Below are positions 1-64,000 of a stretch of DNA of 64,000 nucleotides, in pieces. Position numbers and translations under genes: made by a program. Source of the DNA: Kineosporia succinea (GTDB lineage: Bacteria > Actinomycetota > Actinomycetes > Actinomycetales > Kineosporiaceae). Within the stretch, counting starts at the first letter, position 1; every line of letters begins with the position of its first letter. Location: positions 6,817,241 through 6,881,240 of the forward strand of contig NZ_JAUSQZ010000001.1 in NCBI RefSeq assembly GCF_030811555.1, given 5' to 3'. The notes under the pieces are model-generated. The model saw nothing but the letters and a program-made list of their open reading frames with translations, was not told where the DNA came from and did not search any database.

Positions 1-1
1 G

Positions 2-373
2 CGCGACCTCGCCGCCGGCAACGCGGCGGTGCTCACCCAGGACGGCCACGAGAACCGGAGCTACACGCTCAACGGCAGCCAGGTCGCCTCGTACCGGGAC
101 ATCGCCGCCGCGATGAGCGAGCTCCACGGCCGGCCGGTCCCGTACCTGCCCGTCACGGCCGACGAGTACCGCGACGGTCTGGTGCACAAGGACGTTCCCC
201 CGCCGGTCGCCGAGTTCCTGACGGCCTGGGTCGCGGGTGTCAGCCTGGGCTCGTTCAGCAAGCACACCGACGACCTCGAGCGCCTCATCGGCTACCGTCC
301 CACCGGCTACCGCGACTTCCTCGAGAAGAACTACCCCGCGATCACCCCGGCATCAGAGGCCCCCGTCCGCTAG
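2..373 (+). CDS. NmrA-like NAD(P)-binding protein, C-terminal part (5' end outside window)
   Basis: The frame is open from base 2, so the gene starts upstream of the window and only about 123 C-terminal residues are seen. The text reads RDLAAGNAAVLTQDG followed by YTLNGSQVASYRDIAAAMSE, the pattern of the substrate-side half of NmrA/atypical SDR proteins (NAD(P)H:quinone oxidoreductase or NmrA-type redox sensors). The Rossmann N-terminus is not in view, so cofactor use cannot be checked. The gene converges on the SDR at 385-1218 with only 11 bases between stop codons. A GTG at 29 could be mistaken for a start, but the homologous reading continues upstream of it. The family call is moderate; the substrate is unknown. 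Confidence 0.7.
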   Translation, partial: RDLAAGNAAVLTQDGHENRSYTLNGSQVASYRDIAAAMSELHGRPVPYLPVTADEYRDGLVHKDVPPPVAEFLTAWVAGVSLGSFSKHTDDLERLIGYRPTGYRDFLEKNYPAITPASEAPVR

Positions 374-384
374 GGAAGAGGTCA

Positions 385-1218
385 TCAGCGGGCTCCCTCG
401 GCGTGCCTGCGCATCCAGGCCGCCTGCCCACCGTCGAGCAGCAGGTCGGTGCCGGTCAGGTAGGCGGCGCCCGGGCCGGTCAGGAACGCCACGGCCTCGG
501 CCAGTTCGCCGGGCGTGCCCCGACGGCCGATGCCGCAGGCCTTCAGCGTGGCCATCATGTGCTCACCGGTGGCGCCCTCCTGCTCGGCCCGCCCCATCGG
601 GGTCGCGATGACGCCCGGGCTGATCGAGGTGATGCGGGCACCGGCCCGGTTGTAGGCCAGCGCCGCCGCCTCCACCCGGAGCTGATTGGCCCGCTTGGCC
701 AGGATGTACGCGCCGATACTGCTGTCGGGCGGAACCTCTCGCACGACGGCGAGCGAAAGTAGTTCACCGGTCGGGGTGTTCGCCAGGGCCTGCTCCTGGT
801 CGGAGGTGAGACGGACCATGTGACCGGCCATGCTCGCGACGCAGACCACGGCCGATCCCTCCTCGACCACCTCCTCGAAAGCGTCGATGAAGAGCGCGGT
901 TCCGAGCAGGTCGACCTTCAGGATCTGTTCCGCGGTGGAGGTGACCGCCGAGACACCGGCGGTGTGCACCGCGGCGGTCAGGCGACCGGTGGCCGCGGCC
1001 AGCGTCGCCAGTTCCCGCACCGAGGCGGCGTCGGAGACGTCGACGATCTGGGTGATCACCTGGTGTCCCTCGGCGCGCAGGGTACCGGCGGCCAGGTCGA
1101 GGGTCCGGGGGGACGCGTCGGCCAGGACGATCGCACGGCCTCCCCCGATGCGGCGGGCCACGGCGGTTCCCATGCCGCCGCTGCCGGTGACGACCAGGAC
1201 GTCGGGGCGGCCGCTCAT
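385..1218 (-). CDS. SDR family oxidoreductase of the P450 operon
   Basis: This 277-residue protein is a classical short-chain dehydrogenase/reductase. It has the nucleotide-binding glycine motif TGSGGMG near residue 11, the catalytic YILAK (YxxxK) around residue 170, and the late signature ISPGVIATPMG. The C-terminus YLTGTDLLLDGGQ is typical of NAD(P)-dependent alcohol/ketone dehydrogenases. Its ATG overlaps the stop of the upstream ferredoxin reductase by 4 bases (ATGA), so it is the last gene of the P450-ferredoxin-reductase block and probably oxidises or reduces the P450 product. That role is inferred from position. The substrate is not predictable. Confidence 0.85.
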   Translation of the reverse strand: MSGRPDVLVVTGSGGMGTAVARRIGGGRAIVLADASPRTLDLAAGTLRAEGHQVITQIVDVSDAASVRELATLAAATGRLTAAVHTAGVSAVTSTAEQILKVDLLGTALFIDAFEEVVEEGSAVVCVASMAGHMVRLTSDQEQALANTPTGELLSLAVVREVPPDSSIGAYILAKRANQLRVEAAALAYNRAGARITSISPGVIATPMGRAEQEGATGEHMMATLKACGIGRRGTPGELAEAVAFLTGPGAAYLTGTDLLLDGGQAAWMRRHAEGAR

Positions 1219-2366
1219 GAGATGTCCTTCCAGGAGGAGCCCACGGCTTGACGCCAGGGGCGCAGGGTCTTGGGCGACTGACCGACGGCCAGCACGCCCA
1301 CGAGGCGGTCACCGGTGCGGTACGCGGCCAGGAACCGGCGCGAGGACAGGTCGCCCTCGACGACGCGGACCTCGTCGTGACCGCGCAGGTAGCCGTGGGC
1401 CTGGATCTTCAGGTCGTACTGGTCGGACCAGAAGTACGGCACCGGGGCGAACGGCCTGCGCGCCTGCGGGTTCAGCAGGTTTCGGGCCGCGGCCATCCCC
1501 TGCTCGGCGGCGTTCGTGCGATGCTCGATGCGCATGGCGACCCCGAAACGCTCGTTGTGCCAGCGCGTCACGTCACCGGCGCCGTACACGCCGGGGGCGG
1601 CACAGCTGTACTCGTCACAGACGAGGCCGTCGCTCACGGTGAGACCACTGCCGTCGAGCCACTCGGTGTTCGGCACCGACCCGATGGCCACGAGCACCTC
1701 GTCGGCGGGCACAACCTCGCCACCCGGCAGGCACACGCCCTCCTCGGTCACGGCCGAAACCGAGACCCCGGTGCGCAGTTCGACGCCGTGCTCGACATGG
1801 ACCTGTGACAGCACCCGCCCGATCTCCTCACCCACGGCATGGGCGAGGGGCACCGGTGCGGGTTCGAGCATGACCACGTCGCAGCCGATTTCCCGGGCCA
1901 CGGCCGCGCATTCGGCGCCGAGGAATCCGGCGCCGACCACCACCAGGCGCCGCCCGGGCTTCAGACTCTCACGCAGCCGCAGGGCGTCGGGCAGGGTGCG
2001 CAGGACGTGGGCCCCGGCACCGGGCAGGCGGCGGGGCCGGACGCCGGTCGCGATGACCAGGCCGTCGTACGTGACCTGGCTGCCGTCGTCCAGAAGCATT
2101 CTGTTCGCGGTGGTTTCCAGTCCGGTGGCCCGGACCCCCAGACGCAGGTTGAGGTCCAGCCCGGCGATCTGCCCGGCGGTACGCAGCGCGAGGCGCTCAC
2201 TCTCCCAGGCCGAGGCCAGGATCTGTTTCGACAGCGGCGGACGGTCGTAGGGCGCGTCGGCCTCCTCACCGATCAGGGTGAGGGAACCGTCGTACCCCTC
2301 GCGCCGCAGGGTCTCGGCCGCCGCCAGACCGGCGGCCGAAGCGCCGACGACCACCACGTCCCTCAT
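1215..2366 (-). CDS. FAD-dependent ferredoxin reductase
   Basis: This 383-residue flavoprotein is of the putidaredoxin/rhodocoxin reductase type. The N-terminal FAD motif VVVGASAAGLAAAETLRREG and the central NAD(P) motif VVVGAGFLGAECAA are both present, and GVYGAGDVTRW is the second FAD-binding signature. Length is normal for the family (about 390-410). The ATG starts on the base after the ferredoxin stop and the stop overlaps the SDR start, so it lies mid-operon. It should pass electrons from NAD(P)H through the adjacent ferredoxin to the P450, giving a complete class I P450 chain. The family assignment is firm; the physiological substrate is unknown. Confidence 0.9.
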   Translation of the reverse strand: MRDVVVVGASAAGLAAAETLRREGYDGSLTLIGEEADAPYDRPPLSKQILASAWESERLALRTAGQIAGLDLNLRLGVRATGLETTANRMLLDDGSQVTYDGLVIATGVRPRRLPGAGAHVLRTLPDALRLRESLKPGRRLVVVGAGFLGAECAAVAREIGCDVVMLEPAPVPLAHAVGEEIGRVLSQVHVEHGVELRTGVSVSAVTEEGVCLPGGEVVPADEVLVAIGSVPNTEWLDGSGLTVSDGLVCDEYSCAAPGVYGAGDVTRWHNERFGVAMRIEHRTNAAEQGMAAARNLLNPQARRPFAPVPYFWSDQYDLKIQAHGYLRGHDEVRVVEGDLSSRRFLAAYRTGDRLVGVLAVGQSPKTLRPWRQAVGSSWKDIS

Positions 2367-2576
2367 CTACTCGACCACCCGGATCGCCGCGGCCGGGCAC
2401 ACCGCGGCCGCCTCGCGGGCCTCGTCGTGATGCTCGGCGTCAGGCTCACTCTCGAGGACGATGGCGACCCCGTCGTCCTCACGCTGGTCGAAGAGGTCGG
2501 GAGCCACCATGGCGCACTGGCCGGCGGCGACACATTTGGGTTCGTCGAACTCGAGACGCACGGATGCTTCCTTCAC
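2367..2576 (-). CDS. 3Fe-4S type ferredoxin (P450 partner)
   Basis: A 69-residue ferredoxin. Cysteines lie in the order C15 (DEPKCVAAGQC), C21 and C60 (AAAVCPAAAI). The usual second cysteine of the CxxC-type cluster motif is replaced by alanine (CVAAGQC), which is typical of the 3Fe-4S or non-cysteine-ligated ferredoxins that serve bacterial P450s. The start is GTG at 2576 because it overlaps the P450 stop in GTGA; a longer open frame upstream lies antisense within P450 coding sequence and is not credible. A second GTG five codons in is an alternative start. Position between the P450 and the FAD reductase marks it as the electron shuttle. Confidence 0.88.
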   Translation of the reverse strand: MKEASVRLEFDEPKCVAAGQCAMVAPDLFDQREDDGVAIVLESEPDAEHHDEAREAAAVCPAAAIRVVE

Positions 2577-3817
2577 CAGGTGACGGGCAGGGACGTGAGG
2601 CCGTAGGCAACGCCTTCCATCGCGAAGGGCACCTCCTCGAACGGCACCGCGAGCGCGAGGGTCGGGATGCGGCGGTAGATGGTGGAGTAGGCGACCTGGA
2701 GCTCGACGCGGGCGAGGGACTGGCCGAGGCACTGGTGGACGCCGTAACCGAAGGCGTGGTGCATGCGGGCGGGTCGGGTGAGGTCGAGCTTTTCGGGTGC
2801 GGGGAAGGCGTTTTCGTCCCAGTCGGCGGCGGAGAGGTCGAAGACGATGCCGTCGCCGGCCCGGATGGTGGTGCCGTGCAGGTCGATGTCCTTGTCGGCG
2901 ATGCGGCGGACGCCGGTGTGGACGATGGTGAGGTAGCGCAGGATCTCCTCGACGGCGTTGGCGACGAATTTGGTGTCGTGGCTGTTGTTCCGGAGGAGCT
3001 CGAGCTGGTCGGGGTTGCGCAGGAGGGCGAGGGTGCCGAGGGAGATCATGCTGGCGCTGGTCTCGTGGCCGGCGATGAGGATGGCGTTGGCCATGTTGAC
3101 GGCTTCGGGGCGGGTCATCTCGCCGGTGACGACACGGGCGCCCATGCCGGAGATGACGTCGTCGCCGGGGTTCTTGATCTTCTCGTCGAGGAGGTCGTCG
3201 AGGTAGCTGCCGATCTTCCGGCCGGCTTCGGCGGCTTGTTCGGGGGTGGTGTCGTGGCTGATCAGGATGTGGCTGGTGTCCTGGAAGAGCTGGTGGTCCG
3301 CGTAGGGGGCGCCGAGGATCTCGGTGATGACGAGGGTGGGCACGGGCAGGCCGACGGCCTGGACGAGGTCGGCGGGGTTGGGGCCGGCGAGCATGTCGTC
3401 GACGAGGTCGTCGAGGACCTGCTGGATGCGGGGGCGCAGGGCCTCGACCTTCTTGACCATGAAGGGGGTGTTGACGGAGCGGCGCAGGCGGGTGTGCTCG
3501 GGTGGGTCGGTGTTGGTGATGAGCTTGGGGTGGTGCGGGGCGGACGCGGCACGGGCCTGGGTCATGTGCGGGTAGCCGTCGCGGGTCTCGTCGATGCTCA
3601 GGCGGGGATCGTTGAGCAGGGCGCGCTGGTCGGCGTGGCGGGTGATGAACCAGGGGGTGCTGCCGTCCCAGATGCGGACGCGGGCGACGGGGTGGTCGCG
3701 GGTCAGGTCACGGATCGCGGGGGCGGGGTCGAACGGGCAGCCGGACGCGCGGGGTGCGGGGTACTCGGGCAGGACGGGGGTTTCGGGCTGGGCCGGGTTC
3801 CCGGGCAGGGCGGTCAT
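2573..3817 (-). CDS. Cytochrome P450 (CYP105-like)
   Basis: This 414-residue soluble P450 monooxygenase shows all family marks: the oxygen-activating I-helix motif AGHETS at 249-254, the K-helix ExxR at E291-R294, and the heme-binding loop FGYGVHQCLG at 356-365 with the proximal ligand Cys363. Start ATG 3817 follows a GGAGGA ribosome site 6 bases away. It leads a translationally coupled set with ferredoxin, ferredoxin reductase and SDR. Resemblance to CYP105/107-type enzymes suggests hydroxylation of xenobiotics or secondary metabolites. No biosynthetic core gene lies nearby, so a catabolic or detoxifying job is as likely. Confidence 0.93.
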   Translation of the reverse strand: MTALPGNPAQPETPVLPEYPAPRASGCPFDPAPAIRDLTRDHPVARVRIWDGSTPWFITRHADQRALLNDPRLSIDETRDGYPHMTQARAASAPHHPKLITNTDPPEHTRLRRSVNTPFMVKKVEALRPRIQQVLDDLVDDMLAGPNPADLVQAVGLPVPTLVITEILGAPYADHQLFQDTSHILISHDTTPEQAAEAGRKIGSYLDDLLDEKIKNPGDDVISGMGARVVTGEMTRPEAVNMANAILIAGHETSASMISLGTLALLRNPDQLELLRNNSHDTKFVANAVEEILRYLTIVHTGVRRIADKDIDLHGTTIRAGDGIVFDLSAADWDENAFPAPEKLDLTRPARMHHAFGYGVHQCLGQSLARVELQVAYSTIYRRIPTLALAVPFEEVPFAMEGVAYGLTSLPVTW

Positions 3818-3903
3818 GGGGTTCCTCCGTGCGGTGATCGGTGCTGCGATCGGTCACGAGGGGCCCATGAGAACAAGGTTTTCTGACACGAACCGGACAG
3901 TGG

Positions 3904-4560
3904 TCAGGCGCTGCTGAGGCGGTAGCCGAATCCGCGGTGGGTGCTGATGCGGCACGGCTGCTGGTCGTCGACCTTTCCGCGCAGGCGGGAGACCAGACGT
4001 TCGACGGTGTTGCTCTCCCGGAACTCGCCCCAGACGTGCCAGGCCAGTTGTTCCTTGGACAGGACCTGCCCGGCGTTGATCATCATGAAGCGCAGCAGGC
4101 GTAGTTCGGCGGGGGTGACGTCGAGGGCGCGGTCGCCGCGCCAGGCGCTGCTGGTGGCCTCGTCGAGCAGCAGGTCGCCGGTGCGCAGGACGTTCCGTGG
4201 GGTGGTGTCGCGCAGGGTGACCTGGACGCGGGCGAGCAGTTCGGCGCCGCGGCAGGGTTTGGTGACGTAATCCTCGATGCGGGTGCCGAGCACGGGGATG
4301 AGGTCGGCGAGGCGGTCGCAGGGGGTCAGGCAGAGCACGGGTGGACGGTGCGCGAACGTTCGCGGGGCCAGGGCGCGCAGTCCGGTGGTGTCGGTGTCGA
4401 CGACGATCAGGCTGATGGGCTTCTCCACCATGACCCGCACCGCGTCGGCGCCGGTGGTGGCCAGGGTGACCTGGTAGCCGCCGACCCGCAGGTCGGTGGC
4501 GAGGCAGGCCTGGGCGCCGGGCTCGGGGGCGACGAACAGAACGTCGGGGCTCCTGTGCAT
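3904..4560 (-). CDS. OmpR-family response regulator with degenerate receiver
   Basis: This 218-residue protein has an N-terminal receiver-like domain (about 1-115) and a C-terminal winged helix of the Trans_Reg_C type ending in NTVERLVSRLRGKVDD and RGFGYRLSS. The phospho-acceptor region LIVVDTDTTG keeps Asp55 and the switch Lys101 (YVTKP). The paired acidic residues expected near the N-terminus are replaced (FVAPEP instead of VDDE), so Mg2+ binding and phosphorylation are doubtful. No histidine kinase is adjacent. It lies 86 bases upstream of, and in line with, the P450 operon and may control it. ATG 4560 is chosen because residues before it are low-complexity Arg/Pro. Confidence 0.82.
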   Translation of the reverse strand: MHRSPDVLFVAPEPGAQACLATDLRVGGYQVTLATTGADAVRVMVEKPISLIVVDTDTTGLRALAPRTFAHRPPVLCLTPCDRLADLIPVLGTRIEDYVTKPCRGAELLARVQVTLRDTTPRNVLRTGDLLLDEATSSAWRGDRALDVTPAELRLLRFMMINAGQVLSKEQLAWHVWGEFRESNTVERLVSRLRGKVDDQQPCRISTHRGFGYRLSSA

Positions 4561-4767
4561 GCGTACCACCCCTCGTCGGGATCTTGGTCCCGTTCTGCGG
4601 CGGCCGGGTCGCCCCGCATTCCGATTCAAGCAGCCGGGAGCCGGGCGGGAATCCGCCTGGCGCGGTATGCCGGGCCGTGGTCGCACTCCGTGAGTCGCAC
4701 TGCCCCGCGGGAGTGATCGGGCCCGGTCCGGGGCAAGCCCGCTGCGGGGCGTAGCCGATGAGCTGCT

Positions 4768-7700
4768 GTGTCGAGTCGACGGCCTCTCGTAGGCAGGCCC
4801 CGGGACGTCCGGGTGCGCGCGTGCGGGGTGCTGGCGGTACTCGCCGTGCCGCTGACGCTGCTGCCCCGGGCCGGCACACCGGGGGCGACGGCCGCCTACC
4901 TGACGTCCGTGGCGGTGTCCGGGCTGTTCCTGGTCACGGCGGTGCGGGCGCTGCCCGGCGGGCGCCGTGGGCCGTGGTGGTGGCTCGTTCCCCCTCTCGG
5001 CCTGGCTGCGGTCGGTGAGTGCTGGCTGCGGACGTCGTCACCCTGGCCTCCGGACGCGTGGCCGACCCCGGCGGACGCCTTCTTCCTGGCTGCCTACGTG
5101 CCCCTGGTCGTGGCGGTGGGGAGACTCGACCGGCAGCGGGGTGCCCGCCCGGCATCCGGTGGGGTCCTGGACTCCCTGGTGGTCTCGGCCGCCGGCCTGG
5201 CCCTGTTCGTGGTGTTCATGATCATTCCGGTCCTGACCGCCCCGGACACGTCGACGGCGGCGCGGATCGCCGGGACCCTGTACCCGCTGGCCGACGCGAC
5301 ACTGCTCTACCTGATCCTCCGGCACCTGCTGACGACCGGCACGAGGACGCCGTCGATGACCTGGCTGGTCACGGGGCTGGTCTGTGTCCTGCTGGGTGAC
5401 ACGGAGCAGAACGTCGAGGCGGACCAGCTGGGGAACGTCTCGTACCCGGCCTGGGTGAACATCCTGTGGTTGTGTTCGTACGTCTGCTACGGCCTCGCGG
5501 CGTACCAGGCCGCCCGGGACGAGCCGGCCCCGGCGCCGGCGGGGCCCGGCGGGACCCGGTTCGGGCGTCTGGGCCTGCTCACCCTGTCCGCCGGGCTCCC
5601 GACGGTTCTGGCCGTCGGCCTGGGCGGGCAGCTCGACCGGGGCACCCGCGTGCAGCTCGGGATCTGCTCGGTGGTCGTTCTGGCCCTGCTGCTGGCCCGC
5701 GTCGGTGACCTGCTGCGGGAACTGCGCACGACGTCCGCCGAGCTGGCCGTCCTGGCTCGCACCGACCCGCTGACCCGGCTGGCCAACCGCCGTACCTGGG
5801 ACCTGGAGCTGGCCCGTCACCGGTCCCGGCTCCTTGAGGGTGACGTGCTCCTGGTGGCCCTGCTCGACCTGGACCACTTCAAGGCCTACAACGACATGTA
5901 CGGCCACCAGGCCGGTGACGATCTGCTGCGGGAGGCGGCGGACGCGTGGCGGGCCGGGACCGGTGCGGACGGGGTGCTCGCCCGGTGGGGCGGCGAGGAG
6001 TTCGCGGCCCTGGTGGTCACCCGCGACGAGGCCTCGGGACGGGAGTGTCTGGAGGCGTTGCGGCGGAATGTTCCCCGGGGGCAGACCTGCTCGGCCGGGG
6101 TGGCGCGCTGGGACGGGACGGAGAGCACGCAGGACCTGCTGCGGCGTGCCGACGAGGCGCTGTACCGGGCCAAGGCCTCCGGACGGGACCGGACCGAGCT
6201 CGCGGATCAGCTGCCGGCTCGCTCGCCGGTGCCGTCCCCCCGGGCGAGCCCGGCCCGGCGGCCCGGGTCGGCTGCCGATCGGGGTGAGGGGGCGGATCAG
6301 GAGCCGGAGAAGGTGAGCGCCGGGACGTGGCGGTTGCGGGCCGCCGGTGTCGTGGCCGGGGTCTGCGTGCTGGCGAACCTGTCCCCCGGTCCGTCCGGCG
6401 CCGGCCGGGGTGGCCTGTATGTGCTGTCGATCACCGTGTCCGTGGCCTTCGCGCTGCTGGCCGTCCGGAAAGTGCCCGCCGACCGGCGTCATCCGTTCGT
6501 GCTCACGGCCTGGGCGTGCGTGACCTGGCTGGCCGGGACGGTGCTGTTCGGCATCTACCAGTACCGGTGGCCCGACACCTTCCCGACACCGGGCGATGCC
6601 CTGCTGATCGCCGGGTACCTGCCGCTGATCCTGGGTGTGTGGCGTCTGGACCAGGGACGGCGCAACGCGTTCGGTGGTCTCCTGGACGTGGCCATCGTGA
6701 CCGCGAGCGCCGGGGTGCTGTCGTTCGTGTTCATCGTGCTGCCGCAGGTCAGCCAGACCGACCTGAGCGTGGGTGCCCGGGTGGTCGGGAGCGCGTATCC
6801 GCTGTTCGACGTGCTGCTGCTCTTCCTGGTGGTGAAGGTGCTGCTGCTGCCCGGTCGGCGGAGCCGGGCGCTGTGGTGGCTGATCGCGGCGGTGGTCAGC
6901 ACCATGAGTGCCGACGTGATCCAGAACGTCGTGGTGCTGAACGGCGGAAATGCCTACCCCCGGCCGGCTTACGTGCTGTGGGGTCTGTTCTACGTCCTGC
7001 TGGGGGTCTCGGCGCTGCAGACGTCCCGGCAGCCCGGTGGGCACCGGGCGAACGAGACCGTGGGAGTGACTGACGCGTCGGGTCTGGCCGGTCTGACCGT
7101 GGCCCGTCTGCTGGTGCTGGCGTTCGCGGCACTGCTGCCGGCTGTGCTCATGGTGGCGCTGGACGTGGGGTCCACCCGGCGGCAGGCGTTCTTCATGGGC
7201 ATCGGTTCGCTGGTGGTGACGGTGATGGTGGCCGCCCGGATCTGGGACCTGCTGCGGGTACTGGACCAGCAGGTCGCCGAGCTGGCCCGCACGGCCCGCA
7301 ACGACCCGCTGACCGGGCTGGCGAACCGGCGCTCGTGGGACCTGGAACTGGCTCGGTTGATGGATGTTCCGGACGAGCCGGTGCTGCTGGTGGGGCTGCT
7401 GGACCTGGACCACTTCAAGAAGTACAACGACACCCACGGGCACCAGGGCGGTGACGACCTGCTGCGGGAGGCGGCGCGGGCGTGGAGTCTGGGGATCGGG
7501 CCGCAGGGGCGGATCGCGCGCTGGGGCGGTGAGGAGTTCGCGGTCGCACTGCGCTGCGCCACCGTCGAGGAAGGCGTGGCCCGGCTGGACGGGCTGCGTG
7601 CGCTGGTGCCGTTCGGCGAGACCTGCTCGGTCGGGATCGCCCGGTGGGACGGGACGGAACCGGCGGACGACCTGCTGCGGCGCGCGGACGAGGCCCTCTA

Positions 7701-7770
7701 CCGGGCCAAGGCCTCCGGCCGCGACCGCTCGGTCCTGTCCGGCCGGCCTGCGGGCGTCACCACGGTGTGA
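4768..7770 (+). CDS. Tandem membrane-GGDEF / membrane-GGDEF protein
   Basis: A 1000-residue protein made of two homologous halves. Each half has about seven hydrophobic segments followed by a diguanylate cyclase domain. Half one carries LARTDPLTRLANRRTW, DLDHFKAYND and GGEEF (408-412). Half two carries NDPLTGLANRRSW, DLDHFKKYND and GGEEF (920-924). Both keep the metal- and GTP-binding residues, so both look able to make c-di-GMP. No RxxD inhibitory site precedes either GGEEF and no EAL domain is present. A polar linker (about 465-520) joins the halves. Start GTG 4768 has only a weak ribosome site. A covalent dimer of cyclase domains is the likely consequence, since GGDEF enzymes work as dimers. 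Confidence 0.9.
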   Translation: MSSRRPLVGRPRDVRVRACGVLAVLAVPLTLLPRAGTPGATAAYLTSVAVSGLFLVTAVRALPGGRRGPWWWLVPPLGLAAVGECWLRTSSPWPPDAWPTPADAFFLAAYVPLVVAVGRLDRQRGARPASGGVLDSLVVSAAGLALFVVFMIIPVLTAPDTSTAARIAGTLYPLADATLLYLILRHLLTTGTRTPSMTWLVTGLVCVLLGDTEQNVEADQLGNVSYPAWVNILWLCSYVCYGLAAYQAARDEPAPAPAGPGGTRFGRLGLLTLSAGLPTVLAVGLGGQLDRGTRVQLGICSVVVLALLLARVGDLLRELRTTSAELAVLARTDPLTRLANRRTWDLELARHRSRLLEGDVLLVALLDLDHFKAYNDMYGHQAGDDLLREAADAWRAGTGADGVLARWGGEEFAALVVTRDEASGRECLEALRRNVPRGQTCSAGVARWDGTESTQDLLRRADEALYRAKASGRDRTELADQLPARSPVPSPRASPARRPGSAADRGEGADQEPEKVSAGTWRLRAAGVVAGVCVLANLSPGPSGAGRGGLYVLSITVSVAFALLAVRKVPADRRHPFVLTAWACVTWLAGTVLFGIYQYRWPDTFPTPGDALLIAGYLPLILGVWRLDQGRRNAFGGLLDVAIVTASAGVLSFVFIVLPQVSQTDLSVGARVVGSAYPLFDVLLLFLVVKVLLLPGRRSRALWWLIAAVVSTMSADVIQNVVVLNGGNAYPRPAYVLWGLFYVLLGVSALQTSRQPGGHRANETVGVTDASGLAGLTVARLLVLAFAALLPAVLMVALDVGSTRRQAFFMGIGSLVVTVMVAARIWDLLRVLDQQVAELARTARNDPLTGLANRRSWDLELARLMDVPDEPVLLVGLLDLDHFKKYNDTHGHQGGDDLLREAARAWSLGIGPQGRIARWGGEEFAVALRCATVEEGVARLDGLRALVPFGETCSVGIARWDGTEPADDLLRRADEALYRAKASGRDRSVLSGRPAGVTTV

Positions 7771-7913
7771 GCTGCTCGCCCGTGGCATCCACCGGACCGG
7801 CCGCGACCGGGCCCCGGTAGTGCCTGCACCACCACGACGGTACGGCTGGCCCCCGCCCGGGCTGTGCAGCAGGAGGCAATGACCGGCGCACAGCGGGCGG
7901 ACAGGCTTGACCC

Positions 7914-9161
7914 ATGACGACGAAGACCACGACCAAGAAGGCATTCATGTTCACCGCGGCCGCCGTCCTGGCCGGTTCCGGAGCCGTCGCCGCGACCTCC
8001 GCGGCCGCGACCGACTCCGGGCGCCCGGCCGGTGGTGACGCGGTGATGCGCGACGTCGCGCACCACGTCCTGGGCAGCGGCGCCCCCGGGTACATGGCTC
8101 TCATCGACAACGGGCACCGCACCGACCGGACGGCCTCGGGGGTCGCCGACCGCGAGAGCGGGCGCCCGCTGCGGGGCACCGAGCAGTTCGAGATCGGCAG
8201 CAACACCAAGACGTTCATGTCGGCGCTGACCCTGCAGCTCGTGGACCGGCGCCAGGTCGACCTGGACGCCCCGATCGAGAAGTACCTGCCCGGCGTCGTT
8301 CCCGGCGGGGACGCGATCACCGTGCGCATGCTGCTCAACCACACCAGCGGCCTGTTCAACTACACCGCCGACCAGGACTTCGCCGAGGGCATGTACACCG
8401 ACCCGCAGCGCGTCTGGACCGAGGAGGAGCTGCTGGCGGTGGCTTTCCAGCACGACCCGAACTTCGCGCCCGGCCAGGGCTGGTCGTACTCCAACACCAA
8501 CTACACGCTCATCGGCCTGCTGCTGCAGAAGCAGACCGGCCAGAGCCTGGCCGACCTGGTGCAGCAGCGCATCGCCCGGCCGCTGGGCCTGAAGCACACC
8601 TACTTCCCCGAGCCGCGGGCCACGAACACCGGCCCGGGCTACGCGCACGGGTACGCGGTCAGCTTCGCCGACGGTGAGCCCACCTACACCGACACCGCGA
8701 CCTGGCCGGTCGGTGGCTGGGGCGGCGCCGCCGGGGCGATCATCTCCGACCAGCGCGACCTGTCCCGGTTCTTCTCCGGTCTGCTGCAGGGAAAGCTGTT
8801 CTCGGACAGGCAGCTCAACCAGATGAAGCAGACCGTCGACCTGCCCGCCGACTTCCCGATCCAGGGTGGCTACGGGCTCGGCCTGTTCCACATCGACTCG
8901 GCCTGCGGCCCGGTCTGGGGCCACGGCGGTGACACCAACGGCCACCACAGCACCGCGGTCGTCAGTGACGACGGACGGCGCACCGCCGTCAGCGACACCA
9001 CCGCCGGCCCCAGCGACCTGACGCCGAACGACGGTGCCAACCGCTTCGCCCAGGTCGCGTTCGCGGCCCAGGACGTCACCACCTGCAAGATGCTCGGCAA
9101 GCCGGTGCCGCAGACCGTCACCGATGCCCTGCACGGCCGGACGCCCGTGGCCGCGTCCTGA
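7914..9161 (+). CDS. Secreted serine hydrolase, beta-lactamase / DD-peptidase fold
   Basis: This 415-residue protein has an N-terminal signal sequence (hydrophobic FMFTAAAVLAGSGAVAATSA). Its class C beta-lactamase-like domain has the catalytic S96-N-T-K99 (GSNTKTF), the Tyr-Ser-Asn triad Y192-S-N194 and the H337-G-G339 motif that replaces KTG. This pattern is shared by D-alanyl-D-alanine carboxypeptidases of Streptomyces R61 type, esterases and some D-amino-peptidases, so the substrate is unresolved. It is monocistronic and is followed by a strong hairpin terminator at 9178-9208 shared with the convergent gene. Confidence 0.88.
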   Translation: MTTKTTTKKAFMFTAAAVLAGSGAVAATSAAATDSGRPAGGDAVMRDVAHHVLGSGAPGYMALIDNGHRTDRTASGVADRESGRPLRGTEQFEIGSNTKTFMSALTLQLVDRRQVDLDAPIEKYLPGVVPGGDAITVRMLLNHTSGLFNYTADQDFAEGMYTDPQRVWTEEELLAVAFQHDPNFAPGQGWSYSNTNYTLIGLLLQKQTGQSLADLVQQRIARPLGLKHTYFPEPRATNTGPGYAHGYAVSFADGEPTYTDTATWPVGGWGGAAGAIISDQRDLSRFFSGLLQGKLFSDRQLNQMKQTVDLPADFPIQGGYGLGLFHIDSACGPVWGHGGDTNGHHSTAVVSDDGRRTAVSDTTAGPSDLTPNDGANRFAQVAFAAQDVTTCKMLGKPVPQTVTDALHGRTPVAAS

Positions 9162-9177
9162 GCCGTCCTGACCGGTC

Positions 9178-9208
9178 CGGGCCGGCCGAGATCACCTCGG
9201 CCGGCCCG
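9178..9208. terminator. Bidirectional hairpin terminator
   Basis: A perfect 13-base inverted repeat (9178-9190 with 9196-9208) and a 5-base loop lie 16 bases after the hydrolase stop and 25 bases before the stop of the convergent gene at 9234. It is GC-rich, with no T-run, as is usual in actinobacteria. Confidence 0.8.
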
Positions 9209-9233
9209 AACGCGTTGCGGCTCAGGCGCTCTC

Positions 9234-10187
9234 CTACCGGTCGCAGCCGAGCAGGTCGCGGTACTCGGTGGCGTCCTGGCGGGTGGCGACCTTGCCGGAG
9301 ACCAGGAGCAGGTCCGAGGCCGAGGACTCGACGCCGGCACTGACCTCCTGCTGCAGGGGCCAGTTGCGGTGACCGCTCAGGGGCTCGTCCACCTCGGCCA
9401 TCGTCTTCTCGTCGTCGTCGGCGCGGGCCCGGGTGTAGACGTCCAGCCAGGCGCACCCCACGGAGCCCAGGACGTGGGTGCCGAAATAGGAGCGGTCCTG
9501 GGTGAACTCCGAGGCCAGGTCGGCGGGATCGAATCCGTCGGGCACCGGGACGCCGCGCAGCATGTCCTTCGCCACCGCCCCGGACCGCGCCGAGGGCACG
9601 ACCTGCTCCCCCAGCGACTCTTCCCACTGCTCGGGGGTGAGCACGGTCAGATCGCTCAGCACCGTGGTGAACTCGTCGCGGGTGCGCACGCCCTGCACCC
9701 GCACTGTGGTGAACACGGTTCCGGAGGTGAAGAGCGCCTCGTGGGTCAGGGCGTCGGCGAGAACCGTCGCACGCTGCCCGAAGATGGTCAGCGGCTCCTC
9801 CTCGCGCAGGTCGGCCCGGTGTGAGCTCATGACCAGGTCCTCGACGGTGGAGGGGTACCAGCTGACGGACACCGTGCGCCCCTCGAGCGTGAGCACCTGG
9901 TTCCCGCTGCGCCGGTCCTCCTGACTGAGCGACGTCAGCCGCCACCGCGCGTCCTTCATGAACAGGTGCGGGTTCTCGTCGCCGGCCACGGCGTGCTGCG
10001 GCAGCTCGGCGGCCGCCGCCGGGGCGCCCGGTCCGGCCGTGTCGTCCTGGCGGCCGACGATCACCACCAGCAGTGCCCCGGCCGCCACGGCGACGGCGGC
10101 GACGGCCCCGGCCCACCACCAGCGGCGGGAACCGCCGGGCCGGTCTTCCCCCCACCGGTGGGGTCTTTCGTCGTGGGGACTGGACAT
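9234..10187 (-). CDS. Single-pass membrane-anchored protein of unknown function
   Basis: A 317-residue protein that I do not recognise. A short cytoplasmic, charged N-terminus is followed by one membrane helix (about residues 24-46, WWWAGAVAAVAVAAGALLVV) and a soluble extracytoplasmic domain with only two cysteines, one of them three residues from the end (LLGCDR). The domain is acidic and of mixed alpha/beta appearance, with no catalytic motif I can name. Start ATG 10187 has a strong GGAGGAG site. It is monocistronic: a 12-base hairpin at 10277-10307 separates it from the TetR gene upstream. A sensor, anchor or cell-envelope role is possible but unproven. Confidence 0.75.
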   Translation of the reverse strand: MSSPHDERPHRWGEDRPGGSRRWWWAGAVAAVAVAAGALLVVIVGRQDDTAGPGAPAAAAELPQHAVAGDENPHLFMKDARWRLTSLSQEDRRSGNQVLTLEGRTVSVSWYPSTVEDLVMSSHRADLREEEPLTIFGQRATVLADALTHEALFTSGTVFTTVRVQGVRTRDEFTTVLSDLTVLTPEQWEESLGEQVVPSARSGAVAKDMLRGVPVPDGFDPADLASEFTQDRSYFGTHVLGSVGCAWLDVYTRARADDDEKTMAEVDEPLSGHRNWPLQQEVSAGVESSASDLLLVSGKVATRQDATEYRDLLGCDR

Positions 10188-10276
10188 GCTCTCCTCCAGG
10201 AGTCGCGGCCCGGGCCGGCCCGGAGAACGTCGACGTGCTGGCCATCGGAGCCCTCCTCCCGTTCCCGGCGCGGGCG

Positions 10277-10307
10277 TCGTGCGGACATCCCTTACATGTC
10301 CGCACGA
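10277..10307 (-). terminator. Hairpin terminator after the TetR gene
   Basis: A perfect 12-base inverted repeat (10277-10288 with 10296-10307) and a 7-base loop lie 25 bases beyond the stop of the minus-strand TetR gene, before the next minus-strand gene. Confidence 0.72.
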
Positions 10308-10331
10308 GGCCGGTTCATCACGCCGGGGGCC

Positions 10332-10913
10332 TCAGGCGGGGGCGGCGGTCCCGCGCAGCAGGATGTCGACGGTGGTGACGATGATGTCGTCGTCGGGCAC
10401 GTGGCCGTACATCAGGGCCGAGTAGAACATCGCCCCCGACAGCATCCGGGTGCCGGCCAGCAGCTCGGTGCCGGACAGCCGGGTGGCCAGCAGCTCGCGC
10501 ACGATCCGGTCGCCTCCGCTGACCAGCTGATCGCGGACGGCCGCGACATCGGCCTGGTGGCGGGCCTGTTCGCCCAGGACAGCCATCGCCCGGTCGAGTC
10601 CGTGGTCACGGATGCCGTCACGGAAGGCCCGCATCTCACCGATCAGATCGGCGCGCAGGTCACCCGTGGGGGCGTGGTGCGGGATGTCGGCCAGCTGGCC
10701 CAGCGCGTCGCGCAGCAGGTCGGTGCGCGTGGGCCAGTGCTTGTAGATCGTGACCTTGGAGTACCCGGCGTGCGCGGCCAGCCGGGCGTGGGTGACGGCG
10801 TCCCAGCCCTCGGTGGTGAGGATGCCGAGCGCCGCGCGCAGGACGTCCTGGCGGGTGCGGTGGACGCGCGGATCCACGGCGGGATCCGGTGCCGGGTCTT
10901 CGGCGGGTGCCAT
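10332..10913 (-). CDS. TetR/AcrR family repressor
   Basis: This 193-residue protein has an N-terminal helix-turn-helix (about residues 22-68: THARLAAHAGYSKVTIYKHW) and a variable all-helical ligand domain. The YKHWPTRTDLL segment is the characteristic end of the TetR DNA-binding domain. A perfect 17-base palindrome at 10961-10977, 48 bases upstream of its start, is a likely autoregulatory operator, and the divergent HAD-like gene would fall under the same control. The ligand is unknown. Confidence 0.88.
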   Translation of the reverse strand: MAPAEDPAPDPAVDPRVHRTRQDVLRAALGILTTEGWDAVTHARLAAHAGYSKVTIYKHWPTRTDLLRDALGQLADIPHHAPTGDLRADLIGEMRAFRDGIRDHGLDRAMAVLGEQARHQADVAAVRDQLVSGGDRIVRELLATRLSGTELLAGTRMLSGAMFYSALMYGHVPDDDIIVTTVDILLRGTAAPA

Positions 10914-10960
10914 GGCGGTTGGTTGAAATCTCTCTGCGTTAGTGGTCAGATCATTCAGTA

Positions 10961-10977
10961 GTGAACTAGAAGTTCAC
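10961..10977. promoter_or_regulatory. Palindromic operator, probably for the adjacent TetR
   Basis: GTGAACT-AGA-AGTTCAC is a perfect palindrome with 7-base arms and a 3-base centre. It sits in the 128-base space between the TetR gene and the divergent HAD-like gene. Size and position match TetR operators; binding is inferred. Confidence 0.6.
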
Positions 10978-11041
10978 GAAGTCCGGGCCTGCATCCCGGA
11001 CAGGCTTCCCGTAGCTCGTGACGACAGAATCGAGACGGACC

Positions 11042-11710
11042 ATGCCTGCACTCCTGTTCGGATCCATCAGCACCCTGGCCGACACCTCCGAGCTCCAGAG
11101 ATCATCCTTCAACCAGGCTTTCGCCGATCACGGCCTGGGCTGGGAGTGGCCCCGCGAGGAGTACCGGTCTCTTCTCGGGAGCAACGGTGGGGCGGCGCGC
11201 ATCGCTGACTACGCCCGCGCCCGCGGGGAGCAGGTGGACGCCGACGCCGTCCACGCTACCAAGTCGGTGATCTTCCAGAAGAGCCTGGTGTCGAACGGTG
11301 CCGAAGCCCGGCCCGGGGTGATCGAGACCATGACCGGCGCCCGCTCGGCCGGTTACCGCCTCGGCTTCGTGACCACCACGTCCGCCGCCAACGTCGAGGC
11401 CCTGTTCCAGGCCCTGGCCCCGGCTCTGCGCAGCGCCGACTTCGACATCGTGACCAGCGCCGCCGACGTCCCGGCGTCCAAACCGGACCCCGCCGTCTAC
11501 GAGCTGGCCCTGCGCGAACTCGGCCTGAGCGCTGCGGACTGCGTGGCGATCGAGGACAACCCGGGTGGTGCGCAGGCCGCGGTCGCCGCGGGGATCGTGT
11601 GCGCCGCGTTCCCCAACGAGAACACCGGGGCGCTCGACTTCGGTGCAGCGGACCCGGCCGGGAACCGGCTGAGCTTCGAGGAGCTGGCCGGCCGCATCCC
11701 CCGCCGCTGA
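11042..11710 (+). CDS. HAD-like protein lacking the nucleophilic aspartates
   Basis: This 222-residue protein is of the CbbY/beta-phosphoglucomutase-type HAD fold. The later motifs are intact: FVTTTS (motif II Thr/Ser), SKPDPAVYELAL (motif III Lys) and AIEDNPGGAQAA (motif IV acid). Motif I, normally DxDGT, reads LLFGSISTLAD, so the nucleophile and the general acid are replaced by Gly and Ser. Classical phosphatase or phosphomutase chemistry should be impossible. Similar GSI(S/G)T variants exist as a separate HAD branch of unknown role. ATG 11042 is preferred (GAGACGG upstream) over a GTG 24 bases earlier. It is followed by a terminator at 11761-11799. Confidence 0.82.
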   Translation: MPALLFGSISTLADTSELQRSSFNQAFADHGLGWEWPREEYRSLLGSNGGAARIADYARARGEQVDADAVHATKSVIFQKSLVSNGAEARPGVIETMTGARSAGYRLGFVTTTSAANVEALFQALAPALRSADFDIVTSAADVPASKPDPAVYELALRELGLSAADCVAIEDNPGGAQAAVAAGIVCAAFPNENTGALDFGAADPAGNRLSFEELAGRIPRR

Positions 11711-11720
11711 GCGCATCCCT

Positions 11721-11763
11721 ACCGACGAGCACCGTCGAGCACCGACGAGCACTGTCGAGCACC
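11721..11763 (+). repeat. Short tandem repeat, 20-base unit twice
   Basis: Two copies of a 20-base unit (11721-11740 and 11741-11760) differ at one base; each is itself built of two similar 10-mers ending in CGAGC. It lies between the HAD stop and the terminator. No function is evident. Confidence 0.7.
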
Positions 11764-11799
11764 GGCGGGCGGGCCCTCGTACGGCCCGCCCGCGCCGGT
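11761..11799 (+). terminator. Hairpin terminator after the HAD-like gene
   Basis: An 11-base perfect stem (11765-11775 with 11783-11793) has a 7-base loop, extended outward by ACCG/CGGT after a 2-base bulge. It lies 51 bases past the HAD stop. Confidence 0.7.
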
Positions 11800-11887
11800 G
11801 CACCGCAGCCCCGCGCACCCCGCGCCCACCCCGACCGCCCACCTCATCCGTACGGCGTCCTGACGCCCGCGGACCAAGGAGGAGCCC

Positions 11888-12664
11888 GTGCGCACCGTCG
11901 TCCTGAACCCCGTGGGTGCGCAGGTCAGCGACCTGCCCCTGTCCGAGCCCTCCAGCCGTTCGGCTCCGGACGTGTCGCGACTGCGCCTGCTCCTGGCCGA
12001 GCACGGCGTCCTCGTCCTGCCCGGCCAGGAGATCGACGACCCGGACTTCCTCGCGTTCCTGCGGTGTTTCGGCCGGCTGACCTTCACCGCCGGCGAGACC
12101 CCGGTGCCGGGGTTCCCCGACCTCAACGTCATCAGCAACGTCGGGCGCACCACGCCGCCGCGCAGCGTCTTCCACGTGGACACCAGCTACGTCAGCAACC
12201 CCCCGGCCTACACGGCGCTGCGTGCGGTCACAGTTCCCGAGCAGGGCGGGCAGACCCTGTTCACCAACCAGTACCGCGCCTACGACACGCTGCCGGCCGA
12301 CCTGCGCGAGTCCCTCCACGGGCGCACTGTCCGGCACGTCGTCACCGGCCTCTCCCCCGACGCCGCCGGGCCGGAGACCGAGGCCCACCACCCCGTCTTC
12401 CCGGCGCACCCGATCTCCGGCCGCACCACCGTGTACATCTCGACACCCGAACGCTGTGTCTCCGTCGAGGGTCTGGACGCCGAACGCTCCCGCCAGGTCG
12501 TCGCAGCGCTGTACGAGCACTCGACCTCGCAGGCCAACGTGTTCCGGCACACCTGGTCTGCGGGGGACGTGGTGATCTGGGACAACCGGGTGGTCATGCA
12601 CCGCGCCGACCACGAGGCCGTGAGCGGCGACCGGGTCATGCACCGGGGCATGGTCACCGCTTGA
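11888..12664 (+). CDS. TauD/TfdA-family Fe(II)/2-oxoglutarate dioxygenase
   Basis: A 258-residue protein. The iron ligands are visible as H96-V-D98 (VFHVDTSY) and the distal H238 (NRVVMHRAD). An arginine near the end (R249 or R253) should bind the 2-oxoglutarate carboxylate. GTG 11888 follows AAGGAGG at ideal spacing. Family members hydroxylate taurine, alkyl sulfates, aryloxyacetates or amino acids; the substrate is not predictable. It stands alone between a terminator and the ECF sigma gene, so it is likely transcribed singly. Confidence 0.88.
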   Translation: MRTVVLNPVGAQVSDLPLSEPSSRSAPDVSRLRLLLAEHGVLVLPGQEIDDPDFLAFLRCFGRLTFTAGETPVPGFPDLNVISNVGRTTPPRSVFHVDTSYVSNPPAYTALRAVTVPEQGGQTLFTNQYRAYDTLPADLRESLHGRTVRHVVTGLSPDAAGPETEAHHPVFPAHPISGRTTVYISTPERCVSVEGLDAERSRQVVAALYEHSTSQANVFRHTWSAGDVVIWDNRVVMHRADHEAVSGDRVMHRGMVTA

Positions 12665-12823
12665 GCGAACGTGCCCGATCTCCCGAGCCTGTCGGTGGTG
12701 GCCTCTACGCTCGCGCAGCATGACGGGTGACACGGGCGGCGCAGGGTGGGATCAAGCCGTCAGTGGTATCGGCATCACGCTGGGCGGTGAACGTGAGCGC
12801 GGCCGGCTGCCAACAGTTCGATC

Positions 12824-12850
12824 GGAACCACTACCCGATAAAGTTGGGTC
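12824..12850 (+). promoter_or_regulatory. Candidate ECF-type autoregulatory promoter
   Basis: GGAAC (12824-12828) and GTC (12848-12850) are separated by 19 bases, 41 bases upstream of the ECF sigma gene start. The elements resemble ECF -35 and -10 boxes, but the spacing is slightly long, so this is tentative. Confidence 0.3.
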
Positions 12851-12891
12851 CGAGGGTGTGACACCGGCACCGCTGCGGGCAGGTAGAGGAC

Positions 12892-13422
12892 ATGGGCCCC
12901 GCCGAACAGCGCTTCCGCGCCATGTACGCAGCGACGTACGAGGACCTCTCCCGTTTCGTACGACGACGAGTACCACCCAGTGACGCCGAGGACATCGTCG
13001 CCACCGTGTTCGCCGTCGCCTGGCGCCGCCTGGACGACGTGCCCGACCAGCACGAGCGGCCGTGGCTGTTCGGGGTCGCGCGCAACGTGATGGCCGGTCA
13101 GTCGCGCTGGCGGCTGCGGCACGGCGTCGTGGACGTGCGGATGGTCGTGGCCGTGGACCCGGCGCCGGAACCGGACGGGGCGGTCGGGGTCGCGGCCCGC
13201 ATCGACCTGGTCCGGGCCTGGTGGACACTCAGCGCCGCGGACCGGGAGGTGCTGGCCCTGGTCGCCTTCGACGGCCTGAGCGAAGCCGAGGCCGCCGAGG
13301 TGCTCGGCTGCCGTCGCTCGACCTTCCGGATGCGGCTGAGCCGGTCGCGCCGGCGTCTGCGCTCGGCCCTGGGACCCGCCGAACCGGCCCCCGCCCTCGA
13401 ACACCTGGGAAGTGAGTCATGA
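12892..13422 (+). CDS. ECF RNA polymerase sigma factor
   Basis: A 176-residue extracytoplasmic-function sigma factor. Region 2 is seen in FRAMYAATYEDLSRFVRRRV and SDAEDIVATVFAVAWRRLDD; region 4 in LALVAFDGLSEAEAAEVLG and RSTFRMRLSRSRRRL. ATG 12892 has an AGAGGA site. Its stop overlaps the start of the downstream membrane protein by 4 bases, the usual arrangement for a sigma/anti-sigma pair. Confidence 0.93.
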   Translation: MGPAEQRFRAMYAATYEDLSRFVRRRVPPSDAEDIVATVFAVAWRRLDDVPDQHERPWLFGVARNVMAGQSRWRLRHGVVDVRMVVAVDPAPEPDGAVGVAARIDLVRAWWTLSAADREVLALVAFDGLSEAEAAEVLGCRRSTFRMRLSRSRRRLRSALGPAEPAPALEHLGSES

Positions 13423-14204
13423 ACGAGATGGACCAGCTACGGACCCTCGACCCGGCGCGTCACTGGGAGCCCAGCGACACCGACCGGCGCTCGGCCGACG
13501 CCATGGTCGAGCGGGTGATCGCCGTACCCCCGCAGTTCACGCCGCAGTCCGCTTCACGTACGGGGCGGCGGATTCTTCTCACCTCCGCGGCCGCCGCGGT
13601 GATCGCGGTGGGCGTGACCCTCACCCCGTCGTTGTGGCCGGGTGGCTCGAGCGCCCAGGCGTACGCCGCCTGGGCGACCCCCGGCACGATGAGCGAGGCA
13701 CAGGCTCTGGCGATGGCGCGCGAGTGCGCCGCCGGGTGGGGTCCGTCCTGGGGCCGGGCCCCGGTCGCCTCGGACATCGTCCTGGCCGAGACGCGCAACG
13801 AGGGGTCGCTGCTGCTGATCGCCAAGGGAGGCAGCGAGGATCTGGCCGACTGCATGACGCTCGACGGGGACGGCGGCGTCGGCGGTGCCGACCTGCTGCC
13901 GGCCTCCGCCCCTGAGCCCGGGGTGGAGAAGGTGACGATCCAGGGCATGGGTGCGTCCCAGGCGACGAGCGCGGGCGGGTGGACGTCGGAGGTGATCGGG
14001 CGGGTCGCCGAGGACGTGATCGGGGTGGACGTCGTGATGGACGACGGCCAGGTCGTGCACGCCAGCGTCCAGGGCGGCTGGTGGGTGGCGTGGTGGCCCG
14101 GCCACGAGGGTGGCGAGGACGACACCGCGGACGTCGTCGTGCACAGCCGGGACGGGGACGCGACCTACGTTCCGTCGCAGTTGTTCTGGCAGAACCTGGA
14201 CTGA
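13419..14204 (+). CDS. Membrane protein coupled to the ECF sigma factor (possible anti-sigma factor)
   Basis: This 261-residue protein starts inside the sigma stop codon (ATGA). Its N-terminal 45 residues are cytoplasmic and charged, followed by one membrane helix (about 50-68, ILLTSAAAAVIAVGVTLTPSLW) and an acidic extracytoplasmic domain of about 190 residues. No HxxxCxxC zinc motif is seen, so it is not a ZAS anti-sigma factor, but topology and coupling match membrane anti-sigma or sigma-partner proteins such as CU044_5270-type proteins. The role is inferred from context only. Confidence 0.72.
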   Translation: MNEMDQLRTLDPARHWEPSDTDRRSADAMVERVIAVPPQFTPQSASRTGRRILLTSAAAAVIAVGVTLTPSLWPGGSSAQAYAAWATPGTMSEAQALAMARECAAGWGPSWGRAPVASDIVLAETRNEGSLLLIAKGGSEDLADCMTLDGDGGVGGADLLPASAPEPGVEKVTIQGMGASQATSAGGWTSEVIGRVAEDVIGVDVVMDDGQVVHASVQGGWWVAWWPGHEGGEDDTADVVVHSRDGDATYVPSQLFWQNLD

Positions 14205-14217
14205 TGCCCGAACCCGG

Positions 14218-14466
14218 TCACTGCGGCGGTGTGCCGGTCACCGCGGAGGGGACACCCAGACGACGGAAGCGCCCGGGCGGGATCCCGTACTCGCGGCGGA
14301 ACGCCCCGGCCAGGGCGAACTCGCTCGAGTAGCCGGTCTGCCGGGCGATCCGCGCCAACGGTGCATCGCTCTGGCGCAGCAGCTGGGCCGCTCGTCCCAG
14401 ACGACGGCTCAGCAGGTAGGCGCTGGGCGTGCGGCCGAACGCCGTGGTGAAGCGGCGGGTGACCGG
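14218..14466 (-). pseudogene. AraC-family regulator, 3' remnant
   Basis: The minus strand encodes 82 residues of an AraC/XylS C-terminal DNA-binding domain: VTRRFTTAFGRTPSAYLLSR, then RAAQLLRQSDAPLARIA, then GYSSEFALAGAFRREYG and PPGRFRRL, ending in a proper stop. An in-frame TAA sits directly upstream (14467-14469), and the ligand domain and first helix-turn-helix half are missing. On the plus strand the bases beyond the break (14464-14514) read as an unrelated protein tail ending in TAG at 14512-14514. This looks like a deletion junction joining two former genes. Confidence 0.8.
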
Positions 14467-14563
14467 TTACCTGGCCGGGGCGAGTGCCGCCGTCCAGCTC
14501 GCGGCGGGCTCCTAGCCGAGCCGGAGACCTTCCCGCACCGACCTGGTCAGGACGCCGGCCAGA

Positions 14564-15187
14564 TCAGGACGCCGGGTGGATCCCGGCGAGGGCCAGGTCG
14601 GTGAGCCGGGCGGCCTCGCCCGCCGCGTCGGGGTGGGTCTCGGTGGCCAGGGACACGGCGTTGACCAGGATGAGCAGGTCGCAGGAGGCCACCCCGGGCC
14701 GCACCGTGCCGGCGGCCCGGGCCCGCTGCAGCAGTCGTTCGGCGGCGTCGCCGAGCATGACGTCGCAGTTGCTGCCGGCCGGGGTGGCGACGCCGGAGAG
14801 GTTGACCAGCAGGGCCGAGGCCAGGCCGCGGCTGGTGGCGCCGTAGACGGCGACGGCCTTGAGCCACTCGGCCAGGGCCTGAGCCGGCTCCTGGGAGCCG
14901 GCCAGCTCGTCGGCCCGGCGGCACAGCACCTCGACGCGGTCGTGGAAGACGGCGTCGAACAGTGCCCAGCGGGTCGGGAAGTGCCGGTGCAGCGTGGCCG
15001 AGCCGACTCCGGCCCGGCGCGCGATCTCTTCCAGCGACGCCCGGGCGCCCGAGCGCGCGATCTCCGCCTCCGCGGCGGCCACGATCTGCTCGTAGTTGCG
15101 CCGTGCGTCCGCCCGCCGGGGTTTCGCCGGACGACGCGGGACCTCGGGAGCCCCTGACTCCGGCTGCACATCGACCGCTTCGCTCAC
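14564..15187 (-). CDS. TetR family repressor, divergent from SDR
   Basis: This 207-residue repressor has the helix-turn-helix around residues 35-75 (ASLEEIARRAGVGSATLHRH). The GTG at 15187 is preferred as start. The ATG 39 bases earlier lies inside the operator arm at 15217-15225, which would put the operator within the coding region. The intergenic space to the SDR gene carries a 9-base inverted repeat overlapping a promoter, so it most likely represses both itself and the SDR and responds to the SDR substrate or a related toxicant. Confidence 0.86.
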   Translation of the reverse strand: MSEAVDVQPESGAPEVPRRPAKPRRADARRNYEQIVAAAEAEIARSGARASLEEIARRAGVGSATLHRHFPTRWALFDAVFHDRVEVLCRRADELAGSQEPAQALAEWLKAVAVYGATSRGLASALLVNLSGVATPAGSNCDVMLGDAAERLLQRARAAGTVRPGVASCDLLILVNAVSLATETHPDAAGEAARLTDLALAGIHPAS

Positions 15188-15216
15188 GGACCCATCGTAA
15201 GGCCTCCAACCGGGGA

Positions 15217-15249
15217 GGCACCCCATTTACGATTGACAAGTGGGGTGCC
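15217..15249. promoter_or_regulatory. TetR operator overlapping the SDR promoter
   Basis: Arms GGCACCCCA (15217-15225) and TGGGGTGCC (15241-15249) form a perfect inverted repeat with a 15-base spacer that contains the TTGACA -35 box. A related GGGGATGCCCC block follows at 15276-15286. Confidence 0.65.
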
Positions 15250-15261
15250 CCTCCATATCGT
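15233..15261 (+). promoter_or_regulatory. Sigma-70-type promoter of the SDR gene
   Basis: TTGACA (15233-15238), a 17-base spacer and TATCGT (15256-15261) lie about 50 bases upstream of the SDR start. The -35 box lies within the inverted repeat, which explains repression. Confidence 0.6.
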
Positions 15262-15309
15262 CGACGAGTCAAACGGGGGATGCCCCCACTTTCGTCACGA
15301 AGGACCATC

Positions 15310-16194
15310 ATGAGCGAGCCCCGCACCGTCCTGATCACCGGCACCAGCACCGGTTTCGGGCGCCTGACCGCCGAGACCCTGGCCCGGCGCGGCCACCACG
15401 TCATCGCCGGACTGCGCGACGTGAAGGGTCGCAACCGGACCGCCACCGCCGAGCTGACCGCTCTGGCCGGGAACGAGGGTCTCTCGCTCGAGGTGATCGA
15501 GATCGACGTGACCGACGACGCGTCGGTGACCCGGGGCGTCCACCATCTGCTCACAACCACCGCCCGCCTCGACGCGGTGATCAACAACGCCGGCCGCAAC
15601 TTCGCCGGCCCCCTGGAGGCGTACACGGCCGCGGAGGCCATGCAGCAGTTCGACGTCAACACCCTCGGCGCGCTGCGCGTGAACAACGCCGTGATCCCGT
15701 TCCTGCGTGAGCAGGGCCACGGCGCCCTGATCCAGGTCGGCTCGCTCAGCGGCTGGGTGACGCCGCCGTTCAACGGCCTGTACGCGGCCAGCAAGGCCGC
15801 ACTCGCCTCGCTCACCGAGGCCTGGCACCACGAACTGGCGCCCTACGGCGTCGAATCCGTGCTCATCGAGCCGGCCGCCTATCCCACGAACATCGGCCAG
15901 AACGCGGCCATGCCGGCCGACCAGGAACGTCTCGGGCTCTACGGCGCCACCCTGGCAGCCTTCATCGGGGACATCACGAAGAACGCGGCCGCCCCGGGGT
16001 CGACCGCCGAGGTCAGTGACGCGCTGGCCGATCTGGTCGAACTTCCGCACGGCCGGCGGCCTCTGCGCACCCTGGTCGCGCCCGCCCGTCAGTTCGAGGC
16101 CGTGCGGGCCGTGCACGAGAAGGCGGCCGAGGCCACCCGGATCGTCGCGGAGGACATGGGGATCGACGGGTACCTGCGCCGGGCCCGGTCCTAG
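15310..16194 (+). CDS. SDR family oxidoreductase (TetR-controlled)
   Basis: A 294-residue classical SDR. The cofactor motif TGTSTGFG is at 11-18, NNAG of the fourth strand is present, and catalytic Ser/Tyr/Lys are in SLSGWVTPPFNGLYAASKAA. ATG 15310 has a GAAGGA site. The sequence resembles the oxidoreductases often found next to TetR repressors that clear reactive aldehydes or ketones. The substrate is unknown. It ends 17 bases before a hairpin shared with the convergent xylanolytic operon. Confidence 0.88.
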   Translation: MSEPRTVLITGTSTGFGRLTAETLARRGHHVIAGLRDVKGRNRTATAELTALAGNEGLSLEVIEIDVTDDASVTRGVHHLLTTTARLDAVINNAGRNFAGPLEAYTAAEAMQQFDVNTLGALRVNNAVIPFLREQGHGALIQVGSLSGWVTPPFNGLYAASKAALASLTEAWHHELAPYGVESVLIEPAAYPTNIGQNAAMPADQERLGLYGATLAAFIGDITKNAAAPGSTAEVSDALADLVELPHGRRPLRTLVAPARQFEAVRAVHEKAAEATRIVAEDMGIDGYLRRARS

Positions 16195-16211
16195 GCGGTC
16201 GCACACGCAGG

Positions 16212-16245
16212 GCGGTGCCGCCGGCCGGGTGGCCGACGGCACCGC
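16212..16245. terminator. Hairpin terminator between SDR and GH62 genes
   Basis: A 9-base stem GCGGTGCCG (16212-16220) and CGGCACCGC (16237-16245), with a GC-rich loop that can fold further, lies between two convergent stop codons. Confidence 0.65.
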
Positions 16246-16263
16246 ACGTGTGCTCAGGGATGC

Positions 16264-17742
16264 TCAGCGCTGCAGGGTCAGCAGGCCCGGCCGGTACGGG
16301 AGCAGGATGTACTCACCGCCCGAACTCGGCGAACGGCCCTGATAGAGCAGTTGCAGATTGCACGGGTCGACGGTCATGGTCTGATCCGCACTGGTGCGCA
16401 GCAGCTCACCGTGGCTGATGTCGTCGGTCCAGGTGGCGCCGCTGTTGGCCTTGCCCGCGAACGGGTTGCTCTCGCTCGTCGCCTGCGGGGTCCACGACCC
16501 CCCCAGGCTCGTGGCCGTGAACGACCGGAAGTAGCGCCGGTTGTTCGTGCCGATGGCCTCCACGATCATCAGGTACTGGTCGCGGCCCTGGAGCTTGTAG
16601 ACCTGCGGCGCCTCGAACAGGTTGTTCGTGGTGTCGCTCATCACCACGGTCGAGGTCGTGCCGAAGTTGCCCGGGAAGTTCCCGATCGGCATCGACGCCC
16701 GGTAGATCTTGCCGTTGTCCCCGGCGAAGAACAGGTACATGTTCGTGCCGTCACCGATCAGTGCCTGGTCGATGGGGCCGACGCCGGAGTCGGCGATGGT
16801 GCCGTTGAACAGGGGCTGCGCGGCCGACCAGCCGTTGGCGTTCGTGGGATCGGACGAGGTCCGGTAGGAGAACTTGGTCGGGCCCCACTGGTACGCCAGA
16901 ACCCAGATGTTCTTGGGCGCGAAGTAGAACAGGCTCGGCGCCACCGTTCCCGAGTTCATCGTGTTCTGGCTGGCACTCGCCAGGTCCGACCACTGAGAGA
17001 TCAGGCCGAAGTTCATCGAGCCCCAGGTCTTGCCGGTGCTGGCCGTGGTGGCGTAGACGAGCTGCTTGCCGTTGTAGGGCACGGTGGTGAAGTCCTTCAG
17101 CGACACCCAGCCGGACTTGGGGGTGGCCAGCGCCCCGGTCGAGCTCCAGCGGTAGGTCGAGGGCAGCGCGCACCCGCCGGGGGTGGAGCCGCCCCCGCCG
17201 ACCGGAACCAGCTGCCACTGCTGGTTGGTGCCGTTGGCGTCGTCGTACTGCACGACGTTGCCGCCGTCAGCGGTCGAAGCTCCCTGCACCTCGAGGGCTT
17301 TCCCGCTGTTGCGGTTGATCAGCTGGACGAACCCGTCGACGTCCTGGATGCTGAACTGCTGGTTGGCCGCGTTCAGGTCCGTCCACTGCACCACCGAGCC
17401 ACCGTTGGCCGTCGACCAGTTGTAGACGTCGAGCACCTTGCCCGACAGCCGCGACTTCAGCCGGTAGTACCCGTCGCCCGACGAGACGAACTGCCACTGC
17501 TGCTGGCTGCCGTCGTTACGCGTCCACTGGGTGATCCGCGCACCGTCGGTGGTGGCCAGGTTGTACACGTCCAGCGCCTTGCCGCTGTTGCGGTTGACCA
17601 GGATGTACGAGGCGTTGGTGTCGATCGTGGCGGCCGAGGCGCTGGTGGGCACGAGCACCGTGAAAAGCCCGGCGGCCAGGGCGGTCACGGTGACGGCGAC
17701 CAGGCTCAGCCAGGGCCGGCCGCGCTGGTGACGTGTTCTCAT
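16264..17742 (-). CDS. GH62 alpha-L-arabinofuranosidase with N-terminal CBM13
   Basis: A 492-residue secreted enzyme: signal peptide (1 to about 38, ending SASA), a ricin-type beta-trefoil CBM13 (about 45-175, three YxLxNRxSGKxLDV-like subdomains with QQW motifs), a Gly-rich linker and a GH62 catalytic domain (about 190-492; [20 protein letters not shown] and [12 protein letters not shown] are typical stretches). GH62 enzymes release arabinose side chains from arabinoxylan. ATG 17742 has GGAGGA 6 bases upstream. It follows the GH10 xylanase by 41 bases in the same direction, so the two form an operon. Its CBM13 is almost identical to that of the xylanase. Confidence 0.92.
17209..17619 (-). 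repeat. CBM13-coding repeat, copy in GH62 gene
   Basis: About 411 bases align without gaps to 17799-18209 (offset 590). By hand count about 23 positions differ. The 154-base block 17342-17495 is identical to 17932-18085. It encodes the beta-trefoil module of the GH62 enzyme. Confidence 0.88.
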
Positions 17743-17783
17743 CGGTGTCCTCCGGACGTCGTTGTCGGTGGGCGCACGGCGCG

Positions 17784-19734
<1,951 letters not shown>

Positions 19735-21330
19735 GTGGCGCCAGCCGTTCCCTCTGACAGCGACGTGGAGATGCCGACCAGTCACCTGGATGAGACCGCT
19801 CGCGTCGAGGCGGCGCGGGCCGGAGACCGGCAGGCGCTGGAAGAGGTGCTGCGCGGGCGCCTGCCGTTCGTCTACACCATCGTCCGGCGGGCGATGGGCG
19901 GCAGCCCGGAGGTCGACGACGTCGTCCAGGAGACGATGCTCCGGGCGGTGCGCGAGGTGTCCCGACTGAGCCGCCCCGAGAGCTTCCGGGCCTGGCTGGC
20001 GGCCATCACGATCCGCCAGATCAGCACCTACCAGCAGCGGGACCGGCGCTGGGAGGCCCACACCACCGCCCTCGACGACCTGATCGGGCACGAGGGGTCG
20101 GACGCGTCGCTGAGCTCCCGTTTCGAGGACGTCACGGTGCTGCAGCTGCACCTGGCCGACCAGCGTCACCAGCTGGTGCGGGCCCGGGCCTGGCTGAATC
20201 CCGACGATCAGAGCGTGCTCTCGCTGTGGTGGCTGGAGGCCGCCGGCGAGCTGAGCCGGCCGGACCTGGCCGCGGCGCTCGGCGTGAGCGTCGCGCACGC
20301 CACCGTGCGCGTGCAGAGGATGCAGACCCAGCTCGCCCTGACCCGTGCCCTCGCCGCCGCGGTCGAGGCCCGGCCGCGGTGCGCCCGTCTCGAGGTCGTC
20401 CTGCGGGACTGGGACGGCCGGCCCGGACCCCTGTGGCGCAAGCGCATCCTGCGCCACACCCGCTCGTGCCGGGTCTGCCAGGGCGAGGCCAACGGCCTGA
20501 TCGCCCCTGAGACTCTCCTGCTGGGACTGGCCCTGCTGCCGGTGCCCGCCGCCCTGATCGGCAAGATCTCCCTGAGCGCGACCCCGTCCGCCGCCGCGAC
20601 CGCCGGCGCCGGGCCGGCCCTCAAGATCCCGTTCCTGCAGGCCGTGGCCGCCAAACCGGTGGCCGCCCTGCTGGTGACCGGCACCCTCCTGGGCGGTGCC
20701 GTCGCCGTCGTCCCCGACCGGCCGGGTCTCACGTCCACTCCCCCCGTCGTGGTCACCCTCCCCCCACCGGTGACCACGACGTCCACCATCCCGCCGACCC
20801 CTTCGGCAGCCGCACCCACCCCCTCACCCTCGAGGCAACAGGACGCCCGCCCGTCGCCGAAGACCCCGGCCCGGGCGACGCACGCCGCCAGCACGGTGAG
20901 ATCGGGAGTGCTGAGAGCCGGGCCGGTCTCCCTGGAGGCCGCCGACATCCCCGGCTTCTACGCCTCGACCAGTGCGACGTACGGAGTCCTGGAGCAGCCG
21001 GCATCCGCCGAGCGCGCCACCTTCGTCGTGGTCACCGGCCTGGCGAACGCGGACTGCTACTCGTTCCGCGTGGGCGACGGCCAGTACCTGCGTCACTCCT
21101 CCTGGCGGGTGCGCGTCGGCGACGACGACGGCACCGCGTTGTTCCGCGGGGACGCCACCTTCTGTGCCCGCACCGGCTCCGCGTCCGGCTCCGTCGCCCT
21201 GGAGGCGGCGAACTACCCGGGCTGGTTCCTGCGTCACCGCGACATGCAGCTGTGGGTGGACCAGGACGACGACTCGGCGCAGTTCCGGGCCGACAGTTCC
21301 TTCCGGGTGAGGGCTCCGCTGAGCGACTGA
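19735..21330 (+). CDS. Sigma-70 family factor fused to ZAS-like motif, membrane segment(s) and AbfB domain
   Basis: A 531-residue chimera. Residues about 20-95 form sigma region 2 (VYTIVRRAMGGSPEVDDVVQ, EVSRLSRPESFRAWLAAI). Region 4 lies at about 155-210 (LSRPDLAAALGVSVAHATVR). A zinc-type motif H241-TRS-C245-RV-C248 follows, matching the HxxxCxxC of ZAS anti-sigma factors. Hydrophobic stretches lie at about 259-281 and 298-323, then a Pro/Thr linker (329-385). A C-terminal domain (about 390-531) has AbfB/CBM42 repeats (SLEAADIPGFYAS, SVALEAANYPGWFLRHRD). AbfB domains bind arabinofuranose. Lying between xylanase and arabinofuranosidase genes, it probably senses arabinoxylan outside and directs transcription. 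GTG 19735 is chosen by GGGGAG; ATG 19771 is possible. Confidence 0.85.
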   Translation: MAPAVPSDSDVEMPTSHLDETARVEAARAGDRQALEEVLRGRLPFVYTIVRRAMGGSPEVDDVVQETMLRAVREVSRLSRPESFRAWLAAITIRQISTYQQRDRRWEAHTTALDDLIGHEGSDASLSSRFEDVTVLQLHLADQRHQLVRARAWLNPDDQSVLSLWWLEAAGELSRPDLAAALGVSVAHATVRVQRMQTQLALTRALAAAVEARPRCARLEVVLRDWDGRPGPLWRKRILRHTRSCRVCQGEANGLIAPETLLLGLALLPVPAALIGKISLSATPSAAATAGAGPALKIPFLQAVAAKPVAALLVTGTLLGGAVAVVPDRPGLTSTPPVVVTLPPPVTTTSTIPPTPSAAAPTPSPSRQQDARPSPKTPARATHAASTVRSGVLRAGPVSLEAADIPGFYASTSATYGVLEQPASAERATFVVVTGLANADCYSFRVGDGQYLRHSSWRVRVGDDDGTALFRGDATFCARTGSASGSVALEAANYPGWFLRHRDMQLWVDQDDDSAQFRADSSFRVRAPLSD

Positions 21331-21449
21331 CCGCGGCACGACCGGGCCAGACTCCCTGTGGTCCGAGCTCGATTTGACGTTGGCTTGAACCATGTCGGGA
21401 GTCGCCGACCGATGGAACGAATTTCACTGTCAGGCAGCACTTTTGATTG

Positions 21450-21479
21450 TTGACGCGCCCGCCGGTTCCGTTCTACCTT
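21450..21479 (+). promoter_or_regulatory. Candidate promoter of the GH30 gene
   Basis: TTGACG (21450-21455), an 18-base spacer and TACCTT (21474-21479) lie about 145 bases before the GH30 start. The rest of 21331-21622 shows no gene. Confidence 0.4.
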
Positions 21480-21622
21480 CGGCGCAGCGGACGCCGGCCG
21501 GGCACCGTCGTCGAGATCGATGCTCACGCACGCCCACCCTCGTTCCGGGTCGGGCCCCGGCCACTCGACCGACTCGTCCGCCGAAGCGCAGTCCTCAGAC
21601 CGCAGTCCTCAGGAGGCTCCCG

Positions 21623-22930
21623 ATGACGCAGGATCAGCACCGCCCAGGCCACCGGCCCCGGATCTGGGGTCGCCGGAGCGTCCTGACCGCGATGGGTGCC
21701 GTCCCCACGCTCGGGGTCGCCGCGGTCATGGTGGGCGCATCGTCGGCGTCGGCCCAGACCGCGTCCATCAACCCATCGGCCTCACGGCAGACGATCCGGG
21801 GTTTCGGGGCGATGACCCACGCGGCCTGGGTCGGTGACCTGACCACGGCCCAGCGGGAGACCGCGTTCGGCACCGGGGCGGGTCAGCTGGGCTTCTCCGT
21901 CCTGCGCATCCCGGTCGGCGAGAACCGCTCGGACTGGAGCCGCGACCTGGCCACCGCCCAGCGGGCGGTGCGGTCCGGGGCCATCGTCTTCGCCTCCCCG
22001 TGGAACCCGCCGGCGAGCATGACCGAGACCTTCACCCGGGGCAGTCAGACCAACGCGCGGCGGCTGAAGGCGTCGTCGTACGCCGCCTACGCGCAGCACC
22101 TGAACGACTTCACGGCCTACATGCGCGGCAACGGCGTCGACCTGTACGCCATCTCGATCCAGAACGAACCGGACTACGCCCAGGACTGGACCTGGTGGAC
22201 CACCGCGGAGATCACCCGGTTCCTGCGCGAGAACGCCGGCTCGATCAGCACCCGGGTCATCGCGCCGGAGTCGTTCCAGTACGTGAAGTCGATGTCCGAC
22301 CCGATCCTGAACGACGCCGCCGCCCTGGCGAACGTGGACATCATCGGGGCGCACCTCTACGGCACGCCGTACGCCAACTTCCCCTATCCCCTGTTCAAGC
22401 AGAAGGGGGCGGGCAAGGACCTGTGGATGACCGAGGTGTACCACCCCAACAGCAACGCCAACTCGGGCGACGCCTGGCCCGAGGCCCTGGACGTGGGAGA
22501 GCACATCCACCACGCCATGGTGGACGCGGAGTTCCAGACCTACGTCTGGTGGTACCTGCGCCGTAGTTACGGTCCCATGCGGGAGGACGGCCGGATCAGC
22601 AAGCGCGGGGCCCTGATGACGCACTTCGCGCGGTTCGTGCGCCCCGGGGCCGTGCGCGTCGACGCGACCGCCAACCCGGCCTCGGGCGTCTTCGTCTCCG
22701 CCTACCGCACCGGCTCCTCCGTGGTCGTCGTGGCCCTCAACACGAACACCTCGGCGGTGAGCCAGCAGTTCACGCTGGCCGGCACCGCTGTCTCCGGCAG
22801 CGTTTCGAACTGGCTGACGGACGCGAGCCGAACCGTCGCGGCGCAGAGTGCCCTGACGATGTCGAACGGTTCACTCACGACCTCGCTGCCCGCCCGCAGC
22901 GCCATGACCTTCGTCCTGCCGCTGGGCTGA
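21623..22930 (+). CDS. GH30 subfamily 8 glucuronoxylanase (XynC-like)
   Basis: A 435-residue enzyme with a Tat-type signal (GRRSVLTAMG, cleavage near SASAQT), a (beta/alpha)8 barrel and the side beta-domain. The acid/base is E182 in SIQNEPDY and the nucleophile E271 in LWMTEVYHP. YVWWYLRRSYGPMREDG matches the segment of Bacillus XynC that holds the arginine contacting the 4-O-methylglucuronate branch, so it should cut xylan next to glucuronate substitutions. ATG 21623 has AGGAGG 6 bases upstream; an in-frame extension further upstream is not supported. It is followed by a strong terminator. It complements GH10 and GH62 in attacking arabinoglucuronoxylan. Confidence 0.94.
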   Translation: MTQDQHRPGHRPRIWGRRSVLTAMGAVPTLGVAAVMVGASSASAQTASINPSASRQTIRGFGAMTHAAWVGDLTTAQRETAFGTGAGQLGFSVLRIPVGENRSDWSRDLATAQRAVRSGAIVFASPWNPPASMTETFTRGSQTNARRLKASSYAAYAQHLNDFTAYMRGNGVDLYAISIQNEPDYAQDWTWWTTAEITRFLRENAGSISTRVIAPESFQYVKSMSDPILNDAAALANVDIIGAHLYGTPYANFPYPLFKQKGAGKDLWMTEVYHPNSNANSGDAWPEALDVGEHIHHAMVDAEFQTYVWWYLRRSYGPMREDGRISKRGALMTHFARFVRPGAVRVDATANPASGVFVSAYRTGSSVVVVALNTNTSAVSQQFTLAGTAVSGSVSNWLTDASRTVAAQSALTMSNGSLTTSLPARSAMTFVLPLG

Positions 22931-22988
22931 TTCTCGGTCGTCCGGAGCAAGTCGCCGAACGACAGGGGTTCGAGGCCGAGATCGCCAC

Positions 22989-23025
22989 GGGGCCGAGGAT
23001 CCTGGTGCACCGGATCCTCGGCCCC
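22989..23025 (+). terminator. Strong hairpin terminator after GH30
   Basis: A perfect 14-base inverted repeat (22989-23002 with 23012-23025) and a 9-base loop lie 58 bases after the GH30 stop. Confidence 0.82.
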
Positions 23026-23091
23026 GCCGCGCCCTCGCGGTGGTCGCAGACGGGCCGCTCCCCCGGCTCGCACGAGGAGCTGAAGCCGGTC

Positions 23092-23120
23092 TGACATCTT
23101 CTTGACAAGTCCTTCACATC
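23092..23120 (+). promoter_or_regulatory. Direct repeat and -35 box upstream of the ABC operon
   Basis: TGACATC (23092-23098) and TCACATC (23114-23120) are 22 bases apart, two helical turns, as in OmpR-type regulator sites. A TTGACA hexamer lies between them (23102-23107). The response regulator encoded at 26949 is the natural candidate; no clear -10 was found. Confidence 0.3.
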
Positions 23121-23140
23121 TGCTGGGCATGGTGTGCGCC

Positions 23141-23761
23141 ATGACCACCACCCTGCGGCGCTCACGCCGGAATCCGGCCCTGGTTCTGCTCTTTCCCGTC
23201 ACCACGCTGCTCCTGACCGCCTGTTCCGGTGGCGACGACGGCGGGCCGGTCGCTCCGGTGGCGTCGGTGAAGAGATCGACCACGCCGACCCCCGAGGTGG
23301 ACGACGCGTCCGGGGCGAGCGCGAACCCCGCCGACGTCGAGGCCCGCCGGCCCCAGCTGCGGGTGGACACGACCGATGCCGAGGAGGGACGTCTCTACAC
23401 GGTCTGGGGCGACTGCCTGAGGGCGAAGGGCGCGGAGATGGGCTGGAAGGACGGCGGGGACGGCATCCGCTGGTCGTTCCCCTCGCCCGAGGAGAGGAAG
23501 AAGTGGCCGCAGGCCTTCGAGGACTGCGCGACCAAGGAACCGATCCTTCCGGCGGCCACCGACCCTGAACGTAACCCGGACTACGACAACGACTTCCGCG
23601 CGTACGTGAAGTGCATCAACCGGGACTCCGCCATCATCAAGGTCAAGCAGATCAGCGACGGCTGGACCTACGCCGACGACTACGACGTGCCGGACGGCGC
23701 CTGGGCCGACTTCGAGAAGGTCGACCGGGCCTGCGAGATCGAGGGTTTCGGCGGTGAGTGA
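23141..23761 (+). CDS. Lipoprotein of unknown function, first gene of the ABC operon
   Basis: A 206-residue protein with a lipoprotein signal (LLLTACSGG, lipidated Cys near residue 28), a low-complexity Ser/Thr/Pro stretch and a soluble domain with paired cysteines (WGDCLRAKG, FEDCATKE, VKCINRD, DRACEIEG) that may form two disulfides. It is paralogous to the lipoprotein at 61036-61665: both carry a RPQLR(V/L)D segment followed by a D/H-xDCL motif. It overlaps the adaptor gene by 8 bases, so it belongs to the transporter. I infer an extracytoplasmic accessory or substrate-sensing part; the family has no known function that I can name. Confidence 0.78.
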   Translation: MTTTLRRSRRNPALVLLFPVTTLLLTACSGGDDGGPVAPVASVKRSTTPTPEVDDASGASANPADVEARRPQLRVDTTDAEEGRLYTVWGDCLRAKGAEMGWKDGGDGIRWSFPSPEERKKWPQAFEDCATKEPILPAATDPERNPDYDNDFRAYVKCINRDSAIIKVKQISDGWTYADDYDVPDGAWADFEKVDRACEIEGFGGE

Positions 23762-24983
23762 CGAACTTCCCCGGCCCCGGTTGCGACGGCCTCTCACGGT
23801 GACGGCGGCCGTGGCGTCCGTGGCCCTGGTCGGCTCCGGCGTCTACCTGATCACCCGCCCCGAGGAGGCCGGGGCGGCCCGGCCTGCCGCCGCCGCCCTG
23901 GAGAAGGTCACCGTCACCCGTACCGACCTGGACGACCACCAGCTCCTGCCCGGAACCCTGGGCTACGGACGGCCGCGGGCGGTGAAGGGAACCCGCACCG
24001 GGTCGGTGACCCAGATCGTGCGCGCCGGAAAGACTCTGGAGCGCGGCGATCAGCTGGCCCGGGTGGACGACCAGCCGATGATCGTGTTCTACGGGCAGAC
24101 CCCGCTGTTCCGCGACCTGGACCGGCGGGGCCTGGTGGGCCGGGACGTGAAGGTGGTGGCCGACAATCTGCTGGCCCTGGGCTACGGCATCGGCGAGCAG
24201 CCCGCGGTCGGCAGCCTGATCCAGGCACCCGACGAATCCGCCCCCACGCCCCCCGGCGATCCCGACCTCGCGAGAACCGACACGCAGGAGCCGGACCCGC
24301 AACCGACTCCGGCGGCGACCACCGCGTCCAGGCGTCACGTCCGCGTCCAGGCGGGCGACGGCGTCCTCACCCCGGCCCTCCTGCTGGCCATCGGCCGCTG
24401 GCGGGAGGACGTCGGTCTCGACGACACCGGCACCGACGGTCTACGGATGGGGGACGTGGTGGTGCTCAGCGGCCCGGTACGGGTCGACACCGCGACCGCA
24501 GCCCTGGGCGACGCGGGCGACGGCCCCCTCGTCACCGTCACCTCCCGCGAGAAAACCGTTCTGGTACAGGTTGATTCGGCCAGGATCAGCAGTGTCCGGG
24601 TGGGTCAGAAGGTGCGGGTCGCCCTGCCCGACCAGAGGCGGGTGCGCGCCACGGTGCGGGGCATCAGCCGCACCGTCGAGGACCAGCCCGAGGATCAGGG
24701 CGAGAGCGTGCCCAAGCAGGACGTGACCATCACCGTCGACAAGACCGCCGCCCTGAAACATCTGGATGCCGCATCGGTCACGGTCGAGTTCACCACCGGC
24801 ACAGCCAAGGACGTGCTCGCCGTGCCCGTGGGTTCCCTGCTGGCCCTCGCCGGGGGCGGTTACGCCCTTCAGCCGCCGCAGGGCGCGCTGATCCCGGTGG
24901 AGACCGGGATGTTCGCCGACGGCCTGGTCGAGGTCGAGGGGGACGGTGTCCGTGAGGGGCTGGAAGTGGTGACGACGCGGTGA
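23754..24983 (+). CDS. MacA-like adaptor with peptidoglycan-binding-type domain
   Basis: A 409-residue protein with one N-terminal membrane helix (about 15-37) and a HlyD/MacA-like extracytoplasmic body. A PG_binding_1-like module (about 195-235, [28 protein letters not shown]) is followed by a beta-barrel region ([15 protein letters not shown]) and a C-terminal [18 protein letters not shown] stretch typical of actinobacterial efflux adaptors. The start overlaps the lipoprotein stop and the stop overlaps the ATPase start (GTGA). It should link the MacB-type pump to the cell envelope. It is paralogous to 61662-62867. Confidence 0.85.
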
Positions 24984-25669
24984 GCCGGAGCGTTCTGGAG
25001 GTCCGGGACGTCAGCATGGTCTACCCCGGCGGGGTGCACGCCCTGCGCCAGGTCCGGCTGAGCGTCACGGCCGGGGAAATGCTCGCCATCGTCGGGCCTT
25101 CGGGCTCGGGCAAGTCGACGTTGCTCAACATCATGGGCACTCTCGACCGGCCGACCCACGGCCACGTGGAGCTGGACGGCCTCGACACCTCCCGGCTCAG
25201 CGACCGTCAGCTGTCGGCCGTGCGAGGACGGCGTCTGGGGTTCGTCTTCCAGCAGTTCCATCTCGCCGAGGGGCTCAGCGCCGTGGACAACGTGACCACC
25301 GGGCTGATGTACGCGGGGGTGCCTCGCCGGCGGCGCGAGCCCCTGGCCCGGGCGGCCCTGGACCGGGTCGGGCTGTCCCGCCGCGCCGGGCACCGGCCCC
25401 ACCAGCTCTCGGGCGGCGAGAAGCAGCGCGTCGCCATCGCCCGGGCGCTGGTCAACCGCCCCGCCCTGGTCCTGGCCGACGAGCCGACCGGGGCCCTGGA
25501 CACCGCGACCGGCCTGGCCGTGCTCGACCTGCTGACCTCACTGAACCGGGAGGGCACCACCATCGCCGTGATCACCCACGACCTCGACCTCGCCGCCCGC
25601 CTGCCGCGGTGCGTCACGATGCGCGACGGTCGGCTGGTCTCCGACGTGCTCCAGGCGGTGGACGCGTGA
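24980..25669 (+). CDS. MacB/LolD-type ABC transporter ATP-binding protein
   Basis: A 229-residue ATPase with Walker [10 protein letters not shown], signature [15 protein letters not shown], Walker [13 protein letters not shown] and a switch His in VITHD. The [12 protein letters not shown] form is typical of the MacB-LolD-FtsE class, which drives mechanotransmission rather than classical transport. It is coupled on both sides by 4-base overlaps to the adaptor and permease. It is paralogous to 62864-63523 with nearly the same motifs. Confidence 0.94.
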
Positions 25670-26877
25670 GTGTCCCCCCTGAGCTGTCACCGGCCCGGCT
25701 CTCGCTGCGGGACCTGCTCGGGCTGGGCCTGATCGGCATCCGCACCCGGCGCCTGCGGGCGGCCCTGTCCGGCCTCGGGATCTCGATCGGGATCGCCACC
25801 CTCGTGGTGGTGACCACCATCCCGGCCTCCAGCCAGGCGCACCTCCTGGCCCGGATCAGCGCTCTGGGCACGGACATGCTCCAGGTCACCTACGACGTGA
25901 ACGCCGAGCCGAAGATCGTCCTCCCGCCCTCGTCGGTGGACATGGTGTCCCGCATCGGCCCGGTCAGCGTCGCCAGCGCGGTGGCGAACCTGAACCGGCG
26001 CGTCGTGCGCTCGGAGGCCTCCGGCCCCATCGACGACAGCGGCGTCACCACCCTGGCCGCGCGCGACGACCTGCTGCGGGCCGTCAACGGCCGCGTCCGC
26101 TCCGGGCGCTTCCTGTCCCCCTCGACCAGTGCGTTCCCCACGGTCGTGCTGGGCTCGGAGGCCGCCGGGCGGCTGGGCCTGGACGACCTGGCCCGGATCA
26201 GGCCGGCGCCCCAGATCCGCATCGGCGACAAGGACTTCACCGTGATCGGCATCCTGGAACCCGTGCCGTTGTTCCCCGACCTGGACGTCTCCGCGCTGAT
26301 CGGCTGGCCGGCGGCGACCGAGGTGTTCGGGTTCGGCGGCAGCCCGACCATCATCTACGTGAAGGCCGACGAGTCGCTGCTCGCCGACGTCCGCGCGGTG
26401 CTGCCCGCGACCGTGAACCCGCAGCTGCCCGGGGTGGTCCGGGTCAGCCGGCCCTCGGACGCGCTGGCCGCCAAGGAGGCCACGCAGCAGGCCTATTCGG
26501 GGCTCTTCCTGGGGCTGGCCGGGGTGGCGCTGCTGGTCGGCGGGATCGGGGTGGCGAACACGATGTACATCTCGGTGCTGGAACGCCGCCGTGAGATCGG
26601 CGTGCGGCGGGCCCTGGGCGCCAGCCGGGGGCAGGTGCGGGCGCAGTTCCTCACCGAGTCCGCGGCCCTGTCCGGCCTGGGCGGACTGGCCGGGACGCTG
26701 ATCGGCTGCCTGGCCAGCGTCGCCTACTGCCAGGCGCAGGGCTGGCCCCCGGTCCTGTCGCCGCCCACCCTGATGGCAGGTCTGGCCGGGGCGGTGGTGA
26801 TCGGGATGGCGGCCGGCGCCTACCCGTCCGTGCAGGCCTCCCGGCTGACCCCCACCGCGGCACTGGCGGCCCCCTGA
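25666..26877 (+). CDS. MacB-type ABC transporter permease
   Basis: A 403-residue protein. An N-terminal membrane helix (about 25-50, [20 protein letters not shown]) precedes a MacB-like periplasmic core (about 55-275) and three C-terminal helices with the FtsX-type cytoplasmic motif [19 protein letters not shown]. Start GTG 25666 overlaps the ATPase stop. With the ATPase and adaptor it forms a probable efflux or envelope-stress pump for peptides, antibiotics or lipids; the substrate is not deducible. The two-component genes follow after 71 bases. Confidence 0.92.
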
Positions 26878-26948
26878 ACGCTGTTCGGGCAGGATTGACC
26901 GGGAACGAGCACGAGCCGGATCGAGCGAAGAGGACGACGAGGACCCCG

Positions 26949-27641
26949 ATGGCGCGGGTGATGGTGGCCGAGGACGACCACAAGCAGGCGGAACTGGTGC
27001 GGGCGTACCTGACGCACGAAGGCCACGAGGCGGTCGTCGTCACGAGGGGCCGGGCGGTGCTCGAGCAGGTCCGGCTGGCCCCGCCCGACCTGCTGGTGCT
27101 CGACCTGATGCTGCCCGAGGTCGACGGCTGGGAGGTGTGCCGCCGCCTGCGGGCCGAGCACACCCTGCCGATCCTCATGGTCACGGCCCGCTCCACCGTC
27201 GAAGACCGGCTGCTGGGGCTGGATCTGGGGGCGGACGACTATCTCACCAAGCCCTACGACCCGCGCGAGCTGATGGCCCGGGTGCGGGCCCTGCTGCGGC
27301 GCGCCCAGGTGTCCCCGGAGCGGGCGGTCACCCCCGCCGTGCTGGGGGTGGGCGACCTGCGGCTGGACCCCGACCAGCACGAGGTCACGATCGACGGCGT
27401 GCCGGTGACCTGCACCTCCGGGGAGTTCCTGATCCTGGAGACGCTGCTGGCCTCACCGGGCCGGGTTTTCACCCGCGCCCAGCTGCTCGACCGCACCCGG
27501 GGCAGCAGCCAGAACGTCACCGAGCGCACCATCGACGTGCACGTGTCCAACCTGCGCCGCAAGATCGAGCGCGATCCCCGCACGCCCCGCTACCTGCTCA
27601 CCGTGTTCGGGGTCGGGTACAAGCTCGGCCCGGGCGCCTGA
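26949..27641 (+). CDS. OmpR-family response regulator
   Basis: A 230-residue regulator. The receiver has the acidic pocket AEDD (8-10), phospho-acceptor D52 (VLDLMLPEVDGW) and Lys near residue 101 (DDYLTKPYDP). The C-terminal winged helix ends NLRRKIERD and VFGVGYKLG. ATG 26949 is chosen with GAGGAC upstream. Its stop overlaps the kinase start (TGATG). The receiver is intact, unlike that of the response regulator at 3904-4560. It probably activates the upstream lipoprotein-adaptor-ABC operon. Confidence 0.94.
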   Translation: MARVMVAEDDHKQAELVRAYLTHEGHEAVVVTRGRAVLEQVRLAPPDLLVLDLMLPEVDGWEVCRRLRAEHTLPILMVTARSTVEDRLLGLDLGADDYLTKPYDPRELMARVRALLRRAQVSPERAVTPAVLGVGDLRLDPDQHEVTIDGVPVTCTSGEFLILETLLASPGRVFTRAQLLDRTRGSSQNVTERTIDVHVSNLRRKIERDPRTPRYLLTVFGVGYKLGPGA

Positions 27642-29461
27642 TGGGCATCGCCGGCTCGGGCTCACCGCGCGTCCGCCGTCACCGCAGCCTGCTCGTGCGT
27701 CTGCTGCTGGTGTCGCTGCTGATCAGCCTGCTCTCGATCGGGGCGACCGCCTGGCTGGCCGTCACCTCCACCAGCCGGGCCCTGCAGCAGGAGCAGAGCC
27801 ATGTGCTGGCCGACCAGGCCCAGGCCTACGACGACCTGCTCGGGTACGCCGCCACCCACCGCCGCTGGGACCGGGTCGGCCCGCTGCTGCACGACCTCAG
27901 CACCCGCACCGGCTGGGATCTCACCCTGACCACACGGGACCGGGCCCCGATCACCTCCACCGGCGGCGGGAAGGCCCCGGCCGGGCAGCCCTCGGCGGTG
28001 GTCGACCCGCTGAACATCGTCCCCAGCCTGGACCCCACCGTGGACGTCGGCTCGATCGACCACCGCGCGGTCGGCCCCTACCGGATCACCGAGTCCGACC
28101 AGAACCAGCTCCTCACCCTCGCCGAGCGCTCGGCCGAGTGCGCCCGCACCGTCACCCCGGACAAGGACCGGGCCACGGCGGCGGTGCGGATCGCGACCGA
28201 CGAGACCGGGCGGCCCCGCCTGGAGTCGCGCCTGCCCACCTGGCGCCGGGTCTACGAACATTGCCGCGCCCCGGCCCTGACCGCCCCCACCCGGACCCAG
28301 TGGGAGGCCCTCGGCAAGCTGTCCGAGGCGACGAACCGATGCCTGGACCGCGAGGACCTGCCGCAGGTGAAGCTGGATCTCGGCTTCCGGATCAACTACC
28401 AGGCGGAGGCCGACCCGGACGACGCACCGGCCGCCCAGTCCTGTGTGGACCGGGCCCGCCGCGAGCAGCTCCGGGCGCACGTGGCCCCGGCCGCCCTGTT
28501 GTTCATCAGCTCGCCCCAGGCGCCCGAGCAGCCCCTGGTCAGCCTGTCCGGTGCCAACATCCGGCGCATCGTGCTGGTCACCGCCCTCGTCCTGGCCCTG
28601 ACCATGCTGTTGACCACCCTGGCCGGGCTGCGCCTGGTGCGCCCGTTGCGGGCGCTGATCGCCGCCGTGGACCGCCCGGACGGCACCGGCCGGGCGGAGA
28701 TCTCGTCCAGGGACGAGATCGGGCGGCTGGCCGACGCTTTCAACGAGCTGTCGGACCGGCGCGAGCGGCTGGAGGCGCAGCGCAAGGCGATGATCAGCGA
28801 CATCGCCCACGAGCTGCGCACGCCGCTGAGCAACGTGCGGGGCTGGCTGCAGGCCGCCGAGGACAACATCGCCGCCCGTGACCAGGCGCTGACCAGCTCG
28901 CTGCTGGAGGAGGCGGTTCACCTGCAGCGCATCATCGACGACCTGCAGGACCTGGCCCAGGCCGACGCGGGTGAGCTGCACCTGTACCCGCAGGAGCTGG
29001 ATCTGGCCGAGCTGGTCGCGCTGGTCACCCAGACCCACCGGGGCGCGGCCGATCTGGTGGGGGTGCGCATCGTGAGCCAGGCACGCAGCGGCGACCGGGT
29101 GCACGCGGACGCGACCCGGCTGCGTCAGGTGATCGGCAATCTGCTGTCCAACGCGGTGCGTCACACGCCGGCCGGCGGCACCGTGGAGGTCCGGGCCACG
29201 GCGGGCGCCGAGGGGGTGCGAATCGACGTCAGCGACAGCGGTGGCGGGATCAGCGCCGAGGACCTCCCGCACGTGTTCGACCGGTTCTGGCGGGCCGAGA
29301 AGTCGCGGGGGCGGGGCGGGGGCGGCAGTGGCCTGGGGCTGGCCATCGCCCGTCAGCTGGTGCGTGCGCACGGTGGCGATCTGACGGCCGTCAGCCGTCC
29401 GGGCCACGGCAGCCGGTTCACGATCACGCTCAGCCCCCTCCCGGAGCCGGACGTCGCGTGA
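27641..29461 (+). CDS. Sensor histidine kinase with large cysteine-containing extracytoplasmic domain
   Basis: A 606-residue kinase: TM1 about 20-42, an extracytoplasmic domain about 43-303, TM2 about 305-328, HAMP, HisKA with phospho-acceptor H390 (SDIAHELRTPLSNVRGWL) and HATPase motifs NLLSNAVRHT, DSGGGIS and GSGLGLAIARQ. The sensor domain is unusually long and has four cysteines (C167, C208, C234, C268), suggesting two disulfides. It forms a pair with the coupled response regulator. Next to a MacB-type pump it probably senses a cell-envelope toxin or the pump substrate, as in BceS/VraS-like systems; that is inference. Confidence 0.93.
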   Translation: MGIAGSGSPRVRRHRSLLVRLLLVSLLISLLSIGATAWLAVTSTSRALQQEQSHVLADQAQAYDDLLGYAATHRRWDRVGPLLHDLSTRTGWDLTLTTRDRAPITSTGGGKAPAGQPSAVVDPLNIVPSLDPTVDVGSIDHRAVGPYRITESDQNQLLTLAERSAECARTVTPDKDRATAAVRIATDETGRPRLESRLPTWRRVYEHCRAPALTAPTRTQWEALGKLSEATNRCLDREDLPQVKLDLGFRINYQAEADPDDAPAAQSCVDRARREQLRAHVAPAALLFISSPQAPEQPLVSLSGANIRRIVLVTALVLALTMLLTTLAGLRLVRPLRALIAAVDRPDGTGRAEISSRDEIGRLADAFNELSDRRERLEAQRKAMISDIAHELRTPLSNVRGWLQAAEDNIAARDQALTSSLLEEAVHLQRIIDDLQDLAQADAGELHLYPQELDLAELVALVTQTHRGAADLVGVRIVSQARSGDRVHADATRLRQVIGNLLSNAVRHTPAGGTVEVRATAGAEGVRIDVSDSGGGISAEDLPHVFDRFWRAEKSRGRGGGGSGLGLAIARQLVRAHGGDLTAVSRPGHGSRFTITLSPLPEPDVA

Positions 29462-29578
29462 GGGCGATCGCCGGGGCGGGCTGTACGGGCGGGCTGTGCG
29501 GGCGGGCTGCCCGTGACAGGTGCGCACGGCCCGGGGATACTTACTCGACACTGGACCGGGTCGGAAGGGGCGGGACGC

Positions 29579-30049
29579 GTGGCTGCCTCACTCGACGAGG
29601 TCGACCGCCGGATCCTCGCCGCCCTGCACGAAGACGGCCGGCTGTCGGTGCGGACCCTGGCCGAGAAGGTCCACGTCTCGCGGGCGAACGCGTACGCCCG
29701 GATCGAGCGGCTGCGCAGTCTCGGCGTCATCCGGGGGTTCACGGCCGAGATCGACTACTCGGCGGCCGGGTACGCCTCGGCCTACGTCACCCTGACCCTG
29801 CACCAGGAGCAGTGGCGCGACGTGCGCCGGCAGCTGCGTGAGCTGCCCGGCGTCGCACACATCGCCCTGGTCGGGGGCGAGTACGACGTCCTGCTCCTGG
29901 TGCGGGCCCGCGACAACGAACAACTGCGCTCGGTCGTGCTGGAACGCATCCAGGCGATCGAGGGGGTGGTCAGCACCCGCACGCTCCTGGTGTTCGAGGA
30001 GCCCGCGTCGCTGGCCGACCCGCTGATGCTCGACCGCCCCGTCAGCTAG
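29579..30049 (+). CDS. Lrp/AsnC family transcriptional regulator
   Basis: A 156-residue regulator with an N-terminal helix-turn-helix (LDEVDRRILAALHEDGRLSV, LAEKVHVSRANAYARIERLR) and a RAM/AsnC ligand-binding domain (SAYVTLTLHQEQ, GGEYDVLLLVRARD). GTG 29579 has GGAAGGGG 8 bases upstream. Its stop abuts the stop of the convergent amino-acid dehydrogenase. Lrp-type regulators respond to branched-chain amino acids, so it may control that dehydrogenase. The region before it holds three near copies of a GGGCGGGCTGT block (29472-29512). Confidence 0.9.
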   Translation: MAASLDEVDRRILAALHEDGRLSVRTLAEKVHVSRANAYARIERLRSLGVIRGFTAEIDYSAAGYASAYVTLTLHQEQWRDVRRQLRELPGVAHIALVGGEYDVLLLVRARDNEQLRSVVLERIQAIEGVVSTRTLLVFEEPASLADPLMLDRPVS

Positions 30050-31111
30050 CTAGGCGGCGGCCTGGTCCAGGGACTCGCGCACCAGGCGGTGCGCGGCCTC
30101 GTCCGTGCTGATCCGCAGCGCGCGGGCGGTCCGGAAGATCCTCTCCAGGGTGTGCGCGATGTCCTCGACCTTGGCGGCGACCTTCTCCGGGCCCCACCCC
30201 AGCACCTCACGGCCGATCAGGTGGATGGCACCGCCCCCGTTGGCCACGAAGTCCGGGGCGTAGACGATCCCGCGCCGGCTCAGGACCCGTGCGGCCGAGT
30301 CGCTCGCGAGCACGTTGTTCGCCGCCCCCGCGACGACCCGGGTGTCGATGCCGGAGGCGACCACGTCGTCCACCATGTTGCCCACCGCGCACGGGACGAA
30401 GACGTCACCGGCGAACCCCAGGACGTCGTCGACCCCGATGATGCGGGCCCCGAGCTCGTCGGCGGCACGCTCGCAGGCGAGCGCGTCGACGTCCGCGGCC
30501 ACCAGGCGGGCGCCTTGCCCGGCGAGGCGGCGGGCCACGTCCATCCCGACGGCCCCGAGGCCCTGGACCACCACGGTTGCGCCGTCGAGCTCGGGCATGC
30601 CGGCCTCGCGGGCGGCGGCTCGCACCGCCACGTACACGCCGTGCGCGGTCTCGGGGGCGCTGGAGCCCGGTCCCCCGGCCTGCTCGGAGCGGCCGAAGGC
30701 GAACCCGCATCGCTGGTGCAGCACGTCCATGTCCGCCGGGCCGGTGCCGATGTCGGGGCCGGTGAAGTAGGAACCGTTGAGCATGGCCAGGTTCTCGGCG
30801 TGACGGTCCAGAATGCGCTGCCACACCTCGGGTTCCAGCTGTGCGCGAGGTACCGGCAGGGCGATGACGGACTTGCCGCCGCCCATCGGCAGGCCGGCGG
30901 CCACCATCTTGGACGTCATGCTGCTCGCCAGCCGGGTGGCGTCCCGCACGGCGTCGCCGAACGACTCGTAGACCATGGCGCGTGTGCCCCCCGCGGCCGG
31001 GCCCCGCTGGGTCGAGTCGACCGCGATGGTCAGGAACGCCCCCGTCTCCTCGTCGAACCGCGAACAGCAGAGCCGGCCGGGCCAGCTGTGGACGACCTCG
31101 TCGATGTGCAT
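30050..31111 (-). CDS. Leucine/valine-type amino-acid dehydrogenase (Glu/Leu/Phe/Val family)
   Basis: A 353-residue NAD-dependent oxidative deaminase. The N-terminal catalytic domain holds the lysine motif GLPMGGGKSV and the substrate-side GGTRAMVYES. TGPDIGTGPADMDVL is the catalytic Asp region. The Rossmann domain carries VVVQGLGAVGMDVARRL, and the C-terminal GAANNVLAS and YAPDFVANGGGAIHL are diagnostic of leucine/valine/phenylalanine dehydrogenases. Length matches the family (about 350-365). It converts a branched-chain or aromatic amino acid to the 2-oxo acid. It is monocistronic and convergent with the Lrp gene. Leu versus Val versus Phe is not separable here. Confidence 0.93.
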   Translation of the reverse strand: MHIDEVVHSWPGRLCCSRFDEETGAFLTIAVDSTQRGPAAGGTRAMVYESFGDAVRDATRLASSMTSKMVAAGLPMGGGKSVIALPVPRAQLEPEVWQRILDRHAENLAMLNGSYFTGPDIGTGPADMDVLHQRCGFAFGRSEQAGGPGSSAPETAHGVYVAVRAAAREAGMPELDGATVVVQGLGAVGMDVARRLAGQGARLVAADVDALACERAADELGARIIGVDDVLGFAGDVFVPCAVGNMVDDVVASGIDTRVVAGAANNVLASDSAARVLSRRGIVYAPDFVANGGGAIHLIGREVLGWGPEKVAAKVEDIAHTLERIFRTARALRISTDEAAHRLVRESLDQAAA

Positions 31112-31433
31112 CGCGTGCTCCCGTCGTCAGCCCCCGTGCCTGCCTCGATTCTTGGCCGGGGCCCGGCCCGGTCGCCCGCCCAGCTGCGGACGCGAGACAG
31201 AAGCGGTGGTTACGCGACCTGCGGGAGCCAAACGTCTCGCCCGGGTGGACGAGTGGTGACGAGACTGCGCCACCCGGGTCACCGGAGGGCCCGTTCTTTC
31301 GACGCGGAGCAGTACCAGGCTGCGGTGGGGGCACTACCGGCCCGGGATACCGGCTGGCGCACCCGGGCGATGGCGTCAGCCGGTTCAGACACAGGCGACC
31401 CCGGATCGGAGGATAACCCCCCATCCGTTCATG

Positions 31434-31443
31434 TTGTATGCAA
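31434..31443. promoter_or_regulatory. GntR-type operator TTGTATGCAA (distal)
   Basis: TTGTATGCAA is identical to the site at 46368-46377 and fits the TTGYATRCAA form typical of GntR/FCD operators. It lies 260 bases before the SDR start. Confidence 0.55.
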
Positions 31444-31615
31444 TGACGGACACGGGCCGCCATTTCACAGAGCCCTCACCGCGCCGGCCGGGAGCGACCA
31501 GACCCACCCGATCGTCAGACACACTGCCAACGGCAAACTCCAGATCCCCATCGTCACAGCCCCCCTCTCGCCCCAGAACCAACATCCTTCACCTCAACCC
31601 TCTGCGACTCTTCAA

Positions 31616-31625
31616 CTGTATACAA
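31616..31625. promoter_or_regulatory. GntR-type operator CTGTATACAA overlapping a -10 box
   Basis: CTGTATACAA contains the symmetrical TGTATACA core and overlaps TACAAT (31621-31626), a good -10 hexamer 78 bases before the SDR start. Binding here would block the promoter. Confidence 0.55.
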
Positions 31626-31703
31626 TCACTGGCCAGCCGACCATGCCTCACAGCCGGACGGCGAACGACCAAGAACGCCATCACGGGACGAAAGAGGTTA
31701 GCC

Positions 31704-32468
31704 ATGGCCCAGAATCCAGTAGCGGTGATCACCGGCGGCGCCAGCGGAATCGGGCAGGCACTCGCGGTCGAATACGCGAGGGCGGGCGTCGACACCGTGG
31801 TCGGGTACTTTCCCGGCGACCCCCACGACCCCCACCACACCGAGGAACAGGTCCGGGCCGCGGGCGGGTCGGTGCGGATGCTGCCCGCCGACGTCCGCAG
31901 TTCCGCCGACTGCGAAGCCCTGGTCACAGCCGCGGTCGGCCATTACGGACGACTGGACTGCGTGGTCGCGAACGCGGGCATCCTGCGGCGCACGGCCCTG
32001 GCGGACATGAGCGACGAGCGATGGGACGAACTGCTGTCGGTCGACCTGGGCGGGGTCATGCGGGTCTTCCGTTCCGCTGTCCCCCACCTGTCGGCCGGCT
32101 CCTCCCTGCTGGCGGTGTCGTCCATCACCGGCGGGGTTTTCGGCGCCTCCGAGCGGTCTCACTACGCAGCCGCCAAGGCCGGGGTGGTCGGCCTGGTGCG
32201 CGGACTCGCGGTCGAGCTCGGCCCCCGCGGGATCCGGGTGAACGCCCTCCTGCCGGGCCTCGTCGAGACACCTCAGTCCCTCGACGCGACCAACTCCGCG
32301 GGCGCCGAGACGCTGGCCCGGCTCGCCGAGGGAGTGCCCTTGCGCCGAACGGCCCAACCCGAGGAAATCGCCCGGGTCGCCCGCTTCCTCACCAGTCCCG
32401 ACGCTTCGTACATCACCGGCACCGACATCCGCGTCGACGGCGGCATCACCGTCGTTCAGCCCTCCTGA
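31704..32468 (+). CDS. SDR family oxidoreductase of the GntR-type regulon
   Basis: A 254-residue classical SDR: TGGASGIG at 10-17, NAG (VVANAGIL), catalytic Ser/Tyr/Lys in VSSITGGVFGASERSHYAAAKAG and the C-terminal YITGTDIRVDGG. ATG 31704 follows AAAGAGG by 6 bases. The upstream region carries two GntR-like operators matching those of the alcohol dehydrogenase and sugar importer 15 kb away. A role in oxidising a sugar, polyol or uronate taken up by that importer is plausible but inferred. Confidence 0.9.
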   Translation: MAQNPVAVITGGASGIGQALAVEYARAGVDTVVGYFPGDPHDPHHTEEQVRAAGGSVRMLPADVRSSADCEALVTAAVGHYGRLDCVVANAGILRRTALADMSDERWDELLSVDLGGVMRVFRSAVPHLSAGSSLLAVSSITGGVFGASERSHYAAAKAGVVGLVRGLAVELGPRGIRVNALLPGLVETPQSLDATNSAGAETLARLAEGVPLRRTAQPEEIARVARFLTSPDASYITGTDIRVDGGITVVQPS

Positions 32469-32645
32469 CGCATCCCGTTGCCCGGGTTCGCCCCGCTTCG
32501 AGCCCGGGTGACAGCCATCCCCGTCGCCCCCTTCCGTCCCAACTGCCACGGCCGGGCGCGCGGGCCGTCCTGCAACTCCTTCTGCACCAGCCGATCTCGT
32601 CATCCTGACGCCTCGTTTCCGCCTCATTAATTCCTGGGCAACGTC

Positions 32646-32674
32646 TTGACGGCCGCGTTCCGCATGCCTAGCTT
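32646..32674 (+). promoter_or_regulatory. Promoter of the 12-kb catabolic operon
   Basis: TTGACG (32646-32651), a 17-base spacer and TAGCTT (32669-32674) place +1 near 32681, about 84 bases before the first gene. Confidence 0.6.
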
Positions 32675-32675
32675 C

Positions 32676-32712
32676 GTTCCATCAGACGGAACCCCGGTTC
32701 ACTCAGTGAACC
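32676..32712. promoter_or_regulatory. Two adjacent inverted repeats at the transcription start
   Basis: GTTCC-N7-GGAAC (32676-32692) is followed by a perfect 17-base palindrome GGTTCACT-C-AGTGAACC (32696-32712). Both lie between the -10 box and the first start codon. The IclR-family regulator encoded in the same operon is the natural candidate; this is inference. Confidence 0.5.
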
Positions 32713-32764
32713 AGCCCGGCTCGGATCGTCCCCCGACCCCGGCCCGGCAGGACGGGAGATCAGC

Positions 32765-33709
32765 GTGAGCATGGTTCGGGAAACAGGCTCGTCGGAGGCA
32801 CCGGCGCGATCAGTGGCTACAGACCTCACCGACGTTCTCGTCGGCGCGGTCGACCTGCACCGGCACGGATACCCCGAGATCTCCGAGCGGCTGCGCACCC
32901 CCCTGTCCGACGTCGACGACGTGCGCCTGTGCCGTGACGCCGGCATGGCCGCCACCGTGCTGAAGTCGCACACCTGGCCGACCACCGGCCGGGCCCAGCT
33001 GATCGAGCAGGCCGTTCCGGGCATCCGGGTCGTCCCCAGCGTCACGCTGAACCACTTCGCCGGTGGAATGCGGCCCGAGATCATCGAACTCGCGGCCCGC
33101 CAGGGGGCCCGGGTCGTCTATCTGCCCACCGCCGGCGCCCGCAGCGACATCCTGCGCGGAGGCATCTCGCAACGCATCGCCGGCGAGATCACGCACTACC
33201 ATCCCGATCCGGACGAGGGGGTCGTGGTGACGAATGATGACGGCGAACTGACCGAGATGTTCCGAAAATGCCTGGACGTGCTGGATGAATGGCCGATGCT
33301 GGTCTACTCCGGGCATCTCAGCGCGCCGGAAGCACTGGCGATCCTGCGCGACGGCCGCCTGAGAGACCGGTTCGTGCTGTCCCACCCCGACAGTCATTCG
33401 ATCGGGGCCAGCGACTCCGAAGTGGTGACCGCGGCCGGGCTCGGGGCCTACATCGAGATCTGCGCGCTGGGAGTGCATCCCAAGATCGACCGGGTCACGC
33501 CCGCCGATCTCGCCCGAACCGTCCGGGCCGTGGGCGCCGAGCGTTGCGTGATCACCTCGGACTACTTCTTCCCGTGGAGCCCACCCTCGAGCGTGACCCT
33601 TCACGAGTTCGCGGTGGCCCTGTTCGACGAGGGCATCACCCGTGACGAGCTCGATCTGATGCTGAAAACCAACCCCCGCCGCCTGATCGGTCTGACCGGC
33701 GATGAATGA
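32765..33709 (+). CDS. DUF6282-type metal-dependent hydrolase (amidohydrolase-like TIM barrel)
   Basis: A 314-residue protein of the amidohydrolase superfamily by pattern. An N-terminal HxH (VDLHRHGYPE), a conserved Lys-Ser-His (LKSHTWP), further histidines (LNHFAGG, SHPDSHS) and a late aspartate (ITSDYFFPW) could form a binuclear metal centre. Length and the HRHGYPE motif fit the family called DUF6282, which has no assigned reaction that I know. GTG 32765 follows GACGGGAG. Its stop overlaps the first permease gene, so it is expressed with the ABC importer and likely attacks the imported substrate or an early product. Confidence 0.8.
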   Translation: MSMVRETGSSEAPARSVATDLTDVLVGAVDLHRHGYPEISERLRTPLSDVDDVRLCRDAGMAATVLKSHTWPTTGRAQLIEQAVPGIRVVPSVTLNHFAGGMRPEIIELAARQGARVVYLPTAGARSDILRGGISQRIAGEITHYHPDPDEGVVVTNDDGELTEMFRKCLDVLDEWPMLVYSGHLSAPEALAILRDGRLRDRFVLSHPDSHSIGASDSEVVTAAGLGAYIEICALGVHPKIDRVTPADLARTVRAVGAERCVITSDYFFPWSPPSSVTLHEFAVALFDEGITRDELDLMLKTNPRRLIGLTGDE

Positions 33710-34805
33710 CAGCCTGACCCCGGCCACGACCGTGGCGCCCGCCGGCCGGGCCGAGACGCCCCCGGTGCGGACCCGTCGGATCTCACTGGCGGGCCTGCGG
33801 CCGCTCGGCCGCACCGTGGTCAACTTCCTGATCTTCGTGCTGCTGGCCTTCTTCCTGGTGAAGCTGATTCCGGGCGACCCGGTCGTCGTGGCCACCGGAG
33901 GGCGGCTCTCGGGAGAGCAACTCGAGGCCGCCCGTGAGGTCTACGGTCTCGACGGATCCTGGTGGCAGCAGCTTGTCGACTACCTCCGCCAGCTCGCGAC
34001 CCTGGATCTGGGCAACTCCATCGCGACCGGCCGACCGATCTCCGACGAACTCCTGGTGCGCATCCCCTCGACACTCGAGCTCGTGCTCACCGGCCTGGCC
34101 GCCTCCACCGTCGTGGCGCTCCTGCTCTCCCACTACGTCGTCACCCACCGGGCCGCCTGGCTGTCCAAAGCGCTGACGGTCTACGCTCGTTCGGCGGGAG
34201 CGCTGCCCGAGTACGTGGTCGGGATCGCCTTCCTGTTCATCTTCTACGCCAAGCTCCACTGGGCCCCCGCGCCCAGCGGCCGGCTCGATCCGATCCTGCT
34301 CCGTCCCCCGGCCACCACGAACTTCCCGATTCTGGACGCCCTGCTGGCCGGGGACACCGTGGCCGCGGCGTCGTACGTCAGCCACCTCGTGCTGCCCGTC
34401 CTGGTCATGGTTTTCGCCCACACCCCGCTGCTGATGAAGATGCTCATCCTCAGTCTGGACGAGTCCATCGACGATCCGGCCACGAAGTTCCGGGTCGCCT
34501 CCGGGGCACCGCGTTCCATGGTGCTCGCGAGTGTCTACCGCCGGGCCCTGCCCTCGATGGTCGCGACCCTCGGGATGCTGTTCGGCATGTTCCTCGGCGG
34601 TGCCGTGGTGCTCGAGGCCCTCTTCGGGCTCGGCGGACTCGGCCAGTACGCGGTCGACGCCGTCAACGCCTCCGACGTCTTCGCCCTGCGGTCGTTCCTG
34701 CTCGCCACCGCCGCCCTCTGCCTGCTGATCTACCTGCTCGTGGATCTGGCGATCATGCTGCTCGACCCCCGGCGGCGCGCCGGGGTGGACCGGAAGGACC
34801 TCTGA
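33702..34805 (+). CDS. Dpp/Opp-type ABC transporter permease (DppB-like)
   Basis: A 367-residue permease with about six membrane helices. An N-terminal helix (FLIFVLLAFFLVKLIPGDPV) bears the PGDPV motif diagnostic of the DppB/OppB class. The EAA-type loop is near ATKFRVASGAPRSMVLASVY. Its start lies inside the stop of the hydrolase gene and its stop overlaps the second permease. It would form the membrane channel with the downstream DppC-like protein for peptides, glutathione-like compounds or other small amides. Confidence 0.93.
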   Translation: MNDSLTPATTVAPAGRAETPPVRTRRISLAGLRPLGRTVVNFLIFVLLAFFLVKLIPGDPVVVATGGRLSGEQLEAAREVYGLDGSWWQQLVDYLRQLATLDLGNSIATGRPISDELLVRIPSTLELVLTGLAASTVVALLLSHYVVTHRAAWLSKALTVYARSAGALPEYVVGIAFLFIFYAKLHWAPAPSGRLDPILLRPPATTNFPILDALLAGDTVAAASYVSHLVLPVLVMVFAHTPLLMKMLILSLDESIDDPATKFRVASGAPRSMVLASVYRRALPSMVATLGMLFGMFLGGAVVLEALFGLGGLGQYAVDAVNASDVFALRSFLLATAALCLLIYLLVDLAIMLLDPRRRAGVDRKDL

Positions 34806-35695
34806 TGACCGTGCAGCCCCCGGTCCCCACCAACCGCTCCCTGGACCAGGTGATCCCCCAGCGCACGCGTCGTGGCCGGCCCGCAACCGCAGCCCGGCTC
34901 CTGCACTGCCTGCCCTTCACCGCCGTCCTGTTCCTGGCGGCCTTCGGGCCGCTGCTGACGACGCACAGCCCGACCGACGTCTCGGGAGCCGGCTCCGGCG
35001 GCCCCTCCGGCACCCACTGGTTCGGCACCGACGCCAATGGGCTCGACGTCTACTCCCGTGTGGTCGACGCCTTCCAGCTCGACGTCGTCGTCGCCCTCGT
35101 CATCACCGCGATCGCCACCGGCGTCGGGATCGGCCTCGGCCTGGTGACCGGGATGTACGAGTCACGGCGCTCGTTCCTGGGTTTCGTCGCCCGGACCCTG
35201 GCCCGCGGCCTCGACATCGTGCAGTCCATCCCCGTCATGATCGCCGGTCTGGTGATCGTCTCGTTCTTCGGACGCAACGTCGGCGTCATCACCCTGGCCC
35301 TGGCCGCCGTGATCACCCCGTTCCAGGCCCGGCTCATGCGCACGGAGGTGCTTCGCACCCGATCGGCCGGCTACGTCGACGCCGCCCGGATGTCGGGCGA
35401 GTCGGAGTCCACGCTGCTGCTGCGCCACGTGCTGCCCAACTCCTGGGGACCGACGCTGGAGAACATGTCGACCGTGTTCGCGATGGCGATCATCTTCAAC
35501 GCGGCCCTGGGATTCCTGGGCGCCGGTGTCCCGGTGCCGACGCCGGAATGGGGCAGCATGCTCGCCCTCGGAGCCCCCGACGCCGCCGTGGGCCGCTGGT
35601 GGCCCGTGCTCTTCCCGGCTCTCGCCCTCGCCTTCTCGGTGTGGGCCGCGTCCCTGGTCGTCCCGGTGCTGACCGCGCGCACCGTCAGGCGCTGA
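34805..35695 (+). CDS. Dpp/Opp-type ABC transporter permease (DppC-like)
   Basis: A 296-residue permease. THWFGTDANGLDVYSRVV is the DppC/OppC signature, and the EAA loop reads YVDAARMSGESESTLLLRHVLP. About six helices are visible. ATG 34805 overlaps the preceding stop (TGATG). It is the partner of the DppB-like protein. Confidence 0.93.
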   Translation: MTVQPPVPTNRSLDQVIPQRTRRGRPATAARLLHCLPFTAVLFLAAFGPLLTTHSPTDVSGAGSGGPSGTHWFGTDANGLDVYSRVVDAFQLDVVVALVITAIATGVGIGLGLVTGMYESRRSFLGFVARTLARGLDIVQSIPVMIAGLVIVSFFGRNVGVITLALAAVITPFQARLMRTEVLRTRSAGYVDAARMSGESESTLLLRHVLPNSWGPTLENMSTVFAMAIIFNAALGFLGAGVPVPTPEWGSMLALGAPDAAVGRWWPVLFPALALAFSVWAASLVVPVLTARTVRR

Positions 35696-35756
35696 AACCC
35701 CCGAAACCTCCCTCCCGCAGGTCCCCTCCCACCGTTCCCGAATGGAGTCAGGCGTC

Positions 35757-37400
35757 ATGAACGCAAGAACTTCGATCAACCGCCGAGGGCTGCTGGTCAC
35801 GGCCCTCGCCGCGACCGCCGCCGTCACGCTCGCCGCCTGCACCGGCGGCTCCGGCACCGCTCAGGCCGCCGGCGACACGGTCGTGATCGTCACGGCCGCG
35901 CAGCCGCCGAGCTTCAGCTACGAGACCAGTGTGACCGGTTACGAGGCAGCGGAATTCAACGCCAACACCGGCGCCACCCTCGTGCGTAACCCCTACATCG
36001 CCGCCAGCGGCAGCGAGGCCGCCCACCAGGACTACTACACGTTCGAGCCGCTGCTCGCCAAGAGCTACGACGTCAGCGACGACAAGCTCACGTACACCTT
36101 CCATCTCGACACCGAGGCCAGCAGCGGCCAGGGGAACAAGCTCAGCGCGGACGACGTCATCTTCTCGATGCAGCGCAAGTACAAGGTGAAGACCAGCGTC
36201 GTGCCGTTCCTGACCGCGCCCATCCTCACCGACCCCGACCAGCAGGTGAAGAAGATCGACGACGCCACGGTCTCGATCACGGTGGCCAAGCCGCAGTACG
36301 GCTTCACGCTCCTGGCCCTGCTGGCGAACGTCCCCTTCAACATCTACGACTCCACCGTGCTGAAGGAACACGCGACCGCCGACGACCCCTACGCGGTGAA
36401 GTGGTCCGAGCAGACCGGTACCTTCGGTTTCGGCGCCTACAAGCTCACCTCGTACGTTCCGGGTGAGCAGATGGTCTACGAGGCCAACACCGGGTACGCG
36501 CTGGGTGCGCCGAAGGTCAAGCGCATCGTGCAGCGGGTGGTGGCGGACGCCGGCCAGCGGGCCAACCTGGTCACCTCGGGTGACGCCCAGATCGCGACCC
36601 AGCTCCGGCCGGCCGACCAGGCCGGCATGATCTCCGCGAAGTCGGCCCAGGTGTTCACCGTCCCGACCAACTCGTGGGTCTTCATGAACATGGTGACGAC
36701 CGCCGCGCCCTTCGACAACCTGGTCGTGCGCCGGGCACTCTCGCTCGCGGTGCCGTACGACGACATCGCCAAGAACGTCTACAAGGACCGCATGACGCCC
36801 TTCACCACCATGCTGTCCGACCAGGCCCCGGGCTGGAGCGGCGAGGGCCTGAAGGCGAAGGAGACGAACGTCGAGGAGGCCAAGAAGCTCCTGGCCGAGG
36901 CCGGTGTGAGCACCCCGGTGAAGTTCGAGCTCACGGTCAACAACGCCGTTCCGGACCTGCAGGAGGCCGCCGTCCAGATCCAGAGCGCGGCCAAGGCGGC
37001 GGGTTTCGAGATCTCGGTGAACGCGGTCAGCTCCGCCGAGTTCCAGTCCGGCCTGGCCACCCACGCGTTCCAGGCCATGATGCAACGGGACTGGGCCGTG
37101 GTGCAGTCACCGGCCTACGTGCTGCCCCTCTTCTACACCCCCGGCTCGCCGGTCGACTGGTCGGACTGGGACTACCCGCCCATGGTCAAGGCCGTCGCCG
37201 CCGGCAACGCCGCGAGTGACCCGCTCTCCGCGGACGGCGGCAAGGCCTGGAACGAGGCCGAGCAGATCCTGGCCTCGCAACTGCCGACCATCTACATGGG
37301 AGATGTCCAGCCCCTCAACGCCTTCGCCAACGGCGTCGGTGGATACGTCTTCCGCAGTGACAACGTCATCGACTACTCGCAGCTCAGCCTGAACGGCTGA
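35757..37400 (+). CDS. ABC transporter solute-binding lipoprotein, SBP family 5 (DppA/OppA-like)
   Basis: A 547-residue extracellular receptor. A lipobox LAAC (near residue 24) is preceded by INRRGLLV, which may also be a Tat signal. SBP_bac_5 features include the start of the mature chain (VVIVTAAQPPSFSYETS), TYTFHLDTEA, DVIFSMQRKYKV and NLVVRRALSLAVPYDDIAKNVY. It determines the substrate of the importer; cluster genes suggest an amide, dipeptide-like or cyclic amide compound, which is inference. ATG 35757 has GGAG at about 10 bases. Confidence 0.92.
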   Translation: MNARTSINRRGLLVTALAATAAVTLAACTGGSGTAQAAGDTVVIVTAAQPPSFSYETSVTGYEAAEFNANTGATLVRNPYIAASGSEAAHQDYYTFEPLLAKSYDVSDDKLTYTFHLDTEASSGQGNKLSADDVIFSMQRKYKVKTSVVPFLTAPILTDPDQQVKKIDDATVSITVAKPQYGFTLLALLANVPFNIYDSTVLKEHATADDPYAVKWSEQTGTFGFGAYKLTSYVPGEQMVYEANTGYALGAPKVKRIVQRVVADAGQRANLVTSGDAQIATQLRPADQAGMISAKSAQVFTVPTNSWVFMNMVTTAAPFDNLVVRRALSLAVPYDDIAKNVYKDRMTPFTTMLSDQAPGWSGEGLKAKETNVEEAKKLLAEAGVSTPVKFELTVNNAVPDLQEAAVQIQSAAKAAGFEISVNAVSSAEFQSGLATHAFQAMMQRDWAVVQSPAYVLPLFYTPGSPVDWSDWDYPPMVKAVAAGNAASDPLSADGGKAWNEAEQILASQLPTIYMGDVQPLNAFANGVGGYVFRSDNVIDYSQLSLNG

Positions 37401-37429
37401 GACCCGACCGGGACGGACGAGGACCAACC

Positions 37430-38299
37430 ATGGACAGCACCACCGAATCGCGACCCGTTCTCGAGGTGAGGGACCTCAGCGTCCGCTACGGGAACAGCGT
37501 GGCGGTCAGCGGGGCATCCTTCACGATCGCCCGGGGCCAGCGCGTGGCCGTCGTCGGCGAGTCCGGCTCCGGCAAGACCAGCCTGGCCAATGCGATCGCC
37601 GGATTCGTCGACCCGATGAGCGCGGTCGTGGAGTCGGAGGTGCTGTCCCTGGACGGTTCGGCGCTCCAGCGGACCTTCACCGCGGGGAGGCAGGAGCGCA
37701 TCCCTCGCCGTACCCCGGGGCTGTCCATGGTCTTTCAGGACGCGATGAGCAGTCTGGACCCGGTCTGGACGGTCGGGAGCCAGCTGACCGCGGTGCTGCG
37801 CTCCACCGAGCGCTGCACCCGCTCCGAGGCCCGGGAGCGGGCCACCGACCTGCTCGACCGGGTCGGCATCGTCGACCCGCGACGGGTGATGAGAGCCCGC
37901 CCGCACGAACTCTCGGGCGGTATGCGCCAACGGGTCATGATCGCCATCGCCCTGTCCGGCCGGCCCGCCCTGCTCATCGCCGACGAACCCACCAGCGCAC
38001 TGGACGCGTCGGTGGCCGTACGCACGATGAAGCTCCTGGTCGAGCTGACCCGGACCCAGGGAACGGCCCTGCTGATGGTCACGCACGACATCGAGTTGTG
38101 CCGCCGTTTCACCGACCACGTGATCGTGATGTACCGCGGCGAGATCGTCGAGCAGTTGCCGTCGGCCCGGCTGGACGAGGCGGAACATCCCTACACCCAG
38201 GGACTCCTGCAGTGCGTGCCCACGCTGGCCAGCGCGGGCCTGGAGCAGCTGCCGACCTTCGAGTCGGTCCGCCGATCGATCGAGGAGGTGACCGGATGA
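37430..38299 (+). CDS. Dpp/Opp-type ABC ATPase (DppD-like)
   Basis: A 289-residue ATPase: Walker A GESGSGKT (43-50), Q-loop MVFQDAMSSLDPVWTVG (typical OppD/DppD), signature LSGGMRQRVMIAIAL, Walker B LLIADEPTSALD and switch MVTHD. The C-terminal extension EHPYTQGLLQCVP is the oligopeptide-permease signature. It pairs with the next gene, whose start it overlaps by 4 bases. Confidence 0.94.
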   Translation: MDSTTESRPVLEVRDLSVRYGNSVAVSGASFTIARGQRVAVVGESGSGKTSLANAIAGFVDPMSAVVESEVLSLDGSALQRTFTAGRQERIPRRTPGLSMVFQDAMSSLDPVWTVGSQLTAVLRSTERCTRSEARERATDLLDRVGIVDPRRVMRARPHELSGGMRQRVMIAIALSGRPALLIADEPTSALDASVAVRTMKLLVELTRTQGTALLMVTHDIELCRRFTDHVIVMYRGEIVEQLPSARLDEAEHPYTQGLLQCVPTLASAGLEQLPTFESVRRSIEEVTG

Positions 38300-39069
38300 C
38301 CGCGCGGATCACCTGCGAGGACATCGTCAAGTCGTACGGCCGCAAGGCCGCCGTGCGGGGAGTCTCGTTCACCGTCGGGCCGGGGGCGCGGGTCGGCATC
38401 GTCGGCGAGAGCGGTTCGGGCAAGTCCACGGTGGCGAAAATCATCGTGGGGCTGGAGAAGCCCAGCTCCGGCCGGGTCCTGATCGACGGCCGCGAGGTGG
38501 CCTCGCTGATGTCGACCCGCAAGGGGGTCCTGGAGTACCGCCGCGCGGTGCAACTGGTGGCCCAGGACACGACCTCCACCTTCGACGCCCGGCACCCGGT
38601 GCGGCAGTCGCTCCGCACCCCCGCCCAGATCCTCGGCGGCCTGGACGTCCGGCAGGCGGACGAGGCGATCGAGAACATCACCCACGAGATCGGGATCTCG
38701 CCGGAGCTCGTGGACCGCTTCCCGGCCGAGCTGTCCGGTGGGCAGCGCCAGCGGATGGCGATCGCCCGGGCCCTCGTCATCCGTCCCGACGTCCTCGTCT
38801 GCGACGAGGCGGTCAGCGCACTCGACGTCTCGGTGCAGGGCGCCGTGCTGAACTTCCTGAAACGCTATTCGCAACAGCACGGCGCCTCCGTGCTCTCGGT
38901 CTCGCACGGCCTGCCCGCCACCGCCTTCCTCACCGACGAACTGGTCGTGATGAACGCCGGAACCGTGATGGAGACCGGCCCCACCCGTGCCCTGCTCGCC
39001 GACCCGCAGAACGCCTACACCCGCATGCTGGTGGGCGCCTACCGCGACATAGAGAGCCTCGCCCCATGA
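38296..39069 (+). CDS. Dpp/Opp-type ABC ATPase (DppF-like)
   Basis: A 257-residue ATPase: Walker A GESGSGKST, signature LSGGQRQRMAIARAL, Walker B VLVCDEAVSALD and the C-terminal QNAYTRMLVGAY remnant of the Opp signature. The usual DEPT after Walker B is DEAV, a variant commonly seen in DppF/GsiA-type domains. It completes the five-part importer (two permeases, receptor, two ATPases). Confidence 0.93.
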   Translation: MTARITCEDIVKSYGRKAAVRGVSFTVGPGARVGIVGESGSGKSTVAKIIVGLEKPSSGRVLIDGREVASLMSTRKGVLEYRRAVQLVAQDTTSTFDARHPVRQSLRTPAQILGGLDVRQADEAIENITHEIGISPELVDRFPAELSGGQRQRMAIARALVIRPDVLVCDEAVSALDVSVQGAVLNFLKRYSQQHGASVLSVSHGLPATAFLTDELVVMNAGTVMETGPTRALLADPQNAYTRMLVGAYRDIESLAP

Positions 39070-39116
39070 CGCTCGCCTCGGCCCAAACTACTTGCACCGA
39101 AACGCTATTGGCCTCA

Positions 39117-39146
39117 TTGACGATGCGTCACCCCGAGGTCTACGGT
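39117..39146 (+). promoter_or_regulatory. Promoter for leaderless IclR mRNA
   Basis: TTGACG (39117-39122), an 18-base spacer and TACGGT (39141-39146) lie directly before ATG 39153, so transcription would begin at or near the start codon. It would allow the regulator and following genes to be made separately from the importer. Confidence 0.45.
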
Positions 39147-39152
39147 CGGTTC

Positions 39153-39923
39153 ATGGAACGAAACGCCGATCCGGAAAAGGGATCAGATGTGCAGACGGTC
39201 AGCCGTGCCGCGCAGATCCTCTTCACCTTCTCAGCGGAGAACCCCGAGCTGGGCCTGAGCCAGCTCTCCACGGAACTCGGCCTCAGCAAGGCCACGATCC
39301 ACCGGATCGCACAGACACTCGTCTCCGTAGGCCTCCTGGAACAGAACGCCACCTCGCGGGGATACCGGCTGGGTGTACGGCTCCTGCGGCTGGCCCAGGT
39401 CGTCGAGGGATCCATCGACATCCGGCGGGAGGCCCGCGAGGCCCTGCACACGCTGCGCGACGAGACCGGGGAAACGGTCTATCTGATGATGCTGCGGGGC
39501 AACGAGGCGCTGTGCGTGGAGCGGCTCGAGGGATCCCATCCGATGCGTGATCTGTCCACCGCCCCGGGTGCTTTCGTTCCGCTGCGCACCGGTGCCGCCG
39601 GCAGCGCCATCATGTCCGCGATGCCGGAGGGTGACGTGCGCGCCCTGCTGGGCGACGTGACACCCCGCGCCCTGCGTGACGAGGTGCGCGAGCGCGTCGA
39701 CACCGCCCGGCAGCGGGGTTACGCGTTCTCGCGCGGTGACATCGCCCAGGGGGTGGGCGCCATCGCCGCCCCGCTGGTCGACAACCACGGCACCGTCATC
39801 GGCGCCGTCAGCCTCGGCGGCCTGCTCGAGCGCGTGGAGCAGTCCGAGCAAAGCCTGGTCGGCGCGGTCGCCCGGGCCGCCCGCCTGATCACCCTCCGGA
39901 TGGGATGGACCACCGAATCATGA
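39153..39923 (+). CDS. IclR family transcriptional regulator
   Basis: A 256-residue regulator: winged helix-turn-helix (about 10-70: VSRAAQILFTFSAENPELGL, LSTELGLSKATIHRIAQTL) and an IclR effector domain (TVYLMMLRGNEALCVERLEG, FVPLRTGAAGSAIMS, YAFSRGDIAQGVGAIAAPL). ATG 39153 is preferred because it follows a promoter at leaderless distance and gives the usual family length. An earlier ATG at 39066 overlaps the ATPase stop and is an alternative. Its stop overlaps the lyase start. It likely controls this operon through the palindromes at 32676-32712. Confidence 0.9.
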   Translation: MERNADPEKGSDVQTVSRAAQILFTFSAENPELGLSQLSTELGLSKATIHRIAQTLVSVGLLEQNATSRGYRLGVRLLRLAQVVEGSIDIRREAREALHTLRDETGETVYLMMLRGNEALCVERLEGSHPMRDLSTAPGAFVPLRTGAAGSAIMSAMPEGDVRALLGDVTPRALRDEVRERVDTARQRGYAFSRGDIAQGVGAIAAPLVDNHGTVIGAVSLGGLLERVEQSEQSLVGAVARAARLITLRMGWTTES

Positions 39924-40801
39924 ACCTGCGTCAGCTGATCAGCGAGTCCGACGGCCCTCTGGTCGTCCCGGGAGTCGGGACGGCGCTGGAGGCTCGGGCC
40001 GCCCAGGCCGCCGGGTTCGGCGCCGTGTACGTGAGCGGCTACGCGACCGCCGCCTGGCGTCACGCCGTTCCCGACATCGGTCTGATAGCCCTGGCCGAGA
40101 TCGAGGCATCGCTGCGGGCGGTCGTCGCGGCCACCGGCCTGCCGGTCCTCGTCGACGCCGACACCGGGTACGGCGACGTCAGCAATGTCGTCGACACGGT
40201 GCGGAAGCTCGAGGCGGCCGGTGCGTCCGGCATCCAGATCGAGGACCAGACCTGGCCCAAACGGTGCGGGCACCTCGTCGGCAAGACGGTCGAGCCGGCC
40301 GACCGGGCCGCCCTCAAGATCCGGGCCGCGGCGGCGGCGCGGACCGAACCGGAGACGCTCATCGTGGCCCGCACCGACGCCCGGGCCACCGACGGTCTCG
40401 ACGAAGCCGTCCGGCGGGCCCGGATGTTTCACGACGAGGGGGCTGACGTGTTGTTCATCGATGCTCCCGAGAGCGCCGAGGAAGTGGCCCGCATCGCCGC
40501 CGAGGTGCCCGGGATGCGGCTGATCAACGTGTCCGAGTCGGGCCGCACCCCGACCATCCCCCTCGAGGAGTTCGCCCGTCTGGGCATCGAGATCGTGCTC
40601 TACCCCACCAGCGCCCTGCGGATCGCGTCGCGGGCGTTCGCCGACTTCTTCGCCGATCTCCGTGCCCAGGGCGACTCCCAGGCGTGGACGCGGCGGATGC
40701 ACGCCCTGGACGACCTGAACTCCCTGGTCGGACTCGACGAGATCCAGCACCTGGAGGGACAGATCATGGCCGGCCCCACCCGTTCCCCGTTGTCTTCCTG
40801 A
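39920..40801 (+). CDS. Isocitrate lyase / PEP mutase family lyase
   Basis: A 293-residue enzyme of the superfamily that includes 2-methylisocitrate lyase, oxaloacetate decarboxylase, phosphonopyruvate hydrolase and dimethylmalate lyase. Seen are PVLVDADTGYGDVSNVV (metal-binding Asp), IQIEDQTWPKRCGHLVGK (the K(K/R)CGH catalytic loop) and LIVARTDARATDGLDEA. The KRCGH cysteine suggests C-C lyase rather than mutase activity. Start ATG 39920 overlaps the IclR stop. It probably cleaves a branched hydroxy-dicarboxylate made further along the pathway; the exact substrate is unknown. Confidence 0.88.
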   Translation: MNLRQLISESDGPLVVPGVGTALEARAAQAAGFGAVYVSGYATAAWRHAVPDIGLIALAEIEASLRAVVAATGLPVLVDADTGYGDVSNVVDTVRKLEAAGASGIQIEDQTWPKRCGHLVGKTVEPADRAALKIRAAAAARTEPETLIVARTDARATDGLDEAVRRARMFHDEGADVLFIDAPESAEEVARIAAEVPGMRLINVSESGRTPTIPLEEFARLGIEIVLYPTSALRIASRAFADFFADLRAQGDSQAWTRRMHALDDLNSLVGLDEIQHLEGQIMAGPTRSPLSS

Positions 40802-40833
40802 CCCGGCACCTCCCCACCCGAAAGGCCACCACC

Positions 40834-41241
40834 ATGTCGACCTCACCCGACCTCGGCGCACTGCTCGAGCGCATCCAGCACGACCGCGGCGTCGTGCACC
40901 CGAACCTGGCCATCGCCGCCAAGTACAGCCCGGCCGCGCTGGAACAGTTCCACACGTCGTACATGTGGGCCGTCCACGGCAACGAGGTGCTCGACCGCAA
41001 GACCAAGGAACTGATCATGCTCGCGGCCGACGCGGCGGTGTACTTCACCTACGGCTGCAAGTTCCACATCGGTGAGGCCCTGCGTCACGGTGCCTCCGTC
41101 GACGAGATCGTCGCCTCCCTCGAACTGGTGGGCCTGGTGGGCGGTTTCCACGTGCCGATGATGGCCTTCCCGCTGCTGGACGAGGTCCTGGCGACCGAGG
41201 AGTTCGCCCACCTCCGCCGGCCGGACCTGACCTTCGACTGA
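40834..41241 (+). CDS. Carboxymuconolactone decarboxylase (CMD/AhpD) family protein
   Basis: A 135-residue helical protein: VLDRKTKELIMLAADAAVYF, then YGCKFHIGEALRHGAS and EIVASLELVGLVGG follow the CMD pattern. Only one cysteine (YGCKFH) is kept, not the CxxC pair of AhpD peroxidases, so thiol peroxidase activity is unlikely and a decarboxylase or unknown role is left. ATG 40834 has AAAGG upstream. It is in the same gene train as the lyase and amidase. Confidence 0.85.
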   Translation: MSTSPDLGALLERIQHDRGVVHPNLAIAAKYSPAALEQFHTSYMWAVHGNEVLDRKTKELIMLAADAAVYFTYGCKFHIGEALRHGASVDEIVASLELVGLVGGFHVPMMAFPLLDEVLATEEFAHLRRPDLTFD

Positions 41242-41244
41242 CCG

Positions 41245-42624
41245 GTGACCGAGAGCGTGACCAAGAGCGACGACGGGGCCGGGCCCGACCTGGTCGAGCG
41301 GTGGGATCAGGCGCGCGCCCGGTACGAGAAGCACGACGACGAGCTGCGCGCGGTCATCACCTGGATCGACGACTCCCGCGCGGAGGTGGCCGAACGTCAG
41401 AAGGAACTGCTGGCAGGCCGTTCCCGGGGCCCCCTGCACGGACTGCTGGTGGGTCTCAAGGACAACATCGACACCGCCGGGGTGCTGACCACCTCCGGGG
41501 CCCGGTTCCTGTCGGCCAACGTTCCCACCGAGGACGCCCACGTGACGCAGCGGCTGCGGGCCTCGGGAGCGGTGGTCGTGGCCAAGCTGAACCTGGCCGA
41601 GGCCGCCTGGGGCGCCACCACGCAGAACGTCATGTACGGCGCCTGCCGCAACCCCTGGGACACCACGCGGATCCCGGGAGGATCGAGCGGGGGTTCGGGC
41701 AGTGCCCTGGCGGCCCGCTACTGCGACCTCAGCCTGGGCACCGACACCGGCGCCTCGGTCCGGATCCCCAGCGCGGTCAACGGCGTCGTCGGGTTACGCC
41801 CCACGTACGGTTCCATCTCCAACCGCGGCATCCTGCCGACCGCGCACACCCAGGACACCGTCGGGCCGATGGCCCTGCGGGCCCGTCTGGCCGCCGAGCT
41901 GACGCGGGCGGTGGCCGGGCACGATCCCCGTGACCCCTACTCCGTGCCGCATCTCGGCGAGCCCGCCACGGCGCGGCTCGGGCGGGACGTGCGAGGGATG
42001 CGGGTCGGGATTCCGGAGTCGTTCTTCTACGACGACCTGGAGTCCGGCGTCGCCGTACGCGTGCAGGAGTTCCTGGCCCATCTCGGCCACCGGGGCGTGA
42101 TCCTCGTCCCGGTGCCGGACTTCGGTCAGGCCGAGGCCTTCGAGCACTGGACCACCATCGTCCAGTCCGAAGGGGCGGGGTTCCACGAGGAAAGGGTTCG
42201 CAGGGCGCCCGAAGACTTCTCGGACGACGTGCGAGGACGGCTCGAGGGCGGCTTGCAGGTGACGGCCGCCCAGCTCGCCCGGTCCCTGAACTGGCGCGCC
42301 CGCTACCGGTTACGGCTCGCGGGCGCGTTCGCCGGGCTCGACGCGATGGTGACGCCGTGCGTCCCCGTCGACGTCCCGCCGGCCGACGGGTACGACTCCC
42401 GGGAACAGACGCGCACGCTCGGCCGGATCACCTACCCGTGGGCGCTGCACGCGGGTCCCACGCTCAGCCTGCCGATCGGCTTCCACCCCTCGTCCGGGCT
42501 GCCGGTCTCCATCGCCGTGTCCGCCGCGGCCTGGAACGAGTCCCGTCTCTTCCAGATCGCCGACGACTACCAGCACGTGACGCAGTGGCACGAGGAGTGG
42601 CCCGCGCTGCTCCAGAGGGACTGA
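41245..42624 (+). CDS. Amidase signature family hydrolase
   Basis: A 459-residue enzyme with the Ser-cisSer-Lys triad: K72 (VGLKDNID), cis-Ser in PGGSSGGSGSALAA (147-148) and nucleophile S171 (GTDTGASVRIP). It opens linear amides or carbamoyl compounds such as N-carbamoyl amino acids or allophanate-like substrates. GTG 41245 lies 3 bases after the preceding stop. Sitting directly before a hydantoinase, it may hydrolyse the N-carbamoyl product of ring opening, a role more often filled by N-carbamoylases of other families. That coupling is inference. Confidence 0.92.
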   Translation: MTESVTKSDDGAGPDLVERWDQARARYEKHDDELRAVITWIDDSRAEVAERQKELLAGRSRGPLHGLLVGLKDNIDTAGVLTTSGARFLSANVPTEDAHVTQRLRASGAVVVAKLNLAEAAWGATTQNVMYGACRNPWDTTRIPGGSSGGSGSALAARYCDLSLGTDTGASVRIPSAVNGVVGLRPTYGSISNRGILPTAHTQDTVGPMALRARLAAELTRAVAGHDPRDPYSVPHLGEPATARLGRDVRGMRVGIPESFFYDDLESGVAVRVQEFLAHLGHRGVILVPVPDFGQAEAFEHWTTIVQSEGAGFHEERVRRAPEDFSDDVRGRLEGGLQVTAAQLARSLNWRARYRLRLAGAFAGLDAMVTPCVPVDVPPADGYDSREQTRTLGRITYPWALHAGPTLSLPIGFHPSSGLPVSIAVSAAAWNESRLFQIADDYQHVTQWHEEWPALLQRD

Positions 42625-42668
42625 CCGGCGGCGGCCCGACCGGCCCGCCGCGAACGAAACGAGGACAG

Positions 42669-44084
42669 ATGTACGACCTGATCGTCAAGAACGGCCTGGT
42701 GGCCAGCGAGCACGACGTCCTTCCCCTGGACGTCGCGGTCGAGGGGGAGAAGATCGCCGCGCTCGGCACCCGGGGCCAGTTCGATGCCGTCGGAGCGACG
42801 AAGATCGTCGACGCGCAGGGCAAGTACGTCGTGCCGGGGGGTATCGACGCCCACGTGCACTTCGATCTCGCCGTCTCCGACGTCATGATCGCGCAGTCCC
42901 CCACCGCCGGTTCACGAGCCGGACTGTTCGGGGGCACCACCACCTACATCGACTTCTCGATCGCCTGGGGCGAGGAGGGCCTGCTCTCTTCCATCCAGAA
43001 GAAGATGGCCAGGACGGACGAGCAGAAACCGCACGCCGACTACGCCCTGCACGCCATCATGACGGGCGACTGGCCGATGAGTAACGCCGAGCAGATGCGG
43101 GAGGCGATCAGCGGTGGCGTGGTCTCGTTCAAGTTCTTCACCACCTTCCGCGGCAGCGAGACCGTCGGCGGGCTGATGAGCGACGACGGCCGGATCTACT
43201 CGGCCATGCGCGAGACCGCGCGGCACGGCGGCATCACGATGGTGCACTGCGAGGACGAGTGCATCATCGACTACCACGTGCGCAAGCTGTATTCCGAGGG
43301 GCGCCAGCAGTTCTGGAACATCAACGAGGCCCGGCCCACCCTGGCCGAGGAGGCCGCGGTGCGACGCATGCTCCTCCTGTCGCGCCGCACCGAGTCCCCG
43401 CTCTACATCGTGCACGTCTCGGCCCGGGAGTCCATCGACGCGATCACCGAGGCCCGGCGCGACGGGGTGAACGCCTTCGGCGAGATCCTGCACCAGAACC
43501 TGGCCTTCGACCCCGAGCGGTACAGGGAACCGCAGGGGCAGCGCTTCATGAACTACCCGGCCAACAAGCCGATCGAGCACCGGGACGCGCTGTGGGCGGC
43601 GGCCCACGACGGCCGGCTGCACACCATGGCCAGCGACGACTACACGGTCAAGCTGCAGCCCAAGCTCACCGGCGACACGGTGGACAACATCGCCGGTGGC
43701 ACGAACAGCATCGAGACCCGGATGGCCGTCGTCTGGTCGGAGGGGGTGGCCAAGCGCAATCTCGACGTCACCCGCTTCGTCGAGCTCACCTCCGCCGCCC
43801 CCGCGAAGCTGTTCGGCCTGTACGGCACCAAGGGCGTCATCCGCCCCGGCGCCGACGCGGACCTGGTCGTCTTCGACCCGGACCGCGAGCACGTCTTCAA
43901 ACAGGACGAGAACCTGCACTCGGACTGCGACTACAGCAACTGGGACGGCTGGGAGACACACGGCTTCCCGGTCCTGACGATCCTGCGAGGCAACGTGATG
44001 GTGGACAACGGCGAGTGGGTCGGCCCCGAGGGAATCGGGCGCTTCGTCCCGGGCTCGGCACCGCAGAACGTGGGTACGCGATGA
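42669..44084 (+). CDS. Dihydropyrimidinase / hydantoinase family cyclic amidohydrolase
   Basis: A 471-residue member of the amidohydrolase superfamily. The metal site is visible as HxH (GGIDAHVHFDL), a carboxylated lysine in GVVSFKFFTTF, histidines in MVHCEDE and LYIVHVSARES, and the aspartate in MASDDYTV. LVVFDPDREHVF is the C-terminal composite-sheet region. Length and motifs match D-hydantoinases, dihydropyrimidinases and phenylhydantoinases. It opens five- or six-membered cyclic ureides or imides. ATG 42669 has GAGGAC at 5-6 bases. Its stop overlaps the oxidoreductase start. Confidence 0.93.
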   Translation: MYDLIVKNGLVASEHDVLPLDVAVEGEKIAALGTRGQFDAVGATKIVDAQGKYVVPGGIDAHVHFDLAVSDVMIAQSPTAGSRAGLFGGTTTYIDFSIAWGEEGLLSSIQKKMARTDEQKPHADYALHAIMTGDWPMSNAEQMREAISGGVVSFKFFTTFRGSETVGGLMSDDGRIYSAMRETARHGGITMVHCEDECIIDYHVRKLYSEGRQQFWNINEARPTLAEEAAVRRMLLLSRRTESPLYIVHVSARESIDAITEARRDGVNAFGEILHQNLAFDPERYREPQGQRFMNYPANKPIEHRDALWAAAHDGRLHTMASDDYTVKLQPKLTGDTVDNIAGGTNSIETRMAVVWSEGVAKRNLDVTRFVELTSAAPAKLFGLYGTKGVIRPGADADLVVFDPDREHVFKQDENLHSDCDYSNWDGWETHGFPVLTILRGNVMVDNGEWVGPEGIGRFVPGSAPQNVGTR

Positions 44085-45112
44085 AGGCCGTGGTTTTCGA
44101 CCAGCACGGCGGACCGGAGGTCCTGCGCTACGAGGACCTGCCGGACCCCGTCGCCGGTCCGGGCGAGGTCGTGATCGACCTGCGGGCCGCCGGCCTCAAC
44201 CACGTGGACATCGACATCCGTGACGGGGTGTCCCGTTTCGACTTCGAGATGCCGCACGTGCTCGGCATCGAGGGCGCCGGGATCATCTCGGCGGTCGGCC
44301 CGGGAGTGGACGAGGCGCGCCTCGGCGAGCGGGTCGCGCTCGCCTACATCCGAACCTGCGGGCAGTGTGAGTGGTGCCTGCGCGGGCAGGAGAACATCTG
44401 CGAGAACCGCAAGCTGTTCGGTGAGCACATCCGGGGCACCTACGCCCAGAAGGTCCTGGCCCCGGCCGATCACGCCCTGCCGCTGCCCGACTCCCTCGGC
44501 TTCGCGGAGGCGGCGGCCGGGCTCTCGGTCTTCGGCACGGCCTGGCACGGCCTGATCACCCGGGCGGGTCTGACGTTCGGCGAGACGGTGCTCATCCACT
44601 CCGTCGGGAGCGGTGTCGCGTCCGCGGCCCTGCAGATCTGCAAGGCCGCGGGAGCAACGGTGATCGGCACCGCCAGCACCGATCTCAAACTGGAACGGGC
44701 CACGGCCGACGGTGCCGACCACGTCATCAACTACACCCGCGAGGACGTGACCGAGGCGGTCCGGCGGATCACCGGTGGACGCGGCGTGGAGCTGGTCTTC
44801 GACGTCGTGGGCGGCAAGGCGTTCCAGGAGTCGATGTTCTCCATGCGCCCCTACGGTCGCCTGGTCAGTATCGGCGCCCACGCCGGCGAGGTCGTCCCGT
44901 TCGACATCATCGAGTTCTTCCGGCGCCAGATCTCGTACATCTCCTCGCACACCCAGACCCGTGACGAGATGCGTCACGTCCTGCGGCTCATGGGAGAGGG
45001 AAAACTGAACGCGCGCATCCATTCCCGCTACCCTCTGGAGCGGGCGGCCGACGCCCAGCAGGAGCTGCACTCGCGCACCGCGTACGGCAAGATCATTCTC
45101 GACATCGACTGA
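44081..45112 (+). CDS. MDR-family oxidoreductase with structural zinc but no catalytic zinc cysteine
   Basis: A 343-residue medium-chain dehydrogenase/reductase. The structural-zinc loop is intact (RTCGQCEWCLRGQENICENR, four Cys). The catalytic-zinc ligand position reads GLNHVDIDIRDG instead of GICHSD, and GHE is replaced by GIEGAG, so catalytic zinc is probably absent, as in quinone oxidoreductases. The nucleotide motif is IHSVGSGVASAALQICKAAG. It is the last gene of the 12-kb train and is followed by a very strong bidirectional terminator. It likely reduces or oxidises a carbonyl or enone intermediate. Confidence 0.9.
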   Translation: MKAVVFDQHGGPEVLRYEDLPDPVAGPGEVVIDLRAAGLNHVDIDIRDGVSRFDFEMPHVLGIEGAGIISAVGPGVDEARLGERVALAYIRTCGQCEWCLRGQENICENRKLFGEHIRGTYAQKVLAPADHALPLPDSLGFAEAAAGLSVFGTAWHGLITRAGLTFGETVLIHSVGSGVASAALQICKAAGATVIGTASTDLKLERATADGADHVINYTREDVTEAVRRITGGRGVELVFDVVGGKAFQESMFSMRPYGRLVSIGAHAGEVVPFDIIEFFRRQISYISSHTQTRDEMRHVLRLMGEGKLNARIHSRYPLERAADAQQELHSRTAYGKIILDID

Positions 45113-45130
45113 CCGGCGTCCGATGCCGAG

Positions 45131-45172
45131 CACGACAGAGCCGCCGGGCCCGGGCCCGGCGGCTCTGTCGTG
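45131..45172. terminator. Perfect 42-base palindrome, bidirectional terminator
   Basis: The 21-base arm 45131-45151 is the exact complement of 45152-45172 with no spacer, so the loop must come from the central GGGCCC. It lies between the convergent oxidoreductase (stop 45112) and alcohol dehydrogenase (stop 45188). Confidence 0.88.
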
Positions 45173-45187
45173 TGCGGTCACCTGATC

Positions 45188-46315
45188 TCAGGCGTGCGGG
45201 CGCACGATCTGACGCATCACCCGAGCGTCCGCGAGAGCGTCCATGGCGGCGTTGATGTCCTGGAGAGCGACCTCTCCGCTGTTGAGCACCTCGACCGGCA
45301 GGCGACCGGCCTTCCACAGCGCGACCATGCCGGGGATGTCGCGCTGGGGGACGGAAGAGCCCATGTAGGAACCCATCAGCGTCTTGGCCGAGGCGATCAG
45401 GTCCAGCGCGGGCAGATCGAGGCGGCTGCCGGGATTCGGCAGCCCGGTGGCCACCGTCCGGCCCCCGCGAGCGGTGGCCGTGAAGGCCTGGGACAGGACG
45501 GCCGGCGAGCCGACCGCCTCGATGGCCACCTGGGCGCCACCGCCGGTGAGCTCGGCGATGCCCTCGCTCGCCTCCTCGGGTGAGAACGTGGCGGTGGCAC
45601 CGGCTCGCAGGGCCACCTCGCGCTTGGCGGCCACCGGGTCGACGGCGATGATCGGGAAGGCGCCGGCCACGGCGGCGCCGATCACGGCAGCCAGACCCAC
45701 TCCGCCCAGCCCGAACACGGCGACCGACTGCCCGGCCCGCACCTGTGCGGTGTTCTGCGCAGCGCCGTAACCGGTCAGCATCGCGCAGCCGAACAGCGCA
45801 GCCACCTCCAGCGGCACGTCGGGGTCCACGACCACCAGGGAGCGCCGATCGACCACGGTGTACTCACTGAACGCGGAAACGCCCAGGTGGTGGTGAATCC
45901 GGCTGCCGTCGGCAGCGTGCAGGCGAGAGCCACCGCCGAGAAGGTCACCGCTGCCGTTCGCCGCGGCTCCCGCCACGCACAGCGCCGGGGTGCCCGACGT
46001 GCAGTGCCGGCACAGACCGCAGGCCGGGACGAAGACCAGCACGACGTGATCCCCCGGCCGGACGTCGCCGACCCCGGGGCCGACTTCGCTCACCACACCG
46101 GCTGCTTCGTGCCCCAGGGCCATCGGCAGCGGGCGCAGGCGGTCGCCGTTGAGCACCGAGAGGTCGGAGTGACAGATGCCCGCCGCCTCGACCCTCACCA
46201 GGACCTCTCCCGGGCCCGGGGGGTCGAGTTCGACCTCGACCACGTCCAGCGGGCGGGTCTGGCTGAAAGGTCGTGGGGCGGAGGACGTCCGCAGCACTGC
46301 GGCTCTGGTTCTCAT
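45188..46315 (-). CDS. Zinc-dependent alcohol dehydrogenase
   Basis: A 375-residue class III-like alcohol dehydrogenase. Catalytic zinc ligands are in AGICHSDLS and ALGHEAAG; structural zinc cysteines are in PACGLCRHCTSGTPALC; the NAD motif is VFGLGGVGLAAVIGA. ATG 46315 follows AAGGAG at ideal spacing. A GntR-type site TTGTATGCAA at 46368-46377 overlaps a TACAAT -10 box on the minus strand, so its expression is probably repressed by the GntR/FCD protein encoded at 51667. It may oxidise the alcohol, polyol or aldehyde imported by the divergent sugar transporter. Confidence 0.93.
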   Translation of the reverse strand: MRTRAAVLRTSSAPRPFSQTRPLDVVEVELDPPGPGEVLVRVEAAGICHSDLSVLNGDRLRPLPMALGHEAAGVVSEVGPGVGDVRPGDHVVLVFVPACGLCRHCTSGTPALCVAGAAANGSGDLLGGGSRLHAADGSRIHHHLGVSAFSEYTVVDRRSLVVVDPDVPLEVAALFGCAMLTGYGAAQNTAQVRAGQSVAVFGLGGVGLAAVIGAAVAGAFPIIAVDPVAAKREVALRAGATATFSPEEASEGIAELTGGGAQVAIEAVGSPAVLSQAFTATARGGRTVATGLPNPGSRLDLPALDLIASAKTLMGSYMGSSVPQRDIPGMVALWKAGRLPVEVLNSGEVALQDINAAMDALADARVMRQIVRPHA

Positions 46316-46367
46316 CCGGGACTCCTTGGCTGGCCTGAACCGGGACCTTCCGGCTCCTCGGATGTCA

Positions 46368-46377
46368 TTGTATGCAA
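46368..46377. promoter_or_regulatory. GntR-type operator TTGTATGCAA at the alcohol dehydrogenase promoter
   Basis: This 10-mer is identical to 31434-31443. On the minus strand it overlaps TACAAT, 53 bases before the alcohol dehydrogenase start. Confidence 0.6.
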
Positions 46378-46463
46378 CTTGCTGACAGCTTGCCATGGAT
46401 TCCCGGAGCAGCCCTTTGCCTGCCCGATCCCGGCCGGCACCGTCCCGACTTGCCCGATTCCCC

Positions 46464-46492
46464 TTAACAAGCCTGTTAATAAGCAAGATTAA
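46464..46492. promoter_or_regulatory. AT-rich inverted repeats between divergent genes
   Basis: TTAACA-AGCC-TGTTAA (46464-46479) is a perfect repeat and partly overlaps TTAAT-N7-ATTAA (46476-46492). They form an AT-rich island in the 264-base space between the alcohol dehydrogenase and the sugar-binding protein. Possibly a second regulator site. Confidence 0.4.
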
Positions 46493-46579
46493 TGGGCTCG
46501 AGGCCTTGACCAGGACAGGGTGAAACCGCTTCTCTGCTATCAGCCCTGAGGGTCGGGGCGGAGAGGCAGTGATCCAAAG

Positions 46580-47740
46580 ATGTATACACATCGTCTTGCC
46601 AAGCCCTTGGCAGTCCTGGCCATGAGCGCACTCGCTCTGACCGCCTGCACCAAGGCCGGATCCGCGGACGGCGCCGCGGTCGTGGACACCTCGAAAGTTC
46701 CCGCCGCCGTGACGGAGGCCGTGAACGTCAGCAAGGAACTGCCGGTCTTCGAGGCCCCCGGCGAGGCGATCGACATCTCCTCGCTCAAGGGCAAGAAGGT
46801 CTTCGAGATCCCCTCGGTGCCCGCCCCCTTCATCCAGGGCATCACCTCCGCCATGAAGGGTGTCGCGGCCGAGACCGGCATCGACTACACCGTTTTCGAG
46901 AACCAGGGGCAGGTCAGCCAGTGGGTCCAGGGCATGGACCAGGCGATCCGGGCCAAGTCGGACCTGATCATCCTCAGCGGTTCACCCGACCCGCGAGCCC
47001 TGCAGCCGCAGCTTCAGGAGGCCGAGGACGCCGGGATCCCGGTGCTGATCGTGCACTTCCACGACGACGGCTCGGTGGCGCCGCCGGAGTGCGAGGGCTG
47101 CAACGGAGCGGTCAAGGGGATCGTCACGGCGCCGTTCAACGTGGCCGGTGAGGCCGCGGCGAACTGGATCATCCAGGACTCGGGGGCCGCCGCCAACGTG
47201 CTGCTCGTGGGTGGCTCGGACGTCCTGCCCAGCAAGGGCACCGCCGAGGCCATGGGCGCGGTGTTCGACAAGGACTGCGCCGACTGCAAGCACCAGATCA
47301 TCAACATCCCGGTCGCGGACTGGGGCAACAAGACCCAGAGCGAGGTTCAGTCGGCTCTGCAGAAGGACCCCACGATCGACTACGTCTACCTGCTGTACGA
47401 CGCGATGGTGGCCGGTGCCGTTCCGGCGGTCGAGACCCTGGGCAAGGCCGGGCAGGTCAAGATCGCCAGTTACAACGGCTCCCCCTACGCCCTGGACTTC
47501 ATCCGGGACGGGGACGTCGTGGCGATGAACGTGGGCGAGGACACCACCGCCATCGGCTACGCGGGCATGGACCAGGCCTTCCGGATCCTGCTCGGAGAGC
47601 CGACGGTCAAGACCAGCACCCCGATCCGGGTCTGGGACGACAGCAACGTCAGCGAGGCGGGCGAGCCGGCCAAGTCCGGGGTCGGTTACGGCGACGCCTA
47701 CGCCGACGGCTACCGCGCCCTGTGGGGCATGGACAACTGA
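46580..47740 (+). CDS. Sugar ABC transporter solute-binding lipoprotein (RbsB-like)
   Basis: A 386-residue protein with lipobox LALTACTKA (Cys near residue 23) and a type I periplasmic-binding fold (KKVFEIPSVPAPFIQGITSA, QGMDQAIRAKSDLIILSG, ADWGNKTQSEVQSALQKDP, YNGSPYALDFIRDGD). Four cysteines (ECEGC, DCADC) form two close pairs, unusual for the family. The start ATG 46580 lies inside the GntR-like site GATGTATACACATC, and the ribosome site GGAGAGG is rather far (14 bases). It is the receptor of the ribose-type importer with 47816 and 49366. The ligand is unknown. Confidence 0.9.
   Translation: MYTHRLAKPLAVLAMSALALTACTKAGSADGAAVVDTSKVPAAVTEAVNVSKELPVFEAPGEAIDISSLKGKKVFEIPSVPAPFIQGITSAMKGVAAETGIDYTVFENQGQVSQWVQGMDQAIRAKSDLIILSGSPDPRALQPQLQEAEDAGIPVLIVHFHDDGSVAPPECEGCNGAVKGIVTAPFNVAGEAAANWIIQDSGAAANVLLVGGSDVLPSKGTAEAMGAVFDKDCADCKHQIINIPVADWGNKTQSEVQSALQKDPTIDYVYLLYDAMVAGAVPAVETLGKAGQVKIASYNGSPYALDFIRDGDVVAMNVGEDTTAIGYAGMDQAFRILLGEPTVKTSTPIRVWDDSNVSEAGEPAKSGVGYGDAYADGYRALWGMDN
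46581..46588. promoter_or_regulatory. GntR-type site TGTATACA overlapping a start codon
   Basis: The symmetrical TGTATACA core begins at the second base of the ATG of the sugar-binding protein. It shares its core with 31617-31624. Repressor binding here would block elongation or initiation. Confidence 0.45.
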
Positions 47741-47754
47741 CCTTCGCCCGGCAC

Positions 47755-47794
47755 GACGCCCCGGTGACGCACCATCGGTGCCCACCGGGGCGTC
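47755..47794 (+). terminator. Intra-operon hairpin (attenuator or mRNA-stabilising stem)
   Basis: A 12-base perfect stem (47755-47766 with 47783-47794) has a loop containing a second stem GCACC/GGTGC (47769-47781). It lies between receptor and ATPase genes, the usual place for a stem that keeps receptor mRNA in excess. Confidence 0.6.
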
Positions 47795-47815
47795 CCCCCT
47801 TGGATTGGAGCCGTT

Positions 47816-49369
47816 TTGACGCAGGCCTCTCCCCTGGTGAGCATCCAGGGCCTCACCAAGAGCTTCAGTGGAGCCACGGCCCTGGACGGGGTCGAACTGA
47901 CGATCGGCCCCCAGCAGGTGCACGGCCTGCTGGGCGAGAACGGGTCGGGCAAATCGACCCTGATCAAGGTTCTGTCCGGGTTCCACGCCCCGGACACCGG
48001 CACCCTCACGGTGCGCGGCGAGCCGGTCGACCTGCCCCTTCGCCCCGGTCAGTACCGGGAACTGGGTTTCGAGTTCGTGCACCAGGACCTGGGGCTGGTC
48101 CCCGGTCTCGACGTCACCGAGAACCTTTTCATGGCGGACATCTCGGCCTCGGGTGCCCCGTACTTCTCCTGGCGCCAGGCCCGCCGGCGTGCAGCCGCCG
48201 TCTTCGCCCGCTACCGGATCGATCTCGACCCGGGCGCCCTGGTGGGTGACATCCGCCCGGTGGACCGCGCCATGCTGGCCATCGTCCGGGCCGTGGAGAG
48301 CCTGCGCGGCGAGTCCGCCCATCCCTCACCCGTTCTCGTCCTCGACGAACCCACCGTGTTCCTGCCCCAGCACGAGGTGGAGGTGCTCTTCGGCTTCGTC
48401 CGGTCGATCGTCCAGCAGGGCGCCAGCGTCCTGTTCGTCTCGCACGACCTGGACGAGGTCCTGGAGATCACCGACCGGGTCACCGTGCTGCGCGACGGCC
48501 GCACCGCCGGAAGCGCCACCACGTCCGAGCTCACCAAGGACGACCTGGTCCGGATGATCATCGGCCGCGACCTCGCCGCGCAGGAGCACTCCTCCCCCGC
48601 CGACGTCGTCCCGTCCGGCTCACCGGTCCTGAGCGTGCAGCACCTGTGCACCGACGCCCTCACCGATGTCTCCTTCGAGCTCAGGAGCGGCGAGGTCCTC
48701 GGCATCGCCGGCCTCGTCGGCTCCGGGTACGAAGACGTCGTGTACGCCCTGTACGGCGCCGACCAGCACGCCTCGGGTTCCCTGACCCTGGAGGGCAGCC
48801 CGGCCCTCGACCTGCGCCGTCACACACCGCGCGCCGCCGTTCGGGCCGGGCTGGCCCTCGTGCCCGCCGACCGCAAGAACCGGGGCAGCGTGGCCACCCT
48901 GTCGGCCGCCGACAACATGAACCTCACCGTGCTGGACCAGCACTTCGTCGGCCTCCGGCTCCGGCACGGGGCCCTGCGCCGCAACGCGCAGGACCTCATG
49001 ACCAGCTTCGACGTGCGCCCTCCCCGCCCCGACCAGGACTACGGCTCCTTCTCCGGAGGCAACCAGCAGAAGGCCATGCTCGCGAAGTGGCAGCAGACCA
49101 CACCCCGCGTGCTGCTGGTGCACGAGCCCACGCAGGGCGTCGACATCGGCGCCCGTGAGCAGATCCACCAGATGATCCGTGAGAACGCCGGCACGACCGC
49201 CGCCATCTGCGCCAGTTCCGACTACGAGCAGCTCGCGGCCCTGTGCGACCGCGTCGCCATCATCGTTCGCGGGCGCCTGGTGACCGTCCTGACCGGAAGT
49301 TCCCTGACCAAGGCCGACATCGCAGACCACTGCCACGGCCGCGCCCTGACCCCTGGAGGCCCCCGATGA
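47816..49369 (+). CDS. Ribose-type sugar ABC transporter, duplicated ATPase (RbsA-like)
   Basis: A 517-residue protein with two fused nucleotide-binding domains. Domain one has an intact Walker A (GENGSGKST) and Walker B (VLVLDEPTVFLP), but its signature segment reads VGDIRPVDRAML instead of an LSxGQ form. Domain two has the degenerate Walker A usual in this class (GLVGSGYED), a good signature FSGGNQQKAMLAKW and VLLVHEPTQGVDIGA. A TTG start at 47816 with GGAG 5 bases upstream is the best fit to the alignment start. It energises the sugar importer, and its stop overlaps the permease start. Confidence 0.92.
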   Translation: MTQASPLVSIQGLTKSFSGATALDGVELTIGPQQVHGLLGENGSGKSTLIKVLSGFHAPDTGTLTVRGEPVDLPLRPGQYRELGFEFVHQDLGLVPGLDVTENLFMADISASGAPYFSWRQARRRAAAVFARYRIDLDPGALVGDIRPVDRAMLAIVRAVESLRGESAHPSPVLVLDEPTVFLPQHEVEVLFGFVRSIVQQGASVLFVSHDLDEVLEITDRVTVLRDGRTAGSATTSELTKDDLVRMIIGRDLAAQEHSSPADVVPSGSPVLSVQHLCTDALTDVSFELRSGEVLGIAGLVGSGYEDVVYALYGADQHASGSLTLEGSPALDLRRHTPRAAVRAGLALVPADRKNRGSVATLSAADNMNLTVLDQHFVGLRLRHGALRRNAQDLMTSFDVRPPRPDQDYGSFSGGNQQKAMLAKWQQTTPRVLLVHEPTQGVDIGAREQIHQMIRENAGTTAAICASSDYEQLAALCDRVAIIVRGRLVTVLTGSSLTKADIADHCHGRALTPGGPR

Positions 49370-50415
49370 GCACGTCCCTCCCTTCCGTCCCGGCCACACC
49401 CGGCACCGCCACGCCACCGGCCGACGCCCCGGACCGGGCCGCCGAGAAGGCGCGCCGCCTGCGGCGGGCCAAGCGGCTCGAGGCCGCCGCGCTGCCGCTG
49501 GCCTGGCTCGTGGTCTTCACCGTGTTCAGCGTGCTGGAGCCCGAGGCGTTCTTCTCCTGGAGCACGATCAGCTCGCTGCTGGCTTCCCAGACCGTGCTCG
49601 TGGTCATCACTCTCGCCCTCATCGTCCCTCTGACCACCGGCGACTTCGACCTCTCGGTGGGTTCGGTCGTCGGGCTGTCGGCGGTCACGATCGCACTGCT
49701 CAACGTCAACCACGGCTGGCCCATCCTGGCCGCGATTGCCGCGGCCCTCGTCATCGGGCTCGTCATCGGGGCGATCAACGGCGCGCTGACCGTGCTGCTG
49801 GGCATCGAGAGCCTGATCGTCACCCTGGGCATGAGCACCATGGTCACCGGCATCACCCTGTGGGCCAGCGACGCCAGCACCATCACCGGCGTCTCGCAGT
49901 CGCTGATCGACGCGGTCATCCGCACCCGCCTGGCCGGCATCCCCGTCGTGTTCTACTACGGCATCCTCCTGACCGCCGCGATCTGGTACGTCTTCCAGTA
50001 CACCCCGCTCGGCCAGCGACTGCTGGTCGTCGGACGGAACCGGGAAGTGGCACGGCTCAGCGGCATTCGCGTCGGGACGCTGCGCTGGGGCGCCCTGGTC
50101 ACGTCGGCCACGATCGCGGCCTTCGGCGGCGTGCTCGTCGTGGGCACCTCCGGCTCGGCCGGGCCGTCCACCGGGCTGGACCTGTTGCTGCCCGCGTTCG
50201 CCGCCGCGTTCCTGGGGTCCACCACCATCCGCCCCGGGCGGTTCAATCCCTGGGGCACCGTGATCGCCGCCTACTTCCTCGTCACCGGTATCACCGGTCT
50301 GCAGCTGCTGGGCGGACAGTCGTTCGTGCAGAACCTGTTCTACGGCGGCGCGCTGATCGTCGCCGTCGCCTTCTCGCAGATCCTGAAGATGCGCCGCGAA
50401 CGACGTCGCGCCTGA
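49366..50415 (+). CDS. Ribose-type sugar ABC transporter permease (RbsC-like)
   Basis: A 349-residue permease with 8-10 membrane helices and a long charged N-terminus. Family signatures are PLTTGDFDLSVGSVVGLSAV, GIESLIVTLGMSTMVTGITL, VGRNREVARLSGIRV and PAFAAAFLGSTTIRPGRFNPWGT, all diagnostic of the BPD_transp_2 group. ATG 49366 overlaps the ATPase stop. It completes the importer. Confidence 0.93.
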   Translation: MSTSLPSVPATPGTATPPADAPDRAAEKARRLRRAKRLEAAALPLAWLVVFTVFSVLEPEAFFSWSTISSLLASQTVLVVITLALIVPLTTGDFDLSVGSVVGLSAVTIALLNVNHGWPILAAIAAALVIGLVIGAINGALTVLLGIESLIVTLGMSTMVTGITLWASDASTITGVSQSLIDAVIRTRLAGIPVVFYYGILLTAAIWYVFQYTPLGQRLLVVGRNREVARLSGIRVGTLRWGALVTSATIAAFGGVLVVGTSGSAGPSTGLDLLLPAFAAAFLGSTTIRPGRFNPWGTVIAAYFLVTGITGLQLLGGQSFVQNLFYGGALIVAVAFSQILKMRRERRRA

Positions 50416-50427
50416 GGCGCGGAGGTG

Positions 50428-51615
50428 ATGCGATCCCGACGTGCGCGTTCCTCCGCCCTGGCCGGCGTTCCCCTGTCACTGACGGCCCTGAGCGCCTGCG
50501 CCTTCGTCATGGTGGGCGCCTCGGTCCTGGCCCCGCTCCTGCGAGGCGACCTGGGGCTCGGGCCCACCGGGGTCGGGGCGATCGCCTCGGCCGGATATCT
50601 GGGCGCGCTGGTCACCTCCCGCATCGGTGGCCGGCTGAGCGACAGCTTCGGGCCGGAACGGGTCATCGCAGCCGGCCTGGCCGTGGTCCTGGCCGGAGCA
50701 CTCCTGGCGTCGGCCGCTTCCACGGCGGCGGTGTTCTACCTGGGCATCTTCGTCATCGGGGGCGGGTACGGCCACGTCAACCCCGCCACCTCGGTCCTGG
50801 CCAACCCGGCCTCGGCCCATCTCCGGGGTCTGGCGATGAGCCTGAAACAGAGCGGCATCCCGGTCGGCGGAATGGCCGCCGGGGCGGCCCTTCCCGGACT
50901 GGGCGGACATCTGGGCTGGCGGACGGCACTCGCGGTCAGCGGCCTGGCCTGCCTGCTGGTGTGCGCATGGGCCCTCCGGGCCGGCCGGTCCGTGCGACTG
51001 CGACAGACCGGCGGGAACCGTGAACGGGCCGTGGTCCTGGCGCCCTCCCGTGTCCTCCTGCGCCTGCCGCTCGGGTACGCGTACGGGCCCCTGGTGGCAG
51101 GGGTACAGGTCACCCTGTTCGCCATGACCGCGGTCTATCTCGTCGAGGAACGCTCGTACACCGCGTCCCAGGCCGGCTTCGGCGCGTCGCTGCTGCTGTT
51201 CGGCGGCCTGCTGGGACGACCCTCCTGGGGCTTCGTCTCCGACCGGTTCCCCTCGCACCGCATCGGCGTGCTGCAGGCCAACGCCGTCATCGGAGCGGCC
51301 GGGATCGCGGTTCTGCCCGTGGTTCCCGACGTCACCGTCAGCTTCCTGCTGCCGGTGATCGGGATCGGGGTGGCGGGATGGAACGGCGTCTACATGGCCG
51401 CGGTCGCCGAGGCCCGGGCCGACCAGGTCGGCGGATCCACCGGAACGGCGCTCACCCTGGTCAACGTCGGGAACGTCCTCGTCCCCCTGGGAACCGGGGC
51501 GGTGGTCGAGCATCTGGCCAGCTGGCGCATCGCCCTGCTGCTGTGCGCAGCACTCTGCCTGCTCGCCGCCTGCGGGCTGGTGTTCGCCCGGGAGATCGTG
51601 CCATCCGGCGAATGA
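50428..51615 (+). CDS. MFS transporter (cyanate/sugar-type)
   Basis: A 395-residue protein with 12 likely membrane helices. Motif A-like GRLSDSFGPERVIAAG follows helix 2 and NPATSVLANPASAHLRGLAMS is typical of YbfB/CynX-like carriers. It starts only 12 bases after the permease stop, so it is likely cotranscribed with the sugar importer; GGAGG is 2 bases before ATG 50428 (a GTG at 50425 is an alternative). Its stop codon lies within the stem of the terminator at 51609-51656. It may export a product or import a related substrate. Confidence 0.88.
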   Translation: MRSRRARSSALAGVPLSLTALSACAFVMVGASVLAPLLRGDLGLGPTGVGAIASAGYLGALVTSRIGGRLSDSFGPERVIAAGLAVVLAGALLASAASTAAVFYLGIFVIGGGYGHVNPATSVLANPASAHLRGLAMSLKQSGIPVGGMAAGAALPGLGGHLGWRTALAVSGLACLLVCAWALRAGRSVRLRQTGGNRERAVVLAPSRVLLRLPLGYAYGPLVAGVQVTLFAMTAVYLVEERSYTASQAGFGASLLLFGGLLGRPSWGFVSDRFPSHRIGVLQANAVIGAAGIAVLPVVPDVTVSFLLPVIGIGVAGWNGVYMAAVAEARADQVGGSTGTALTLVNVGNVLVPLGTGAVVEHLASWRIALLLCAALCLLAACGLVFAREIVPSGE

Positions 51616-51656
51616 CGGTCAGGTCGCCGGCCGGGCGGCGACCTGACCGTCATTCG
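51609..51656. terminator. 20-base hairpin terminator containing the MFS stop codon
   Basis: The perfect inverted repeat 51609-51628 with 51637-51656 (8-base loop) separates the convergent MFS and GntR genes and includes the MFS TGA at 51613-51615. Confidence 0.88.
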
Positions 51657-51666
51657 AGAGTCCTTG

Positions 51667-52329
51667 TCAGACGTCCAGTTCCAGCAGCCGGCTCTTGGCC
51701 GCGTGCACGTGCGACTTCATGACGGACTCGGCCCAGTCCGGATCGCCGGCCCGGAACGCCGCGAGCAGATCCCGGTGGTGATTGTTACTGCGCACCTGAT
51801 CGGCACGGGTGAACGTGTGGATCATGCGGAACACGAGGGGGGCCACCACCACGATGTTGCGCATGGCGGTCAGATGGTGCTGGCCGGCGATATCGGCCAC
51901 GGAGCCGTGGAACTCACTGTTCAGCTGGCGGATCAGCTCGAGTCGCTCCAGAGCGTCCCGGCCCTCGTCGTCGGTCAGCCGCTCCATCTCGTCACAGAGC
52001 TTGGCCAGCCGGGAAACGTCCTCGGTGGTGACCCGGGAGGTGGCCCGGCGGGCGGCGTATCCCTCGACCAGGGCACGCAGGTCGTAGATGGCCGCGATGT
52101 CGACCTCGCTCCAGTCCACCACGCGAGCGCCCCGGTGGGCGACGACCTCGACCAGGCCCTCCGACTCCAGCCGACGGATGCTCTCGCGGATCGGGGTGCG
52201 GCTGACCCCGTAGCGTTCGGCCAGGTCGGTCTCGGCCAGCCGCTCGCCGGCCCCGATGGTGCCGTTGACGATGTCCCGGCGCAGCAGGCGGTATGCCTGG
52301 TCAGCGGCGCGTTCCGCTGTTTCGGCCAT
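51667..52329 (-). CDS. GntR family regulator, FadR/FCD subfamily
   Basis: A 220-residue repressor: GntR winged helix (AYRLLRRDIVNGTIGAGERL, DLAERYGVSRTPIRESIRRL) and an all-helical FCD effector domain (IYDLRALVEGYAARRA; likely metal ligands in FHGSVADIAGQHHL and the HNHH-type SNNHHRDLL region). ATG 52329 is preferred over one 42 bases upstream. A TAGAAT -10 box sits about 40 bases ahead of it. It is the only GntR protein in the window and the best candidate for the TTGTATGCAA/TGTATACA sites at 31.4-31.6 and 46.4-46.6 kb. The effector is unknown. Confidence 0.92.
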   Translation of the reverse strand: MAETAERAADQAYRLLRRDIVNGTIGAGERLAETDLAERYGVSRTPIRESIRRLESEGLVEVVAHRGARVVDWSEVDIAAIYDLRALVEGYAARRATSRVTTEDVSRLAKLCDEMERLTDDEGRDALERLELIRQLNSEFHGSVADIAGQHHLTAMRNIVVVAPLVFRMIHTFTRADQVRSNNHHRDLLAAFRAGDPDWAESVMKSHVHAAKSRLLELDV

Positions 52330-52573
52330 GGATGTCGTCCTGCCTGTCGGTCGATCCGGGGGTCGACTCATTCTAGTCGCCGCCCGCCAGGAGCCGACCC
52401 GCGCACCTGGCTGTCAGGCGCTGGGGCACCGCGCACAGCACGGCGTCACCCAGGTGATGTGCACCTACAGGTGCGGCCCCCTCCGCCGGCGGCTCGGGAC
52501 GCGCGGGGTCTCGTCAGGATCGACGAATTCCACCCGCCCGGCACGCCTGAGCAGCTCGAAGGATCCGGCCCCG

Positions 52574-53113
52574 CTACCCCTCGATGACGGCCATCAGAGC
52601 CGTGACGTACGGGGCGGGGTCGACGTCGCCGCGCAGCACCACCTGCTGGCTGTAGCCGGCGCACAGGGAGACGAACGCCTCGGCGATCGCACCCGCGGCC
52701 TCTTTCCGTTGCGGCGGAACCAGTTCGGCGACCCGGGCCCGCAGATCGGCGAGTTGTCCCTGCACCACGGCCGCGAGCGCCGGCGACACGGCCGCCTCGG
52801 CGTAGATCTGCACCACGAGGCGGCCGTGGTCGGTGTCGCGGGCCTGGGTGCGGACGTGCTCGAGGAAGGTGGCGACGGACGCGGCGGTGAGGGTTTCGGG
52901 CAGGGCCTGGGAGCCCTGTGCGCAGACCGCCACGACGATGTCGTCCTTGCTCGTGAAGTAGCGGTAGATGGCGCCGTTGGACAGTCCCGACCCGGCCACG
53001 ATGTCGGCCATCGACGTGCGGGCGAAGCCGCGGGTGGCGAACTGGTCGCGGGCGGCGTCGACGATCTGCTGACGGCGCGCGTCGAGATGTTCCTGGCTGA
53101 CCTTCGGAGACAT
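52574..53113 (-). CDS. TetR family repressor, divergent from aldo/keto reductase
   Basis: A 179-residue TetR protein with a standard DNA-binding domain (QQIVDAARDQFATRGFARTS, MADIVAGSGLSNGAIYRYF). The 74-base space to the divergent aldo/keto reductase gene contains an AT-rich stretch (CGTTTTATTTGATACGG) that should hold both promoters, so it probably represses both genes. The effector is unknown. Confidence 0.9.
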   Translation of the reverse strand: MSPKVSQEHLDARRQQIVDAARDQFATRGFARTSMADIVAGSGLSNGAIYRYFTSKDDIVVAVCAQGSQALPETLTAASVATFLEHVRTQARDTDHGRLVVQIYAEAAVSPALAAVVQGQLADLRARVAELVPPQRKEAAGAIAEAFVSLCAGYSQQVVLRGDVDPAPYVTALMAVIEG

Positions 53114-53187
53114 AAAAAGAGTGACCCCTCGTTTTATTTGATACGGTCCCGATCGTACCCCGGATTTCCCCTGGCCCAGGAGTTGCC

Positions 53188-54234
53188 ATGCACTACCAGA
53201 CCTTCGGCCGGCTGACCGGCCTGCGCGTCTCGGAATACGCCCTCGGCACCGCGAACGTCGGAACCTCCGACGGCAGTACCGGTCTCGAGGGCGCCCGGCA
53301 GATCGTCGACGCGTTCGCGGCCGCCGGCGGCACGACGATCGACACGTCCAACATCTACCGCGGCGGGGAGTCCGAGACCGTTCTCGGGGAGGTGCTGGCC
53401 GGGCGTCGCGACGACTTCGTGCTGATCACCAAGTACACCGGCACCCGCGAGGCGACACCCCGTCCGGGCACGACCGGCAACAGCCGCAAGGTCATGATCC
53501 GGTCGCTGGAGCAGAGCCTGCGGCGGCTGAGGACCGACTACGTGGACGTCTACATGCCGCATTTCCCCGACGGCGTCACCCCGGCCGAGGAGATCCTGGC
53601 CGGGTTCGACGATCTCGTCCGCGCGGGCAAGATCCGGCACGGTGGGCTGTCCAATTTCCCGGCCTGGAGGGTGGCCGGCACCGCGCTGCGGGCCGATCTG
53701 CGCGGTCTGGCCCCCGTGGTCGGCATCCAGACCGAGTACAGCCTGGCCGAGCGCTCCGGCGAGCGCGAGATGCTGCCGATGGCCGAGGCCCACGGGCTGG
53801 GGGTGGTGACGTACTCGCCGCTGGCCGGCGGGCTGCTCACCGGCAAGTACCGCCGGGGTGAGCAGGGCCGGCTGAGCGCACGGGGTGACGCCCTCGAGGG
53901 CACGGCCCGGCGCACCGCCGTCGTCGACGCGGTGCTGGAGATCGCCGACGAGCTGGGCACCAGCGCCACGCTGGTCTCGCTGGCCTGGCTGCGCCGCCGC
54001 GCGGCGCTGTCCCCCACCGCCGTCATCCCGATCGTCGGCCCGAAGACCGTCGCCCAGCTGGACGCGTACCTGCAGTCGCTGGACCTCGACCTGGGCGACG
54101 AGCACTACCGGCGACTGGACGAGGTCAGTGCCGTGCCTCTCGGCACCCCGCACGAGGACGTGTCGGGCGCGCTGCAGCACGGCGCCGACGGTGACCGCTC
54201 GCGGCTGCGTGCCCCCGTCGTCCCGGTCATCTGA
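53188..54234 (+). CDS. Aldo/keto reductase
   Basis: A 348-residue NADPH-dependent oxidoreductase. The AKR tetrad is recognisable: Asp in TIDTSN, Tyr in IYRGGES, Lys in LITKYT, and His in YMPHFPDG. GLSNFPAWRVAGTA and the C-terminal IPIVGPKTVAQLDAYLQSL fit the AKR11/12-like group that includes sugar and aldehyde reductases. It is divergent from a TetR gene, which suggests inducible clearance of a carbonyl compound. Confidence 0.93.
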   Translation: MHYQTFGRLTGLRVSEYALGTANVGTSDGSTGLEGARQIVDAFAAAGGTTIDTSNIYRGGESETVLGEVLAGRRDDFVLITKYTGTREATPRPGTTGNSRKVMIRSLEQSLRRLRTDYVDVYMPHFPDGVTPAEEILAGFDDLVRAGKIRHGGLSNFPAWRVAGTALRADLRGLAPVVGIQTEYSLAERSGEREMLPMAEAHGLGVVTYSPLAGGLLTGKYRRGEQGRLSARGDALEGTARRTAVVDAVLEIADELGTSATLVSLAWLRRRAALSPTAVIPIVGPKTVAQLDAYLQSLDLDLGDEHYRRLDEVSAVPLGTPHEDVSGALQHGADGDRSRLRAPVVPVI

Positions 54235-54832
54235 ATCCGGCCGGGGGTCGCCGTGAGAGGGACAGCCCGGCCTTGCCAGATTGTCACCCTCCCGCCGGGA
54301 TCATCGAGCGTCTTACCGAATGACCGTCTGCTGGGGGTGTCGACGTAGCTGCCCTTACCGCTGGTGCCCGAAAGCTGATACGTGATCCGGGTTCCCTTGG
54401 GACAGTTCACGGTCTGCCCTGCACCTGCGTTCTTGGCGCCGTTCTCGTCCTCGAGCACGTGCGGCCGGCCTCGAAACGGACGGTGAACAGGTTCTCGCCC
54501 TTGCGCTCGCGCACCACCGGAGGTGGGCACCACAGGTGGCCGCCCCGCACAGGTGCGAACGTGGCTGGGCTGTTCCTGGCGGTCGGCCGGCAGCCAGGAA
54601 CAGCCCCGGAACTACCAGGCGCTAGCTGTCGCCCAAGCCCGTCCGCTGTTCGGCACCGGATGACGTCCGTGCGGTGTTCCGCCTCGAGCCCCCGTTCGGC
54701 ACCGCTGACATGCCTGCGGCGTTCCCGTTGCGAGCCCCCGTTGGGATCCAGTTCCGGCGATCTGGCCCCGGAGGTCAAGTCGCGCCCCCGGTGCTCCGAC
54801 TCGCAGTAGCAGGACTGCGAGGGGGCTGAGGA
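54235..54832. other. Gene-poor region with a decayed frame and short repeats (598 bases)
   Basis: There is no intact gene that I trust. The left half holds a frameshifted minus-strand remnant (see 54300-54550). At about 54655-54755 two imperfect 45-base units share GTTCCcG...GAGCCCCCGTT. The base composition is less biased than in flanking genes. The promoter of the cyclase at 54833 should lie at its right end but was not identified. Confidence 0.45.
54300..54550 (-). pseudogene. Possible frameshifted remnant of a secreted protein
   Basis: On the minus strand one frame reads LWCPPPVVRERKGENLFTVR, then FEAG. A one-base shift near 54465 continues it as HVLEDENGAKNAGAGQTVN, then CPKGTRITYQLSGTSGKGSY. 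The joined text looks protein-like with two cysteines, while neither frame alone does. No start or clean stop is seen. Either a pseudogene or a sequencing indel; the family is not recognised. Confidence 0.3.
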
Positions 54833-57463
54833 GTGACGGGCGAGTTGCGGGCGCGAGGTCTCGCCGGCGCACCGGCCGCTCTGCTGCGGGCGGCCGCGCT
54901 GGCCGTCGGATGTGTCGCGGCCTCTTTCGGGCTCGCCCAGATCGCCCTGCGTCTCCTGCGGGACCCGGCGCTGCACACCTCGGTCTGGTGGCCTCTGGCC
55001 GGAGTCGGGGTCGCGGTCCTGGCCCGGATCCGGCCCGGAGCCTGGCCGCTGGCGCTCGCAGCCCTGGCGGCCGGGCAGATCCCGACCTACCTCACGACGT
55101 ACTACCCCTTCCCCTCGGCCCTGGGAGGCACCCTGGCCAACTGCGTCGAGGCCCTCGTCGTGGTCACGCTCGCACGCCGCGAACCGGGCGGCATCGTCCT
55201 GGACTCCCCCGGGAAGGCCGCCCGGTTCGCGGCGTGCGCGGCCGCCGGGGTGGCCCTGGGAGCCTCGGTGTTCACGGCCGGGCACCTTCCGGACCTCACC
55301 GGCGCACAGGCCTGGGTGTTGTGGAACGGATACGTCCGCACCCACGCCCTGGGGCTGCTGCTCGTCTCGCCCCTGTTCCTGGTCTCCGCGGGCCGGCTGA
55401 GCCTGCTGACCGACCTGCGGCGCCGGGCCACCAACCTGGAGTGGCTCGCCCAGTTCACGGTGACCGGTCTGGTGACGGCGGGTGTGTTCATGAGTGACCA
55501 GACGCTGGTGCCCGGTTTCGTCTGCGCGCTGCCCCTGGTCTGGGGCGGGCTCCGCCTGGGACCGCTACGGGCCATGGGTTCCCTGCTGCTCATGGCGCTG
55601 CTCACCACGGTCGGGACGCTCGACGGCACCGGGCCGGTCGTGCAGACTCCGCCCGCCGCCCAGACCCTCGCCGTCCAGATCCTCCTGGCGGTCGCGACCC
55701 TGTGCACGCTGTTCATCGTGCTCAGCGCCCAGCAGAAGGAGGCCCTCCTGGACCTGGCCTCGAACCGGGAGGCCGACCTGGCCGAGGCCGAGCGGATCGG
55801 CGGCGTGGGTTCGGTCGTCTGGGACCTGAGGACCGGAGGGATGCGCTGGAGCGAGGGGGTGTATCAGCAGCTGGGCCGGGATCGGGCGGACCAGCCCCCG
55901 GACATGGACGCCTTCATCGCCGCGGTCCATCCGGACGACCAGGCCGGGGTCGTCGCGAGCGCGAGCGACGTCCTGACCACCGGTCAGGCACCCGGCATAG
56001 AGTTCCGTCTGCTGCGACCCGACGGTGTCACCCGCAGCATCGTCACGCGCAACAAGACGGAGTACGGGCCCGACGGCAGCGCCGCGTACCTGAGGGCGAT
56101 GCTGCTCGACGTGACCGCGATGCGGGAGGCCGAGGTGGCCCGTCAGCGCGCGCACGACAAGCTCACCGGTGTGCTGGAGGCGGTCGAGGACGTGGCCATC
56201 ATCGGCTCGGACCCGCCCGCCAACCTGATCAGCTTCTTCAGCCGGGGTGCGGAGCGCATGCTGGGCTGGCGGGCCCAGGACGTCGTGGGCCGGGAGTCGC
56301 CGCTGATCTATCACAGCCGGGCCGACATCGAGCGGGCCGGGCACGACGCGCTGCGCGTCCTGGGCGATGAGCTGCTGGCGGTCGGCCGCAGCAAACGGCG
56401 CTCGGTCTGCCGCCGCCGCGACGGCAGCGAGTTCGTGGCGCAGCTGAGCCTGACGGTGATCCCGGACCCGGCGGGGCAGCCGGCGACCTTCGTCGCGGTG
56501 GTGGTCGACCTGACCGAGGTGCTGCGGGCCGAGGCCGAGCTCCAGGAGAGCGAGGACCGGTTCCGCCTCGCGTTCGAGGGCGCGCCGCTGTCGATGGCCA
56601 TCGTGGCGATGGACGAGGACCTGGACGCCCTGGGGCGGATCGTGCGTGCCAACCCGGCGCTGTGCCGGTTCGTCGGCATGGAGCACGACGACCTGGTCGG
56701 GCGGCGTCTGGCCGATCTGATGACGCCGGTGCACGCCGGGATCGCCACGGACGACCTGCGGCAGTTGCTGAGCAGCGGCGGGGACACCACGTCGAACGAG
56801 CACGCGTTCCACCGGGCCGGCGGCGGCGAGAGCTGGGGTCTGCTGTCCACGTCGGTGGTCCGGCCCGCGGACGGCCGGGCTCCGTACCTCATCACGATGA
56901 TCGAGGACGTCACCGCCCAGATGCAGCTCACCGAGCGGCTGAGGCACGAGGCGCAGCACGACCCGCTCACCGGTCTGCCCAACCGCCAGATGCTGCACGG
57001 CTGTCTGGCCGAAGCCCTGGCCGACGAGGACGTCTCCCGGGGGCCGGTCGCCGTGCTCTACGTCGACCTCGACGGGTTCAAGGGGGTCAACGACGGCATG
57101 GGGCACTCGGCCGGGGACGAACTGCTGGTCCAGGTGGCGCGGCGGATCTCGGCCTGTGTGCGGGTCAGTGACGTGGTGGCCCGCCTGGGCGGTGACGAAT
57201 TCGCCGTGCTGCTGCCCAGACTGGGCGATCTCCCGGCCGCGCGGGGCATCGCCGAGCGCATCGTGCAGAGTCTGGCCGAGCCGTTCACGCTCGAGGGCGC
57301 CACCTGCCGGATCGGGGCGAGTGTGGGGATCGCCCTGTCCGGCCCTCCGGGTTCGCCGGGGGCGGCCCAGGACGCGGCGCCGGATCTGCTCGACGCGGCC
57401 GACGAGGCGATGTACGACGCGAAACGGGAGGGCAAGGGCCAGGTCCGGGTCAGCGGACGATGA
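54833..57463 (+). CDS. MASE1-like / triple PAS / GGDEF diguanylate cyclase
   Basis: An 876-residue signalling protein: about eight N-terminal membrane helices of MASE1 type (about 15-300, VWWPLAGVGVAVLARIRPGA, GGTLANCVEALVVV), three PAS domains (about 318-430, 440-565, 570-700) and a GGDEF domain (about 705-870) with DPLTGLPNRQML, VDLDGFKGVND and LGGDEFAVLLP. RVSD five residues before GGDEF is an intact RxxD inhibitory site, so product inhibition is expected, unlike the tandem cyclase at 4768. No EAL domain. GTG 54833 has a close GAGG. It makes c-di-GMP in response to unknown signals. Confidence 0.92.
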   Translation: MTGELRARGLAGAPAALLRAAALAVGCVAASFGLAQIALRLLRDPALHTSVWWPLAGVGVAVLARIRPGAWPLALAALAAGQIPTYLTTYYPFPSALGGTLANCVEALVVVTLARREPGGIVLDSPGKAARFAACAAAGVALGASVFTAGHLPDLTGAQAWVLWNGYVRTHALGLLLVSPLFLVSAGRLSLLTDLRRRATNLEWLAQFTVTGLVTAGVFMSDQTLVPGFVCALPLVWGGLRLGPLRAMGSLLLMALLTTVGTLDGTGPVVQTPPAAQTLAVQILLAVATLCTLFIVLSAQQKEALLDLASNREADLAEAERIGGVGSVVWDLRTGGMRWSEGVYQQLGRDRADQPPDMDAFIAAVHPDDQAGVVASASDVLTTGQAPGIEFRLLRPDGVTRSIVTRNKTEYGPDGSAAYLRAMLLDVTAMREAEVARQRAHDKLTGVLEAVEDVAIIGSDPPANLISFFSRGAERMLGWRAQDVVGRESPLIYHSRADIERAGHDALRVLGDELLAVGRSKRRSVCRRRDGSEFVAQLSLTVIPDPAGQPATFVAVVVDLTEVLRAEAELQESEDRFRLAFEGAPLSMAIVAMDEDLDALGRIVRANPALCRFVGMEHDDLVGRRLADLMTPVHAGIATDDLRQLLSSGGDTTSNEHAFHRAGGGESWGLLSTSVVRPADGRAPYLITMIEDVTAQMQLTERLRHEAQHDPLTGLPNRQMLHGCLAEALADEDVSRGPVAVLYVDLDGFKGVNDGMGHSAGDELLVQVARRISACVRVSDVVARLGGDEFAVLLPRLGDLPAARGIAERIVQSLAEPFTLEGATCRIGASVGIALSGPPGSPGAAQDAAPDLLDAADEAMYDAKREGKGQVRVSGR

Positions 57464-57543
57464 GGCCAGGACGAGGACCCGCCCGCCGGTGGCGCCGACC
57501 GTGAGACGGTAGTCCGAGTTCACGAAGACGATGGAGGACGAGC

Positions 57544-58413
57544 ATGCCCTCGGCGCGTTCCAACGGTCTCGATCTGTACTACGAGACCTTCGGCTCCGAC
57601 CACGACCCGGCCCTGCTCCTCGTCATGGGCATGGGAGAACAGCTGCTGGGCTGGCCCGAGGAGTTCTGCCGGCGGCTCGCCGACCGCGGCTTCCACGTCA
57701 TCCGTTTCGACCACCGCGACGTGGGCGCCTCCACCTGGCTCGACGATCTCGGCGACGTCGACGTGAAAGCGCTGTTCACGGGCGACACCTCGACCGTCCG
57801 GTACACCTTCACCGACCTGGTGGCCGACACCGTCGGCCTGATCACCGCCCTCGGCCTGTCCCGGGTGCACCTGGCCGGCGTCTCGATGGGCGCCGGCATC
57901 GCCCAGCAGATCGCGATCGACCACCCGCCCCTGGTGGCCAGTCTCGCGTCCGTCTCCGGAACCACCAGCGATCCGGCCGTGCGCGAGAGCACGATCAGCG
58001 ACCCGTCCGTCCTGCTGCCCTCACCCGGCGCCGACCGCGACGCGGCCATCGAGGCCGAGGTCGTGCTCTACCGCGCGATCGGCTCGTCCGCCGTCAGTGA
58101 CGAGGAACTGCTGCGCCGGGCAATCGCCAAGGTCGATCGGGCACACCACCCGGCCGGGGTCCTGCGTCACCTCGCGGCCAACGCCACCGCCACGGACCGT
58201 ACGGAAGGGCTACGCGCCGTGTGGGTTCCGACGGTCGTCATCCACGGCGGCGACGACCCGCTGCTGGGCCTGCGCGGCGCCCGGGCGACGGCCGAGGCCA
58301 CCGGCGCCGACCTGGTCGTGGTCCCGGGCATGGCCCACGACCTGCCCGAGCACGCCTGGAACCCGATCATCGACGCCATCGCCCGCAACGCCGCTGCGAA
58401 GACCGCCTCGTAG
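57544..58413 (+). CDS. Alpha/beta hydrolase
   Basis: A 289-residue hydrolase: nucleophile elbow GVSMGAGIAQQIA, acid in IHGGDDPLLGLRGA and base histidine in VVPGMAHDLPEHAW. The oxyanion region reads LLVMGMGEQLLGW, close to the aclacinomycin methylesterase RdmC and TAP-like esterases of actinobacteria. It is likely an esterase or lactonase; the substrate is unknown. It converges with the SDR at 58423 with only 9 bases between them. Confidence 0.9.
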   Translation: MPSARSNGLDLYYETFGSDHDPALLLVMGMGEQLLGWPEEFCRRLADRGFHVIRFDHRDVGASTWLDDLGDVDVKALFTGDTSTVRYTFTDLVADTVGLITALGLSRVHLAGVSMGAGIAQQIAIDHPPLVASLASVSGTTSDPAVRESTISDPSVLLPSPGADRDAAIEAEVVLYRAIGSSAVSDEELLRRAIAKVDRAHHPAGVLRHLAANATATDRTEGLRAVWVPTVVIHGGDDPLLGLRGARATAEATGADLVVVPGMAHDLPEHAWNPIIDAIARNAAAKTAS

Positions 58414-58422
58414 GCCGGGGCC

Positions 58423-59085
58423 CTAGACGGGCTGGGTGTGGAACGCGCGGAACGTGTCGCGACGCTCGTGAAGCTCCCACAACCGGGAGGCGACCGCACC
58501 CGGGTTGGTGACCGGGTCGTCCTCACTGATCGCCCCGGGCACGATGAGCTGCGCCACGTGCACACCCTCGGGCCGCAGGGCCTCGTGCAGCGTCTGGGCG
58601 TAGGCGCTCGCCGCGGCGAAAGCGATGGACGTACCGGCGAAGTCGGCGCGGGGCCGCACCGCACTGCCACCGTGGACGAACAGCACGGTGCCACGGCCGG
58701 CGGCCCGCAGGCCGGGCAGCACGGTGTCGACCGCGACCTTGGCCCCGAACAGCGAGAAGCCCAGCGCCGCGTCGAGATCCTCGGCGTCGGTCTCGAGAAC
58801 CGGCTGCAGGAAACGCCGGTCGACGCTCGGGCTGTACTGCAGCACGTCGATCGGCCCGAACACGTCAGCCGCGCGGTTCAGGGCGACGGCCACCGAGTCG
58901 GGGGCGGTCACGTCCGCGGCGAATCCCCGGGCCCGGATCCCCTCGGCCGCGAGCTCGGCGGCGAGAGCGTCGAGCCGGGCCGAGGTGCGGGAGATCAGGG
59001 CGACGTCGAAGCCTTCGGCCCCGAACCGGCGGGCCACCGCCGCCCCGACCCCGGGCCCGGCCCCGACAATGGCGAGAGTCGTCAT
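58423..59085 (-). CDS. SDR family protein, atypical active site
   Basis: A 220-residue protein with a good cofactor motif (IVGAGPGVGAAVARRFGAEG) and the SDR topology, but the active-site region reads FVHGGSAVRPRADFAGTSIA then FAAASAYAQTLHE, where the usual YxxxK is not evident. It is about 30 residues shorter than typical SDRs. It could be a reductase with another catalytic residue or a non-enzymatic NAD(P) binder. It is monocistronic. Confidence 0.83.
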   Translation of the reverse strand: MTTLAIVGAGPGVGAAVARRFGAEGFDVALISRTSARLDALAAELAAEGIRARGFAADVTAPDSVAVALNRAADVFGPIDVLQYSPSVDRRFLQPVLETDAEDLDAALGFSLFGAKVAVDTVLPGLRAAGRGTVLFVHGGSAVRPRADFAGTSIAFAAASAYAQTLHEALRPEGVHVAQLIVPGAISEDDPVTNPGAVASRLWELHERRDTFRAFHTQPV

Positions 59086-59162
59086 GACGACAACCTACGG
59101 GATCCGAAAACCTCTTCCGGCTACCCGTTCTCGTCGGTGACGAGGCCGCTACCCAGCGTGCG

Positions 59163-59561
59163 TCAGTTGCTGCGGCGGATCTGCGGGGACAGGTGTTGCC
59201 CGACCCGGTCGACCAGCATCGTCATCTCGTAGCCGACCAGCCCGATGTCGGCGGTCGGGGCGGCCAGGACCCCGAGCCACGAACCGTCGGACACGGCCAT
59301 CAGCAGGAGGAACCCGCCCTGCATCTCGACCACGGTCTGCACCACCGCGCCGGCCGCGAACAGCGACGAGGCACCGTTGGTGAGGCTGCCCAGGCCGGAG
59401 GCGACCGCGGACAGCTGGTCGGCGCGGTCACGCGGCAGGCCCGCGGAACTGGCGATCAGCAGGCCGTCGGCCGAGACCACGGCCGCGTGGGCCACACCGG
59501 GAACGCGCTGCGCGAACCCGTCGACCAGCCAGGTGACGTCGGTACCGGTACTCGTGCTCAC
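59163..59561 (-). CDS. Roadblock/LC7 domain protein
   Basis: A 132-residue protein with the actinobacterial Roadblock pattern: [50 protein letters not shown] and [20 protein letters not shown]. In actinobacteria such proteins usually sit in conservons with a sensor kinase, a DUF742 protein and a small GTPase and act as GTPase regulators. None of those partners is adjacent here. Its start overlaps the stop of the 84-residue gene upstream by 4 bases. Confidence 0.92.
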
Positions 59562-59812
59562 TGGTCTCCCCTTGTTGTCGTGGAGGAGCCTCGGTCGGCA
59601 CCGCCGTCGTTGTTGGTGGTGAAAAGACTGGTGCGGACCGGCTGGAAGCCGGCCCCGGGATGGGCCGCGCTCAGCACCTGGCGAGCACTGGCCAGGGCGC
59701 GCTGGTAGTTGCCCAGCAGGGCCCGGGTGCCCGCGGCGTCGGTGGCCCGCTCGGGCCGGCCGGTGACCGGAGGGCGCTGGAGCTTGCGCAGGTAACCGTG
59801 GAGATCGATCAT
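59558..59812 (-). CDS. Small protein coupled to the Roadblock gene
   Basis: An 84-residue unrecognised protein rich in Arg, Ala, Thr and Asn. The central stretch ([20 protein letters not shown]) looks helical, with a polar tail. It overlaps the Roadblock gene by 4 bases, and its own start overlaps the stop of a 22-codon frame, so both appear translationally coupled. It may be a Roadblock partner. Confidence 0.6.
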
Positions 59813-59877
59813 GCGCCGGTCACGGCCTGCGCCCGGCGCGCGCGAACAGGCACCCCCGATGGTGCGGCGTCAGTCAT
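59809..59877 (-). CDS. 22-codon leader-like reading frame
   Basis: ATG at 59877 is preceded by AAGGTGG and reads [20 protein letters not shown] then GA and stop; the TGA overlaps the ATG of the 84-residue gene (ATGA). This could be a leader peptide or chance. The Arg-rich composition is unremarkable for this GC content. Confidence 0.35.
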
Positions 59878-60060
59878 GAACCACCTTGTCAGCCGGAGTC
59901 GCTGTGGTGCGACCAGATCTCAGAGGACGACTGTGCAGTCACGCCACGTCACCTGCCCGGGGCACGACATCCGCTCGGAACCTGCTCCGCCCCGGAATTG
60001 TTCCCCCGGTCAGGACGAGGTACGCCCAGAGTGTCACAAAGGTGGCCCGTGCGGCTCGGT

Positions 60061-60357
60061 TCAGATCGAGGGATCGAGGACGCCCTTGGTCAGCACCGGG
60101 GGCGCGGCGAGGTAGGGGGCCAGGGCCGTGGGCGCGCCGGGGCCGGCGCGGAAGGCCCGGTAGGCCTCGTCGGCCTCCATGGAGTCCCAGTGCTCGACGA
60201 CGACGAGGCGGGCCGCGTCGTTCTGGTCGGCCATCACCTCGACGCTGCGGCACCCGTCGAACGTCCTGGTCACCTCGAGGACGTCGTGCAGCACGGGGAG
60301 GCCCTCGGCCAGGGTCTCGGGCTTGAGCCGGAATTCGAGCACGGCGATCACACTCAT
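60061..60357 (-). CDS. ABM-type (antibiotic biosynthesis monooxygenase-like) small protein
   Basis: A 98-residue dimeric alpha+beta-barrel-type protein: MSVIAVLEFRLKPETLAEG, FDGCRSVEVMADQNDAARLV and VEHWDSMEADEAYRAF follow the ABM/YgiN pattern. Such proteins are cofactor-free monooxygenases, heme-degrading enzymes or quinone monooxygenases. ATG 60357 has GAGGAA 7 bases upstream; a longer start is not needed. It is divergent from the DUF427 gene across 70 bases. Confidence 0.87.
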   Translation of the reverse strand: MSVIAVLEFRLKPETLAEGLPVLHDVLEVTRTFDGCRSVEVMADQNDAARLVVVEHWDSMEADEAYRAFRAGPGAPTALAPYLAAPPVLTKGVLDPSI

Positions 60358-60427
60358 GGTTCGTTCCTCGTTCTGTCGATCGGCGGTTGCTTGCGCCCTC
60401 TCAGAGCTATCACGGTTGAATGAGGCC

Positions 60428-60925
60428 ATGCGCCCTGTGACCCCCGATCCGATCGGCCCCGGGCAGGAATCGGTCTGGGACTACCCGCGTCCGCCGGCTC
60501 TGGTCCGCAGCCCGAAACGGGTGGTGATCCGGTTCGGGGAGTCGCTGATCGCCGACACCGACCGGGCCTGGCGGGTGCTGGAGACCTCGCACCCGCCGAC
60601 CTGGTACGTCCCCCGGGAGAGCATCGCGGCCGGGGTGCTGCGCCGCTCCGGTGCGCGCTCGACGCTGTGCGAGTGGAAGGGGGCGGCGACCTACTGGGAC
60701 GTGGTCACCCCGGGCGGGGTGCTGCCGGCGGCGATGTGGTCGTACGAGACCCCCACCACCCGGTTCGCCGAGCTCGCGGGTGCGCTGACCGGGTACCCGT
60801 CGCAGCTGGAGTGCACCGTGGACGGGGAACGGGTGCGGCCCCAGGAGGGTGGCTTCTACGGCGGCTGGATCACGGACGACGTGGTCGGCCCGTTCAAGGG
60901 CGGGCCCGGCAGCCGGGGCTGGTGA
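60428..60925 (+). CDS. DUF427 family protein
   Basis: A 165-residue protein with the DUF427 core: VWDYPRPPALVRSPKRVVIR, then LIADTDRAWRVLETSHPPTW, YVPRESI, STLCEWKGAATYWDV and WSYETPT. DUF427 is a small beta-rich fold of unknown role, common in actinobacteria and fungi. The C-terminal part (LECTVDGERVRPQEGGFYGG) is also typical. Start ATG 60428 has GAGG close by. Confidence 0.9.
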   Translation: MRPVTPDPIGPGQESVWDYPRPPALVRSPKRVVIRFGESLIADTDRAWRVLETSHPPTWYVPRESIAAGVLRRSGARSTLCEWKGAATYWDVVTPGGVLPAAMWSYETPTTRFAELAGALTGYPSQLECTVDGERVRPQEGGFYGGWITDDVVGPFKGGPGSRGW

Positions 60926-61035
60926 CGCCGGGGAACCCCGCCGCACAACCTTCCGGCCGTACCGGGAGTCGAGACATCGGAACGGGCGCCCGCCCGGGCA
61001 CCTGACCATGTCGACGATGTCCAGGAGTACGAGAC

Positions 61036-61665
61036 GTGAAGATGCGCACGGCCCCGACGGTGGCTGCCGTCCTGATCGCCCTGACCACGACGGGCGCCCT
61101 GAGCGCCTGCGGCGGGGGTTCGGCGGTCACCGATCCGCAGGAGCAGGTGGCGGCCCTGCCCTCGTCGGCGGCTCCCTCCGTGTCCGGCCCTTCCGGGAGC
61201 GCGCAGAGCCCGCCCGCGAGCGCGACCGGGACCTCCGGGCGTCCTCAGTTGCGCCTCGACGACACCGAGGCCCGGGTCCGGCAGCTGAGCGCGGCGCACG
61301 CGGACTGCCTGGCCGAGAACGGAGCCCGCTACGCCACGGACGGCGAGAACCTCGTGGGCGTGGACTCCGGCAACGGCAAGATGCTGGTCCAGCCGATCCC
61401 GGAGAAGGCACTGCGGGCCTGCATCGGCCTGGAGCCCCTGGCCCCGGTCGAGATGCGGCCCGACAGCAACCCGCACTACCGCGAGAACTGGCAGGCCAAC
61501 GTCGCGTGCCTGCGTGAGCACGGGCTGAAGGTGCACCTGACCCAGGACATGACCGATCCCGCCTTCCTGTCGTGGACCTACGACGAGGACGCCGGGATCT
61601 CCCCCGACAACCAGCCGCAGATCGAAGAGGACTGCATGGCGCAGGCTTTCGGATCGGGCCGGTGA
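61036..61665 (+). CDS. Lipoprotein of the second ABC operon
   Basis: A 209-residue lipoprotein (lipobox LSAC, Cys near residue 25), then a Ser/Pro/Ala-rich linker and a domain with paired cysteines (HADCLAENG, LRACIGLE, NVACLREHG, EEDCMAQAF). It is clearly related to the protein at 23141 through RPQLRLDDTEA and the spacing of the four cysteines. GTG 61036 has AGGAG 8 bases upstream. It overlaps the adaptor gene (GTGA). Function unknown. Confidence 0.78.
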   Translation: MKMRTAPTVAAVLIALTTTGALSACGGGSAVTDPQEQVAALPSSAAPSVSGPSGSAQSPPASATGTSGRPQLRLDDTEARVRQLSAAHADCLAENGARYATDGENLVGVDSGNGKMLVQPIPEKALRACIGLEPLAPVEMRPDSNPHYRENWQANVACLREHGLKVHLTQDMTDPAFLSWTYDEDAGISPDNQPQIEEDCMAQAFGSGR

Positions 61666-62867
61666 GCCGGTCCGGCCTGCGCCGGGTCCTGGTGACGGTG
61701 GTGGCGCTGGCCGTGACCGCCACCGTGCTGGTCGTCGCCCGGCTGAGCGGTGACCGCGGCGGGGCGGCGGACGCGGTGAGGACGCCGGTGGACGTGGCCA
61801 CCGTGGTGGTGGAGCGCACGGACCTGGCCGACAGCCAGGTGTTCCCCGGCACGCTCGGGTACCCCTCGAAGGGCACGGTCATGGGATCGGGTGACGGGGT
61901 CGTCACCCAGCTCCCGAAGGTGGGCACCCCGATCGAGCGGGGACGCATGCTGTACCGGGTGAACGACCAGCCGGTGGCGGTGTTCTTCGGTGACACCCCT
62001 CTTTTCCGGGACCTGACGGCCCCGGGAACCGCGGTGGAGACCGACGTCGACACCGCCTCCGGTGAGAGCACCCCGGACGACGACGGGACCTCCGGCGCGG
62101 AGGGCGACGAGAACGAGGAGCCGGGATCCGGGACGGGGGACGGCAAGACCCCGCAGGAGCCCCTGCACGGCCGCGACGTCACCGTGGTCGCGGACAACCT
62201 CCGGGCCCTGGGCTACGACATCGGCACCCGCCCGGCCCGCGTCCAGGGTGGCGACGTCTACACCCCGGCCCTCGCCGCGGCGGTCGGACGCTGGCAGAAG
62301 CAGGCGGGGATGGACGGCGACGGGGTGATCGGCGCGGCCGACATCCTGGTCCTGCCGGGCCGGGCCCGCGTCGCGAGTGTCGAGGCCCACCTGGGCGATC
62401 CGGCCGCGAGCTCGCTCCTGTCGCTGAGCTCGATGAGCAAGGCCGTCACCGTGACGGTCGGGGCCGGGGCCGCGGGCCAGATGCGCACGGGTGACGCGGT
62501 GGTCGTCACGATGCCGGACTCGCGGGAGGTCAAGGCCGAGATCGGCGCCATCAGCCGGGTGGCGAAGAAGAGCGACGACGAGTCCAGCACGGTCTCCACG
62601 CTCAACGTCACCGTGCGGGCCGAGCGTGCGGCCGACCTGGCCCGCCTCGACGTGGCCGACGTGCAGGTGAAGTTCGCGACCAGCTTCCGGGAAGGTGTTC
62701 TGGCGGTGCCGGTCTCGGCCTTGCTGGCGCTCAAGGGCGGTGGGTACGCGTTGCGGACGCCCGACGGGCAGCTGCACGCGGTCACGACCGGGTTGTTCAC
62801 GGACGGGCTGGTCGAGGTCGACGGTGAGGGCATCACCGAGGGCCTGCGGGTGGAGGCGTCCGGGTGA
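61662..62867 (+). CDS. MacA-like adaptor of the second ABC operon
   Basis: A 401-residue adaptor: N-terminal helix (about 8-28), FPGTLGYPSKGTVMGSGDGV and YRVNDQPVAVFFGDTPLFRD in the HlyD-like body, an acidic insertion (about 125-165, rich in Asp/Glu/Gly), a PG_binding_1-like module (AAAVGRWQKQAGMDGDGVIG) and the C-terminal GGYALRTPDGQLHAVTTG. It is homologous throughout to 23754-24983. It is coupled to genes on both sides by overlaps. Confidence 0.86.
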   Translation: MSRSGLRRVLVTVVALAVTATVLVVARLSGDRGGAADAVRTPVDVATVVVERTDLADSQVFPGTLGYPSKGTVMGSGDGVVTQLPKVGTPIERGRMLYRVNDQPVAVFFGDTPLFRDLTAPGTAVETDVDTASGESTPDDDGTSGAEGDENEEPGSGTGDGKTPQEPLHGRDVTVVADNLRALGYDIGTRPARVQGGDVYTPALAAAVGRWQKQAGMDGDGVIGAADILVLPGRARVASVEAHLGDPAASSLLSLSSMSKAVTVTVGAGAAGQMRTGDAVVVTMPDSREVKAEIGAISRVAKKSDDESSTVSTLNVTVRAERAADLARLDVADVQVKFATSFREGVLAVPVSALLALKGGGYALRTPDGQLHAVTTGLFTDGLVEVDGEGITEGLRVEASG

Positions 62868-63523
62868 GCGTCCTGAGGGTGGTGCGGGCCGCGAAGGTCT
62901 ACCCGGGCGGGGTGACCGCGCTGCGGGACGCGTCCCTGGACATCGAGGCGGGTGAGTTCGTGGCGATCGTGGGTCCTTCCGGCTCGGGCAAGTCCACGCT
63001 GCTGAACCTGATGGGCACCCTGGACCGGCCGACGTCCGGCACGGTCGAGCTGATGGGCACGGACGTGACCGGACTGCCCGACCGGGAGCTGTCGGCGGTG
63101 CGGGCCCTGCGTCTGGGGTTCGTCTTCCAGCACTTCCACCTGTCGCCCGGGCTCAGCGCGGCCGAGAACGTCGCCACCGGGCTGCTGTACGCCGGCGTCC
63201 CCCGGCGGCGCCGGCTGCCGATGGCCCTCGAGGCCCTGGACCGGGTGGGTCTGGGCCACCGGGCCTCGCACCGCCCGCACGAGTTGTCCGGCGGGGAGAA
63301 GCAGCGCACGGCCATCGCCCGCGCCGTGGTGAACGAGCCGTCGCTGATCCTGGCCGACGAGCCCACCGGGGCGCTGGACACCCGCACCGGCGCGGCGGTG
63401 ATGGAGCTGCTCGACACGCTCAACCGCCAGGGCACCACCATCGCGGTGATCACCCACGACCGGGACCTGGCCGCGGCGCTGCCCCGGGTGGTCCGGGTCC
63501 GGGACGGGCTGGTGACGTCGTGA
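62864..63523 (+). CDS. MacB-type ABC ATPase of the second operon
   Basis: A 219-residue ATPase with Walker [38 protein letters not shown] and VITHD. Comparison with the protein at 24980 shows long shared stretches (FVFQ(Q/H)[14 protein letters not shown]), so the two operons arose by duplication. Confidence 0.93.
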   Translation: MSVLRVVRAAKVYPGGVTALRDASLDIEAGEFVAIVGPSGSGKSTLLNLMGTLDRPTSGTVELMGTDVTGLPDRELSAVRALRLGFVFQHFHLSPGLSAAENVATGLLYAGVPRRRRLPMALEALDRVGLGHRASHRPHELSGGEKQRTAIARAVVNEPSLILADEPTGALDTRTGAAVMELLDTLNRQGTTIAVITHDRDLAAALPRVVRVRDGLVTS

Positions 63524-64000
63524 GAGGCGTGCGGCTCTCGCCGGCCGACCTCGTCGGGCTGGGCCTGGTCGGGTTGCGCACCCGCAAGCTCCGGGCGGCG
63601 CTGTCGGCCCTGGGGATCGCCGTCGGGATCGCGACCACGGTCGTGGTCTCCGGCATCCCGGCCTCCAGCCAGCAGGCCCTGCTGCGCCAGCTGACGCTCC
63701 TGGGCACGAACACGCTCAAGGCCGAGGTCTCCACGACCGGCGCGAGCCCGGTCCGGCTCCCCGTCGACGCGGCCCGGCGCGCCGCCCGGATCGGGCCGGT
63801 CGAGACGGCCGCCGCGCTCGGCAACACCCAGCAGAACGTGCGCCGCACCGATCGCTCCGAACCGGGCGACGGCGTCGGGATCAGCGTGCTGGCGGCCGAG
63901 AGCGGCCTGCCGGCGACGGTGAACGCGACGGTGGCGTCCGGTCGTTTCCTCGACGCGGCCACCGAGCGCTTTCCCACGGTCGTGCTCGGGCACCAGGCCG
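63520..64000 (+). CDS. MacB-type ABC permease, N-terminal part (runs off window)
   Basis: 160 residues are visible: LVGLGLVGLRTRKLRAALSA, a first membrane helix (LGIAVGIATTVVVSGIPASS) and the start of the MacB-like periplasmic core. It aligns with the start of the permease at 25666 ([28 protein letters not shown]). GTG 63520 overlaps the ATPase stop. The C-terminal FtsX helices lie beyond the window. Confidence 0.9.
   Translation, partial: MRGVRLSPADLVGLGLVGLRTRKLRAALSALGIAVGIATTVVVSGIPASSQQALLRQLTLLGTNTLKAEVSTTGASPVRLPVDAARRAARIGPVETAAALGNTQQNVRRTDRSEPGDGVGISVLAAESGLPATVNATVASGRFLDAATERFPTVVLGHQA

What the first reader, a model, noticed from the sequence alone, without database searches (positions are those of the whole stretch)
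19735..21330. Sigma factor fused to a ZAS-like motif, membrane segment and arabinose-binding AbfB domain
Seen: sigma regions 2 and 4, then H241xxxC245xxC248 as in zinc-binding anti-sigma factors, hydrophobic segment(s), a Pro/Thr linker and a C-terminal AbfB/CBM42-type domain, all in one 531-residue frame. Known: ZAS motifs occur in anti-sigma factors, AbfB domains bind arabinofuranose, and multi-domain ECF factors with membrane extensions exist in actinobacteria. Inferred: sigma, its inhibitor and an extracellular polysaccharide sensor are one polypeptide, released by cleavage or conformational change when arabinoxylan is bound. Topology is a real question: two hydrophobic stretches would leave AbfB inside, one would put it outside.
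Basis: partly seen in the sequence, partly recalled or inferred. Interest (0 to 1): 0.78.

Follow-up and report, generated by a model that had tools for sequence, protein, structure and literature searches.

The report
Sigma factor wearing an arabinoxylan sensor
One bacterial protein appears to combine a gene switch, its own inhibitor, a membrane anchor and an outside domain that probably recognises plant arabinoxylan, and its likely target promoters lie in front of the neighbouring arabinoxylan-degrading genes and of its own gene.

Summary
Window 19735-21330 (+) is one 531-aa frame: ECF sigma domain, zinc anti-sigma signature (C216, H241, C245, C248), one probable membrane helix (307-327), Pro/Ser/Thr linker, AbfB/CBM42 trefoil. 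Fused sigma/anti-sigma factors with carbohydrate-related domains are known (ECF52, ECF53), so this is a variant of a known kind.

New here: (1) the chassis belongs to an actinobacterial family whose outside domain is exchangeable (AbfB, CAP, GH catalytic core, beta-helix, Lcl_C, GH99, an unnamed domain). (2) Sensor and neighbouring enzymes match: GH62 near 22 of 34 AbfB loci versus 0 of 65 others; pectinesterase/pectate lyase homologues near 8 of 9 beta-helix loci versus 0 of 90. (3) A bipartite ECF-like promoter element precedes a minority of the family's sigma genes and many cognate enzyme genes. In the window its core occurs exactly twice (0.06 expected), divergently between sigma and GH10-GH62; the 8.07-Mb genome has five matches.

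Best reading: arabinoxylan bound outside relieves the built-in anti-sigma, and the sigma domain switches on GH10-GH62 and itself. Outside topology, ligand binding, release and transcription are inferred, not shown; autoregulation is not general among AbfB types.

The parts
19735..21330 (+). 531-aa fused ECF sigma / zinc anti-sigma / membrane / AbfB protein (possible alternative start ATG 19771)
19834..20334 (+). ECF sigma domain (regions 2 and 4), residues 34-200
   Evidence: TIGR02937 E 4.6e-15; Sigma70_r2 43-105 E 2.9e-12
20380..20478 (+). zinc anti-sigma (ZAS) signature, residues 216-248: C216, H241, C245, C248
   Evidence: invariant in 18 of 18 chassis rows
20500..20574 (+). hydrophobic stretch with conserved Pro, residues 256-280; probable anti-sigma helix 4 rather than a membrane helix (inferred)
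   Evidence: hydropathy and charge pattern; helix 4 role from PMC7406223 passages
20653..20715 (+). probable single transmembrane helix, residues 307-327
   Evidence: Kyte-Doolittle 19-residue maximum 2.06
20716..20910 (+). Pro/Ser/Thr-rich linker, about residues 328-392
   Evidence: sequence; mostly pLDDT under 50 in the model
20920..21318 (+). AbfB / CBM42 beta-trefoil, about residues 396-528
19622..19657 (+). candidate sigma-dependent promoter of the sigma gene: GATTTGT-GTTATC-N17-GTCGCC
19531..19565 (-). candidate sigma-dependent promoter of GH10-GH62: GAAAAGTT-GTTATC-N17-GTCG
   Evidence: a match in the same intergenic region of G001, G003 and G005
17784..19412 (-). GH10 xylanase with ricin-type lectin domain, divergent from sigma
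   Evidence: PF00331 E 4.2e-111
16264..17808 (-). GH62 arabinofuranosidase with ricin-type lectin domain, overlapping the GH10 frame
   Evidence: PF03664 E 1.6e-149
21392..22930 (+). GH30-like hydrolase downstream (a likelier start, ATG at 21623 after AGGAGG, read by eye)
   Evidence: PF17189 E 8.8e-05, PF02057 E 5.4e-07

Best explanation
A membrane-tethered, self-inhibited ECF sigma factor that senses arabinose-substituted plant polysaccharide (arabinoxylan) outside the cell. At rest the zinc anti-sigma domain, fused behind sigma region 4, holds the sigma domain inactive at the membrane; the AbfB domain sits outside on a long linker. Binding of arabinofuranosyl side chains relieves inhibition, most likely by regulated intramembrane proteolysis, less likely by a conformational change alone. 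The sigma domain then directs RNA polymerase to promoters of the form A/T tract-GTTATC-N17-GTCG, switching on the divergent GH10-GH62 genes and its own gene (positive feedback). Shown by sequence: domains, their order, the conserved zinc ligands, the shared divergent promoter elements, and the pairing of sensor type with enzyme type across the family. Inferred: outside topology, ligand, release step, promoter use.
For: Domains and fold. Topology: net charge of the 12 residues before the second hydrophobic stretch averages +1.1 to +5.3, after it -0.1 to -1.4, in the six named sensor classes; two cysteines of the AbfB domain are invariant in 28 of 28 AbfB-type rows. Pairing: within up to 10 kb, GH10 at 24 of 34 AbfB loci versus 4 of 65 loci with the same chassis and another or no sensor, GH62 at 22 of 34 versus 0 of 65. 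After collapsing chassis at 70% identity: GH10/GH62 in 8 of 15 AbfB clusters versus 1 of 20 others, p 0.0019; at 60%: 6 of 9 versus 0 of 6, p 0.017. Promoter: GTTATCN{16,17}GTCG has 2 matches in the 64-kb window, 0.06 expected, one facing sigma and one facing GH10; the genome has 5, and only for these two did the script find a gene starting just downstream. All 4 of the 6 genus genomes that have an AbfB-type sigma also have a match in that intergenic region. In Streptomyces sp. WAC 01529 a longer form occurs once in 8.3 Mb, before GH10-GH62 next to the AbfB sigma gene. Upstream of GH10 genes of AbfB loci the second pattern occurs in 15 of 27 (reverse strand 1), of sigma genes in 19 of 98 (reverse 8), of other genes in 14 of 1373 (reverse 16). 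By the pattern, 27 of 191 immediate neighbours of sigma carry it versus 2 of 966 genes at least three away.
Against: No binding, zinc, cleavage or expression data. The patterns were shaped while looking at some of the same sequences, so the figures are optimistic. The check with a model trained only on 12 non-AbfB sigma promoters gave 5 of 27 GH10 genes above the 99th percentile of other genes (rank test p 3.5e-11) but only 1 of 33 AbfB-type sigma genes (p 0.03), so autoregulation is not general among AbfB types; in G001 and G005 the strict match faces GH10 only. GTTATCN{16,17}GTCG is not rare elsewhere: 2-10 matches per genus genome, including G002 (9) and G004 (2), where no AbfB-type sigma was found, and 0-4 for the reversed control pattern. 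In S. scabiei, which has an AbfB-type sigma, the longer form had 0 matches. 9 of 34 AbfB loci have neither GH10 nor GH62 nearby. Hydropathy alone would allow two membrane helices: the first stretch exceeds 1.6 in 32 of 35 AbfB types, the second in 22 of 35. The model does not test packing of the zinc domain on sigma (pTM 0.39, no inter-domain error given).
Confidence: 0.7

Rival explanations
1. The AbfB domain is an anchor, not a sensor: it holds the cell or the sigma factor to plant material, and the trigger is something else (redox state at the zinc site, envelope stress, protease supply).
For: CBMs commonly act as anchors (general knowledge). Zinc motifs are over-represented among soluble class I anti-sigma factors, which fits redox sensing (PMC7406223, passages).
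Against: The domain type changes with the type of neighbouring enzyme, which an anchor need not do, and several sensor types are not CBMs (CAP, Glyco_hydro_cc, beta-helix).
Confidence: 0.13
2. The shared intergenic elements bind another regulator common to these genes, and the sigma factor controls something else, for example development, as reported for the ECF52 member SCO4117.
For: SCO4117 affects differentiation and antibiotic production (PMC5826349, passages). Xylan genes of Streptomyces sp. SirexAA-E are tied to LacI-type and other regulators and a CGAANNTTTCG motif (PMC12772271, passages). In most AbfB loci the element is not seen before the sigma gene itself.
Against: The element is shared by loci for xylan, pectin, rhamnogalacturonan and an alginate-lyase-like enzyme, whose common factor is the sigma chassis; it has a 16-17 bp spacing and mostly points at the gene.
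Confidence: 0.12
3. Both hydrophobic stretches cross the membrane, so AbfB is in the cytoplasm.
For: Both stretches exceed 1.6 on the Kyte-Doolittle scale in the window protein. Groups ECF48, ECF52 and ECF53 are described with one to two membrane helices (PMC8999054, passages).
Against: The loop between them would then be outside although it is net positive, +5.3 on average before the second stretch in the CAP class; the first stretch contains a conserved Pro, and the C-terminal domains belong mostly to families of secreted proteins (general knowledge).
Confidence: 0.05

Closest known systems
ECF52 sigma factors (SCO4117 of Streptomyces coelicolor)
   Same: ECF sigma domain, zinc finger, membrane segment, Pro-rich extension and carbohydrate-binding domain in one protein; proteolytic or conformational release proposed (PMC5826349, passages). 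The NPCBM-bearing protein of S. scabiei (L212), probably the SCO4117 orthologue (inferred from its domains), aligns with the chassis profile through sigma and zinc domain, 28 bits.
   Different: Sequence is remote: 28 bits for L212 against 348 bits for the family's own member in S. scabiei; no extended BLAST match to P0001. Sensor is NPCBM rather than AbfB; the reported SCO4117 motif CSGYN-17-SRHA differs.
ECF53 sigma factors
   Same: Actinobacterial sigma factors with C-terminal zinc finger and one to two membrane helices, some reported with glycosyl hydrolase or carbohydrate-binding domains (PMC8999054 and PMC10766802, passages). Possibly the home of this family.
   Different: No ECF53 sequence could be fetched, so identity is untested; AbfB/CBM42 was not mentioned in the passages seen.
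SigI/RsgI of Clostridium thermocellum, RsgI5 with CBM42
   Different: Sigma-I and RsgI are two proteins, with a different anti-sigma and a self-cleaving periplasmic domain; here one polypeptide with an ECF sigma and zinc anti-sigma domain.
IutY of Pseudomonas putida (ECF243)
   Same: Sigma fused to its membrane-bound anti-sigma, processed by Prc and RseP (PMC8999054, passages).
   Different: Responds to a siderophore through cell-surface signalling, not through an attached carbohydrate-binding domain.

Membership tests
ECF sigma factors | sigma-70 regions 2 and 4 only | tested here: met
   TIGR02937 over 34-200, 55.6 bits, cut-off 42.9; Pfam region 2 above cut-off; no separate Pfam region-4 match
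Zinc-binding class I anti-sigma (ZAS/ASDI) | Hx3Cx2C signature | tested here: met
   H241, C245, C248, with C216 as a fourth candidate ligand; invariant in 18 of 18 rows. No Pfam zinc-finger model was among the matches
Zinc-binding class I anti-sigma (ZAS/ASDI) | helix 4 packing on sigma-2, helix 1 on sigma-4 | tested here: inconclusive
   Model pTM 0.39 and no inter-domain error given
AbfB / CBM42 | beta-trefoil of the AbfB profile | tested here: met
AbfB / CBM42 | binding of arabinofuranosyl side chains | not testable with these tools
   needs a binding assay
ECF52 | sequence group membership | tested here: inconclusive
   Points against: the NPCBM-bearing S. scabiei protein L212 scores 28 bits with the chassis profile against 348 for the family member of the same genome. 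The group's own model was not at hand and L212 as an ECF52 member is inferred
ECF52 | sigma + zinc finger + membrane + Pro-rich + carbohydrate-binding architecture | tested here: met
ECF53 | sequence group membership | not testable with these tools
   No ECF53 member sequence or model held; three classification or review papers looked up were not held
SigI/RsgI | separate RsgI anti-sigma with periplasmic self-cleaving domain | tested here: not met
   Single polypeptide; no such domain among the Pfam matches of the whole protein

The most novel reading that the evidence does not exclude
This is one member of a general actinobacterial device: a one-polypeptide sigma/anti-sigma chassis onto which the outside domain is swapped in, often one that matches the substrate of the enzymes under its control (AbfB with arabinoxylanases, beta-helix with pectinases, a GH catalytic core with a thaumatin-like protein in one locus, an unnamed domain with alginate-lyase-like enzymes). 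They share a -35-like element, TTTnTGTTATC or close forms, while the -10-like element differs between classes (GTCG for AbfB, GACTAC for beta-helix in the same genus), which would keep paralogues in one cell insulated. The outside domain would then predict the polysaccharide, and the promoter the regulon.
Probability: 0.55. Interest if true: 0.82.

Novelty: new variant of a known kind. Interest (0 to 1): 0.67.

Why it matters
What ECF52/ECF53-type fused sigma factors sense and regulate is largely open: in the passages read, experimental validation of their carbohydrate-related domains is said to be missing (PMC10766802). Here the sensor domain, the adjacent enzymes and a specific promoter element all point to the same polysaccharide, so ligand, target genes and promoter can each be tested directly. 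If the family-wide pairing holds, actinobacterial genomes would carry a readable code that links a sensor domain to a polysaccharide and a promoter, and a modular chassis for building polysaccharide-responsive switches.

Tried and rejected
Considered and set aside: AbfB inside the cell (charge pattern); chance fusion (many homologues); filing it as ECF52 by sequence; Rfam families at 16000-23000 (none at gathering scores); sigma-70 consensus promoters at 16000-23100 (none).

Led nowhere: PDB profile search with the unnamed sensor domain (two matches, best E 0.81) and its predicted model (pLDDT 49, not searched further); the first script comparing the S. scabiei NPCBM protein used the wrong frame and was redone; a candidate promoter for GH30 near 21440-21475 (TTTTGATT-GTTGAC-N16-TTCTACC) was seen by eye only and is not claimed; word-pair enumeration mostly picked up conserved Streptomyces DNA before the pattern was recognised; the motif was not found before AbfB-bearing neighbours in L076 and L083.

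Sensor-class names rest on Pfam scans of representatives and on clustering, AbfB also on a profile. In one search loci without a called sigma gene drop out. Many Streptomyces loci are close relatives, hence the collapsed test; 6 of the 8 pectinase-bearing beta-helix loci and all 6 Lcl_C loci are from one genus. Paper searches for AbfB or CBM42 with sigma factors, for xylanase regulation and for ECF52/ECF53 or related fused architectures listed no paper whose title or visible abstract reports an AbfB-fused sigma factor; most listed papers were not opened, some listings were cut at 20, and only the held open-licence library was searched.

Full report
OBSERVATION. Window 19735-21330 (+) is an open frame of 531 residues. 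It holds an ECF sigma domain (TIGR02937 over 34-200, E 4.6e-15; Sigma70_r2 E 2.9e-12) and an AbfB domain (PF05270, E 1.4e-39). Between them lie a zinc anti-sigma signature, two hydrophobic stretches and a Pro/Ser/Thr linker. Besides H241-x3-C245-x2-C248, a cysteine at 216 is invariant with them in 18 of 18 aligned family members. That spacing resembles the four zinc ligands of RsrA (recalled, not from a call).

A FAMILY WITH EXCHANGEABLE SENSORS. The genome holds three members: AbfB (here), beta-helix (L002) and Lcl_C (L003). A profile of the chassis (A1) matched 51 of 394 genomes of the class at E 1e-25; a named collection gave 80 kept loci of 396 confirmed, mostly Streptomyces and Micromonosporaceae. 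On a tree of 131 chassis rows the AbfB label needs 5 gains or losses, at least 4 of them forced by well-supported branches, so the sensor was gained, lost or exchanged more than once.

SENSOR AND NEIGHBOURS MATCH. Within up to 10 kb of AbfB-type loci, GH10 homologues occur at 24 of 34 and GH62 at 22 of 34, against 4 of 65 and 0 of 65 for the other loci of the same chassis. In 17 of 33 AbfB loci one frame matches both; Pfam confirms GH10 plus GH62 in the one examined, L098. After collapsing related chassis at 70% identity the figures are 8 of 15 against 1 of 20 (p 0.0019), at 60% 6 of 9 against 0 of 6 (p 0.017). Nine of 34 AbfB loci have neither; of these, L041 has a GH43 gene, L076 and L078 have genes with an AbfB domain of their own, and L105 a fucosidase-like gene. 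The rule extends: pectinesterase/pectate lyase homologues at 8 of 9 beta-helix loci against 0 of 90 (6 of the 8 from one genus); PL11 at 6 of 6 Lcl_C loci (one genus, so one case) and at one other locus, L147 (AbfB and beta-helix); alginate-lyase-like genes at 4 of 6 loci with the unnamed domain, and at L087 outside that group. The CAP class shows no such enzyme; GH10 homologues lie near two of its 22 loci.

PROMOTER. Upstream regions share a bipartite element, roughly TTTnTGTTAYS, 16-17 bp, GTCKCC or a variant. In the window, GTTATCN{16,17}GTCG occurs twice, at 19531-19557 (-) facing GH10-GH62 and 19629-19655 (+) facing sigma; 0.06 expected. The whole genome has five matches, the reversed control two; just after the other three the script found no gene start. 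The stricter GTTATCN{16,17}GTCKSC occurs once in 8.07 Mb. The four genus genomes with an AbfB-type sigma (G000, G001, G003, G005, of six searched) each have a match in this intergenic region, facing both ways in G000 and G003 and GH10 only in G001 and G005; all six genomes also have matches elsewhere or by chance, 2 to 10 in all. In Streptomyces sp. WAC 01529 TTTTNYGTTAYSN{16,17}GYCTCC occurs once, before GH10-GH62; S. scabiei has none. The second pattern occurs before 15 of 27 GH10 genes of AbfB loci, 19 of 98 sigma genes and 14 of 1373 other genes (reverse strand 1, 8 and 16). A model trained on 12 non-redundant sigma promoters of non-AbfB loci ranked high, among other genes, an AbfB-bearing gene (L078), a thaumatin-like gene next to a Glyco_hydro_cc sigma (L086), an alginate-lyase-like gene (L148) and pectinesterase homologues (L091, L061, L155); two of the top eight (L105, L046) have no such identity (Pfam; homologues). 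GH10 genes of AbfB loci scored above other genes (p 3.5e-11; 5 of 27 above the 99th percentile), AbfB-type sigma genes hardly (1 of 33, the window's, p 0.03), so autoregulation is plausible here but not general. By pattern, 27 of 191 immediate neighbours of sigma carry the element against 2 of 966 genes at least three away. The patterns were partly shaped on these loci. The beta-helix paralogue of this genome faces a pectinesterase homologue with GTTATG and GACTAC blocks (L144), a different -10-like block, which could insulate the two systems.

MECHANISM. Most likely the fused zinc domain holds sigma inactive at the membrane; arabinofuranosyl ligands bound outside trigger release, probably by intramembrane proteolysis as in IutY (PMC8999054, passages) and as proposed for ECF52 (PMC5826349, passages); sigma then activates GH10-GH62 and itself. 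The ligand, trigger and transcription steps are inferred.

WHAT IS KNOWN. ECF52 and ECF53 are described fused sigma factors with zinc finger, membrane helices and, in some, carbohydrate-related domains (passages). The NPCBM-bearing S. scabiei protein, probably the SCO4117 orthologue, is only remotely alike (28 bits against 348), which speaks against ECF52 membership without settling it; ECF53 could not be tested. RsgI5 with CBM42 is the nearest functional parallel, in two proteins (passages). None of the search listings named under Tried and rejected showed a report of an AbfB-fused sigma factor.

Noticed in passing
L012, L015, L016, L024, L048, L101, L116, L118 C-termini: A sensor domain with no Pfam match in the three members scanned (L024, L101, L116) and no convincing PDB profile match (A3, seven members without L015); loci with it have alginate-lyase-like neighbours at 4 of 6, one of them (L148) with the family promoter. 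Possibly a polyuronate-sensing domain.
   Followed up: partly
L032, L042, L044, L046, L063, L067, L072, L079: A well-supported sub-clade of the chassis (8 rows) ends soon after the zinc domain, with no membrane helix or sensor in frame; L063 lies near a GH95 gene and L042 near a GH5 gene. Perhaps the sensor became a separate protein or was lost.
   Followed up: no
L019, L025 (genome G008): Chassis with a further domain before AbfB; in L025 it weakly resembles GH32 (20.6 bits, under the Pfam cut-off of 22.1), so an enzyme-like domain and a CBM may sit on one sigma factor. L019 was not scanned.
   Followed up: no
L043 and the 37 others of its cluster: The commonest C-terminal type in the sample is CAP-like (PF00188 in L043; cluster of 38), with no clearly matching enzyme among the enriched neighbours; its ligand is unclear.
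   Followed up: no
L051:13711-16356 and relatives: A ricin-lectin plus BNR/sortilin-like protein, possibly a GH74-type xyloglucanase (inferred), occurs at 11 of 34 AbfB loci and 0 of 65 others.
   Followed up: partly
window 21440-21475: TTTTGATT-GTTGAC-N16-TTCTACC upstream of the GH30-like gene resembles the pectin-class form of the promoter; seen by eye only.
   Followed up: no
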